The position numbers and the translations under genes are program-made. Positions 1-64,000 of a DNA stretch of 64,000 bases are shown here, in pieces (position 1 is the stretch's first letter; every line of letters starts with the position of its first letter). This stretch comes from Channallabes apus. Its lineage: Eukaryota > Chordata > Actinopteri > Siluriformes > Clariidae. The stretch spans positions 1,025,001-1,089,000 of the forward strand of contig CM060109.1 of assembly GCA_030522415.1 (NCBI GenBank), read 5' to 3'. The notes below the pieces were generated by a model. The model worked only from the letters and a program-made list of their open reading frames with translations. It was not told where the DNA came from and made no database searches.

Positions 1-1344
1 AATGTCTGCAACAATCACTAACCATTAAAATGTTTTTTTTTTTGTAATTAAACACGAATATATAAATTATATTTTCTTAACAAATAATATTTTCATTATA
101 TATACACGGGCATCGCTAGGCCATTTTGGGGCTTTAGCCCATCGTCCCCTTTATATTTATTTAAATTATTTTTCATATTTTTTTATGTTTGCCAGTTTCC
201 AACAAAAAGCAGCAGTATTGTCAAAGAATTAACAGATAAATATTTAATATTATTGGCACCCACACAGTTTATTCCATTGTCCAGCCTCATAGGTGTGTTG
301 TTTATATTGATAATCAATGTAAGTTTAAAGTTATATGCTGTTTTCTGGTTAAATTTTTCTGATTGTACCTGTACATAGAAAAAGGTTTATACGGTAAACA
401 CACATATTCATATATATATATTTAAACGTGCTTAATTAAATTCTTAAATCATCGTGTTCACCCACCATGCACTGAAAAAATTACTTATAAAGTAAGATTT
501 ACTTGATAAAATCCTCTTAACAATTTGCACACACAGATTTTAAGTAAATTTTATTGCTCCAATATTAAGTAAAACTCACCCGTAATTGTCAGGTAAAATC
601 TACTTAATAATTAAGTTAACAATCAAAGAAATCAAGTAAAAGTTACATAATTATATTTAATGCACAAATTAGATTTATTTAAAATAATCAAGTAAAGTTA
701 ATTCATTCCCAGATAGCACACACACGTCGCAGAGATAATGCTCCCTAATGCATGTTACAATGACCAAATATGATAATAAATAAATAAACCACACTCTCAG
801 CAAATAATTAAACAGATTTGTTTATTTTTTATGAAAAATACATTTAATAACAAGCAAACATTTGATTAATTTATACAAAAAGGAGAAAACGAGATAACAG
901 TAACTTACAAATTAGGTCTCAATTTGAAAAGATGTACAAAACATAAACCACAAATAAGTATTAATCATAGAAACAAAATTAAACACCAACAGAAACGTTT
1001 TGTACTTTATAACTGTACGTTATGATTTTTAAAAATGACTGTTAGATACGTTGGTCAGGATACTCCTGAAGTCAGATGCAGACACACTTTCAGTCACAAA
1101 CTGCTGTGAAAAAATACAGAGATAGATATTCAATTAAAATTCATGATATTTAATTTAGCAAATGAACAATATTTATACTTTGTTCCTCTCGCTTCACAAT
1201 TCATGAGAACAGACCGAAACAAGAACCGAACCAGAGATTAAGGAAAAAGTGAGAAGCAAGAATCATGTGTGGAAAGATTAAGCATGCAAAGTCACAGGAT
1301 GACTCTACTTCTTTTTCTTGTCTGCAATATGATTTAGACAAATT
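1..1344. other. AT-rich intergenic DNA with one dispersed-repeat fragment
   Basis: No coding signal is visible. Positions about 430-570 match 62565-62690 in the same orientation (shared 'cttaaatcatcgtgttcacc' block and 'taagtaaattttattgctcc' block), so this is a dispersed repeat fragment. The rest is AT-rich with short A/T runs. Confidence 0.6.
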
Positions 1345-2098
1345 AGAGCTGCTGTCAATACTGTATGAACATATGTACAGGTTCTTTACAGTTGAAATTT
1401 AACTTGTAACTTATTAATAAAATTCGGATTCAGAAAAAAACGTTTATTGCTAGTGCTCTTTTACCATTTAATGCTTTAACACACACGACTCAGTTTGTTC
1501 AGAAATGTCATCTCACTGGCGAGCCTTTCTCTGAACACGCCGTTTTCACGAAGGGTGGGGGTAAGAAACACACATCTATGTTTATTAATCCACGCGCTCG
1601 GTTCATTATTATTATTTTATTTATTTATTTATTTACCACAGGAACCCTGGGGGGCTCCGTAGGTTCAGGTTTTTACACGAAAACGGTGTTTTGTGAATAT
1701 CCACACTATTAAAAACTGAAATATTGCTAATTATACGTCCTGAGATTAAGATGACCATTAATTGGGAGTCATGGAAGTGAGAATCACATCCAAAACAGAA
1801 AGCTAAACTTACCTCGAACACGACAAACTCCAGCTCCAGCCACGCCGTGTAGTACCTCCGTGATGATCCACAACCGACTGATCCACAGCGCGGGCACAGC
1901 GTCTCCAAACACGCATGCGCAGTTTAATTTGGACACATTTTCGGCTTCAGTAGACACACAATACTTCAGACTGAAACACGACTGCCCCCTACAGGTAATG
2001 AAGGGCATGTCCACAGCTTCCCGCACGCAGCCGCGCTAAGCCGCGGCAAGTCACGGGATCCCTTTTCTCGAAACATGCATTTTTAATGGCGACATCTG
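1345..2098 (-). repeat. Family-B repeat end (inverted copy)
   Basis: This block is the reverse complement of 52195-52925. The outer end reads GGCGACATCTG followed by TA, so read inward the terminus is TA|CAGATGTCGCC, the same terminus seen at 15515, 40988, 52195 and 59455. Inside lies an exon-like stretch (about 1813-2020, minus strand) whose reading frame ends in a splice-donor-like GAG|GTAAGT, conserved in the copies at 52472 and 53315. The family is not identified. The TA flank and short terminal motif suggest a DNA transposon, which is inference. Confidence 0.6.
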
Positions 2099-2289
2099 TA
2101 AAATGATCCACAGTCATTTAAAAAGAAAAGAAATGTTTATTAGAGAATACAGTGATTCTCAATAATTATGGGGGCCATCACACCAATACCATGAAGTTCC
2201 TAAAAATAAAGAACACAGCAGGAGTTGGGTCAAAATAGAAAAAAATGTGCATTTATCCAATTCATATTACTTCTAGCTGCGTTACTGTA

Positions 2290-2430
2290 AGATTCTCAAC
2301 GCATCTGCCATCGCCTTTACCGCTTAACCTGTGTACAGGGTTGTGAGGGCCTGGAGCCTATCCCAGGAGGCTTAGGGCACGAGGCGGGGTACATGGCGTG
2401 GTATCTGGACAGGGTGCCAATCCATCTCAA
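2290..2430. repeat. Teleost dispersed repeat fragment (CCTATCCCAGGAGGC type)
   Basis: The stretch contains the phrases 'ggagcctatcccaggagg' and 'gacagggtgccaatccatc', which I recognise as a very common fish interspersed repeat. A related block in the opposite sense lies at 13375-13600. No coding capacity is seen. The exact class (SINE or LINE tail) is not certain. Confidence 0.5.
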
Positions 2431-2531
2431 ATATGGTAAGCACCAGAAGAATGTAATATGAAGTTAATGTGGTCTTCAAAAATGTGGCATGGACCTACCA
2501 TGGTCATAGCACAAGCCTGAAGAGGACACTG

Positions 2532-3246
2532 TGTAACGCTCAGAGTTATTATTTGAGCTAATTACACTAAATCGGGGTCTAAGATCTAAAAACGGGTTAA
2601 TCGGACTTACTTCCGGTATTGCGCAACCTTCGCGGAGCAAGGAAAGACGGTGACAACAACAACTTCCAAAACCAAACCCAAGTGTATTATATACAAAGGA
2701 CAAACAAACAAATAAAGTGCAACAAAAAAACAATATATACAAAATATAAACAAATATATACAATGTCAGTAGTGTGTGCGAGTGTGTGAGTGCGTATGTA
2801 TGAATGTCCAAGTCCGTGTTATTGTAAATGGATGGAATGATGAAATGGGGAGACGGCTCGAGCTCACCGGTGAAAGATGGTAAGTCCGGGAGCTCGAGAA
2901 ACGGAATCAGAGGGGTATAGTTGACGTCCAGGACAAGAATAATCCAATGGCAATCGTAAACTAGCTCTCTCTCTTTCTCCATACACAGCGCTGCTTTCTT
3001 CATCTCCCTGTGTTGACTGTCATGCCGGTTCCGGCTTTATACCGGCACACGTGACCTGATAGGTCATCAGGGTTCCCTCGCGGCACAGCTGCGCATGCGC
3101 GCGAGAGCTTAACCCCGGAACCAAGGCACCGTTGCCATGGGGACGAAAATAACCGAAAGGGGTCAGTTTGTGTGTGCAGGTGAGCAACATTAGCTCCTTC
3201 CCTTTTCCCCTGCTGTTTAACCGCCCCTTTATGTGGCCGCGCTACA
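2532..3246 (-). repeat. 3' LTR of the gypsy-like element (full length)
   Basis: This is a 715-bp LTR with TGTAAC at the left edge and GCTACA at the right edge. The first about 122 bp and last 15 bp match the short LTR at 4809-4945. The open frame across 2476-3003 is an incidental reading of LTR sequence. Confidence 0.8.
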
Positions 3247-4777
3247 TAGACCCCCCCCCCCCAGCCTCCGGCGTGTGAGGAGAGGACCGCACTAGCGCTT
3301 TTTTAGTTCCACTTACTCGGCTTAGTGGGTTGCCCCCAGACCTAGTGTCAGTCCATTGGTTCTTTTTAGAGTCTTTTCGCAGGACCCTCCCACTGGGCAC
3401 TAGCTCACCAGACAAGTCTTTGATGGGCAGAGGAAAGAGATGGAGTCCATCGCCAAACCAGCCCGCCCGGTGGCTCTGGCACCTCGAGCTGCCGGGAACT
3501 GTGGTAGCTGGCTTCTTTGGCAGGCTGACCTGTTGGTGGTGGTGTCTCTTCCTCCGCTGTGATCTTGATGTCGGTCGGTTCTGTATCAGTGGCTGGGTCT
3601 GTGGAGTGTTGTTGGGTGGTAGGCTGCTCCAGCGGCCCCTGGTTCGCTTAGCCTCCCTCTGGGTGTTCTGGCAGACCTCGCACGCACCCACGTACCGCCA
3701 GACGTCCTTGCGGATGGTGGGCCACCAGGCGACGTCTAGGAGGCTTAGTAGGGTTTTTAGCCCCCCCCGGTGGCCACCCGACGGCTTTTGGTGAAAGTCT
3801 TGTAGGTACATCTGGACGTTTGTAGGTGGGACTACCAGCTGGAGTGCTCCTCCCTTCTTCCTCGGAACTCTACGGTGTAACGCCCCCTGGTGGTGTTCGA
3901 AGGAGGCACCCTGGTTCTGGGTCGCTCCGACATCGACCACAGTGGCTATTAGCGCCACCTGGAGACCTTCCCGCTGTGGCGGTTCCACCTCTGCGAGGTC
4001 TCTGGGAGGGGCGGCAGACCGCTCCGAGGTAGGTTGAGGAGGTTCTGCTTTGGTGGGCACGGCGTAGTAGAGCTGAGAGGGTGCAGAGAGGGGCTGGGCG
4101 TTGGACGGTCCGGCCTGGGCCAGAGTAGCAGAGGGCCGAGGTGCCCCTTTCTTCCCATTCTCCTGGCTGTCCTTCTCTGGTGTTGCAGCGGTTGGACGAT
4201 CAGCTGAATGTAGAGCTGGAGGTGGAGAAGACGCCGAGGTGTGTGCTTCCGATCTGAGGGCGGTGGGCGTGTTAAAGAGGCGCAGCTTCTTCATCTGCTT
4301 CTCCCAGACGATATCACGGCGCAGGAAACAGTCCGCTATTGCTTTCTCCAGTTTCCCTAGCGACTCCTGGCAGTAGCGCTCCAGCTCATCTAACTTGGAG
4401 TCTACTGCCTGTCGAAAACTGAGTTCGCGGTTTAAGCTGCTGTCCATGGAGTCTCTGAAATTCCTCTCCAACACACCCACCTTTTCAGTCATAGCCACTA
4501 CATCCCCTTTACATTGCTTAAGTTCAGAACGCATTGTTTTTAAACTATCAGACATATTAGACATAAACTCCTCAATGTTATCATGTCTATCTGATACATA
4601 CAACGAACTAAGCAATGATTTACGCCTTGTCACAAAAGCACATTCCTCATCCAGTGTTTTACTACCGGCAACATAGTTGGCCCTCCCGGTCCTACTAGCA
4701 TTAGCAAGCAGGTTAGCTTTAGCATTAGCCATGTTAGCGTCTATTTTGCTCCACAAATTCACCGGAAAAACACCCAA
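3247..4777 (-). CDS. Gag-like coiled-coil / integrase zinc-finger fusion protein of LTR element
   Basis: A single open frame of 511 codons starting at the ATG at 4777 and ending in the left LTR edge. The N-terminal 170 residues are charged and heptad-like, as in a gag coiled coil. Residues about 175-290 are rich in P, S, A and T. Around residues 325-375 is an H-x-H/C-x2-C arrangement (FHQKPSGGH, then CEVCQ) typical of the integrase HHCC zinc-binding domain of gypsy elements. The C-terminal 130 residues are basic and low complexity. No RT, protease or DDE core is present. The fusion most likely arose by internal deletion that happened to leave a long frame. It could be fortuitous, but the absence of stops over 1.5 kb is notable. 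Confidence 0.65.
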
Positions 4778-4808
4778 ACAAATAGACTCCCCGTACGGGC
4801 CACCAATA

Positions 4809-4945
4809 TGTAACGCTCAGAATTATTATTTGAGCTAATTACACTAAATCGGGGTCTAAGATCTAAAAACGAGTTAATCGCACTTACTTCCGGTATTGCG
4901 CAACCTTCGCGGAGCAAGGAAAGACGGTGATGTGGCCGCGCTACA
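4809..4945 (-). repeat. 5' LTR of the gypsy-like element, internally deleted
   Basis: Only 137 bp: it matches the first 122 bp and the last 15 bp of the 715-bp LTR at 2532-3246, joined at 'cggtga|tgtggccgcg'. About 578 bp are missing, so it probably lacks most of U3/R. The unequal LTRs mean the deletion came after, or during, integration. Confidence 0.8.
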
Positions 4946-4949
4946 ACTG

Positions 4950-5850
4950 TGAAAACTGTGGATGCTAAAAGAAGGGTGGACATTGTCTGAGAGGCATGTC
5001 TGGGTGCTAACCCAGATTGTATCCAAAAGCCAAAGCTGGCCAACTCACTGCAGAATTAAATATGCACCTCAACTCTCCTGTTTCCACCAAAACTGTTTAT
5101 CAGGAGTTCCACGGGGTCAATGTACATGGCCGGGCTACTACATATAGCCAATCCTTTGGTCACTCGTGCCAGTGCCAAATGTTGGTTTCAATGGTGCCAG
5201 CAGCGAAAATCTTGGGATGTGGACATTGTGAAACATGTATTATTCTCTGATCAGTCAACCTTCACTGTCTTTCCCACATTCAGGAGAGTCATGGTGTGGA
5301 GTAGCCCCAAAGAAGCATACCACCCAGATTGTTGCATGCCCAGAGTGAAGCATGGGACTGGATCAGTGATGGTTTGAACTGCAATATCATGGCATTCCCT
5401 AGGCCAAATACTTGTGCTAAATCGGTGGGTCACTGCCAAGGACTACCAAACCTTGTATCCTGAAGGCGGTGCCATGCATCAGGATGATAATGCACCAATA
5501 CACACAGCAAGATTGGTGACAGTGTGGGTTGATGAACATGAAAGTGAAGTTGAACATCTCCCATAGCCTGCACAGTCACCAGATCTAAATATTATTCACC
5601 CACTTTGGGGTGTTTTGGAGGAGTGAGTCAGGAAACCTTTTCCTCCACCAGCATCACGTAGTGACCTGGCCACTGCAAGAAAAAAGGCTCAAAATCCCTC
5701 TGGCCATTGTGCAGGACTTGTATCTCTCATTCCCAAAACAAATTGATGTTGTATTGGCCGGGAAAAGGAGGCCCTACACCATACTAATGAAATATTGTGG
5801 TCTAAAACCAGGCGTTTCAGTTTCATTGTCCACCCCCTGTACAATATAAC
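4950..5850 (+). pseudogene. Tc1-like transposase, decayed
   Basis: Frame-shifting reading of this block gives a Tc1-type transposase order: a helix-turn-helix region (about 5017-5140), then FSDQSTF with the first catalytic Asp (about 5246), the KHGTGSVMV block (about 5350), QDDNAPIH with the second Asp (about 5480) and SPDLN (about 5577). The third catalytic Glu, expected just after SPDLN, is replaced: the text reads NIIHPLW. In-frame stops occur at about 5377 and 5560, and there are several frame changes. The LTR element at 2532-4945 is inserted in its 5' part; the stretch just left of 2528 may be the rest, but I could not align it firmly. Dead element. Confidence 0.75.
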
Positions 5851-8121
5851 ACTTTATCGGAATAAACAGAGTAGAATCACAGGCGGACAAATGAGCAAAA
5901 CAAAACAAAAAAAATCACAGACATGTGAGGGACAGATAATTAAAGTCATAGGACACAGTTGTTTTATTTTATTCACATTTACTCATCTATGAAAGTTTCC
6001 AGTTCTCCATTTAGAGAATCCAATTGCCACAACAACAGGACAGAACTGATAAAAAACATTACAACTGGACTGTAAATGTTAGCAGCTATGTTGATTTCAT
6101 TGCTATTTATCTTTATTTTACATCTCTTTCATAAAGTTAGACATGCTGTTATTATGCTGCTATTATCTTGAAGCAATGCTGCCAAACACCTCCACAGCTT
6201 TTTGATTTTTCCAGCTCTACTCAGACTTTCTGTAATCACGTTTAATCATTTGGATCAATAGTAAACGAAGTGATCTGAATGAACTGACACGAGTGTGGTA
6301 ACAGAGCTGTTCAGATCATGCTGGAGGGAAGAGCAGGATCAGAGATAACGCTTCAGGCACAGCTTTTACAACCACATATCACTACAGAGCGATAAGGTGT
6401 GTGTGTGTGTGTATGTGCATGCATTGTGTGTTTTTTGTTATCTTAAGGGAAACCGTTCCCTAATCATCAAAGACCATTCAAGACTGAAAATATTCCTAGC
6501 TCAGAGTTGGACATAAAAGTTATTTAGGAAGCTTTTTACTCTTTTTTTTCAGATAGGAGTAGGACTGTGCAGAGGACGTGCATACAGTAAATGCCACCTG
6601 TCAGTTTGCCGCACGTATGCCTGAGAAATGTGAAACACAGGCATAATGAAGTTAATGAAATGATGAAGTGCTGCTCATAACAGGGAATATAAAAAAAAGT
6701 TGTGTACACTCAAATAAGTAAATCTAAATACATAAATTGCATATCCGAATACAATTATTTTAATGTGTGTGCTATGGATGACATGCCACAACTCCATAAA
6801 TGCAGCTTACTTTTCATTGATTCCACACTGTGCGAGGGGGAAATGCATGAAACTGCGCATGATCTGTAAGAGCAGAGTTTGATTTATTTTTTTTAGACAC
6901 TGTCAGCTGTTACGCTGTTTCAAAGCTACATCATTATTGTTACAGAAAAACCTGTACAGCATATTTGCTAAACATTAACATTTTGTTTGTTAATGGACCA
7001 GTTATATACTGCATGTAATGTTTAAAAAATTAAAATAAAAAGGTATTCCATTATCAAAACCTTTTTAGAGTTTTGTGCCACTCTGTTTTACTAAAACGTC
7101 TCTCCTCTGCATGTATCTCTGCCTGAACACCATTTCCTTGCTACTGCAAACATTTTGGTGGGGATAGAATTATTTTCTATTTTAGAATGGTGATTAATTG
7201 CTCTTATTCCTACTCTTAAAATAGAACCAAAATTGCATCACTCTGAGAATTTGTCTGAGAATTACCTATTCTGAGATGCTTAGCCAATACAGGGGCACAG
7301 GTTTCATTAAGGCAATTTCATTCCTCAAATATTTTTGGGCTTCATCATATGAACTTTCAGCACTAGTTTCCCATCTGATAGGATTCGGATCAGCTTCAGA
7401 TTTTTTCCCCCGACTTTAAAAGAGAACTTGGGTTGCACTTTTGAAACCAGGTTTTGTGTGTGAAATTTTTTGATGAATAAAGTGTAGACAAAAAAAGATA
7501 AGTATAGACACAAGTGTAATGTGGAAACTCGGAAGGCAGTCGGAATTTCCGAAGAACTTCACTTCCACGTTTATTCAAATCAACTGTTCAGTTCAAATCA
7601 AAAACTCACCCAAAAAAGGACAAACCAACGTAAAAGACCAATTGTCATGAGTGTATGGATTTCACCCCATACAACTTCATGCTCTCCTGGGGTATATGTG
7701 TATGTGTGTGTACTGTATATGCCTGTTAATGACCAACACAATTCTCTAGCACCTATGCCATGCGCTCTTTCTCTTGTCATGGCAGTTAGTGACAGCACAA
7801 AGAAACATACTTAAGGATCCTGGCTGTAATAAGACACAGGTGAGAATCATCTAACATAATCTTCATGTTAAACCTGCCTCCTCTCCATCCACAGCTGCCA
7901 CATAGGCCTATTTCATCTGTGACAAGCTACAGCCAAGGTCAGGGAGCTGACAAGCAGGGCAACCTGACCACCTGCTAGCTGTCCGACACATTGGTCTGTA
8001 AAAAAAAAAAAAGAAGAAAAATAATTAAAATGCGAAACCACTTTCGCTTGATGGAAAGCCCTGGAACAAATTCGCTCCACTCGCTTTTTATTGAGGTCAG
8101 TGATTAGGCTAGTAACAGCCG

Positions 8122-8166
<45 letters not shown>

Positions 8167-8919
8167 TACGAACTGGAACTGCCCCAGGAACTTCCTCACC
8201 CACTTTTTAGTTTTAAAGCTCAAGCAGGCTGCAATTTCAGCATGCAAACGATAGTGTCAGTGTCACTGTCAGTAATTTTTGCACTACCCTACTTTTTTTT
8301 GTTGCATTTTTCACTTTTCCCATTTTTGTTTTCTTGAAGAATGTTTTTAACTTAACTAATATGTGGCAATTCATCAAGTCGATTTTCTGGGAAGGAGAAT
8401 TATAGTGGTCCGAGAAGCGCATCTAGACTTTAGAGATGATTAATGAGACTGAGATCAGCATTGTGTCTGTAAGTCTGGATGACTTAGACAAAGTTAACAA
8501 TTGCTCAATTCAGAATTTGAAACCTCACAGCAGGGCAAGTGGGTGTCATCTCTGCAATGCAACTGCAAAGCCATTGTTAATGCTAAGGCTTACCAATGGG
8601 ATAACACCTGCTCTGTACTTCACATGTCCAACACCTTGTGAATCACCTGCTGAGAAACCTGAATTTGAATTTGTGGCAGCAAAATAAAAAATCTAAGCAT
8701 TGTGAAAGCAAAACTGCAAGGAGTACAAGCAATGATAAAATGGTTCAAGATTTTCTTCTTTCAGTCTAACAGTCTAATTGGAAATCCTCAGAATCAGAGA
8801 CATAAAGAAAGTGAAGCAGATTTCACTCAGCACCACAAATGAACTACCGACACCAGGCTCTTTTGGAGATGAGTATGCAGTTTATTGACAGAGGACAGAC
8901 AATTAATACACATGCCTTC
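5851..8919. other. Intergenic DNA, no gene recognised
   Basis: About 3 kb with no frame that resembles a known family. It holds a short GT run at 6397-6412, an A-run at 7999-8010 and an (A)n(TA)n microsatellite at 8122-8164. The small frames at 7521-7814 and 8436-8687 have no recognisable domain, and I treat them as chance. Confidence 0.5.
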
Positions 8920-9193
8920 TGTCATGCACACTCGGTCCACGACCGGCACTAGGACCCGGAAGTAATGCGGTCGTGAACCAGGAAGCATGAAAGGAGACTA
9001 GATGGCGCAGACATGAGTTCGCCCATGTCGCCTTGGAGACATTCGCAGATTCGTGAGTACTCGTGAGTCCGTAAAATAATTGCGTGGTTATCCTGCCTGC
9101 TCGTATTATTCCGCGTTTGGATTTACCATCCACGCTACAAAGGGCTAACCACTAAAGTTACGTCTTCGGGTCTACTCAGGTTAGTTTGTGACA
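8920..9193 (+). repeat. Possible 5' LTR/leader of a Ty3/gypsy remnant
   Basis: Starts TGTCATGC and ends ...TGTGACA immediately before the gag ATG at 9196. No second LTR copy was found in the window, so the LTR call rests on position and the TG...CA ends only. Confidence 0.35.
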
Positions 9194-9195
9194 GA

Positions 9196-10540
9196 ATGAC
9201 TGAGCCTAGAGCGGAGTACCCAGCGGATCATTCGCACCTCTGCTACGTGGTGAACCGGAATGCCGAGCTAATTGATAAGCTAACCGAGGAGATTGCTGCT
9301 CCCCGCAAGGCTATCGCTAGCGCGGCTATCTGGCCTCCCGTCGCGCACCCCCCCATGATGTTTTCTTCTCCTTACTAGATAAATGGGATGGCACAGGCGG
9401 GAAGTGTAGTGTGTTCCTGACGCCACTAGATCTGGTGTTCGAGTTCAATTCCACCAAGTACTCGCTCGATCGGTTGCGCATTGCTCACCTCATCTCGATG
9501 CTATCCGGGCAGGCAGCAGAGTAGGCCACGGCAGTTCTTCAATTAGATTCAGACACCGCCCATTCATATAATGAATTCACCCGCCAGCTCAAGCTTACTT
9601 TTGAACACCCTGCGGGTGAGGTGGCGACCGACACCAAGCTATACCACCAGCTGCAGGGAGGATCATCCGTGAGATGCTATACCGCCGACTTTCGTACCCT
9701 CGCTGTGCAGACCTCCTGGGGGGATGCCGCGCTCCGGACATCCTATTACGAGGGACTGGCTTCACGAATTAAGGACGAGCTTGCCAGACGAGAGCTCCCT
9801 GCCACACTGGATGGACTGATCCATCTCGCCCTCCGCATTGATCAGCGCCTTCGTTTGAAGCCAGCCCCTAGGACCCTGCCGCCTGCTCCCACCTTCTCCT
9901 ATGCCGCACCTCGACCACCTACTGCCATCAACTGACATGTCGGATCTCCACCTCCTGCCGTGGTTGACACCGGAGCCGGGGAACCCATGCAAATAGGATG
10001 TGCCTCCCTGACCATGGCAGAACGCGAACGGCGGTTTCGAAAGGGGTTGTATGCCTACTGTGGGTCAATCCGTACACTTCGTCCGGGAAACGCGCAGCCC
10101 CAGTGAGCAAAAGGAGAGACTCACCGGGCCCCCTCCATATCTCCACCCCTACCAGCACCACCATCTCTCAACTCACGGTTCAAATAACCCTCCAATTTGG
10201 TCACAAACGGGTTCCAAGTACTGCGTTCATCGATTCCGGTGCCGCAGGTAACATCATTGACTCTACTTAAGGCAAAAGAATAGGGGTGAATATTGAGGCA
10301 TTATCCCAGCCAATTTGAATTACATCTGTCGATGGTCGGCCCCTTTCCTCCAGCCCCATCACCCACCAGACTCAACCCATCACGCTCACCATAGATCAAC
10401 ACCACAAACAGCTCCAGCTTCATCTTACTTCCATCTCCTCACCTCCCATCATACTCGGATATCCCTGGCTGCTGCAACATGAACCCCTCATTTCATGGAA
10501 ACGGAACCAGATCCTCCAGTGGGGGAGAACTGCACCGGAC
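9196..10540 (+). pseudogene. Ty3/gypsy gag-protease pseudogene
   Basis: From the ATG at 9196 a broken frame gives a gag protein of the vertebrate chromovirus/gypsy kind: a short N-terminal region, then after a stop at 9376 the capsid-like segment (about 9380-9935). Around 9990-10080 is a degenerate zinc-knuckle region (CASLTMAERERRF, then YCGS). From about 10140 comes an aspartic-protease segment with FIDSGAAGN (active-site D-S-G at about 10228) and, near 10455, ILGYPWL, the flap-side hydrophobic motif. Stops or frame changes lie at about 9376, 9522, 9933, 10103 and 10267. The copy ends near 10540, where a different repeat begins. RT, RNase H and integrase are absent. Confidence 0.75.
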
Positions 10541-11068
10541 TTTGCCTGCGGGCCCAGGCTGGGACGTGTTCCAGGAAGAAACCTTGTGTTCCGAGGAAGA
10601 AACCTTGAGAGGAACCAGCCTCAACAGGGAACCCATCCTCACTTGGGTGAAACAGATAGCAGGAAATGATCTGCATTTATACAGCATGTTAGGTGGCAGG
10701 CAGTTCAGCTATAATAGTTGATGTTGATTGATGTTAATATGGAGTCCAGGTAGTTATTTGAGACTCAGATAGACTTGTAGGAAGACTCGCGTAGGAAGTT
10801 CCGGTCCTGAACTACAAGTCCCCAGAGAAACCAACACCAGTCGAGGCCAGAACAGTCTTCTAGGTAGAGAGAATCATCCTCAGACACCAGACGCATCCCA
10901 AAGAGACACATGGGGCATCCATGTGACGAGATCTCCAAGCAGAAGCGGGGCACCAGGATGGATCAGACAGGTCCGGAGGGTAGAGGGAGTCTGGATCACT
11001 GGCAGCTCAGGAACGACATGTGTAGCTGGACAGAGAGAAAGAAAGAGTGAAAGGGGGAGAGTGGGAAG
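10541..11068. repeat. Fish interspersed repeat (GAAACCTTGAGAGGAACC type)
   Basis: The phrase 'gaaaccttgagaggaacc' and the following block are familiar as a widely dispersed fish repeat. Read on the minus strand, its translation contains EDGFPVEAGSSQGFF, a peptide commonly seen when this repeat is translated. No intact gene. It abuts the gypsy remnant. Confidence 0.5.
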
Positions 11069-11231
11069 AGAAATCAAATCAAATCACTTTTATTGTCACA
11101 TCACATTAGTGGTACACTGGTACAGTACATGTGAGTGAAATTCTTATATGCAAGCTACACAAGCAATAGTGGTGTACAATTATGAGAATAAATATGCATA
11201 TGGATAATATAGTAGTATGAATATTGTGCAA

Positions 11232-11303
<72 letters not shown>

Positions 11304-11406
11304 TAATAAAAAAATAAGAAAAACGTGAATTCAAGTATAAAAATATATATACAATATAACAATATACATACATATATACAGTTCTATACATATCCATATA
11401 TACATA
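11069..11406 (-). repeat. LINE 3' tail fragment plus (TA)n microsatellite
   Basis: The plus-strand start 'aaatcaaatcacttttattgtcacat' is, on the minus strand, a typical fish LINE 3' end (CAATAAAAGTG then TTTGATTTGATTT). The body is 5'-truncated. A (TA)n tract of about 66 bp lies at 11233-11298. Confidence 0.5.
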
Positions 11407-12050
11407 CAGTGGGTGCACAAGCGGTATGTGACTTTTACCGTCGCGGCGTATGGCGTCAGCATTTGGGTTTGTGTATTTGCAAAAACCTTATAAAATACAA
11501 GTGAAACATTAAACACCGGCTGTGTGTATCAGAAAAAGTGGGTGAGCCACAGGTGTTGTCAGATTAATGGGCAAAACGATATAATAAACCTATATAAGCT
11601 ACATAGCCTTTATGTGACTTTTATTTAAGTGAACGCACAATGACGAGAAAATTTTATGATTTTGTAAAATAATAAACGCAAACTGGGATACAGCGCTATT
11701 CTGTATCGGTTTCTGTGAACTTGAGCACGTCAGAAAATGAACCGAAACTCCGTGTACTGTATACTCACCTCACAGACGTGAAAAATATATACTTACAGAA
11801 AGCAAAATGTCTGCTTTTATATAAACTAATAGGGGGGAAAATCAGCTTATGTAATTCGTATAAAACGTGGATTACTACATCGCATCCACTCACAGCCGAA
11901 ACCAAAGACATCAACTTATCAATGAATTATTAAAATGGCCAGTCAGTTTCTTTGCTTTTTTCTTATCCCCACCCACGTTAAAACGGCATATTCAGAGGCT
12001 TGCCCGCGAGAGGTTGTGCCCGCGAGAGGTCCACTACATAGCAAAAACAT
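11407..12050 (+). repeat. Family-C element fragment
   Basis: Begins TA|CAGTGGGTGCAC and matches the left part of the element at 23504-26309, including the 'ccgtcgcggcgtatggcgt' block and the 'tttatataaactaata' to 'atcaatgaattattaaaatgg' block. The matching right terminus is not visible. Non-coding. Confidence 0.6.
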
Positions 12051-12613
12051 GTTAGTATATTAAGACTGAAATAAAGCGGCTCGCAAAGACAGCGCTTATT
12101 TAACACGTATAAATTTGTATTTGTTATATTTCTGGGAAATAGAAATCTCTTATAAATCTCTCATATCGGGTTCATGCGAACATTTTATATTCACTAACAG
12201 GCTTATTCACAACCACATTTCGGCCATTTACACACATACATAAAGTAAATAGAAGTAAGAGGCCCTGATTATACTGCATAAATATTATTTAGTAAAAAAA
12301 AAAAACAGACCCTGCGCTTATATTTAGGACTGATGCTGAACAGCTGTGTTCATAGGTTTAATCAACGATTTACAAGACAACAGTTAAAGCATTTGTGGAT
12401 GGAGAGGTGTGTGTGTGTGTCCGCTCCCGCATTTCTCCATTGGCTTTAACACACCCCCTCCCCCCACCAAAAACACACACACACACACAGAGCAATTAAC
12501 ACCATGTCATACTCAGTATTCTCCATTGAGGTTTCTCACTTTCCACTCCTTCTCAGTTTGTCTTTGCTCTTTTGTATGGGTCACATAATCACAAAGACAA
12601 ACTAGCACAGATA
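12051..12613. other. Intergenic DNA with a family-A internal fragment
   Basis: AT-rich with short GT and CA runs (12405-12420, 12470-12489). From 12490 to 12610 it resembles the interior of family A (20936-21070): it shares 'cagagcaattaacaccatgtc' and the 'cacataatcac' block, but part of it is in inverted order. Non-coding. Confidence 0.5.
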
Positions 12614-13312
12614 CAGTGGGAGCCACGTCAAACAGCCGCCTGGAGCATGATGGATCCATGGCAGGATCATGAAGGGTTAATGCAGGCTTCGTGCATGGAA
12701 TGTGATCCCCCGCGATGCCCCGCCCCATGAACGCCCACATGCGCTTTCTAAAAAGATGGTTGCAATGCCGTATAATTCCACCAGATGGAGCATTGACTGG
12801 CACAGTTAACTGCAGTGTCCAGGAAGCCCAATACCATATCTTTAATATATAGACAGTTCTTGTATTGTCAACATAGTTTCATAAATAGATGACGTGGTAA
12901 AAAACAACAAACCGATTAATAAAACAGATTTGTTAAATCACTCAATACACAACCCATGATGATTATGCTATTTATTATTTAATAATGACTTAATAAGACT
13001 AGTTAGTGAAATATTTTTTAAGACATCCTGAAATGATCCTTAAAGACACGGTAGCGTCTGTAATTTGTCTATACCGATCATTGTAGGTACGGAATAAAAA
13101 CGCGGGTTATGTACAGTATTTTACATTACGGTGTATTTTACCCCGTTCCATTTAATATACTGATTGATAATATTTTGCTGCAAAGTAAAGCTCAAAATGT
13201 AACGTCTGCTTGGGATTGTTTTCGTTATATTTTTGATGATGTTTTCGCTGATGTTATTTTTTCACTGATAGTCAACAAGTGGCATAAGAAAGGCAATTAA
13301 TGGTGCATGCAA
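12614..13312 (+). repeat. Family-A copy i: left-end fragment
   Basis: Starts TA|CAGTGGGAGCC and matches the first about 700 bp of the long copies at 18182 and 34782, then breaks off after 'gtgcatgcaaa'. No right terminus. It lacks the SH-like 'gacgcagttaacgat' stretch present near 18290 in the longer copy, so it is a distinct lineage. Non-coding. Confidence 0.75.
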
Positions 13313-13374
13313 ATTTTAAAATACAGTACAACTTAAATATAACCTATTTTTAATGAGTTTGTTATACTGTTAGG

Positions 13375-13600
13375 TAATACAGTGAGTGTGGGTTTCCTCT
13401 GTGTACTCCTGGGTTTCCTGTCGGGTTTCCTCCCACAGTGCAAAGATATGCAGAATTTCTAAATTGTCCATTATGTGTGTATGTGACGGTGTGTGTTTGT
13501 TCAGTCTAGTGCCCTGAGTTCCCAGGATAGGTTCCAGGGACCCTGTACTGGATAAGTGCTATAGAGAATAAGTGAATGAGCAATAAATTACAAATTAAAT
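13375..13600. repeat. Teleost dispersed repeat (TTTCCTCCCACAG type)
   Basis: Contains 'gggtttcctcccacagtgc', 'gcagaatttctaaattg' and 'cccaggataggttccaggga', the hallmark phrases of a common fish interspersed repeat related to the fragment at 2290-2430. Diverged, non-coding. Confidence 0.55.
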
Positions 13601-14942
13601 AATACCATATGTCTGTATTTTAAAAGGTTGTTTAAAGCGATAGGGCAATAGTAATGTAAACATACTATAACAATTAACAATACACATATAAAAGCAAAAG
13701 CAAAGAAAAATAATATTAAAAAAATATTATTATTATCAACATAATTATATTTTCCTATTTATTCTCTGCTGTTTTTTTTAGCACAAAATTCAGTAAATGT
13801 AATCATTGTTTTCTAAGCCTGCAGTTTCTCTCATTGTGTATTGACTTTAGTTTTCTGACCTTTGAGTGTATTTTTGTTTCTGAATATAGATTATCCTTTG
13901 TTGATGTTGCCTGCCAGTGTTTTGACCCACATTGGGAACTATGACTCTGATTCTTGGATTGCCCATCCAATTGCCTTCTGCTTGCAGTAACCACATGCTA
14001 CAAACACCCACATGAACTTTGGATCAAATTTGGCAGGAATGGATCCACCTCTTTCAATTACCAACTTGTTCTCTTCTCTTGCTCTCTCTATTTTTCTTTT
14101 TAAAATGTGGCGAATGAATTATATATGCACAAGGGACCAGACTCTGCCACAAATGGGCAGACATTGCAGTTTTATTGAATTACACTAAATAATTCATGAC
14201 ATCATTGAGCTTTATTTCAGGGCTGCATTACATGAGTTAGACGCAGCATTTATCTGCAGCCTTTTACTGCAGCTATGAGTTACATTCAGCTCTAAAACCA
14301 CCTTCATGTGTCATGTTTACAGAGAAAGAGACCAAAAGGGAGGAGAGAGAGAGAGAGAGAGAGAGGGATAAGTGATAAGTGATACACAGACTGTATCAGT
14401 GATGTACAGACCACACTGTCAGCAGGATGTGATGACAGACAGAGAATTAATGTGTAAGACACAAACCCTCTTTAATATTTCATCATCTTGTAACTAAATC
14501 ACTTTGGTAAAACCACAGAATGCATCAGTGGAGATGTTCTTTCCATTGGAATGCTTGTTTTTATGTTTTACTTGTTGCTAGAAATCAGTTCAAGAAAGAA
14601 ACTTTGACATGAAAAGACAGTAATGATATTGTCTGATCCAAATGCTCTAAATTCATCTATAATCATCAAGAACTTACATAAGATAAGTTCTCATAAAACT
14701 TCTAAGGCTAAATTCATAAGCTAAATGCACTTACTAGGTACTGATGGTTTTTACAAATATATAATGCCCATTCAAGTCCCTGAGGAAATGCAATATCATT
14801 TCATTTTTTTCATTTTGAACCAAAACAAAAAGGGATTCTGAAAAGCTAATAATTTTATATCGTGAAATAAAGGATAAAATAAAATCCTTTCAGTAATTGA
14901 CTTGAGTTATGTGTATGCCAGATTAAAAAAGTACTTAATATG

Positions 14943-14997
<55 letters not shown>

Positions 14998-15289
14998 TAG
15001 TTCATTGATGTCTTCTGATGATGGCGACACATTTTTACATTTTAAATAATATATGTTGGCATATTCACGAATCAGGACATTTTCATAGTTAACAATTTCA
15101 GATAGGCTACTAAATTCATTTCGTGACTATTTAAGCCGAGGCATTGTCATGTCTTTCATTGTTTTGTCCCTGTTAAGACATTACAAAAAATATATAATAA
15201 ACTTTTAAAGCACGAATTTGGGCATCTCATTTCATCATTATGAAAATATTATGAATCACATATACACACATTCATTATGAAATACCTGT
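13601..15289. other. Intergenic DNA with microsatellites
   Basis: No gene recognised. It holds a (GA)n run at 14345-14364 and a poly-A tract running into (TA)n at 14945-14999. The tract could mark a retroposed 3' end, but no body was recognised. Confidence 0.5.
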
Positions 15290-15515
15290 TAAAAATAACT
15301 GTTTGCTTCAGCATTGGAAACAATATTGTTTTAGGCTAACTAATTATACACAATTCATCGTTGTACTTGGTCCAGCTTTTAGATAAAGTCCTTCCATGCG
15401 CCATCAGGCGGCTATTCAGTGAAACATAACACATTTATTTAAATTCCCGAATGTTGCTCTCGCCAAATTGCAGCATCTCGCGGGAAAACACACGCAGGAT
15501 TAATGGCGACATCTG
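15290..15515 (-). repeat. Family-B end (second subtype)
   Basis: Ends GGCGACATCTG|TA. It matches 59235-59455 directly and 40988-41160 in inverse, with the shared phrases 'cttttagataaagtccttcc', 'catgcgccatc' and 'aaattcccgaatgttgc'. It contains a CTCF-like motif on the minus strand near 15403. Non-coding. Confidence 0.6.
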
Positions 15516-15696
15516 TACTACAGTGATGAAGTGCGGCTGTTTACCAGATGATTTAAAGATTTAAAGTTAACAGTAACCTACGATGAACATTGGCATGCAT
15601 GACAATACATATTACCAGGGGTTTGTGATTGTAATGGTTTGCTGATCTTTGGGTGCTTAGGTTGTTTATCTAAACACAAATATACTTTTTATGCAG

Positions 15697-16066
15697 ATAA
15701 CTTTGGCAGACTAGAAGAAGGAAATCTAAGCATGCCTGAGGAAGACATACATTTTAATAAAAATCCAGACTCACCAGAAGGACTATCAGTTTTTTATGGT
15801 ATGTATATAGTTTATAATAATGTGTTATTACACATAACATTACATTAATTTTGTTTCTGTGCTTACAAATAATGTTTATCTCTGTCATTTTATCAGAAGA
15901 CAGTGATGGGCTCAGGCTTTTCCTGGAGCTCAGTTAAACAGAGTCTTCAGATGATGACAATGACAATGTAGAGGCTATCTGTACAGATGAGCAGGGCAAT
16001 GAAGACTTTGATTTTGCAAAAGATGATAACACAGATAAAACCAATAGTGATGACTCCAGGCTGTTT
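15697..16066 (+). pseudogene. Two exons of an unidentified intron-containing gene, interrupted by a BEL/Pao insertion
   Basis: Exon 1 (15697-15798) is preceded by 'tttttatgcag' and followed by GTATGT. Exon 2 (15897-16066) is preceded by 'cattttatcag' and followed by GTAAGA. The phases match: TAT G joins AA GAC to give a continuous acidic frame (EDSDGLRLFLEL...). One in-frame TAA interrupts exon 2 at about 15936. Exon 2 is rich in D, E, N and S. A third acceptor-like 'ttttattgcag' lies at 16124-16134, just before the BEL LTR. The sequence right of the second BEL LTR (34566-34780) reads as a hydrophobic coding segment and may be the displaced downstream part. I do not recognise the protein; an old transposase gene is my guess. 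Confidence 0.45.
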
Positions 16067-16153
16067 GTAAGAGCCATATCACATTTTTTATGAATTTGTT
16101 GTTGTGTTTATTTTATTTTATTAATTTTATTGCAGTTCATTGTACTTTAAAGT

Positions 16154-16500
16154 TATTAGTTATTTAGTTAGCATTAGGCTATTGTTTAAGCATCCATTTA
16201 TGACAACCGTATTGTGTGTAATGTCTGTGATGTCATTCCAGTGTTGCGCGTAGTTGCATGTCTATGTCACTGTAAAAAAGTTCAGTTAAGATACGGAAGT
16301 TGTGGAGAACACAAGCTTTTGACCGTAATCTACAAGATGCAGCAAATAACTTGTTGTAACCTCAAGACAACTGTACGAAGTGTTGAATCTTTGATGCTGG
16401 AAAAATAAAACAAGAGACAAAGAAATCATCGGACTTCTGTTGTGAGTGAATAATCAAACTAAAGATACGCGTCCAAACGCGTAATAATATGACTGCAACA
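16154..16500 (+). repeat. BEL/Pao LTR, 5' copy
   Basis: Matches 34242-34565 almost base for base over about 320 bp and ends ...GACTGCAACA 93 bp upstream of the gag ATG at 16594. It contains AATAAA at about 16404. The true start may be TGTACT at 16141, which would give TG...CA ends; the other copy is shorter on that side. No target duplication was recognised, and the bases after it do not give an obvious tRNA primer site. Confidence 0.65.
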
Positions 16501-16593
16501 TAAAGTCAAAAGCTTTCTCCGTTGTTTAAGCGCGAAGATAAGTGACTGTTGAAATCGAAAACGAAAGAGGATTTGAGTGCTCCGCGCTTCACT

Positions 16594-18181
16594 ATGTCTG
16601 ACGGCGAGAACAACACAGCCACAGCCAAATCTGAGCATGAAACTGTGCTCGAGGACGAAGACCCAAAAAGGAAGCTTAAAAAATTTATGGAAATTCAAGA
16701 GGAAAAGTGGAGTCAAGTAACTGCACTATCCAACGAAATAGGGTCGCTCATGCGTGATGTCTGTAACTTGTACAACATTGAAACGAAGTACTATACGGAC
16801 TACAAAGAGCTGCTAAAGCACTTTAATCAGAGCAATAGAGAAGTGCGATTGCGTTTAAACGAACGTGAACAGGACCAGCAGAATTGGCACAAGCCCAAAT
16901 CACTGTGCAACACAGAATTTAAGGGAAAAGTGGAATCGTGGATCGCAGAAACAAAGAGCCTCTTCATGACGTCTCACACGCACAACGATGAAATTTCGTA
17001 GTGGCCGAGGGTAAAAAAATTGCTGCAAAAAAGCACGGAAGCGTAGCGACTGCTGCATCCAAAAGGTCCGTAACTTCTACAGCATCCTCAGCCCGACTAA
17101 AGAAAGCGGGAGCTAACAGAACAGCCTTATTGATTAAAGTAGCAGCCTTAGCAGAACGGCGGGCGCTAGAACAGAAGGAAGCACAATTAAAGGCTGAGGA
17201 AGAGCAATTGAAAGCACGATTAAAGGCTGAGGAAGAGCAATTGAAAGCACGATTAAAGGCTGAGGAAGAGCAATTGAAAGCACAATTAAAGAATAAATAG
17301 GCAGAACAAAAGCCTGAGAAAGAAAGGCTGGAATTAGAAACGGCGCTTGCAATTGTCGACGCTGAAATACAGGCTTATCAGGGTCGTGAAGAACGACAGC
17401 CTGCAACAAAGAGTGCAGTCATCGAATTGAGCAGCACGCACCTGAGCAGTGCGTACTTCTCCGACCCTGAATATGACAGCCGACGAAAGCCGGTAAGAGA
17501 GAGCTCAGTCAACGAACCAAGTAGCCCATGCGCTCCCAAATTGGAATACAATGAACTTTACGAGAGCAGTGCATCAACAGAATACCTCGGACTGCTATCA
17601 CATTTCGAGGCAGCCGATCCAAGTGTGCCCGTAAGTTTTTAACCAAAATTGAAAAGTACTTTAAATGAATGGTCTACCCAAGACAATAAATACACATGCT
17701 ATGACATTGATACATTAGAACCTCAGAGTATGATGCAACAGCAGGCAGATATTACAGCAATGCTTGAATGCCAAAGGCAATCCTCCTTACCTCAGCGCAA
17801 TGTTCCTGCGTTTCATGGTGACCCTCTTGAGTTTACGTCGTTCATGTAAGCGTTTAAACAAAACCGATAGTGATGCAAATAAGCTGTTTTATCTTGAGCA
17901 GTTTACTAGGGAAGAGGCTAGAGACCTCGTTATGAGCTGTCAGCTTATGCCAGATCAGTGTGGTTATGTAGACGCAATGAGACTGTTACAGGACAGATTT
18001 GGAAAAAACGAAAAATTGCAACCACGCTGATGCAAAAGGTAGCCAATTGGCCGGAAATAAAGTCAGAGGATGGAAAGTCGTTAAGCGCCTTCTCCATGTT
18101 TCTAGCATCCTGTCACAACATCATGGCAAGCATTGACCACATGGAGGAGCTAGACAACGCTACCAAACATGCAGGCTATTA
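16594..18181 (+). pseudogene. BEL/Pao gag, 5' part (split by family-A insertion)
   Basis: The frame from the ATG at 16594 gives an N-terminal charged helix region. A coiled-coil stretch with three near-identical 36-nt repeats (LKAEEEQLKARL, about 17186-17290) follows, then a linker and the DUF1759-type capsid core typical of BEL/Pao gag: PAFHGDPLEFTSFM (about 17805), NKLFYLEQFTREEARDL (about 17879), MRLLQDRFGK (about 17978) and AFSMFLASCHNIM (about 18089). Stops lie at about 16999, 17298 and 17639, and frame changes at about 17850, 18010 and 18165. The reading resumes at 23027 after the family-A element. Confidence 0.8.
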
Positions 18182-19224
18182 CAGTGGGAGCCACGTCAAA
18201 CAGCCGCCTGGAGCATGACGGCTCCGTGGCAGTTCCATGAAGGGTTAATGCAGGCTTCGTGCATGGAATGTGATCCCCCGCGATGACGCAGTTAACGATG
18301 CCCCACCCCATAAACGCCCCCATGCGCTTTCTAAAAAGATGGTTGCAATGCCGTATAATTCCGCCAGATGGAGCATTGACTGGCACAGTTAACTGCAGTG
18401 TCCAGGAAGCCCAATACCGTATGTTTAATATACAGACAGTTCTTGCATTGTCAACATAGTTTCATAAATAGATGAAAAAACAACAACAACAAACCGATTA
18501 ATAAAACAGATTTGTTAAATCACTCAATACACAACCCATGATGATTATGCTATTTATTATTTAATAATGAATTAATAAAATTAGTTAGTGAAATATTTTT
18601 TAAGACATCCTGAAATGTTCCTTAAAGACACGGTAGCGGCTGTAATTTGTCTATACCGATCATTGTAGGTACGGAATAAAAACGCGGGCTGTGTACAGTA
18701 TTTTACATTACGGTGTATTTTACCTCGTTCCATTTAATATACTGATAGATAATATTTTGCTGCAAAGTAAAGCTCAAAATGTAACGTCTGCTTGGGTTTG
18801 TTTTCGTTATATTTTTGATGATGTTTTCGCTGATTTTTTTTTCACTGATGGTCTACAAGTGGCATAAGAAATACAATTAATGCCGCATGCAACCTGGAAT
18901 AAATATCTGCCCATATGGATCAGTATTTCTTTAGTCATTTAATCATGCATAATGCTCCCCCGTCAAAAGATCTGATGGGGCATTAATCACTTATCACAAC
19001 TGTGAATGGATGCGGCAGCAGAGACACATTAAATCCCCATAAACACTTGGAAACAATAGTAAAAAAGTTCCAGAGGGTTAGCGCCTGTTATACTAATGTA
19101 TTTTTACTGATTTTTTTTTTTTACTGCTTATATTTCGTTGGTTTTTACGTAATTTTATGTGTGTGTGTGTGTGTGTGCGCGCACGAGAGAGAGAGGATAC
19201 TCTGACAAGACCAACTTCCGTGTG

Positions 19225-19370
19225 GCTCCCGTGGCGCAATCGGTTAGCGCGTGATACTTATAAAGCAGTCCAGGTGAAGCAATGCCGAGTTCGAGTCTCA
19301 CCTAAAGCACCCAAAGCATTTTACTGCATATCGTGCTGTGTATGTGACAAATCAAATTTGAATTTGAAAG
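19225..19370 (+). repeat. tRNA-Ile(UAU)-derived SINE with LINE-type tail, copy 1
   Basis: The head (19225-19309) begins GCTCCCGTGGCGCAATCGG with a D-arm/A-box, an anticodon region TACTTATA, an intron-like insert of about 20 nt, then ATGCCGA and a B-box GTTCGAGTC. This is the layout of an intron-containing tRNA-Ile(UAU) gene. The acceptor stem has about three mismatches and the variable/T-arm is shortened, so it is not a functional tRNA. The tail (19311-19370) ends 'ctgtgtatgtgacaaatc' plus AAATTTGAATTTG. It matches the minus-strand 3' end of the LINE at 46357-49259 over about 50 bp. A second copy lies at 35823-35964 in the paralogous element. Confidence 0.7.
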
Positions 19371-20391
19371 TAAAGCTTAAAATGTAACTTCTGCTTTGGT
19401 TTGTTTTTGTTATATTTTTGATGTTTTCGCTGAAAGTCAAATTGGCATAACAAATTGATTAATGGCGCATAATATCTGGAACAAATATCTGTCCATACAG
19501 ATCAGTGTGTCTTTAGTCATTTAACCAGCATAATGTCCCACATTAAAGATCTGATGGGGCATCAATCACTTATCACAACGGTGTATAGATGCGGCAGCAG
19601 AGACAGATTTAATCCCCATAAACATTCACACTTGAAAACAAAACTAACAGAAGTAAACAGTCCTAGAGTGTTAGTGCCTGTTATCACAGGACAGGAATCA
19701 CCTACAGGATACTACTGTATTTTACTGCTCATATTTTTTACCCTAGTTTCATTTGGTTTTATGCGATTTCATGTATTATTTGTGTGTGTCTGTGTGTGTA
19801 CAGTGTGTGTGTGTGAGTGCGAGAGATAGCGTGAGAGCGCGTGCGCGAGAGAGTGCTTTCATGCTGATTTATCCAAGGTTACTAAAACCTGGCTTACTAC
19901 CTATAAAAAATATTTCAATTTAACTCATTGGTCTCAATCACAGACACGACAAATTATATACTCTGAAACGTTCATTTTAACATTTAAAAATATATACAAA
20001 AACACGAATACTAATGTTATCATGGTGTAAATTATTAACATTAGGTTAGGTCCTGCCCTTAATTAATTCATATTATAATTACTTTTACATAGTATAGTTA
20101 CTGGACTGACATTAGCAAAAACTAGCTATTTCATTTAGCCTTTCTAAAATCAACCCATCTATCATTTATAATCAGAAATCATAAAACATATTATGATCTG
20201 TTCAATAGCCCATCTGTTTTAATTTAGTTTGTATTTTTTATTATTCATAAGACAACCTTTCAGTTTTTAAATATTTTAGTTATAGTGTGTTAAGTCTTAT
20301 TTTAGGTTAAACATTTTTGAGAATTTGACCATCCAGCTTAGATAAATGTTGTCATTGATTGATAAAATCTGGAGTAAGGATATTTTATTAT

Positions 20392-20448
<57 letters not shown>

Positions 20449-21300
20449 AGTTTCCCCTTGAGGGATTGCCACCTTATTGTGGTCAGGGGGTTTGCGTGCC
20501 TCAACACAATTCAGCAAATACAATACTGTTACTATACAGTAAGGCCAGGTAAAAACAGTGCTCGAACATGATGCCCCCCTCCCCCCACCCCGTGTTGTCT
20601 GGTCTAGAACGGCGCTGCCTCTGACCATCTTTTGTCTTGTAAATGAGTATTCTCACTCACCTTCCAATCCCCCCAGCGCACACACTCTGTTTGTACTGTA
20701 AACTGTAACTGTGTTTGCTAGGGCACTTAGTTATACACAGTACTTTAATGTATGGAACACTTACTTAACTTACTGGGTTGGTTTAAACATCGTTTATTAC
20801 CTTATTCAGCAAAATAAATTCATTATTAACGTATTGAAGTATTTTAGTTAAGGACAAAAACTGTGCTTGTGTTTAGAACTGCTGGACAGCCGAAAACACA
20901 CACACAACCATCCCCCCGCCAAAAACACACAACCACAGAGCAATTAACACCATGTCCTACTCAGGAGTGGAAGGTGAGAAACCTCAATGGAGAATACCAA
21001 GTTTGTCGTTGCTCTTTTGGAGTTCTTAAAACCCAAAACATTTATTTATACTGAGAAAAAATTATTATGGGTCACAATCACAAACACAAATACATATAAT
21101 CAAGTGTTTAACTGGTTTCATTTTTTTTCTATGATCAATAATAATTATTATTATTATTTTCAGCCCAACTCTTTGACTATTTAAAACAAAGTTGTGTCCC
21201 ATTTTTTGCCCATTGAAGTTGTTGGTTCAACTAAACAATTTTTAAATACCCAAACAATCCCCCAAAATTAAAACACGCAAACATGACTTTAACAATTCAA

Positions 21301-22086
21301 TTTATTCTTCCAAAACTAGTCAAAGTTAAAACAGTAATTTATATAAAACAGATGAATACATGTTGTCTTTTTGCTTAAAGTTCATTAAACTACCCGGATA
21401 CACCAGCTGCTTATAAGTCTCTATCTATAGTCCTTTTACATTAAAATATAAATTTTTCAAATATCAAAACTATTAAACATGGAACAGTTGAAGTCTTTGT
21501 TTCCCCCAAAGTACTGTATCAGACATTTTGCAGTTCTATGTTCAGAATATACAGTAGACCTGATCAAACATCATTCTAAAGCTGTCGGACTGTGACGTCA
21601 TCCCTCCTACAGCTCCCTCAACAGCTTGTTTAGGCTCTTCCAGTCCTGTAGCTCCAAAAGTCCAGCCGTCAGCCGTCTGACCCCCCAATCCTCCACAGCG
21701 GAGCTCTGCTTAAAGACAACAGGAGAATGTAGTCAAGAAAAAGATAAATAAACTTCACAGAACATATAGTTCTAATAAAAATAATATATATTAATAAACC
21801 TATTTACCACAGAGTGTGTAAAATACAGTTTTGGGGATTCTGTAATGTAAATAAACTGCCTGTGCTAATGTTAACCAGTGAACAGTGTTAGTGTTAACCA
21901 GTGAACAGTGTTAGTGTTAACCAGTGAACAGTGTTAGTGTTAACCACTGACTGTCTGTATTATCGTCTGAATTAAATTAACCGAGAATTTACTTAATGCG
22001 CTTCTCATACAAATAAGTTAAGCGATATAACACTCGTATATGAGCATTAGTTCATCCCTGAAGCCAAACTATAACTTACTGAAGCC

Positions 22087-22122
<36 letters not shown>

Positions 22123-22745
22123 CCCCCACACCTCCCCCCTCCTCCTCCTTAACTGATAAACACTTCTGTGTTGTTATTCAGCTCGTTAACTAAGCGCTCG
22201 CGCTACCGCGGAAAGTGTATAAAATATAAACCGGGTTATGAGCGTTACTAGCTCCTGTACAGCTCCCCTCAGTCTCTGTCCCTCATCAACTGCATCACAT
22301 TATATTACAGTCACAGAAATAACCTGCAGATTAACTCTTAACCAGAGAATAAATAAGCGCTGAATTTATCCAGACAACACGCGGTGAGATTCTCTCAGTA
22401 TTTACAGAGAACACAAACACTCTTCATCGGGTAGTGCAGCTCTTGTAATAGGGACATTAATAGTATTGTCGAAGCTTGAGCATGTTTTTGAGTTAAAGTG
22501 GAGTGACATTGTGAGTGTGTGACACTGACAGTAAGCTGTAATATTAACTCCAGACTTGGTAAACAGAACATTAAGTTCTCTAAAGTCACATCTGACCGCT
22601 GCTGGTGCTGCCAGTGATATTTAAAACAGCCAATAAAAAACTAAACTGGGAAATAAACTGTAAACTACCCCAAACACATTTTATAAAATAAAACATCACT
22701 TACCACGAATAGTCCGTTAAGCCGCCATCTTCGTCTCTGTAGTTT
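21301..22745 (-). pseudogene. Gene-like cassette carried by family A (copy ii): exon 1, intron, terminal exon, poly(A) signal
   Basis: Minus strand. GC-rich DNA with GC-box-like runs (about 22760-22780) and a TCACGTGA palindrome (22788-22795) lies upstream. Exon 1 carries ATGGCGGC at 22728 and ends CGTG|GTAAGT (donor at 22703-22698). The ATG frame closes after three codons (TAA), so this exon is untranslated or damaged. The intron is about 990 bp. The terminal exon (21607-21705) follows 'ttgtctttaagcag' and gives 32 codons plus TAG (SSAVEDWGVRRL... ending LLREL). AATAAA lies at 21306-21301. Joined, exon 1 in another frame reads into exon 2 without a stop. I do not recognise the protein. It may be a captured host gene fragment or the element's own small gene. 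Confidence 0.5.
21876..21955. repeat. 23-bp tandem repeat (VNTR) in family A
   Basis: A unit of 23 bp (GTTAACCAGTGAACAGTGTTAGT) is repeated about 3.5 times. The paralogous position in the other long copy (38442-38480) has only about 1.5 units, so copy number has changed since duplication. It lies in the intron of the gene-like cassette. Confidence 0.8.
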
Positions 22746-23026
22746 GGTAGCGTCAGTTCGGCGGGGGTGGAGGCGGGTTGTTAAAATCACGTGATTGCAA
22801 CTCAGCGCAGCTGGCTTGTTTTAACGTGTTATTGAGAACGAAGCGCCATCTAGTGGTGGCACCAGGTAAATGAATAAATAGGGCTTGAATGGGCGTGTTT
22901 ACTGTGAAATCTTGACATGCCTTTCGGCCAGAAAAGGGAGGGGGGATTACGGCGTGCAAAGGCCATTCACACGCCATTCACACTTCAGCCACACTGTCAC
23001 GGCTATTTGGCATGGCTCCCACTGTA

Positions 23027-23307
23027 CTTCAAAACTGCCCTACAAATTGTGTAAGAGATGGAGGGACCAAGCACACAAGCTTGAGGAGCTTAATCAGACA
23101 AGACCCAAGTTCAAGCAGCTAGCGGAATTCGTAGAACAAGCAGCTAAAGTAATCTCAAACCCAATCTTCGGAAACCTGAACGCCTCAACTAGCGACAAAA
23201 GACACTTTAACAAATCCCTTCAAGGACCCAAGCCAAAAGGGGAAGGAAAGGCCAGGGTCATGTGGTGGATTTTTTATTCTCCCTACACCGAAGTTGCCCT
23301 AATTTAA
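23027..23307 (+). pseudogene. BEL/Pao gag, 3' part
   Basis: Continues the gag reading after the family-A insertion: SKLPYKLCKRWRDQAHKL, then a lysine-rich segment ending near KGEGKARV (about 23250), where BEL gag usually leads into its zinc-knuckle and protease region. The homology fades after about 23260 and the frame ends at 23307. No BEL reverse transcriptase or integrase was found, so pol is deleted or replaced by the minus-strand retrovirus remnant. Confidence 0.7.
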
Positions 23308-23503
23308 AACATTAAACAAATACTGTAACTTTAATAAAAGAAATCAACTAGAGATTTCTTCAAAAAGAAATCTCACTCCGTGCAGATCTAGATGAAGTAA
23401 GGATAAAGTTTTATTGCAACAATAAAACAAAGTGAGCCAGTCTTGAAAATGCCTAAAATGTAAATCAGAGCATCGCCAAGAACAGACTGATGACTGTGAC
23501 ATA

Positions 23504-26309
23504 CAGTGGGTGCACAGGCAGTATGCGACTTCTACCGTCGCAGCGTATGGCGTCAGCATTTGGGTTTGTGCGTTTGCTGGCTTTTACCGCTGAGTGGCGC
23601 TATATAACTATAGACTGACGCCTCAGGCATCAGTTCGTTCTCTCCAGGCTTAATGAGGCGCAGGTCGTCCACAGCTGCACGTCGTTGCAGATAAAATAAA
23701 GTGAAACATTGTAAATAAACGAATTCATAATCACAGTAGTAACATTACAGTACAAATTTATAATTAAAATTAAATTCAGTTTTTTAGGATCGAATTTAAG
23801 CAACGTAAACATTGTAAACTGTTTAATTACAGTAGAAAGGCTACACGTGTAGGGTCTTGTGTCATCTTATATTTTGTGTTCTTTAAATTTGTAGCTTTTA
23901 TAAGACTCTACTTTTATTTAGGTGCACACACAATGACGAAAAAACTTTATGATTTTATTAAATAAATAAAGTAAACGGGGTTCTGTATTGATTTTGGTGA
24001 ACTTGAGCGCGTCAGAAAATGAACCCAAACTCCGTGTATACTCGCCGCACAGACGTGAAAAATATATACTTATAGAAAGAGAAATATCTGCTTTAATATA
24101 AAGTAATGAAAAAAAAAATTAGATTATGTAATTCGTATGAGAAGTGAATTACTGTATAGGCGCGCTCACTGACGACGAGATTACATGATCAGCACAGCCG
24201 TAACCAAAGGAATCACTATCTTATCAATGAATTATTAAAATGGTCAGAGTGAGTTTCCTGGCTGTTTTAACAAATATTTGAAGTAGATAACAGTAGCCCA
24301 CATTTATAAAAGCATTTTTATTTATATAAAACTATAAATAAAAAAATTATAATAATCCGGCATTTATTATTAGGTGTGCCCGCTGCCAAAGTTCTTCAGT
24401 AACAAACCTATAAAACATGTACATCTGTATGAATAAATTGTTTAAATGTGATCAGTGATTTATGTAAATGACTCAGTTTAATTACTTTAATGGTGGACAT
24501 AAACAGCAAAAATAATAATATTACTCTTTTGATTATTATTATCATGTTCTTTTGCTGTTTGAGCGTCTATGGATTCCAAAATTGATATTTTATCAATATA
24601 ATATGATATGATATGATATAAGATCCAAGATCCTCCCCAGTTTGCTGAAACCATGAACAGTGGTGATTTTAGTTTCTCCGAGTGTATACTGTAGGTGAGA
24701 ACAGCTATTCACACTTGGGGGGGGCGGGGGGGGGTGTATTATTTGCATTTGTATGTGTCTGACTTTGCAAAGCACACCTGTAAAACCTGTTTAAATGTAA
24801 ATGCTCCTCGCTGCGCTGTTTGGGGGAGGGGCACGCTAATGACGATTTGGTCAGCTGTGTGAACGCTCGCCCGTTAGATGTTGCGCGCGCACTACACGGC
24901 AAAAATATGTTAGTTTTTTCATGACTGAAATACAGATACAGAAAGCAAAATGTCTGCTTTTATATAAATTAATGGGGGGGAAATCAGGTTATGTAATTTG
25001 TATAAAACGTGGATTACTACAGCGCATCCACTCACAGCCGAAACCAAAGACATCAACGTATCAATGATTTACTAAAATGGTCAGTCAGTTTCCCTGCTGT
25101 TTACTTATCCCCACCCCCGTTAAAAAGGCGCACTGTATTCAGAGGCTCTGCCTATTCAGTAAAGAAAAACACTATTGTTATTATTTCAATTCATACTGTA
25201 CAGCTGTGAGAATTGGGGCAGGGATATTATGCCAATATTACAGTAAATATTATATACGATATTAAATTTCAAGCCCTGGTCAACAGAATTCTGTGAAGGA
25301 AGGAAACAGACTGAGTCAGAGATTGGTACCCTTCAGAGTGAGTTGGGAGTTTGCAAGGCAGAGAAGGATGCTCTTCGGAGTGAGTTGCGAGTTTGATGAG
25401 ACGGCATAAATATTTAATACAGCAAATTAAATATTTTGGTTTATATTATATGGTTAATGTATTTTGGTTTATATTGCAAACGAATAACGAATCAAGAGCC
25501 TGTGATTATACTACATAAATATTATTTTGTACAGACAAATATCTGAATTTTTTTTTTTTTTTTTTTAGATTTTTTTTTAAACAAATCTCTCAAAAATAGT
25601 AAGATGTATTTTGGTTTTATACTGCAAATGAAAAACGAATCCAGAGCCTGTAATTATATTGCATAACTATTATTTTGCACAAATACTGTAAATCTCTGAA
25701 TAAAACAATGATATTTTATTCACAAATGTAAGACATATTTTGGTTCAGTGCCAGACGAAGTGCGAGCAAATAATGTAATGAGAGGCCCCGATTATACTGC
25801 ATACATCTTTTTTATTGATTTATTTTTTTATTATCTATTCTGGAAGTTTGCTCTATTTGTTTTAGTTATTTCTATATTTAAATCTTGATGTCTTAAACCC
25901 TAACAACTGTAAGTATTGTCGAAATAATTATTTTTAAAGCCCTAGTGCTGTTGTTTGCGCTGTTTTCTTTAATAATAACACTAAACAGATAAAAACAGAG
26001 AGTCTGTCTAAACAAACTAAAACCAATGTTTTCTAACTCATATTTTTTATATTTATAGTTTTACATGTTTGTTGGATGTGTAAATTATCATAATTGTAGT
26101 ATTACTTCGCTACAACATATTGTTTTGACTTTAGTATGACTTAAGCTCTGAATATATTTAAAAACCGATACGACGGAAAATGTCAATTTGCGCCACCTGG
26201 CGGTCATTTCACAAATTATTTTGAAATGCTCCTGGTTTATTTTGGCCGCTGCCGCGTTTCCACGGCGGTGAGTGTGACGGTAATGAGCAGTCTGGTTGTC
26301 ACACCACTG
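23504..26309 (+). mobile_element. Family-C element (2.8 kb, TA target site), probable DNA transposon
   Basis: Left end TA|CAGTGGGTGCACAGG; right end reads inward CAGTGGTGTGACAACCAG, with 13 of the first 18 positions the same, and is followed by TA. The left part matches 11407-12050 and about 51002-51350. It contains an internal direct duplication (23990-24260 versus 24935-25130), three imperfect repeats of a block of about 100 bp between 25430 and 25800, and GGGGCGGGGGGGGG at 24718-24734. No transposase frame is seen. A near-perfect CTCF-type core lies at 26190-26203. The right boundary is inferred from the weak inverted repeat and TA. Confidence 0.5.
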
Positions 26310-26468
26310 TATATGACAAAAACATTTGAAACCATCAAAGCCATTTAAGCAGTCCATTAGGGTCCCTGTTGTGTCAAGCTTTTCAGACCCCTCTTCAGTC
26401 TAGGTCTTACGATCCTCATCCGTAAATTCGATCACATACAGGTCCTTACAGCTTATTACAGCAGGTCC

Positions 26469-26813
26469 TTACCCTAACTTATTAAATGTACACCATTCAT
26501 TGGACTTTGGTATTGCCTCAATCAATCCGTCTAACACGATTATCATTTTTGATCCAGGGGTTTTCTCTAATCCTACATAAATACGGACTCGATCTTCTTG
26601 GGGTCGTGACTTGTCTACCTCTATCTGAAAAGTTCCTTCCCAATTTCCTGTTCTTTCCCACATTGATAAACCAGCTACCATTCTTGCTCTAGTTACTGTA
26701 GCTAGTACGCAACGTATTTGTCTCTCTTCAGTGTTCCATTTTGGTTTGCTCTTTTCACTTCTGACGGCCCTACCATCAATCAGGCCAATCATTAAAAATA
26801 TTATTATAGCCAT
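26469..26813 (-). pseudogene. Env-like N-terminal fragment of the endogenous retrovirus
   Basis: The frame from the ATG at 26813 begins with a hydrophobic stretch (MAIIIFLMIGLIDG) that looks like a signal peptide, followed by a basic, tryptophan-containing segment of about 100 residues with few cysteines. Placement downstream of integrase on the same strand suggests an envelope start, but no diagnostic env motif (CXXC or fusion peptide) is visible. It ends at a stop at 26469. Decayed. Confidence 0.35.
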
Positions 26814-27004
26814 GGATTTCCTTCTGTCTTTTAGGGGGCAATAAATGGATGGTTTTTCCATTTGGATCACAACGATGACACATGGGACTATGGCCAAATA
26901 ATCTACACAATATATTTCTTGGGGTGGTTTTGTTGGGTATGTTCTTTCTAACAACAAACCACCGCTTCCGAGCATTTTCCTCGCTAATGCAAGATCAATC
27001 GTTA

Positions 27005-29819
27005 ACAAGATGGACGAATTGAGGCTTCAGGTTGCAACAAACAATGCGATCAAGGACAGCTGCTTGTTGGTGTTTATGGAAACCTGGCTTCATTCATTCA
27101 TACCGGACTCGGCCATCGAACTAACAGGCTATACATTGCGGCATCATGACAGGACTACGGAGTCCGGTAAGAGCAGAGGAGCGGGTGTGTGTGTTTGTCA
27201 ATAACAACTGGTGTACGAATGCAGTGATAGTTGCCAGCCATTGCTCTCCAGAGCTGGAGTACATGACTGTGAAGTGCAGACTGATCTATTTACCGCGGGA
27301 GTTTAACGTGGTGATGATTACTGCTGTTTACATACCACCAGCTCCTAATGCTACTTCAGCTCTGAAACAGTTACACAGCATCATTAGCAGCCAACAGAGT
27401 CGGTATCCTGATGCGGCATTCATTATTTCAGGAGACTTTAATCACGCAGACTTAAAAACAGTGCTCCCAAAACTCCACCAGCACGTAAAGTGTGCAACTA
27501 GAGGAGCTAATACACTAGATAAGGTCTACTCGAACATTAAGCTGGGCTACAGAGCCAAACAACTTCCACATCTGGCTCAGTCTGACCATTTGTCACTGCT
27601 GCTGATTCCTACATACACCCCCCTAAGAAAATCTGCTCCAATCTTAATGCGGTCCATTACAACCTGGCCTGGGGATGCCTTTCTGCAGCTGCAGGACTGT
27701 CTTGATAAGACTAACTGGGACATTTCCGAACATCCTGACCTGGAACTTTTCACAGACAGTGTACTGTGCTACATCAAGACCTGCATGGACACAGTCACAG
27801 TGGAGAAATGCATCCGGGTCTATCCCAATCAGAAGCCCTGGATGACAAGGGAGGTCCAGCGACTGCTTAAGGAGAGAAACACCGCCTTCAGGCCTGGCAA
27901 CAAGGCCCTCTATAGCACAGCACATACCAATCTGAAGAGAGGCATCAGGAAGGCCAAGGAGGACTACAGGAAGAGGATTGAGGAGCACCTGGACAGCAAC
28001 AACAGCCGGCAGGTCTGACAGGGAGTTCAGAACATCACCAACTACAGGACCAGTCAGGGAGCTGCTGAAGGTGATGTCTCAATAGCAGAGGAGCTGAACC
28101 AATTCTTTGCCCATTTTGAGGTGGTGCTAACAGAGACAGCTGCTGTAAACACAGCAACAGGGGCTTGCATCAATACCACTCCCACCTTTAGGGTGGAGTA
28201 AGATGAGGTGAGGCGCTCGCTCCAGGCTGTTAACCCCAGGAAGGCGGCAGGTCCTGACGGCGTACCTGGACGTGTACTGAGGGACTGTGCAGAACAGCTG
28301 GCTGGGGTCTTTACAAAGATCTTCAACTTGTCACTGTCACAGGCCTTAGTTCCACCCTGTCTGAAATCCTCCACCATAGTCCCCTTACCAAAAAAAAAAT
28401 CATCCATTACCTGCCTGAATGACTATTGGCCAGTAGCTCTCACTCCAGTTGTAATGAAGTGCTTTTAAAAATTAGTACGAAGTCATATCATGTCCTTCAT
28501 CCCCCCCACCCTTGATGTGCACCAATTTGCCTACAGAGCAAATAGGTCAACCGAGGATGCTACAGCTGTAGCTCTTCATGTTACCCTGTCCCACCTGGAG
28601 CATCAGGAGAACTATGCACGCTTTCTCTTCATTGACTTCAGCTCTGCTTTTAAAACCATCCTCCCCCACAGATTGGTGTGCAAGCTGTCAGACCTGGGAC
28701 TCCCCTATTCCACCTGTCTTTGGATAAAAGACTTCCTGTCAGATCGCAAACAAAGGGTCAGGGCCCCTATATCTCCTCAGCCATCAGTGTCAGTACTGGC
28801 TCCCCCAGGGCTGTGTACTGAGCCCCTTGCTCTTTACGCTGTACACACACGACTGTGCCCCCGCCTACATCAGCAACACTATCGTCAAATTTGCAGATGA
28901 TACAACTGTGGTGGGGCTCATCTCTGGGGGAGATGAGTTTGCTTACAGGAACGAAGTGGAGCGGCTGACAGAGTGGTGTACCGACAACAGCCTGCTCCTG
29001 AACACAGCAAAGACCAAGGAGATTGTTGTGGATTTCAGGAAAAGGAAAATGGACATCAAACCTCTTTACATCAGTGGGGACTGTGTGGAAAGGGTGTCAG
29101 ACTTCCGTTTCCTGGGTGTGCACATTACTGACGACCTGTCCTGGGGTGTGAACTCAGCTGAACTGGCAAAGAAGGCTCAGCGGAGACTTTATTTCCTGAG
29201 AGTCCTCAGGAAATCAATATCTCTCAAAAACTGCTGGTTTCCTTCTACCGCTGTTCCATTGAGAGCATCCTGTGCTACTGCCTCTGCGTGTGGTTTTTCA
29301 GCTGTACATCAGTGCAGAAAAATCACTACAGAGTGACAAAAATCACTAAAATCATAGAGACAGCTCAGGAGATTATCGGCTGTTGTTTAACCTCTCTGGA
29401 TGAACTGCACAACTCTCGCTGCCTCAGGAGAGCGGAAAACATCCTAAAAGACTCCTCACACCCTGCTCATGATCTGTTTGAACTGGTGCCATCAGGCAAA
29501 CGATACAGGAGTATTAAAACAAGGACAAATAGCCAAAAAATCAGTTTTTATCCTGTTGCCATCAGGCCATTGAATAACAATTAATTTTCTTTTCACCTAC
29601 ATCTTATCACAATTTTATGTGCAATAAGGACTCTTGTGCAATAATATGCAGTTTTATGCAGATTGAGTTTGATACTATATATTTTTATTATTATTCCCCC
29701 CCCCCCCTTATTATATATTTGTTTTTATTTGTTTGCATGTCTCTCTGAGGCAGGGATTGCACCTAATTTTGTTGTACTCGTTACAATGACAATAAAGATA
29801 TTCTGATTTTGATTCTGAT
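27005..29819 (+). pseudogene. CR1/Rex1-like LINE ORF2, frameshifted copy
   Basis: Encodes an AP-endonuclease (LVFMETWL at about 27067, SGDFNHADL at about 27430, SDHLSLL at about 27580). After a linker comes a reverse transcriptase with the block [14 protein letters not shown] (about 28239), a palm region at about 28620-28660 (FIDFSSAF) and the FADDTTVVGL catalytic box (about 28891). The C-terminal domain runs to 29581 and the 3' UTR ends in short ATTCTGATTTTG-type repeats at about 29800-29819. Stops and frame changes lie at about 27200, 28015, 28200, 28466, 28790 and 29150, so it is inactive. It is inserted in the retrovirus remnant between integrase and env. The 5' boundary is approximate and no clear target duplication was found. 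Confidence 0.8.
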
Positions 29820-29843
29820 TCTACTGTAGTTGGTTTAAATAAT

Positions 29844-31850
29844 TTAAGCAGTATCTGAGCCAGTATCAGCTTCTAACTGTCTCCGTGCTGTTTCTATTTT
29901 ACTACGTTTGTCTTCTCGCTGTCTAACTTGGGCTCTTGTTCTATGAGATGGTCCGGCTTGTTCTGCTTCTGCTTCCTCTTCTTCAAATTCATCTTCCCAG
30001 TCTTGTATATCTTCTTGAGGCCACTCTGACCAGTAGCCTTGTTCTTCTTCCTGTTCTATCCACGGCAACCCTTCAGTGTGTTCATATGGATCTTGTGCTT
30101 GTTGTCTGGGTCTTTCGTCGTCTCTCTGAGGATCTGATTGCAGACCCGAGGATCCTGCTCTTGGAGACTCAGTGTCCTCGTGGGGAAACCTGTCTCTTAC
30201 CTGGTCCGGATTTGGTGCCTTGCAGCAATGATTTAAATGGTACCATACGTCTTTACCTTGAACTTTTACTGCAGCTGGAGTTGCCAACACCACCTTCTAT
30301 GGTCCTTCCCTTCTAGCTTGGTTCCACCTTCTTTTGAACACTTGGATAAACACCCAATCACCAGGCAGTACAGTTCTTTCGTCTATGTCCTCTGCGTCCT
30401 CAGCTTGATCAGCTGCTCTCTGTCTGGTGTTGTCATGTATTGTAGCTCCCTTAACCTGTTGGAAAATAACTTTGTGTATTTCAAATAAGTGTTTCACATA
30501 ATGATCTAGTTCACTTTGCAGTTGTTCAAGTGTGGGGCCTTTATAGGGCCCGCGGGTAAAAGAAGTAAGCATAGGTCTGCCAGTAAGCATTTCATGCGGG
30601 GTTAGATGCGTATTGCGGTTAGTTTGCGATCTCATGCCCATTTAGGCTAACGGCAAGGCTTGAAACCAATCCATATTTGTATCTGCGCATATTTTAGCCA
30701 ATTTCATTTTTAGAACTCCAATCACTCTCTCTAGCATCCAAACCTGTGCTTGATGTTCAACCACTGAGTTACTTTTTATACTATCTTATTTGTAAAGTGT
30801 TTCCCATTGTCTGAACTAATTGTGTCTGGAATTCCAAATCATGGTATTCTCTACACAAGAATTTTGCTACTGCCATTGCATCTTCCTTAGCCGTCGTTAC
30901 AGCTTCTACCCATCTGCTTATCCTGTCTTCAACCACTAAGATGTATCATTTTCCTTGTATCCTAGGTTCCCCCATGTCTACATAGTCAAACATTATATGC
31001 CTGAATGGCCCGTCTGGCTCTGGGATATGTCCTATCGGTGATGTGAAGTGCTTTCTAATGTTAAATTTAGCACAGATCTCACAAAACTGTGATAATGTTC
31101 GATGAACCATTGGACCTAAATAAGGTGACCATCATTCCTTTTGGATACTTTTTATCACTTCCCCTCTTGCTATGTGATCATTCCCATGAACTTGTTTTAT
31201 CAGGGTTAAGAAGGTAATTTTGTGGTGCTACAAAACGGCCATCTGTACTTCGCCATATGTTAGTTTCATTATTTTTTGTTGCTCCTCTTTTGATCCATTT
31301 ACGAATCTCTTCTTCTGATGCTGCTGCTTGCATGTCTGCTAATGAGGCTAAATCTGGTATGGGAGGTGCATGGTCTTCAGGTACAAGTAATCTTACTTCT
31401 GCCTCTGGACTTCCTCTTGGTCCTTCATCAGGACCAGTGCTCGATTCTGGTGAGCTTGGGTCATCATTTCCCTGCAGATTAGGTTCTGGTTCATTATCTC
31501 CCTGCGGATTAGGTTCTGGTTGTGCTGCTGTTTCTGGCATCATATTTATCTGATTTACTGTTGCTTTCTTTGCTGCTTCATTAGCTGCTTCATTTCTGTT
31601 ACTAACGAAAGTGCCATCTTTTTTATGTGCTACACATTTAACTATGGCTAACCTTGATGGTAATTTGATTGCATCTAACAGTTCTGATATTGCTTCTCCA
31701 TGTTCTCCATTCTCAATGTACTGGTGTTCCATCAGCTCTTTTGTAACCTCTTTGTGCCCATATGGGGCCATACAAATGGCATATTCCATATGCATAAGCT
31801 GAATCAGTGTATATTGTACATGCTTTCCCTTCTGCTAGCTTACAGGGGCC
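29844..31850 (-). pseudogene. Retroviral pol fragment: RNase H C-terminal part and integrase
   Basis: In minus order: the end of RNase H (LLDAIKLPSRLAIVKCVAH at about 31680, with the AA-rich helix that follows), a P/E/S-rich linker, then integrase. Its N-terminal zinc region has an HxxxxH-like HGNDH (about 31190) and CEIC (about 31080). The catalytic core has FDYVDM (about 30985), SSDNGKHF (about 30800) and LERVIGVLKMKL (about 30725). The C-terminal basic domain has PGDWVFIQVFKRRWNQ (about 30350) and WYHLNHC (about 30235). Several stops (about 31140, 30950, 30780, 30650) and a frame change at about 30295 break it. The final acidic tail ends at a stop at 29844. Confidence 0.75.
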
Positions 31851-31970
31851 TGTCAAAGTGACTAATTCGGCTAACATCACTCTGTCTGTGAGTCATTGAT
31901 TCTTGTTCTGTTTCTTCAAGTTGTCCGTCCATCCACTCAGAGTCACATGATGTCACTTTAATCTGTCCCG

Positions 31971-32394
31971 TCACACGTCCTTCAAATCCCCATGCTCCTT
32001 TGTCTTGTTCCTGCAGCTCTCTAATTCTGAGTTTGCTTTCTCTTTCCTTGCTTTCTGAGATTTTTCTTTCCTGTCTTCACTTCTTTCTGACTTCTGATCC
32101 TTTTTTTCCTTCTTCAACTTGTTCCTGTCTCTCCTGTTCCTTTCCTTCATTTTCAAACCATTGTACTTTTTCTAATTTTTGTCCTAATTTAACTCTTCCC
32201 TTGCTACCCTTTTCCTTAGTAGTGTGTCTGAGCATTTCTTTTACTTCCTTACAACATTCTTCATTAAAGGTTCCCTCTTTAGGCCATTGCAGCTCTCCTG
32301 ATGTCCTTTCATACCATTTTATCATGCATTTTCTGATGTACTTTTCATCTTCTTTATCTTTAGCTATAATCATATAATGTTTGGCTTTGGCCAC
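31971..32394 (-). pseudogene. Gag-like N-terminal fragment of the endogenous retrovirus
   Basis: The frame from 32394 is a basic/acidic helical protein (MAKAKHYMIIAKDKEDEKY...) rich in K and E. After a frame change it runs into a highly charged KE/RK region ending at 31971. Its position 5' of pol on the same strand suggests the start of gag. No capsid major-homology motif or zinc knuckle is visible, so the assignment is positional. The jump from here directly to RNase H implies a deletion of the rest of gag, protease and RT. Confidence 0.35.
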
Positions 32395-33419
32395 GCACCT
32401 TTACGGCAGAATAACTTCCCCATCACACACTTCTGTCCTGACTTACAATGTGAATTCTTGTGTCTCTTCTCTCTCCTTTTTTACTAAGGTTCTTTTGCTA
32501 TGTACTTTATGACCGCTGCCGATTTTCAACAACTGTCTTTTCTCTCTGTATTTTTTAAACATTAATTTTACACTGGAGTCAGTATCAGAGGTGTAATGAT
32601 TTTGTCAAGGGTCTGAAAAATTATTCTCCCGTCTGGTCCAAAAGGTATTATCGTAAATGCGCAATTGTTATCAACCATCCACATACGACTCAGCACTACC
32701 GGACCTGTCTGTGTTCCTGTTAATCTGTATCTTTTTGCTTTTCGGCCTTCTGCATCTTCTTCTAAATATAATATATCAAAATCTGGGTATGTTTGCAGTA
32801 GCGAAATGAGCGGAGTTAAACAGGGAGGTCCACCTGTTCATCCAAATTCAAATGTGCTATTTATTACTTTTAAATTAACCTCTCTAGGAACTACCCCAAG
32901 GAAATAACTCATATCTTCATTCTAAAATATGATGTAAGAATTAAAGTGTGCATGTCATAGTTAAGCTCTAATATGTCAGGTATTAACAAAAGCCTAAGTG
33001 TCCAATCTCCCTTATCACACTGTTTCAATAAAAGTAGATCCTTTCCTGGATTATTCAACAACCATTTATTTGTTTCACTCTGATCTGACTCCGAAATTCT
33101 AAACTCCCATTCACACTTAGTTAAAACTCCTTCTTCACTTATCTGCTCATCCCAGTTAATTGCTCTAACTCCACTTATCATCTGATCTCCTCTATTTGTT
33201 ATATTTAATATTTGTTTTATGTATAACCTAGGCGCATTTATTATTTTATGCACTATGTTTACTGTTAATAGTATTGTGTCGTCAACTACACAAAACGTGA
33301 ACGGTACCTTTTATGTCTTACTTAAACTTAGCTTCAATAACTAATATATTGCTGCGCATATGTACACTAATCTAAAGAAATTATTATTTTATAGTACTAC
33401 TATGCTGGCACATTCAACA

Positions 33420-34240
33420 CCTGTACCACTTTCGTGTCACAGGGGAAGCTTGTGTCACAGAGGAACACAGTGTGTTCACAGTGATGTCCAATAATGCATC
33501 ACGGCTTGCATCACAGACAAGACCTATGTCACAGTAAGCTCTATGTCTAGTAGCGTGTCACAGTTTATGTCACAGACAAGACCTATCTCACAGTAAGCTC
33601 TATGTCATAACACTAATGCTGTATAACATAATCTTTACACTATATTTTACACATACACATAAATTCAACAAAAGACTTTACACAAACATACACAAACATT
33701 TAAAATACACACATACAAGACGTACAAGTGAAAAATTACTCAGAAAAATTTTCAACAATAAAACAATTTATCACACAACTTGGGCCCAGAAAACTTCAAT
33801 ACCACCTGTAGGAATTTTCGACTAGCAATCACCTTATGGTCTCTAGCGATACCTCATACACATGGGTTCTAGCCCTAGGAAACTTGATTGCAGTACTGCT
33901 CCTAGCAATACCTCACACGAGTGGGTTCTAGCCCTAGGACTCAAGATTACAGCACAACCACCTACAGGACTTTTTCACAATAAATACCTAAAAGCCTAAA
34001 AACACTTGAAAAGCACCTGCCCAGTTCCGCGTCTTAGTAACATCTCACAAAACAGTGAGTTCTATACTCAGCGTCTTGCTACAGGACTTTTTTTTTACCA
34101 CCTGCCATGTCTGGGAATTTACTAAAGTTCCCTACCTAGTAATTCGCAGGAATTTGTACCATTTGGGTCCAGCCCCACTTGTTGGCGATTCCTCATATAT
34201 GGGCTCTAGCCCAAACAAAGTGGCGTTACCTCAGATATCA
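33420..34240 (-). repeat. Leader-like region with internal tandem repeats
   Basis: Two tandem pairs are visible: 'cacagacaagacctat' plus 'cacagtaagctctatgtc' at about 33510-33610, and a unit of about 70 bp with 'gggttctagccctaggaa' at about 33845-33945. Non-coding. It lies where the retrovirus leader or 5' LTR should be, but no LTR partner was found. Confidence 0.45.
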
Positions 34241-34241
34241 G

Positions 34242-34565
34242 TATTAGTTATTTAGTTAGCATTAGGCTATTGTTTAAGCATCCATTTATGACAACCGTAT
34301 TGTATGTAATGTCTATGATGTCACTGTAAAAAAGTTCATTTAAGATACGGACGTTGTGGAGAACACAAACTTTTGACCGTAATCTACAAGATGCAGCAAA
34401 TAACTTGTTGTAACCTGGATTTACTCAAGACAACTGTACGAAGTGTTGAAACTTTGATGCTGGAAAAATAAAACAAGAGACAAAGAAATCATCGGACTTC
34501 TGTTGTGAGTGAATAATCAAACTAAAGATACGCATCAAAACATGTATAATAATATGACCGCAACA
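34242..34565 (+). repeat. BEL/Pao LTR, 3' copy
   Basis: A near-identical partner of 16154-16500, ending ...GACCGCAACA, with one 12-bp insertion ('tggatttactca' region) and an internal gap of about 30 bp relative to the first copy. Its left edge is shorter and abuts the retrovirus leader region. The two LTRs bracket about 17.7 kb of nested elements. Confidence 0.65.
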
Positions 34566-34779
34566 CTGTTGTTAAAGGTCCTTGCATTCATGCTTCTAAC
34601 CTGGCAAGCTGTATTCAACATATCAGACAATGCCATCACTGCTGTGCCTCAGACACTTCATGTGGCTCATTGGAAATACTTTCTCTGCGGATTTACTTAG
34701 CAGTTTTGCTGATATGATTGCCAAGACTTTACATTCACTGAGGAAATTGAACAGTATTAACAGAGACAACTTCTGCAAA
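34566..34779 (+). pseudogene. Hydrophobic coding fragment next to the BEL LTR, unidentified
   Basis: Reading across a small frame change gives LLLKVLAFMLLTWQAVF then ISDNAITA, and afterwards FADMIAKTLHSLRKLNSI with NRDNFCKY at the TA where family-A copy iii begins. It looks like real ancient coding sequence, amphipathic and without repeats. It may continue the gene whose exons lie at 15697-16066, with the BEL element inserted between. A transposase-associated region is my guess; no catalytic motif is present. Confidence 0.35.
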
Positions 34780-35822
34780 TACAGTGGGGGCCACGTCAAA
34801 CAGCCGCCTGGAGCATGACGGCTCCATGGCAGGTCCATGAAGGGTTAATGCAGGCTTCGTGCACGAAATGTGATCCCCCACAATGACGCAATTAACGATG
34901 CCCCGCCCCATAAACGCCCCCATGCACTTTCTAAAAAGATGGTTGCAATGCCGTATAATTCCGCCAGATGGAGCATTGACTGGCACAGTTAACTGCAGTG
35001 TCCAGGAAGCCCAATACCGTATCTATAATATACAGACAGTTCTTGCATTGTCAACATAGTTTCATAAATAGATGAAAAAACAACAACAACAAACTGATTA
35101 ATAAAACAGATTTGTTAAATCACTCAATACACAACCCATGATGATTATGCTATTTATTATTTAATAATGAATTAATAAAATTAGTTAGTGAAATATTTTT
35201 TAAGACATTCTGAAATGATCCTTAAAGACACGGTAGCGGCTGTAATTTGTCTATACCAATCATTGTAGGTACGGAATAAAAACGCAGGCTACGTACAATA
35301 TTTTACATTACGGTGTATTTTACCTCGTTCCATTTAATATACTGATAGATAATATTTTGCTGCAAAGTAAAGCTCAAAATGTAACGTCTGCTTGGGTTTG
35401 TTTTCGTTATATTTTTGATGATGTTTTCGCTGATTTTTTTTTTCACTGATAGTCTACAAGTGGCATAAGAAAGGCAATTAATGGCGCATGCAACCTGGAA
35501 TAAATATCTGCCCATATGGATCAGTATTTCTTTAGTCATTTAATCATGCATAATGCTCCCCCGTCAAAAGATCTGATGGGGCATTAATCACTTATCACAA
35601 CTGTGAATGGATGCGGCAGCAGAGACACATTAAATCCCCATAAACACTTGGAAACAATAGTAAAAAAGTTCCAGAGGGTTAGCGCCTGTTATACTAATGT
35701 ATTTTTACTGATTTTTTTTTTTACTGCTTATATTTCGTTTGGTTTTACGCAATTTCGTGTGTGTGTGTGTGTGTGTGTGCGCACGAGAGAGAGGATACTC
35801 TGACAAGACCAACTTCCGTGTG

Positions 35823-35964
35823 GCTCCCGTGGCGCAATCGGTTAGCGCGTGGTACTTATAAAGCGGTCCAGGTGAAGCAATGAGTTCGAGCCTCCCTAAA
35901 GCACCCAAAGCATTTTACTGCATATCGCGCTGTGTATGTGACAAATCGAATTTGAATTTGAAAG
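35823..35964 (+). repeat. tRNA-Ile(UAU)-derived SINE, copy 2
   Basis: The paralogue of 19225-19370 within family-A copy iii. It keeps GTGGTACTTATA, closer to a tRNA-Ile anticodon arm than copy 1, but lacks 'gccg' after ATG and has a shortened T-arm stem (GTTCGAGCCTC). The LINE-like tail (AAATCGAATTTGAATTTG) is present. Not a functional tRNA gene. Confidence 0.7.
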
Positions 35965-37876
35965 TAAAGCTTAAAATTTAACTTCTACTTGGGTTTGTTT
36001 TCGTTATATTTTTGATGTTTTCGCTGATAGTCAAATTGGCATAACAAATTGATTAATGGCGCATAATATCTGGAACAAATATCTGTCCATACGGATCAGT
36101 GTGTCTTTAGTCATTTAACCAGCATAACGTCCCACATCAAAGATCTGATGGGGCACAAATCACTTATCACAACTGTGTATAGATGCAGCAGCAGAGACAG
36201 ATTTAATCCCCATAAACATTCACACTTGAAAACAAAACTAACAGAACTAAAGCTTTCTAGAGTGTTAGTGTCTGTTATCACAGGACAGGAATCACCTACA
36301 GGATACTACTGTATTTTTACTGCTCATATTTTTCACCCTAGTTTCATTTGGTTTTACGCGATTTCATGTGTTATTTGTGTGTGTCTGTGTGTGTACAGTG
36401 TGTGTGTGAGTGCGAGAGATAGCGTGAGAGCGCGTGCGCGAGAGAGGGCTTTCATGCTGATTTATCCAAGGTTACTAAAACCTGGCTTACTACCTATAAA
36501 AAATATTTCAATTTAACTGATGGGTCTCAATCACAGATGACACGACAAATTATATACTCTGAAACGTTCATTTGAACATTTAAAAACATATACAAAAACA
36601 TGAATACTAATGTTATCATGGTGTAAATTATTAACATTAGGTTAGGTCCTGCCCTTAATTAATTCATATTATAATTACTTTTACATAGTACAGTTACTGG
36701 ACTGACATGACCAAAAACTAGCTATTTCATTTAGCCTTCCTAAAATCAACCCATATATCACTTATAATCAGAAAACATAAAACATATTATGATCTGTTCA
36801 ACAGCTCATCTGTTTTAATTTAGTTTGTATTTTTTATTATTCATAAGACAGCCTTTCAGTTTTGTAAATATTTTAGTTATAGTGTGTTAAGTCTTACTTT
36901 AGTTTAAACGTTTGAGAATTTGACCATCCAGCTTAGATAAATGTTACGTCATTGATTCATAAAATCTGGATTAAGTATATTTTATTATATAATTATATAT
37001 ATATATATATATATTTATTTTTTAGTTTCCCCCTGAGGGATTGCCACCTTATTGTGGTCAGGGGGTTTGCGTGCATCAACACAATTCAGCAAATACAATA
37101 CTGTTACTATACAGTAAGGCCAGGTAAAAACAGTGCTCGAACATGATGCCCCCCTCCCCCCACCCCGTGTTGTCTGGTCTAGAACGTCCCTGCCTCTGAC
37201 CGTCTTTTGTCTTGTAAATGAGTATTCTCACTCACCTTCCAATCCCCCCAGCGCACACACTCTGTTTGTACTGTAAACTGTAACTGTGTTTGCTAGGGCA
37301 CTTGGTTATTCACAGTACTTTAATGTATGGAACACTTACTTAACTTACTGGTTTGGTTTAAACATCGCTTATTACCTTATTCAGCAAAAATAAATTCATT
37401 ATTAACGTATTGAAGTATTTTAGTTAAGGACAAAAACTGTGCTTGTGTTTAGAACTGCTGAACAGCCGAAAACACACACACACCCATCCCCCCGCCAAAC
37501 ACACACACACACACAGAGCAATTAACACCATGTCCTACTCAGGAGTGGAAGGTGAGAAACCTCAATGGAGAATACCAAGTTTGTCGTTGCTCTTTTGGAG
37601 TTCTTAAAACCCAAAACATTTATTTATACTGAAAAAAAATTATTATGGGTCACATAATCACAATCACAAATACATATAATCAAGTGTTTAACTGGTTTCA
37701 TTTGTTTCTATGATCAATAATTATTATTATTATTTTCAGCCCAACTCTTTGACTATTTAAAACAAAGTTGTGTCCCATTTTTTGCCCATTGAAGTTGTTG
37801 GTTCAACTAAACAATTTTTAAATACCCAAACAATCCCCCAAAATTAAAACACGCAAACATGACTTTAACAATTCAA

Positions 37877-38281
37877 TTTATTCTTCCAAAACTAGTCAAA
37901 GTTAAAACAGTAATTTATATAAAACAGATGAATACATGTTGTCTTTTTGCTTAAAGTTCATTAAACTACCCGGATACACCAGCTGCTTATAAGTCTCCAT
38001 CTATAGTCCTTTTACATTAAAATATTAATTTTTCAAATATCAAAACTATTAAACATGGAACAGTTGAAGTCTTTGTTTCCCCCAAAGTACTGTATCAGAC
38101 ATTTTGCAGTTCTATTTTCAGAATATACAGTAGACCTGATCAAACATCATTCTAAAGCTGTCGGACTGTGACGTCATCCCTCCTACAGCTCCGTCAACAG
38201 CTTGTTCGGGCTCCTCCAGTCCTGTAGCTCCAAAAGTCCAGCCGTCAGCCGTCTGACCCCCCAATCCTCCACAGCGGAGCT
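37877..38281 (-). pseudogene. Gene-like cassette of family A (copy iii): terminal exon and poly(A) signal
   Basis: The terminal exon (38183-38281, minus strand) follows the same CAG acceptor and encodes 32 codons plus TAG, ending NKLLTEL. Compared with copy ii (21607-21705) it has a few substitutions, at least three changing residues (K/R, L/P, R/T), but no stop or indel. AATAAA lies at 37882-37877. Exon 1 is missing because the element is truncated at 38956. Confidence 0.5.
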
Positions 38282-38956
38282 CTGCTTAAAGACAACAGGA
38301 GAATTTAGTCAAGACAAAGATAAATAAACTTTACAGAACATATAGTTCTAATAAAAATAATATATATTAATAAACCTATTTACCACAGAGTGTGTAAAGT
38401 ACTGTTTTGGGGATTCTGGAATGTAAATAAACTGCCTGTGCTAATGTTAACCAGTGAACAGTGTTAGTGTTAACCAGTGACTGTCTGTATTATCGTCTGA
38501 ATTAAATTAACCGAGAATTTACTTAATGCGCTTTTCATAAAAATAAGTTAAGCGATATAACACTTGTATATGAGCATTAGTTCATCCCTGAAGCCAAACT
38601 ATAACTTACTGAAGCCCCTCACACACACACACACACAAACATACATACATACACACACACACACACCTCCCCCCTCCTCCTCTTAACTGATAAACAATTC
38701 AGTGTTGTTATTCAGCTCGTTAACTAAGCGCTCGCGCTACCGCGGAAAGTAAATATAAACCGGGTTATGAGCGTTACTAGCTCCTGTACAGCTCCCCTCA
38801 TTCTGTGTCCCTCATCAACTGCATCACATTATATTACAGTCACAGAAATAACCTGCAGATTAACTCTTAACCAAAGAATAAATAAGCGCTGAATTTATCC
38901 AGACAGCACGCCGTGAGATTCTCTCAGTATTTACAGAGAACACAAACACTCTTCAT

Positions 38957-39764
38957 TCACAGTTGTGATAAGTGATTAATGCCACATCAGATTTTTTGAC
39001 GGGGGAGTATTATGCATGATTAAATGACTAAAGAAATAGTGATCCATATGGTCAGATATTTGTTTCAGGTTGCATCCATTAATTGCCTTTGTAATGCCAC
39101 TTGTTGACTATCAGTGAAAAAAAACATCACCAAAAATATAACGAAAACAAACCTAAGCAGACGTTACATTTTGAGCTTTACTTTGCAGCAAAATATTATC
39201 TATCAGTATATTAAATGGAACTAGGTTAAATACACCGTAATATAAAATACTGTACATAGCCCGCGTTTTTATTCCGTACCTACAATGATCGATATAGACA
39301 AATTACTACCGTGTCTTTAAGGATTATTTCAGGATGTCCTAAAAAATATTTCACTAACTAGTTTTATTAATTTATTATTAAATAATAAATAACATAATCA
39401 TCATGGGTTGTGTATTGAGTGATTTAACAAATCTGTTTTATTAATCGGTTTGTTGTTGTTTTTTACCGCGTCATCTATTTATGAAACTATGTTGACAATA
39501 CAAGAACTGTCTGTATATTAAAGATATGGTATTGGGCTTCCTGGACACTGCAGTTAACTGTGCCAGTCAATGCTCCATCTGGCGGAATTATACGGCATTG
39601 CACCCATCTTTTTAGAAAGCGCATGGGGGCGTTCATGGGGCGGGGCATCGTTAAATGCGTCATCGTGGGGGATCCCATTCCGTGCACGGATCGTGCATTA
39701 ACCCTTCATGGACCTGCAATGGATCCATCATGCTCCAAGCGGCTGTTTGACCTTGCTCCCGCTG
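38957..39764 (-). repeat. Family-A copy iv: inverted left end
   Basis: The reverse complement of the first about 810 bp of the long copies. Its terminus at 39764 reads inward CAGCGGGAGC and is followed by TA. It joins copy iii head-on at 38956/38957 with short shared bases (ttcat/attca). The frame 39560-40087 runs across this end into the LINE and is a chance fusion. Confidence 0.8.
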
Positions 39765-39766
39765 TA

Positions 39767-40987
39767 CGCCTTCATCAGTCAGATGTTAGTAAGAGTAACT
39801 TTATAGAGGTGTTTAAATTACCGAAGGCAATGTCCGATGAAGTAATATACTCTGGTCCCATCCCAATGAGACGTGGCGACATAGCTTACAGCAGGTTATG
39901 GTCGCTGAACCACTGGATGTCCAGGTGGTGCTCCGAAAATAATGTGGCGTACATAGATAATTGGAAGACGTTTGAGGGCAAAGCAGGCCTGTTAGGTCGG
40001 GACGGTGTCCATCCCACTCGGGAAGGTGCTGCTCTCATTTCCTGTAGTATAGCTCATAGTCTCACCAGAGGCCTAGTTAAACAATGACAATCCAGAGCCC
40101 AGGCCAGGGAGCAGACAGACAGGCTAAACCAACCGTCTGCTAGCTGCATAGAGTCATTACTCAGGGTTCACCATATTGAGACTGTGTCTGTTCCCCAAAC
40201 TAAGCAAAAATGTAGAAAAACTCAGAAAGTCTGTTACAATAATTTAATTAACATAAAGACCACAAACTCGGATCATACTGAATGCGCAGCCGGCACCTCT
40301 GATCTGAAGCTAGGACTGTTAAATATTAGATCTCTCTCATCAAAAGCGGTTATTGTTAATGAAATGATCACAGATCAGGCGTTTGATATACTCTGTTTAA
40401 CTGAAACATGGGTTAAAAAGGATGAGTATGTAGCTCTAAATGAAGCAAGTCCTCCTGGATACAGCTACATACACCAGCCTCGGTTAACTGGTAGAGGAGG
40501 AGGCGTCGCAGTTATTCACAATGATAATCTGTCTATCGTACAAAAACACTGACACAAATTTAATTCATTTGAAATTCTTTATAGTAACATAAGTGTATTT
40601 AAGTATATTAAGTCAGCTCAGTCGATTCCACTAATTATAATTTACAGACCTCCAGGGCCGTATTCTGAAATTCTTAGTAAATTTGCAGATTTCATCTCAA
40701 ACCTAGTCGTTTCTGTAGACAAAGTGTTAATTGCTGGAGATTTTAATATTCATTTTGAGAATCGAGAAGACCCTCTGAGAACAGCATTTATGTCCATACT
40801 GGACTCAGTAGCCGTAAATCAGTGTGTAGTTGGACCCACTCATAAAGAAGGTCACACTTTAGATTTAATAATATTCTTAAGTATAAGAAATTTATTCACA
40901 ATTCCACTTTCTCAATTCAAGTGTGTCACAGTGATAATGTACGCACAGCACCGCGCTACCGTATTAAACTTACATTCACATCAACTA
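39767..40987 (+). pseudogene. L2/CR1-like LINE fragment: esterase-type ORF1 end and ORF2 endonuclease
   Basis: The first part (to the stop at 40085) reads GPIPMRRGDIAYSRL and GRDGVHPTREGAALIS, the C-terminal blocks of an SGNH/esterase domain found in ORF1 of some fish L2/CR1 LINEs; the D-x-x-H pair is in DGVH. ORF2 follows from about 40184. Its AP-endonuclease has GLLNIRSL (about 40315), LCLTETWV (about 40394), RGGGVAVIH (about 40494) and AGDFNIHF (about 40733), then HTLDLII (about 40855). A stop at 40550 and frame changes after 40900 break it. The 3' side is cut at a family-B end (TA|CAGATG at 40988). The reverse transcriptase is missing. Confidence 0.75.
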
Positions 40988-41160
40988 CAGATGTCGCCTT
41001 TAAGACTGCGCGTGTTTTCCCGCGAGAGGCCGCAATTTAGTGCGCGGCGTGCCGCGACTTGCCGGAGGTAACATTCGGGAATTTAAAATTAATGTGTTGT
41101 GCTTCACTGAATATCCGCCAGATGGCGCATGGAAGGACTTTATCTAAAAGCCGGTGGTCC
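40988..41160 (+). repeat. Family-B end (second subtype, plus orientation)
   Basis: Starts TA|CAGATGTCGCC and is the inverse of 15290-15515 and 59235-59455. It contains CCGCCAGATGGCGC at 41115-41128, a very close CTCF-core match. The other end of this insertion was not identified. Confidence 0.6.
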
Positions 41161-41399
41161 GGAAAAGTCAGTTTCCTTATGTTTCCCCGGTGGCGCGCAG
41201 ATTCAAATCATGATGTCACTCGCTACCTAACGCTGAGAAGGCGAACAAGGATTTTAAGAACTTTTTTATGAACTTTTTGAATTAAACAAATAACCATTGC
41301 ATAATAATCGAGTGTCTTTTCAGTTTTTTTTGGATATTTGAAGATAATTCATACGTTTTAAGCCGCTGCAAAAGGCTGGTTTGCTGGGCGAGTACTGAC

Positions 41400-42110
41400 A
41401 TCACGACTACTTTTATTACACGTACATTTGATTATTTGTATATGTATGTTATTAATATTAATTTTTTAGAGATTGTGTGTGCGTGCACAGAGAGTTTGTG
41501 TTGATAAGTGTATGTGGATAAGTTGATAAGTGTATCAGAAAGCATTAAAATGTTCATTTGAATTAAAATGACACACACACGTCTGTATATACAGTATATC
41601 AATTACATATATATCAATTATATCAATTTCACTGAAGCCTATCCCTCGCCATATAACAATTGGCCATTCTTTCCCGCATTGATAATCAGCGATATTTTAT
41701 AAGGAGATTTAGGGATTTAGCTCTACTTAATTTTCTAACGTTTTAAGAAAATTCATTAGAAATATTCATTCTATTTAAAGCTTCTGAAGCTTCGGATGTT
41801 TTTTTTTTTTTTTTTTAGATTAGTTCTGAACTGGCTTCTGTGAAACTATCGCTAAAACAATGTACAGAGCCCTCCTGAGGATATAAAGCTTTATTATTGT
41901 GTTTGAATACATATTCAGATTTACCACAGCAGATAATAAACTATGCTATGTCATAACCGAAGCAAACATCACGATTGTGCCTCGTTTCGTTCGACGGGAA
42001 CGTGGTTCACTTGGCCGCGGGGTATTATAAACCTGTGGAATGTTTCACTGTTTATGCTCACATAAGAGTAATAAAAGCGAGTGAAATGTGGAAATGATGT
42101 GTAGCAACTC
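41400..42110 (+). repeat. Family-D dispersed repeat (plus copy)
   Basis: The reverse complement of 57238-57720, and its first part (about 41445-41540) matches 60790-60893. It contains a poly-T run at 41801-41816. Non-coding, family unknown. Confidence 0.6.
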
Positions 42111-42757
42111 AATGAGAACTAAACCAAAGATTTCGGTAACTCCACTGAGTGTAACATCTGCATAGTGACACTGAACATCTTCACTTTTCCGTTTACCTCT
42201 GAAAAAAAGCTGTATTTTGTTTGTTTATATTTAGAGTTTTTATAACAGTAGAAGAAGTACGCGCGCGCACGCACACACACACACACACACTCCCCTGAGC
42301 CCTCGGGAAACATACAATCATCGTCGGTTTACAAATGAGTCAAGACGTAGCCTAACGTGGTGTCGTGTCGGATTTCAGTGGTCACGGAGTGGGAAGACTT
42401 TGGAGAAACTGCAGTGACAGTAAACAGCTGAACAACTTCACTTTTCCGTTTACCTCTGAGGGAAAAAAAAGCTGTATTTTGTTTGTTTATATTTATAATT
42501 TTTATAGTAGTAAGAGAAAGTTACAGTTTGGTCTGTGTACTGTAGTTCGCACCCTTGTAGAGAATAAATAAATGAATAACACCTTCATATCCCCTCTCAA
42601 GAGAGTGCCATAGTCCATTGTTAGTTTTAATGATTTGGCTGAAACTAATTATCACTACATAAGTACCCTAACACCATTGATCATGAGTTTCAGCTCAAAC
42701 TAATTCTATACTTGTAACAGAAATTGTAGATGCAGATTCCAAATGTGTATTTATATA

Positions 42758-42788
<31 letters not shown>

Positions 42789-45454
42789 TATAGATGTGTG
42801 TGTGTGTGTGTAGGCTTTACGCAGGGGCAAGAGAGGGCAGCGCACCCTCAAATAAATGTCTGCACATGTTAATATATTCCTAAAATGTATATATTACAAG
42901 TTGATAAACTGATCTGCGGTAGCGGAAAAATCAGCTGAAAAAAGGACAGGCTGCAGCGCACGCGCACACACACACACACACACAGACACACCTCCCTTGA
43001 GCCCTCCGTCTGTCGGATTTCAGCGGTCACGGGGTGGAAAGACTTTGAAGCAGTTTCTATATGAATCTAAGCTTGAACTTATCAGCATTGTAAATATATA
43101 ATACTTTTCAAATAAAATCGCTATTACTTTGCCCCTGAAGTTTAGTTTAGCACACACAAAAAACAGAAAAGTCATTTCTGGTAAATCAAGGGAATGTGTA
43201 GTTTATTTACAGTAATTCATTAAAAAATGAATATACATTGTACAGTACACGGTAAACACGGGAAAGATTACAAAATGAAAAAACAAACAGTGTCTACTTC
43301 ATAAACAGCTTAGTATGTGCGTCGAGATGCTGAAATCCCTTGCATGTTTTTGCTTCCAAGTGGAGAGATATTTGACCGATAGCCTAGAACAAAAGATCTA
43401 TAGGTGTGATCACAACCCCCTCCGACGGACCGTGCCATCAATCACTGACCACCTCAGAAGTTCCCTCCAATGTATGGCTGCAATACTTGTTTTGCAAGTA
43501 TTTTTAACACCATTCAAAGGCTTACAAGTTCCATTCAACATATAATGATGTCTGCACATGTTAATATTTTCCTAAAATGTATATATTACAAGTTGATAAA
43601 CTGATCTGCGGTAGCGGAAAAATCAGTTGAAATCCGCTGAAAAAAGGACAGGCTGCAGCGCACGTACACACACACACAGACACACCTCCATTGAGCCCTC
43701 GGTAAACATCCAAGCACTGAGGCACGCAAACCCCCTGACCACAATAAGGTGGCAATCCCTCAGGGGGGAAGATGAAAAATACAAATTAAATAAATAAAAC
43801 AAAATAAAATCTCCTTAATCCAGATTTTATCAATCAATGACGTAATATTGATCTTAGCTGGATGGTCTAATTCTCAAAACCGTTTAACCTAAAAAAAAAA
43901 CTTAACACACTATAACCAGAATATTTACAAAACTGAAAGGTTGTCTTATGAATAATAAAAAAACCTCATAACTCAAAAAGATCATATTATGTTTTTATAT
44001 ATTTTTTAGATTTTTTTAAATAGTAACTGAACAGCTCTCTTCTCTCCAATCCACTCCTAAACCACAGTCTCCTATTTCTCTGTGCGTGCGCTGCAGCCTG
44101 TGAATGAATACACGCAGCTGAGGTTTTACATATTTAAAACGTAAAGGTGTCTCCATCATAAATAGACATGAATTAACTATATGTGTGTGTGTGCATGGCC
44201 GTGCAGAGACGTTTAAAGGGGCGGGTGCTTAAAGTTAAAAAAGATAGAACATGCTGAATAACAACAACTCACATTCATAACGAATATGGAATTGCATCAT
44301 ACTGTATAACTGTCATCAGGTCGGGACAATGCAAAGCAAACGTAGCCTATGTTTTACCTGATGGCGTACAATGTTGCTGTTGATTATTATATTATTAGTA
44401 ATAATTTTTAAAAATCTATACACATAAAACACACAAACATGCACATGCAGTGCTTATTAAATGTTTAAACTGTAGAGATAGAATAATTTTACTGCTGGAA
44501 AATCAGCATTTTATCTAATTTGAAATATAAACCTAATATTATCTGTTACTTAATATATTTTCTTTAAAAACAGTGTTTTTTTACATCATAAATATAATAA
44601 TCCATAATTATGTGGGTATCCATATTAGATGGCTTTTAGTGAAATAAAACTGTAACTTACTTTAAAACTAAACATGTTCCCTAAAACGGAGCTGTGGTCA
44701 CAGTGTGTGTGACCCCCCTGTAACCCCCTTACCCAGTTAGCTAGCAGTTAATGACCACCTCTACTTGTGCAGTTCATAAAAGGACAGGTAATGTTGCCCC
44801 CCCCCCCCGCCCCCTCCCAAAAAAAAAAAAAAAAAAAACGCATTCTCTATTGTGAAAAATATATGTATGTATACCTAAGATAATTGTGTAAGTAGAAAAA
44901 AAACCCCACAAAAAATTCATTTAGAAACAGTTGGGTTCCCCCTCCACTTCCTCATGGTGGTTTGGCCCACTGCCAGCTTTCCCAGTTCAAGTCGGGTATT
45001 TTATTCACTGTAAATAAAGCGATTCTCTTTAATATAGTTGATGCAGACTCATTCATAAATTAGTTGCGGCAAAAATGCTGATTACCGATCTAATTTTCCA
45101 TGAATCTGCTATATTAGCGATTAAATTATTACTTATCTAGTTAACGTTATCTTGTTTACAATGGCTTGTTGCATAGTGCACTGCAACTAACACGACAAAC
45201 GCCGTTTCCCATGCAGTGTTTTATTTGTGATGACTTGGCATAATGTTAACTTAACATTAACGGCCACAATTAGCATATTGTTTAGCTGTACATTTACTAA
45301 ATGAGCACTGTGCCTAGTCCGAATTGTATATTTTTGTATAATCAATATCCATTTTGTTCTAAGTGTCTTAATTAATTTTAAATACAATTTTAAACCTTTT
45401 TTTTTTATTCCTTGTTTTTATTGTTGTGATTATTTTTTGATAGTTTTACTTTCT
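42111..45454. other. Repeat-rich intergenic DNA with local duplications
   Basis: A tandem duplication: 42180-42260 and 42437-42515 share 'acttttccgtttacctctga' and the following block. A second direct pair: 42855-43012 and 43551-43710 share 'tgttaatatattcctaaaatg' type sequence through the CA run. An inverted family-A interior fragment lies at 43718-43995. There is a (GATA)n run at 42762-42787, and C- then A-runs at 44797-44838. The frame 43315-43545 has no recognisable domain. No gene is supported. Confidence 0.5.
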
Positions 45455-45525
45455 TTATGTAAAGCAATTTGAATGACCATTGTGTATGAAATGTGCTACA
45501 GTATAAATAAACTTGCCTTGCAGTG
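45455..45525 (+). repeat. LINE/SINE 3'-tail-like fragment
   Basis: The phrase 'tatgtaaagcaatttgaatg' followed by 'gtataaataaacttgcc' resembles the 3' tail of a common fish retroposon. Only the tail is recognised. Confidence 0.35.
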
Positions 45526-45671
45526 TCCTAGATAAATGGACATAAGATAATTTTTCAGTGACTTAAACGCTAAGTAAGTACAAGTTCACATATTAAGGCA
45601 ATTTGGCTTTAAGAATGGGTGCTTATGAAAATACTAATGTCACGATATCAATCACAGGCAAAGTAGACAGA

Positions 45672-46349
45672 AATTATTGAGGGCCAGGTAGACCAGGGTC
45701 AATCAGATGTACAGTGTTGGGTAAGTGTGGTGCTTTTATTGAAGGGATAATGACAGATTGCTGCTCACAAATTCTCACCTCTGCCCTTAACCTAGCTTCC
45801 ACTACTCTTTCCCACAGCTTCATTGTATGGCTCATTAGCTTTATACCTCTGTAATTGCCACAGCTCTGCACATCTCCCTTGTTCTTAAAAATCGACACCA
45901 ATACACTTCTCCTCCATTCCTCTGTAAGCCTCTCACTCTCCAAGATCTTGTTAAACAAACTAGTCAGAAACTCTACTGCCACCTCTCCTAAGCACTTCCA
46001 TACCTCCACAGGTATTTCATCAGGACCAACAGCCTTTCCACTCTTCATCCTCTTCAACGCCCTTCTCACCCCACTTTTACTAATATTTGCTACTTCCTGT
46101 TCCACAACAGTCATGTCTTCTACTCTTTGTTCTCTTTTCCTCATTCATCAACTCTTTAAAGTACATTTCCATCTCTATCTTTAATCACTCTAACCTGCTG
46201 TATATCCTTCCCATCTATCTTTCTACCTCGCCAACCTGTACAGATCCACCTCTCCCTCCTTACTGTCCAGCCTAGCCTAGCACGTCATCATATGCTCTTT
46301 GTTTGGATTTGCCACCTCTACCTTCACCTTACGCTGTATCTGCCTGTAC
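45672..46349 (-). pseudogene. RTE-type LINE, reverse transcriptase part (3' half)
   Basis: Minus strand, continuing from 49267-50430 after removal of the intervening LINE. It begins SRQEYRQIQRKVKVEVA (about 46340) and, from 46144, gives the RT N-terminal blocks: MKSGKAVGPDEIPVEVWK (about 46040), a helix region, RSVLVSIFKNKGD (about 45900), and NYRGIKLMSHTMKLWERV (about 45855). A frame of 156 codons is intact here. The copy ends near 45672, before the catalytic F/YADD box, so it is 3'-truncated. Confidence 0.75.
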
Positions 46350-46356
46350 TCCTGTC

Positions 46357-49259
46357 TACTATCTAATTCAAAATTCAATTTAAATTCAAATTTTATTCGT
46401 CACATACACAGTCATACACAGTATAATATGCAGTGAAATGCTTATACGACCGCCAGTGACCTTAAAAAGAAAATAAAAGCTTGTACGTAAAATAAATAAT
46501 CAATAAAAAGGAAATACTAAAGAAATTATTTTAACTAGTAAAATTAAGTGTACAATAAGGGCATAATAAAATATTGCAAATAGAGTATATATGTATATAG
46601 AATTAAAGTGTCATTGGTTGTGCAAATATGCATGAAAGGTGACATGTGCAATTGTCCAGATGTATAAATATTTAGTGCAAGGGTGTATGAATGTGTCCAT
46701 GATTGTCCAGTCAGTGTTGTGAGCTTAAAAGATGTTATTAGTCCTGTGTGGAGGTGTAATTGAGAGACCTTATCGCCTGCGGGAAGAAGCTCCTCCTCAG
46801 CCTCTCTATGTTGGCCTTTAGGGAGCGGAATCGCTTCCCAGACCGCAACAAAGAGAACAGTCCATTACTGGGGTGACTGAGGTCCTTCATGATCTTCCTG
46901 GCCTTAGTCCAGCACCGCTTGCTGTAGATGGAGTGCAGGTCAGGGAGCTCAGTGCGGATGATGCGCTCGGCTGATCGCACCACCCTCTGTAGAGCTCGTC
47001 TGTCCTGCATGGTGCTGTTCCCGAACCAGGTCGTGATGTTTCCCGTCAGGATGCTCTCTATGGTGCAGGAGTAGAAGTTCCTGAGCACCTTGGAGGGCAG
47101 TCTAAAGTCTCTCAAGCGTCTGAGGTGGTAGAGATGCTGCCGGGCTTTTTCACCACAGTGTTGATGTGACAGGACCATGACAGGTCCTGCGTGATGTGAA
47201 CACCGAGGTATCTGAAGCTGTCCACTCTCTCCACTGGGCTCCTGTTGATGACGGGGGTCTGGTAGTTCCTCTCCTGCTTTGTACTAAAGTCCACTATCAG
47301 CTCCTTTGTCTTACTGACGTTCAGGAGGAGATTGTTCCTCTGGCACCAGTTCTCCAGATTTCCAATCTCCTCTAGGTAGTCCGACTCATCATTGTTGGTG
47401 ATCAGTCCGACCACGACGGTGTCGTCAGCAAACTTGATGATGGAGGTGGAGTTGGTAGTGGCCACGCAGTCGTGGGTGTACAAAGAGTACAGCAGGGGGC
47501 TCAGAACACAACCCTGGGGGGCTCCAGTGCTGAGAGTGAGTGTAGCTGAGACATGACCGCCCATCCTTACTGCCTGTGGTCTGCCAGTCAGAAAATTGGA
47601 GATCCACTGACATATAGATGAGCTGAGTCCCAGGTGCTCCAGCTTGGTGGTGAGTGTGGAGGGAATTATGGTATTAAAAGCAGAGCTGTAGTCGATGAAG
47701 AGCATTTTAACATAATTCCCTTTCCTAGTGTCCAGGTGAGTGAGTGATGTGTGGAGGAGATGAGAGATTGCATCGTCTGTGGAGCGGTTCTGACGGTATG
47801 CAAACTGTAGTGGGTCCAGTGTGTCGGGTAGTGAAGAAATGATGAAGTCTCTGATAAGGCGTTCAAAGCACTTCATCACTACTGAGGTGAGGGCGATAGT
47901 CATTGAGGGAAGCAGGATGTGGTTTCTTCGGGACAGGAACAATGATGGACTCTTTGAAGCACGTGGGGATCACCGACTGAGATAGAGAGATGTTGAATAT
48001 CTCAGTGATCACAGGTGCTAGCTGGTCTGCGCAGGCTCTGAGGATACGGCCTGAGATGCCTTCTGGTCCTGCTGCTTTCCTGGTGTTCACTCTCTTGAAG
48101 GCTCTCCTCACGTCGTGCTCGGAGATGATGAGCGCGTTCCCGGTGCTGGCAGTGTCTTCCTGTCTGCAGCCGTTAGCGCCACTAGCATTAGCGCCGTTAG
48201 CATTAGCGCCGTTAGCGTTAGCGCCGTTAGCGTTAGCATCGCTAGCGTCTTTAGCTGCAGCCTCGAAGCGAGCATAGAAGGTGTTGAGCTCGTCTGCCAG
48301 AGTCGCGTCCGCATTCTTCATACCGGATGTTGGTGCTTTATAATCCGTTATTGTTCTCAGTCCCTGCCACAGGCTCCTAGAGTCACTCTGTTGAAGCTGT
48401 GACTCTAGTTTTCTCCCGTAGCGCTGCTTCGCCTCTTTCACCGCCTTCCGGACGTTATATGATGCAGCCTTGTACGGTTCCATGTCCCCCGACGCAAGTC
48501 CCGTGTTGTAGGCAGCTGTGCGAGATCTCAGAGCGTCACGGATGGTTTTATCCACCCACGGCTTCTGGTTGGGAAACGTTCTGATAGTCTTTTTCTCCAC
48601 CGTATCGTCTACCAGCTTCTCAATAAATCCCACAACCGCTTCCGTAAACACGCTGACGTCATCATCGGAGCTGTTTCTGAACATGTCCCAGTCTGCGTCA
48701 TCGAGTGCGTCCTGTAACGCGGCCACCGATTGGTCCGTCCAGCGCGTGACCTCCCTCTGAACCGGAACTTCCTGTTTCAGCCTTTGTTTATATTTTGGCA
48801 TGAGGAAGATGGCGGCGTGGTCGGATTTACCAAACGCTGGACGAGATTGTGCCTTGTAACCGTCTTTGACCGTGGTATAACAATGGTCCAGTGTCCTTTC
48901 GCCCCTGGTGGGGCAGGTGATGTGCTGATAAAAGTTCGGCGCTGCGCGTTTGAGGTTGGCACTATTAAAGTCCCCCGCCACAATGAGCGCAGCGTCCCGG
49001 TGTTGTGTCTGGTGCTGTGTGAGTGCCTCATGCAGCTCGCATAAGGCAGTTTCAGTGTCTGCTTGTGGTGAGATGTAAACGGCACTGATTATGACCGATG
49101 TGAACTCCCGTGGAAGATAAAAAGGACGACACATGATGGACAGTAGTTCCAGGTTTGGTGTGCAGGAGCGTGTAAGAGGAACAACGCTCGCGCTGTTGCA
49201 CCAGCTGTTGTTCACCATTAAGCACACGCTGCCTCCCCTTCACTTCCCCGAGTCCCGCG
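46357..49259 (-). mobile_element. CR1/Rex1-like LINE, 5'-truncated, with 7-bp target duplication
   Basis: Inserted in the RTE LINE with the duplication TCCTGTC at 46350-46356 and 49260-49266. Minus strand: ORF2 from 49259 (the endonuclease lacks its first segment) to the stop at 46738, then a 3' UTR of about 380 bp ending in AAATTTGAATTTAAATTG-type sequence at 46357-46400. The 3' end matches the tails of the SINEs in family A. Only two frameshifts are visible, so it is one of the younger elements here. Confidence 0.85.
46738..49243 (-). pseudogene. LINE ORF2 (endonuclease / reverse transcriptase), two frameshifts
   Basis: The main frame 49227-47863 (454 codons) carries the endonuclease end (AGDFNSANL at about 48970, KSDHAAIF at about 48830) and the RT start (RKAAGPEGISGRIL at about 48080, VPVPKK at about 47940). 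After a shift near 47900 (NDYRP), the frame 47942-47112 carries [11 protein letters not shown] (about 47695), [16 protein letters not shown] (about 47530) and the catalytic [10 protein letters not shown] (about 47425). A second shift in an A-run near 47150 leads to the C-terminal frame 47178-46738. Near 48180-48250 a tandem ANG/ANGAN codon repeat expands the linker between endonuclease and RT. Confidence 0.85.
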
Positions 49260-49266
49260 TCCTGTC

Positions 49267-50430
49267 CATCTCCAGTCCTCTCAGTGTCCCACTTCTTAGC
49301 TAGCCTCTTTCCCTGTATACATTACTGGACTTCCTCATTTCACCACTAAGTCTCATTGTCCACTTTCCCCTTACCTGATGATACACCAAGTAGCCTCCTA
49401 CCTGTCTCCCTGATCACATTGGCTGTAGTTGTCCAGTCAACTGAAAGCACTTCCTGACCACCCATAGCCTGTCTCAACTCCTCCCTGAAGACTACACAAC
49501 ATTCTTCCTTTCTCAGCTTCCACCACTTTGTCCTCTGCTCTGCCTCAATCCTCTTCACCTTCCTCACCACCATGGTCATTTTACACACCACTATTCTGTG
49601 TTGTCTGGCTACACTCTTCCCTACCAACACTTTGCAATCACTGATCTCTTTCAGATTACAAAGTGTTCTTGTGTTGACAAGATGTAGTCCACCTGAGTGC
49701 TTCTGCCTCCACTCTTATATCACCCTATGTTCCTGCCTCTTCTGGAAGAAAGTATTTACTACTGCCATTTCCATCCTCTTTGCAAAGTCCACCACCATCT
49801 GTCCTTCTACATTCCTGTCCTGAAGACCAAACCTGCCCATCGCATTTTCATCACCTCTGATCTCTTCCCCAACATGCCCATTGAAGTCTGCACCAATCAC
49901 CACTCTCTCACCAGAATTTCTCCTTCTCTTCTAACTCACATCCTACCTGTGGGGCATAACCACTAACAACATTGAACATTATCCCTTCAATTTCCAGCTT
50001 CAGACTCATCACCCTATCTGATACTCTCTTCACTTCTTGAACATTCCTTACAAACTCTTCTTTCAGAATAAATCCTACTCCATTTCTTTTCCTATCCACA
50101 CCATTGTAAAACTATTTGAACCCTGCTCCTAAGCTTCTGGCCTTGCTACCTTTCCACCTGGTCTCCTGGACACACAGTATATCCACCTTCCTTCTCTGCA
50201 TCATATCAACCAACTCTCTTCCCTTCCCTGTCATGGTCCCAACATTCAAAGTCCCTACTATCACTCCTAAACTCTTGCTTTTCCTCTTCTCTCTCTGCTT
50301 TTGAATACGCCTTCCTCCTCTCCTTCTTCGACCAACAGGAGCCAAATTTCCACCGGCACCCTGTAGGTCAACAGCACTAGTGGCGATCGATGTTAACCCG
50401 GGTCGCACTTTTCTCATATTATATAGTATA
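49267..50430 (-). pseudogene. RTE-type LINE, endonuclease part (5' half)
   Basis: Minus strand from about 50430. A basic N-terminal region leads to the AP-endonuclease: VGTLNVGTMTGKGREL (about 50250), LCVQETRWKG (about 50175), GVGFILKEE (about 50085), SGYAPQVG (about 49950) and GADFNGHVGEE (about 49895), then a linker with TKWWKLRKEE (about 49525). Stops and frame changes occur at about 50112, 49908, 49715 and 49346. It breaks at 49267, the insertion point of the CR1/Rex1-like LINE, and continues at 46349. Confidence 0.75.
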
Positions 50431-51001
50431 GCCGACTATTGGCACAGAATATAAAAACATGAACTCTCCACAGGTCCATATCAAAGTGAGACTTAAAAGG
50501 TGGAAAAGTAAATGAACATGGAAATGAGCTTGCTCCTACATACTACAACATTTAAAATTTAGGTAAAAATTCATATTAACTTACTATAGATACTGCCAGC
50601 TTAAAATGGCGTGCCCCTCTCTTCAGAAGTGAAGAATCCAGAAAGTTCATCATGCTGTGTCTCAATTCCAAGAACGCAAAGGACAGCCTTGACTTGGAAG
50701 TGCACACTTGAGGGTTTGAGGACAACGTTAGGTTTAAATGACATAAGAAGTGTGTCCGAGCTAAGTTTTAAGCTAAGAGAATAAGAGTTCATTCTTGTTG
50801 TGTTTGCCGCACCCTGATACACTTACCGGTTCTGGCCTATTCAACCAGGAGAGAAAAACACACGCACACGCAGGCAAGATCTCTGTTTATTCTCAGCAAA
50901 GAGAGCACATTTGAATGGTGCTACATCCCGAACATCGAAAGAACCAGTCATTAACATGTCAGTCATAGAGGGCCCCGGAGACAGACAGGAGAGAGGAGAT
51001 A
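50431..51001. other. Intergenic DNA, no gene recognised
   Basis: No coding signal. The phrase 'ctgtgtctcaattccaag' near 50657 resembles termini of common fish hAT-type repeats, but no full element was delimited. Confidence 0.4.
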
Positions 51002-51350
51002 CAGTGGTTACAAAATCGGAGCGTCGTATTTAGCGTCGCCACCGCATTACGGCATGTGCATTTGCTGTGCATTTGCTGGCTTTTACCACTGAGTGGCGCT
51101 ATATAACTACAGACTGACGCCTCATGCCTTACTTCATTCTCTGCCTCACTAATGAGACACGTCCCATTAAATAATACACGTAGTAGCCGATAACATCAAG
51201 TGAAACACTGTAGTTGACCGAATTCATAATCACAGTACTATAATTACAGTACAAATGTAGAATTCAAATTAAATCAAATCTTATTAAGATCAAATTTAAG
51301 CACAATGAATATTAACACAGTGAGCCTTTAGATTTTATCACGTGTAATTA
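51002..51350 (+). repeat. Family-C related fragment
   Basis: Begins TA|CAGTGG and, from 51055, matches 23570-23800 of the family-C element ('tgctggcttttaccactgag', 'gacgcctca' and later AT-rich blocks). Diverged and truncated. Confidence 0.5.
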
Positions 51351-51520
51351 GAAAAGAAGTGTGTAGGGTTTTATTTAAATATAAATTTATAAACCAATAA
51401 GATCAAATAACACCAAGTTATTATTATAACAGGCTTACTTCGTCACTTATCAAAGAAGTACGCTTGCTTTCAAAGAAGTCGAGTGGCTTATTAACGTCTC
51501 TGGTGTGCATTGTCTCTAAG

Positions 51521-51593
51521 TGGCCGCTTGGTGTAGCAGTTAGAACGCTCGGCCAGAGATCTGCAAAGCCCCGGTTCGAATCCCGAGTGATGA
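51521..51593 (+). tRNA. tRNA-like sequence (pseudogene or SINE head)
   Basis: Contains an A-box-like TGGTGTAGCAGTTAGAACG and a B-box GGTTCGAATCC spaced as in a tRNA. The T-stem has about two mismatches and the acceptor ends do not pair well, so a functional tRNA is unlikely and no anticodon can be assigned. No SINE body was recognised downstream. Confidence 0.35.
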
Positions 51594-52194
51594 TGTTTTA
51601 AAATTGTTTTATTTTAAAACTAAATAAAATGTTTTAAGTGCGCTTAAGATAGAGTCTTATAAAGGCTATGTAGACTTATATAGTTTTATTACTTTTGCAC
51701 ATTAATCTGAGTCCTCATCTGTTAGATCTGTTTAGTTTTTTTTTCCAGCCGGCAGAAATGCGCGGCTCCATCTCTTTCCCGCCTATTCAGGGAGCCTACG
51801 GAGTGAGCGATTAACCATAGTCGAATCGATTGGTGTGCGTCCAACTCACGTTACTCGTGAGCCGGCCTATTAATGCCGGGTGGTGATAATTAACGATAAT
51901 ATGATCTCGGGCTTGCTCACGATGCTCAACATCTATAAAAATAGCAAAGTATTGTGTATAGAGTGATAAAAAAAAAACTATCTAACGCATGTTAGAAAAC
52001 ATAATTTCCTGCATTTTTTTTCTGCTTCAGGAGTCAGTCTGTTCTGAGACAGTGACAGGGATTAAAGTTCTCCGTCGTTACGACGGATTTCCGTTAATTG
52101 TAGCGAGTCATCGACGGATTTCCATCAATCACACTGTTCCGCCTGTCCTCAATGTTTAAAATTCACTTTTCATAATTTTAATGCTGTGTATATA

Positions 52195-52925
52195 CAGATG
52201 TCGCCATTAAAAACCTGCGTTTCGAGAAAAGGGATCCCGTGACTTGCCGCGGCTTTGCGCGGCTGCGTGCGGGAAGCTGTGAACATGCCCTTCATTACCT
52301 GTAGGGGGCAGTCGTGTTTCAGTCTGAAGTATTGTGTGTCTACTGAAGCCGAAAATGTGTGCAAATTAAACTGCGCCTGCGTGTTTGGAGTCGCTGTGTA
52401 TCAGTCGGTTGGGAATCATCACGGAGGTTACAACACGGTGTGGCTGCAGCTGGAGTTTGTCGTGTTCGAGGTAAGTTTAGCTTTCTTTTTTGGATGTGAT
52501 TCTCGCTTTCATGACTCCCAATTAATGTTCATCTTAATCTCAGGACGTACAATTAGCAATTTCAGTTTTTAATAGTGTGGAGATTCACAAAACACCGTTT
52601 TCGTGTAAAAACCTGAACCTACGGAGCCCCCATGGGTCCTGTGGTAAATAAATAAATAAATAAAATAATAACGAACCGAGCGCGCGGATTAATACACCGA
52701 GATGTGTGTTTCTTACCCCCATCCCGAGTGAAAACGGCGTGTTCAGACAAAGCCTCGCCAGTTAGATGCCATTTCTGAACAAACTGAGTCGTGTGTGTTA
52801 AAGCATTAAATGGTAAAAGAGCACTAGCAATAAACGTTTTTTTTTCTGAAGCCGAACTTTATTAATGAGTTACGAGTAAAGAACCTGTACATATGTTCAT
52901 ACAGTATTGACAGCAGCTCTAATTT
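52195..52925 (+). repeat. Family-B end with exon-like segment (plus copy)
   Basis: Starts TA|CAGATGTCGCC and is the inverse of 1345-2098. The frame from 52285 (MPFITCRGQSC, then SLKYCVSTEAENV) runs in phase to VVFE at 52471, followed by GTAAGT. This exon-like unit recurs at 53147-53314 with its own acceptor. Cysteine-rich; not recognised. Confidence 0.6.
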
Positions 52926-53146
52926 ACTGCGGTAAAGCCAGCCGCGGTTCAGAAAAACACGGTCAAGCCAGCCGCGATTGATTTTAGTGCGCGCGCATAT
53001 TACAGCGATTACGGTAGTTTCATGAACAACACAGAGAGAATGCCCCATATCTGAAAAATGCTGCAGTAAAATAGTTTCATATGTGGTGTGTATATAGTAT
53101 GGGACGTCCTGAATAAGAACTGATCATTGTTTTTTTTCTGTTTCAG

Positions 53147-53314
53147 TCTGAAGTATTGTGTGTCTACTGAAGCCGAAAATGTGTGCACATTAAACTGCGC
53201 ATGCGTGTTTGGAGTCGCTGTGTGTGCCCGCGCTGTGTACAATATCAGTCGGTTGGGAATCATCATGGAGGTTACAACACGGCGTGGCTGCAGCTGGAGT
53301 TTGTCGTGTTCGAG
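53147..53314 (+). pseudogene. Internal exon-like unit of family B, duplicated
   Basis: Preceded by a strong acceptor (ttttttttctgtttcag) and followed by GTAAGT; 168 nt long. Frame SLKYCVSTEAENVC then LNCACVFGVAV, as in 52316-52471 and (inverted) about 1813-1970. A 14-nt insertion (about 53222-53243, relative to the 52.4-kb copy) shifts the frame after AVC, so this copy no longer encodes the same C-terminal part. It is bracketed by a direct repeat of about 95 bp (53042-53136 and 53372-53466). Not recognised as a known domain. Confidence 0.4.
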
Positions 53315-53469
53315 GTAAGTTTAGCTTTTACACTTATTAGAAATGGGGTCTTTATACCCCTTTGAAATGTAATAATGCCCCATATCTGAAAAATGCTGCA
53401 GTAAAATAGTTTCATATGTGGTGTGTATATAGTATGGGACGTCCTGAATAAGAACTGATCATTGTTTTT

Positions 53470-54436
53470 TTCTACTTTTTTTTATCATATAATGTGTGTA
53501 CATTATATGGGATAAAAACTGACCATGGCGTTTTATACTTACTAGAATTAATTTTTTCATAGGTCTCTGAAGTGAAATAAAGGCATTTTATTTAACTTTT
53601 TTTCCCCATTGTGAACATTTGTTTATTTGACCTCTCTTCCAAAGCAGACGTTAATCCTCATTATAGAAAACATTCATTGAAGAATAACTGCTACTTTTGA
53701 ACAGTAAAACAAAATAAAAATCAATTCTGGTATTTAGAAAGACTAAATACATTATTTTGTCTGTTTTCTACGAATTCTGCTGTAACTTATCTGCATAAAA
53801 CAATTATTTGAATGGTGAATATTTAAGAAAAATATTGTAACAGACAACCGTCAAAGTCACCAATAAATAACACGGATATTAAAGCAGAAATGCAAATATC
53901 TGTTTCTAACGGTGTCAGAAACTTTGTGTTAGTAGCACTGCTTGACATGCTTGATGCCTTCCTCTTTTGTAATTTGCTTTGGATAAAGGCCTAAATGTAG
54001 TTGTACGAATAAAAGATTATGTAATGATACAATGTAAATATTTTCACAGAAACAAAGCGTAAAGATGAGACGTGAATCTGAAGAGGATCTCTTTGATGAT
54101 TGCCTGGTAAAGCATTGTTTTCTTATTAATTATACAATTTATTAATACCTTGAATATAGTGTTTGTTGTATTGGACAGAAGCATATAAATGCAAATGAAT
54201 ATATAAATATGAGTAATTATTGAACGAATTTTCATGTTTGGACTAACCCTTTTAAATACAAACTCAGCATTCATCATAGGATTTCCTGACACTCTAAAGC
54301 CATCTCATGCCATGTTTTACTGATGCAAGATAAAGCAATTTAACCCAAGTTTAACAATATGAAGTATATGAAGTGATGGTCATTTTTTTATTATCATTTA
54401 TTTTTATTATTATTTTTTTCTCAATGAAGTCAGCAA
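53470..54436. other. Intergenic DNA with one possible small exon
   Basis: AT-rich. At 54050-54109 a segment flanked by 'tattttcacag' and GTAAAG reads KQSVKMRRESEEDLFDDCL, a plausible short acidic exon, perhaps of the same unit as the exon at 53147. No other gene signal. Confidence 0.35.
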
Positions 54437-54870
54437 ATTATATACTCTGAAACATTCATTTGAACATTTAAAATGTTAATACAAAAATACAAAAACATGA
54501 ATACTAATGTTATCATGGTGTAAATTATTAACATTAGGTTAGGTCCTGCCCTTAATTAATTCATATTATAATTACTTTTACATAGTATAGTTACTGGACT
54601 GACATTACCAAAACTAGCTATTTGATTTAGCCTTTCTAAAATCAACCCATATATCATTTATAATCAGAAAACATAAAACATATTATGATCTGTTCAACAG
54701 CCCATCTGTTTTAATTTAGTTTGTATTTTTTATTATTCATAAGACAACCTTTCAGTTTTGTAAATATTTTAGTTATAGTGTGTTAAGTCTTAATTTAGGT
54801 TAAACGTTTTTGAGAATTTGACCATCCAGCTTAGATAAATGTTATGTCATTGATAAAATCTGGATTAAGG

Positions 54871-56570
<1,700 letters not shown>

Positions 56571-57237
56571 TTTTTAGTTTCCCCCTGAGGGATTGCCACC
56601 TTATTGTGGTCTGGGGGTTTGCGTGCCTCAACACAATTCAGCAAATACAATACTGTTACTATACAGTAAGGCCAGGTAAAAACAGTGCTCGAACATGATG
56701 CCCCCCTCCCCCCATCCCGTGTTGTCTGGTCTAGAACGGCGCTGCCTCTGACCGTCTTTTGTCTTGTAAATGAGTATTCTCACTCACCTTCCAATCCCCC
56801 CAGCGCACACACTCTGTTTGTACTGTAAACTGTACTGTAACTGTGTTTGCTAGGGCACTTGGTTATACACAGTACTTTAATTTATGGAACACTTACTTAA
56901 CTTACTGGTTTGGTTTAAATATCGCTTATTACCTTATTCAGCAAAATAAATTCATTATTAACGTATTGAAGTATTTTAGTTAAGGACAAAAACTGTGCTT
57001 GTGTTTAGAACTGCTGAACAGCCGAAAACACACACACACCCATCCCCCCGCCAAAAACACACACACACACACACAGAGCAATTAACACCATGTCATAGTG
57101 GTGTGGAAGGTGAGTGGAAGGTGAGAAACCTCAATGGAGAATACCAAGTTTGTCGTTGCTCTTTTGGAGTTCTTAAAACCCAAAACATTTATTTATACTG
57201 AGAAAAAATTATTATGGGTCACAATCACAAACACAAG

Positions 57238-57720
57238 CATAAACAGTGAAACATTCCACAGGTTTATAATACACCGCGGCCAAGTGAACCACGTTCCCGT
57301 CGAACGAAACGAGGCATAATCGTGGTGTTTGCTTCGGTTATGACACACCATAGTTTATTACCTGCTGTGGTAGATCTGAATATTTATTCAAACACAATAA
57401 TAAAGCTTTATATCCTCAGGAGGGCTCAGTACATTGTTTTAGCGATAGTTTCACGGAAGCGAGTTCAGAACTAATCTAACCAAACCAAAAAAAAAAAACA
57501 TCCGAAGCTTCAAATAGAATGAACGAACTAATGAAATTGATATATATGTAATTGATATACTGTATATACAGACGTGTGTGTGTCATTTTAATTCAAATGA
57601 ACATTTTAATGCTTTCTGATACACTTATCAACTTATCCACATAAACTTATCAACACATACTCTCCGTGCACGCACATACAATCTCTAAAAAAGTAAAATT
57701 AATAACATACATATACAAAT
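57238..57720 (-). repeat. Family-D dispersed repeat (inverted copy)
   Basis: The reverse complement of about 41440-42070, sharing 'gtgaacattccacagg'-type start, 'ggccaagtgaaccacgttcc' and the (T/A)-rich end. Non-coding. Confidence 0.6.
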
Positions 57721-57956
57721 AAACAAAAATATAAACGTCTATGTATATTGAAGTTTACGGTGAACGCAGAGTCGGCTAAGCACATGTGATGACGCGCGCG
57801 CCCTCACCTCTTGTTACGACTGCCTATTTGGCCAAAAAATAATTGAACGATATGCCTGGTCCTGGAAAGAGACAATAAATATATATATTTTTTTATACAT
57901 TTATTGCATTGTTTGTTGTTTACAGTCAAGCCATCAACATACAATAAAATGTAAAC

Positions 57957-58148
57957 ATGAGATCTAAACTAAAAACTGTGCTCCCTGTGCTGGTGCTGGC
58001 AATATCATCTCTTTGTTCTGCTGTCTCCGGCTCCCTCCCTGGTCCTGAACCGTACCATACATACCAGATCAAGAACTTGAAGATGAAGATTATATCTCTG
58101 GTCTTCTCTCTGACGGGTTCCTCCCTAGTTTCTGATGATCTCAATTAG
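57957..58148 (+). CDS. Small signal-peptide-like frame in inverted-repeat arm, hypothetical
   Basis: 63 codons starting MRSKLKTVLPVLVLAISSL, then GSLPGPEP. The first 29 residues are the same in the frame at 60388-60206 of the other arm; the rest differs because the repeat ends there. The opposite strand of the same DNA is also open (PGREPETAEQRDDIAST), so neither strand is proven coding. Not recognised. Confidence 0.2.
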   Translation: MRSKLKTVLPVLVLAISSLCSAVSGSLPGPEPYHTYQIKNLKMKIISLVFSLTGSSLVSDDLN

Positions 58149-59234
58149 TTTGTAGTGTTGCTTGTCCAAGGAAACCAGTAATCTTGCTTGAAGTGGAGCA
58201 GATATAATTCTCAGAAACTCATTACTGATCTTTAAAAAAAAAAAAAAAAGGTAAAAACAAAAATTGGACTGGCTCAAGTTCTTATGTTAGCAAATCTTAA
58301 TTACAGTGTGTATAAAGTATAGAAAGCAGTACACTACAAACAGCACTCACTCCAAATTAGCTTGTTCTATGTTTATGTCACTTTCCTATTAATTTTTACA
58401 TCGTTAACCAACGGTACTTAAATATAATTATTTTCTTCGGCGCCGCTGACTTACTGTATAAACTCCGGTGTTTTTGAAAATCACCACGTTAGTTAGCTAA
58501 TGCTAATGCAGGTAATATAGGTGGTTTTAGCTACAGTAGCAAGCACGGACACAAAACTCAATCTACAAAGTAGTTGTTCCTGACATAAATCATGAATTTG
58601 CTCATAGAAGAGATACATTTAACATAGAAATGACATGAGTTAGCTTTCTTACCTGGTTTAAAGGAGTTTTCTTTGAGAATCTCCACCCGCATGTGATTCA
58701 GTCCGTGAAAATGCTGCGTCATGAGGTCATGAGACACGGTTTGAAGCAGAAATGTCCTTTCTGAATGGATTAGATTTAAGTTTAATCAGGGGCTTTAACT
58801 AACAGTAACTGAAATACAGGTTCTGATATCCTTCCTTACTTGTTTCAACGTCATGCTCCGGTTTGAGGCGGAAATAAAATTATACCGGCAAAACTATGGT
58901 CTAAAGACTGCGCATGCGCAAATCACACTCAACCTAATAAGAGTACCTTGATCAAAATGAAATATTTCACTTTGGTTTCCTGCTGTAAACAGCATTATAC
59001 TAAAAAAAAAAAAAAAAAAAAGATTCACCCATAAGCATAAATTAGACACTTCAGTTAAAAAGAGCAAATTATTTTTTTTACTAATGGAATGAGAAAAAAA
59101 AACACATTAAACTAGGTTTACTTTTTTCAGTGGATCCCTCAATAATTTCTGTCTCCTTTGCCTGTGTTTGATAATGTGAAGCACATATACACTCATTCAT
59201 CATGAAAGATCTATTATAAAACAAAATAAAATTC

Positions 59235-59455
59235 ATGTTCGCTTCAGCACTGTTCATCCGCGTCCTTACATTCATTGTTGTACTTGGTCCGGCTTTTAGA
59301 TAAAGTCCTTCCATGCGCCATCTGGTGGATATTCAGTGAAGCGCAACACATTTATTTAAAATTCCCGAATGTTGCCTCCGGCAAGACGCGGCACGCCGCG
59401 CGCTAAATTGCGGCATCCCGCGGGAAAACACGCAGGGTTTTAAGGGCGACATCTG
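59235..59455 (-). repeat. Family-B end (second subtype)
   Basis: Ends GGCGACATCTG|TA; matches 15290-15515. It contains GCGCCATCTGGTGG at 59315-59328, the inverse of a CTCF-type core. Non-coding. Confidence 0.6.
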
Positions 59456-60893
59456 TATAGGCTTACATGGGTCTTAAATTAAGGAAAGACAACGTGTATT
59501 CAGCCTGCTGAGGAGGATGTGATCAAAGCCTGGAGTGGAGCGACTGCACGTTCCTCTCTCCACTCTAAGCGTTTTGTTATCACTCCGGTATGGATCCACT
59601 CCGGGTTTTGGTTTAGTTTTGAAGAACTACGTGTCAGGCTGAGGTATAACTATATTTAAGATAGCATGGACACACTTAATGCAGGAAGGCTCCGATGTTT
59701 CGGAGATTGATAAAAGTGTAAAAAAAATAAAATAAATGGAGATGGGCTTGGCTTAGCGAAATTGGGGAGAATGGCAAGCCTTTTAGTTCGTGGACTAAAA
59801 AAAATCAAACATCCAGGTAGGTGTCTCTGCACAGTATGCCACAGGAAACTTCAATATGGCAATAATGGCAAAACAAAGTGCGAGTTCGCCATCAGTCAGC
59901 AGCTCGTCACAATGCTGCGGTTCGTGCTCTAACAGTACACATGCTCCCTGTCTGCTGCGACAAGAACCACAACGGTGCTATTACTTTTTTCTGTTAATTA
60001 TTAAGAGTTTCACAAAACATTGTTTGGTGTTATAAGATAAATAAAAACATGCACTGAAAAGATATGTGGTAGATGGTTGATTATTTGTCAAGGTATTTTT
60101 TTTTCAAAGATTACAAATAGCTTTTAAAATATGCAAACTGGCAATATTAAAGCGGTTTAATCTCCCCTAAAGCTATTGGTCTCGACTATTTAAATAAAGT
60201 GTTTGTTAAAGGAATATGGCTTGGCCTGAAAAAAGTTCAGTCAGAAGACTTTTTTTCACTTTAATCCCTGCAGTGAGAGTAGAGGAAGGGGCAGATTCAG
60301 AACCAGGGAGGGAGCCGGAGACAGCAGAACAAAGAGATGATATTGCCAGCACCAGCACAGGGAGCACAGTTTTTAGTTTAGATCTCATGTTTACATTTTA
60401 TTGTATGTTGATGGCTTGACTGTAAACAACATAAACAATGCAATAAATTTATTAAAATATATATTTATTGTCCCCCCTGCTGTTAAATGAAATTTGCGTT
60501 ATTTTACGTTAACATTACGTTATTACATTATTAACGTCGACAGAATAAAGTAAAGTTTTATTTCTGGAATTGATGCACGGGCTTCATCTTAGGCTTTTTT
60601 TTTCTTTCGGTTCTTTCGTTTCTCAGCGCCGGACTGTTGATGTCTCTTTCCAGGACCAGGCATATCGTTCAATTATTATAATTCTTTTGGCCAAATACTG
60701 TAGGCAGCCGTAACAGAGGTGAGGGCGTGTGCTTAGCCGACTCTGCGTTCACCGTAGACTTCAATATAGACGTTTATACTTTTGTTTATTTGTATATGTA
60801 TGTTATTAATATAATTTTTTTAGAGATTGTGTGTGCGTGCGAGAGTTTGTGTTGATAAGTTTATGTGGATAAGTTGATAAGTGTATGTTGTCA

Positions 60894-62186
60894 AAGTATT
60901 TGTGGACATATAATTAGGGAAATTTTTTTTAAATTAAGGATGTATTGAAACATAATGCAGTAACTCTACAGTATTTATTTGAACACGGTAAAGGTGTTAA
61001 TGTTTCGTACATTCCTTAATTTGTCCTTTCGGTTTGTGTTTTATGTTTCACTGTTTTCAATATACTGTACATACTGTAAAACCTATGGACAACAATGTTC
61101 CGGAAGCATTATTAAATATTCAATAAGGCACACACACAATTTAGTTGCAATAAAGTTTTATTAAATATATAATAAAGCAGGCCGTACTGTATATGGAAAA
61201 TGGTCACTCAAAATCTTTACAAAAGCAAGAGTATTCATTAATTATTTTTTTTTAGAAAAGAGAAAACTCAATCTTTTCTTTCTAAGAAGTTCGTTAATTA
61301 TGTCTCTTATTTGCTTGTTGTTGTGGGCTGTGGGGTGGAATTTCCTAGCAACAGGATCGGAAAGTGCTTGAAGCAGAATTACCCCATCAGCGAAACCGGT
61401 TTGATAACTTTCACACCAAGGATACTGTAGGTGAGAAGGGGGATTACAGTAACGGTTTCTGGGGGTCTTCACCAAGAGGTGATGTGGGTCGCGTTGTATT
61501 CAGCGAATAGACTAAAACAAAATCATGTTTGCTTCAGCATTGCAAACAATATTGTATTAGGCCAACTTTATTTAAGATTAAAATAATAGTGGGTTAGGAA
61601 CGTTATTCTTCATATAACTTAAATGGCTGAATGAAGTTAAATATACACAATAAATTAATAATTGCGTTTGCTTTACATGCGTTTGCACTCGTGTAAATAG
61701 CTTTTTCATTGTATATACTACCATATCGTATATCTGTGTCTAATACTCGTTTATTCAGTGAATTAGAAACTTGGTCAGTCTGGCTTTTAGATACAGTTCT
61801 TCAGAGCAAGCATTGTGTAAATATAATATATAAAAAATAATGAAATATAAAATAAAATAAATATACAACATAAATGGTTAATGATAGCAATAAAATCAGA
61901 CATAATAGTTGGATTTGATACTTTTCTTTTTATTTACTGTATAGACATCTTATTATGCTTTCTCTGTTATTAATCTCTATATTCTCTAATTATGACTTGA
62001 ATAAATCATGTTGGAAAAGCGAGTACTGTAGTCTATATATTTGTGTTTGTTGTTTTCCTGGGGGGTGGCGTGTTTATGTCTGCATTTTATCTATAAATCG
62101 TGTGTGTGTGTGTGTGTGTGTGCACGGAGAGTTTATGTGCGTGCACGGAGAGTTTGTGTGTGTGCACACGGAGAGTTTGAGTGTGC
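60894..62186. other. Intergenic DNA, no gene recognised
   Basis: AT-rich. A diverged family-B interior match lies near 61515-61565 ('gcttcagcattgcaaacaatatt', as at 15305). A (TG)n run lies at 62100-62121, followed by three copies of a 'gtgcacggagagtttg' type repeat (62122-62180). No coding signal. Confidence 0.5.
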
Positions 62187-62299
62187 CCCTTTGATGTGCT
62201 GGGTATGGCGGGGCGTCGACGGCTGACCAGTGTAAAGTAGCGTACTTTACACACACTGATCAGCAGTCGACGCCCCGCCGTACCCAGCAGATCAAAGGG
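62187..62299. repeat. 113-bp near-perfect palindrome (hairpin)
   Basis: The left arm from CCCTTTGATGTGCTGGGTA pairs with the right arm ending TACCCAGCAGATCAAAGGG. Over about 50 bp there are about four mismatches plus one 4-nt bulge (an extra CACA on the right), and the turn is at TAAAGTAGCGTACTTTA. The arms are GC-rich (GGCGGGGCGTCGAC) in an AT-rich setting. It could form a stable hairpin as RNA or a cruciform as DNA. No other copy was noticed in the window. Confidence 0.85.
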
Positions 62300-62454
62300 A
62301 CAGTTATCGGCTATGACACATTGAAGGAGAACTTAATATATATATAATTTAAAACTATTTATTCATTTGTCTTTTATTTACTTACTTACTAGCGAATGCT
62401 TTTTTAGGGCTCTAAAAACTACGACAGTATGAGTGACAATGGCCCTTGCACCGG

Positions 62455-62558
<104 letters not shown>

Positions 62559-62701
62559 GTATTTAATTAAATTCTTAAATCATCGTGTTCACCATTCACT
62601 GAAAAAAAGAACTTGTAAGATTTACTTGATAAAATCCTCGTAACAATTTGGACACATAGATTTTAAGTAAATTTTATTGCTCCAATATTAAGGCTGAATA
62701 C

Positions 62702-62806
62702 CAAACCCCTTCCCCCTACCCTTCCACTTGGCGCGTTCACGTGCAGGGGTAGAGGTGTCTCATTTCTCTTTTGGTTGGAGGTGTAGGGGGAGGGGGAAGG
62801 GCCAGA
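62702..62806. repeat. Foldback with CCCTTCCCCCTACCC ends
   Basis: The left end CCCCTTCCCCCTACCCTTCC is mirrored by 'gtgtagggggagggggaaggg' at about 62782-62802 in inverse orientation, with about 60 bp between. It resembles ends of a fish MITE. The small frame 62728-62910 crosses it and is not supported. Confidence 0.45.
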
Positions 62807-62929
62807 TAGCCCTCCAAACGAAGATTTTTCGGGACCTCACTTCAAACGAAGGGCTAAGCGAAGTTTTCAACATGGCTGCACACTCGAGCAAGCAGAGACA
62901 TAAATGTTAATTACCATTAATAAAGATTT

Positions 62930-63325
62930 TTATGACAAGTTTTCATTATATGTATATTACCTTTAGTCTTGTGTTTGTGTTTATGGTGATGTTCTGTAAA
63001 GAAACGTTTGCAAAAAAATCGCTAAAGTTTGCTAGCGGATAGTACAGATTGCACGATATTACAAATATATATTTTATGTCACATACACTTTACTGCATGC
63101 TACAAACAAATATGAAAGTTCAGTAGCACGGCTGTTTGCAGAGCATTTGATAACGCATTGTTTGTTTAGCTTACGGCCATATGTGTACATGTAAATGAAC
63201 GGTGCTTACACTATTCTTACTTATTGCAACGTGACTACAGTTTTGTAATTTATATTATGCATGTCCTCTGACGTAATATTAGGAACATCTTTCATAAATC
63301 ACACAACTAAAATATAATTAAACAG
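62930..63325. other. AT-rich intergenic DNA
   Basis: No repeat family or coding signal was recognised. Confidence 0.5.
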
Positions 63326-63981
63326 TTTATTCACCAACATTACCAAATATTTGTGACATTCACAGTCTAGATACAAGTTGTCTTTTTAATAAAAGGGCAT
63401 TCAGCTAAATTTTGCATCCATAGAAACAACTGCACGGCACCAGGGCCTGAAATACTCGTTTTAAACAAAATTGTGTAAAATAATAATAATAATAATAAAT
63501 AAATAAAATACAGCATTCATTTAGAAATAAAATACAGCAGAAAATACATTAAACAAACTGTAGAATAAATGTTAAAACTTAATAGCCCTCTGAAGCAGTG
63601 AAGTTGCAACATTCAAATTAGCACTCTGGACTAGTGCACTTAAAAGTATGCCATTGAAACCATAACGCATTAAAACATTTTAAGCTGAACATGTAAACAC
63701 AACATGTAAAGACTTGTAGTCAAGCCAAATCAAATGTTTTAAGATGATAACTTCATCTTTAAAGCTTGCACTTTTGGTGATAGCTTAATCCCATCAAGTT
63801 CTAGAAGCACTTTCTGAAAATAGCTCAAATGTGTAGTGCAGTGCTCGGAGCTATTGCCACATTCTTGCAAAATTTCCTCTCCTTCAAGGATTATGGATAC
63901 ACCAACTGGTCCTTCCCCTTCAACAGCACAGACGACAAGGATTTTAAGAAGGTGCATACTGGCATCACTTCGTCTGTCCCC
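63326..63981 (-). CDS. Terminal exon of an unidentified gene (SAMD3-like fish family suspected)
   Basis: Minus strand. The exon body 63981-63739 is preceded by an acceptor (aaattttatgcag) and encodes 80 codons plus TAA in phase 0: GDRRSDASMHLLKILVVCA, then VGVSIILEGEEILQECGNS and, at the end, LELDGIKLSPKVQALKMKL. No stop or frameshift, and codon use looks like real coding sequence. The 3' UTR of about 410 bp ends at AATAAA (63331-63326). The closing motif (LDG-KLS-K---LK-KL) recalls the C-terminus of a large fish family annotated as SAM-domain protein 3-like. That is recall, not a search. The gene continues beyond the right edge. Confidence 0.45.
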
Positions 63982-64000
63982 CTGCATAAAATTTACAAGA

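Follow-up and report, generated by a model that had tools for sequence, protein, structure and literature searches.

A tRNA-Ile(UAU)/LINE fusion carried by a DNA transposon in Channallabes apus, and joints between tRNA precursors and another SINE

TguSINE1 and PittSINE of passerine birds combine a head derived from tRNA-Ile or tRNA-Asp with the tail of a CR1 LINE. It has been proposed that PittSINE gained its new head by a template switch from SINE RNA to tRNA, and the part of that report available to us states that alternatives to template switching were untestable in pitta without a genome assembly (PMC5729268). Chimeras of U6 snRNA with retroelements, formed by template switching, are described for L1, L2 and Mon-1 in the accessible portion of another report, with the L2 and Mon-1 SINE chimeras reported in platypus (PMC4476161). 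Human pre-tRNA retropseudogenes have been attributed to L1 (Schmitz et al. 2004, as cited in PMC4476161).

In this study, we analysed a 64,000-nt stretch of the Channallabes apus genome (hereafter the window) and followed one of its features into the rest of the assembly. Positions 19222-19366 of the window hold a tRNA head and a LINE tail, as in TguSINE1 and PittSINE, for which a template switch was proposed. Those two spread as SINEs, whereas the present fusion keeps the tRNA intron and its examined copies lie in a DNA transposon; also unlike the bird elements as described in the available text (PMC5729268), many pre-tRNA joints are readable here in one genome. Like the U6 chimeras, in which target duplications are described, the joints place a small Pol III RNA 5' of a retroelement, but here several isotypes of pre-tRNA act as donors, as does a tRNA-like RNA borne by the transposon. 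As with the human retropseudogenes, tRNA precursors would have entered the genome by reverse transcription; unlike those L1-attributed cases, the joint here is to a tRNA-SINE (PMC4476161, as far as its text was available). The kind of event is thus already known, since template switching was described for U6 and proposed for PittSINE (PMC4476161, PMC5729268; same parts of both). What is new is that the head keeps its intron and is carried by a DNA transposon, and that so many pre-tRNA joints can be read in one genome. No intron-retaining tRNA-Ile SINE head was found in the accessible parts of the literature on tRNA-headed SINEs and on template-switch or pre-tRNA chimeras, including PMC10886601, PMC10714607, PMC4176376, PMC4476161, PMC5729268 and PMC5322556, and a literature search by sequence words found no published name for these sequences. 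We put the probability at roughly 0.7 that the whole chain holds, namely a fossil fusion carried as a passenger of transposon A, with its head RNA and pre-tRNAs captured onto another SINE by template jumping.

An unspliced tRNA-Ile head, a LINE tail and the surrounding transposon

The fusion begins with a tRNA-Ile(UAU) head that keeps its intron and continues through a short linker into the 3' end of a LINE. The head with its linker (19222-19313, plus strand) was aligned with a gene of the same genome at locus L023, which ARAGORN called as tRNA-Ile(tat) with a 19-nt intron. The two were collinear through the intron, which occupies 19263-19281 of the window, and 17 of the 19 intron positions were identical as counted on the alignment. 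Eight nt of the gene, just 3' of the intron, are missing from the window head, and the alignment places this deletion at 19286-19287. The first-pass annotation had derived the head from an unspliced pre-tRNA-Ile(UAU), and the collinear intron bears this out; the 8-nt deletion, a T-run between head and tail, and a TA-flanked transposon around both window copies are additions to that description. A second fusion copy was found at 35819-35965 (plus strand), inside a second copy of the transposon. ARAGORN found a tRNA neither in the window nor in the copy taken by itself, and on this ground a true tRNA gene was set aside. SCARNA7 was rejected as an identity because the match reached 32.5 bits against a cutoff of 65 and appeared to rest largely on a GT repeat.

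The LINE-derived tail was delimited at 19314-19366 (plus strand). Its positions 19314-19365 aligned with the 3' end of a minus-strand LINE near 46379 with a score of 60, compared with 27 for the best of 500 shuffles and 30 for the best of 2966 random 90-mers from the window. The earlier claim of a tail common to a LINE in the window therefore stands. A head derived from a tRNA and a tail in common with a partner LINE are two of the features by which a SINE family is recognized, and the fusion has both. The LINE lies at 46379-49259, where 46379 is its 3' end and the other limit is that of the first-pass annotation. Its frames matched RVT_1 (E 2.7e-27) and, below the cutoff, Exo_endo_phos_2. A minus-strand frame at 46738-47283 also matched the Pfam model ALKBH8_N above its cutoff, which probably reflects a LINE-derived part of that model. 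A 35-place pattern of the LINE 3' end gave 3881 exact matches in the genome, and among the matches listed the variant GCATATCGTACTGTG was closer to the fusion tail than the window LINE copy. The partner is probably an abundant LINE of the L2 clade. By description, rather than by tree or tail alignment, it is likened to ZfL2-1, ZfL2-2 and UnaL2, fish stringent L2-clade LINEs with a 3' tail of the kind that SINEs can share according to the available part of PMC4176376. Folding spoke against an RNA structure common to both tails: the fusion tail did not outperform its shuffles (z 0.24), and that of the LINE did so only slightly (z -1.74, with 12 of 200 shuffles as good). A conserved fold of the entire unit was rejected because it, too, did not exceed shuffles.

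Head and tail are separated by a T-run at 19319-19322 (plus strand), a probable Pol III stop. Of 46 copies that a regular expression matched, 45 have TTTT at this place, as do 9 copies of an older type. The window LINE has TTTCAC at this position, as the LINE pattern does by design. TTTT is a usual stop for vertebrate Pol III, and transcription of the head is therefore expected to end before the tail. We infer that Pol III would make a head RNA of about 100 nt, from TGTGGCTCC to the T-run, lacking the tail needed for its own retroposition. A T-run ahead of the tail would speak against a Pol III transcript that includes the tail.

The fusion lies within an element designated A (18182-23024, plus strand), which has the same ends in other copies and starts and ends with inverted CAGTGGGAGCC. 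Including the flanking TA, its left inverted end (18180-18206) is a 27-nt arm that is 89% complementary to the right end on the minus strand (23000-23026). TA was found on both sides of the window A and of 10/10 other copies with both ends in view, from 12 ten-kilobase loci taken. Inverted ends that are each bordered by TA mark A as a DNA transposon with a TA target. The longest frame overlapping A encodes 141 aa. Both window fusion copies sit within copies of A. Partial A matches at 12612-13312 and 38954-39766 include the left end of A and not the fusion. At two further loci (L115 and L129), a tRNA-like head has a 3' part (CTGACAAGA..AACT) similar to the A sequence just 5' of the fusion, and from this likeness A may hold a further tRNA remnant.

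The head and tRNA precursors joined to another SINE

Four loci (L024, L026, L038 and L094) matched A over the head only, from 19220-19222 to 19320-19323, and had no A flanks. After the head, they join at once or after a few bases to GGCAGTGGTGGC, the 5' end of another SINE. This SINE begins GGCAGTGGTGGCTC... and ends in TTC repeats. L095, on the same contig as L094 and with nearly all 20-mers in common, was counted together with it. At L093, a pre-tRNA-Ile with its intron and a full T-arm is joined to the same SINE at GAGTTTT. When tRNA T-arms lying 8-38 nt ahead of the start of this SINE were sought, 39 matches were obtained, compared with 1 at a control spacing of 58-88 nt; 38 of the 39 were examined, leaving out one apparent duplicate. 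Of 44 chimera loci analysed, 16 received a tRNA call from ARAGORN: five Gly, three His, two each of Leu and Glu, and a single Asp, Arg, Ser and Ala. The Ala call belongs to L093, whose anticodon region and intron led us to read it as Ile. Some of the chimera loci without a call resemble other tRNA-derived repeats. A tRNA-Glu-like head (TGCTTAAGGTACATGC) recurs before the same SINE at L097, L099, L100, L102, L103, L106 and L133 with differing joint lengths; this group is either one dimer family or the product of repeated captures.

We examined where the donor sequences end. After L095 was dropped, 33 of the 43 remaining chimeras had TTT no more than 6 nt from the joint, compared with 27 of the first 100 SINE copies listed (odds ratio 8.9, p 3.5e-8). 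This p value treats the chimeras as independent and is only a guide, because some of them come from repeated tRNA-like groups and at least one of the 100 control copies is also a member of the set. By the measure used, 10 of the 43 joints, L094 among them, have no T-run. A donor that ends at its own terminator at the joint is a mark of template-switch chimeras, and these T-rich joints show it.

The flanks of whole chimeras were compared at 21 loci, those with the SINE end found among 26 after leaving out L095 as a duplicate and L098, L101, L105 and L112, which had no such end. Flank repeats of at least 6 nt occurred in 8 of the 21, compared with 2.5 by permutation (p 0.0012), and 13 fell below 6 nt. 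The mean repeat length was 5.05 against 4.28 by permutation (p 0.0004). Examples are CATTAT in L094, CTGGTGA in L103, TTATATG in L114 and CTACATG in L109. The longest repeat (L113) falls in a CA repeat, and L024 and L093 had no flank repeat longer than 3 nt. The joints, the missing A flanks and the excess of flank repeats show that the head and pre-tRNAs have been fused to the 5' end of the other SINE.

The same neighbours could in principle be insertions into existing genes, if the SINE GGGCAGTGG... inserted beside tRNA genes at their terminators and no RNA was captured. Joints at or near T-runs would be expected from this, and some of the tRNA parts appear intact. Such insertion leaves unexplained the four loci that have the A-borne head with no A flank on either side, and the repeats outside the whole chimera are commoner than by permutation. 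We therefore regard insertion beside tRNA genes as improbable and favour RNA capture.

Copies of the fusion in the A lineage

A-lineage sequence was present on at least one side of all 41 fusion copies examined (7/7, 6/6, 20/20 and 8/8), which were picked by hand rather than at random and include two truncated groups. Among them, L134 has almost no head, and the head is incomplete in L083, L135 and L139. In L082 and L087 the end of the tail is missing, and the tail is interrupted by other elements that entered at the TA within GTGTATGTG; the one in L082 is an A end. The best 40 fusion matches were 98-100% identical, and the seven of these compared with A (L002-L008) all lay inside it. A pattern across the deletion joint gave 1128 exact matches, and A flanked all of 20 copies chosen non-randomly among those listed (C1 and C2), on one side or both. 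Six GTACAGG-variant copies likewise all lay in A-lineage sequence. An older linker type gave 102 matches at up to 2 mismatches; the 8 examined all ran into A-lineage sequence 3', and in one of them (L141) the A-lineage match was short, scored weakly and was judged by eye. Mean divergence was 6.2% among the 20 picked copies and 11.3% between these and the 8 older-type copies.

Heads with a 5' flank unlike A were also searched for. There were 5 exact matches and 76 at up to 2 mismatches, 45 of which were examined. At 25 of these loci there were tRNA-Ile genes or close pseudogenes, and 16 were A-lineage copies whose flanks had changed; the rest were the three head-only loci L024, L026 and L038 and the pre-tRNA chimera L093. 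None of the 45 was a head-plus-tail copy outside A. Of the 31 matches left unexamined, 28 fall in two clusters, one at C1 38.1 Mb and the other at C16 6.3 Mb, whose examined members are tRNA genes. Intron-bearing tRNA-Ile(UAU) genes are clustered at C1 38.07-38.16 Mb and C16 6.30-6.37 Mb, and the C1 cluster contains many matches about 1.6 kb apart. A search of A 5' flanks found no ancestral A without the fusion; the three matches that it gave are all deleted copies that still contain part of the fusion or head. By eye, no target duplication was seen at the ends of the fusion within A. These results show that the fusion, as far as sampled, spreads as a passenger of the cut-and-paste transposon A.

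The first-pass annotation had proposed a SINE family mobilised by the window LINE. If the fusion were a SINE family of its own, moved by its partner LINE, its copies would be spread by retroposition; the tRNA-derived head, the LINE tail and the number of genomic matches speak for this. Independent dispersed insertions of head and tail, which mark a SINE family, were not found in this sample, which is not a full survey. The A-lineage flanks of every copy examined and the T-run ahead of the tail in nearly all copies also weigh against it, and we consider a separate SINE family quite unlikely. That annotation had named copies confined to A as the outcome that would point to a fossil passenger, and for head and tail together this was the outcome as far as sampled. 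Insertions outside A, which it had suggested looking for, do exist; they have the head alone, joined to the other SINE, and none has head plus tail.

Proposed origin and capture of tRNA precursors

The first fusion likely had a LINE-driven origin. Older-type copies contain GCACAGATTT and then ATAAGCATTTTACTGC, and at the matching place the L023 tRNA-Ile gene has GCACAGGTTTTAAAC and LINE copies have GGTCGTATAAGCATTTCACTGC. This resemblance to the tRNA trailer suggests that the reverse transcriptase of the LINE left LINE RNA and continued on a pre-tRNA-Ile(UAU), starting at its U-ended 3' terminus. The fusion would then have come to sit in an ancestor of A; that cut-and-paste transposition multiplied it is shown for the sampled copies by their flanks and TA ends. 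The head RNA and unprocessed precursors of several true tRNAs would have become joined to the other SINE by template jumping, in which synthesis reaches the 5' end of the SINE RNA and moves on to a pre-tRNA at its U-ended 3' end. DNA recombination or gene conversion involving an A copy and the SINE is a very improbable source of the chimera head, because, numerous as A copies are, four loci share nearly identical limits (head start and T-run) with no A flank.

In the capture series that we consider fairly probable, a reverse transcriptase finishing tRNA-SINE RNA jumps to unprocessed and sometimes unspliced pre-tRNAs, and the transposon supplies one of the captured RNAs. It has been proposed that SINEs acquire heads by template switching to a tRNA. 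With dozens of tRNA/SINE joints in a single assembled genome, this step becomes testable. A tRNA/LINE fusion can also become numerous as part of a DNA transposon; a high copy number by itself is therefore no proof of SINE activity. If the capture series is true, the head-gain step of a SINE would be readable directly across several isotypes, and a DNA transposon would be supplying one captured RNA from very many places in the genome.
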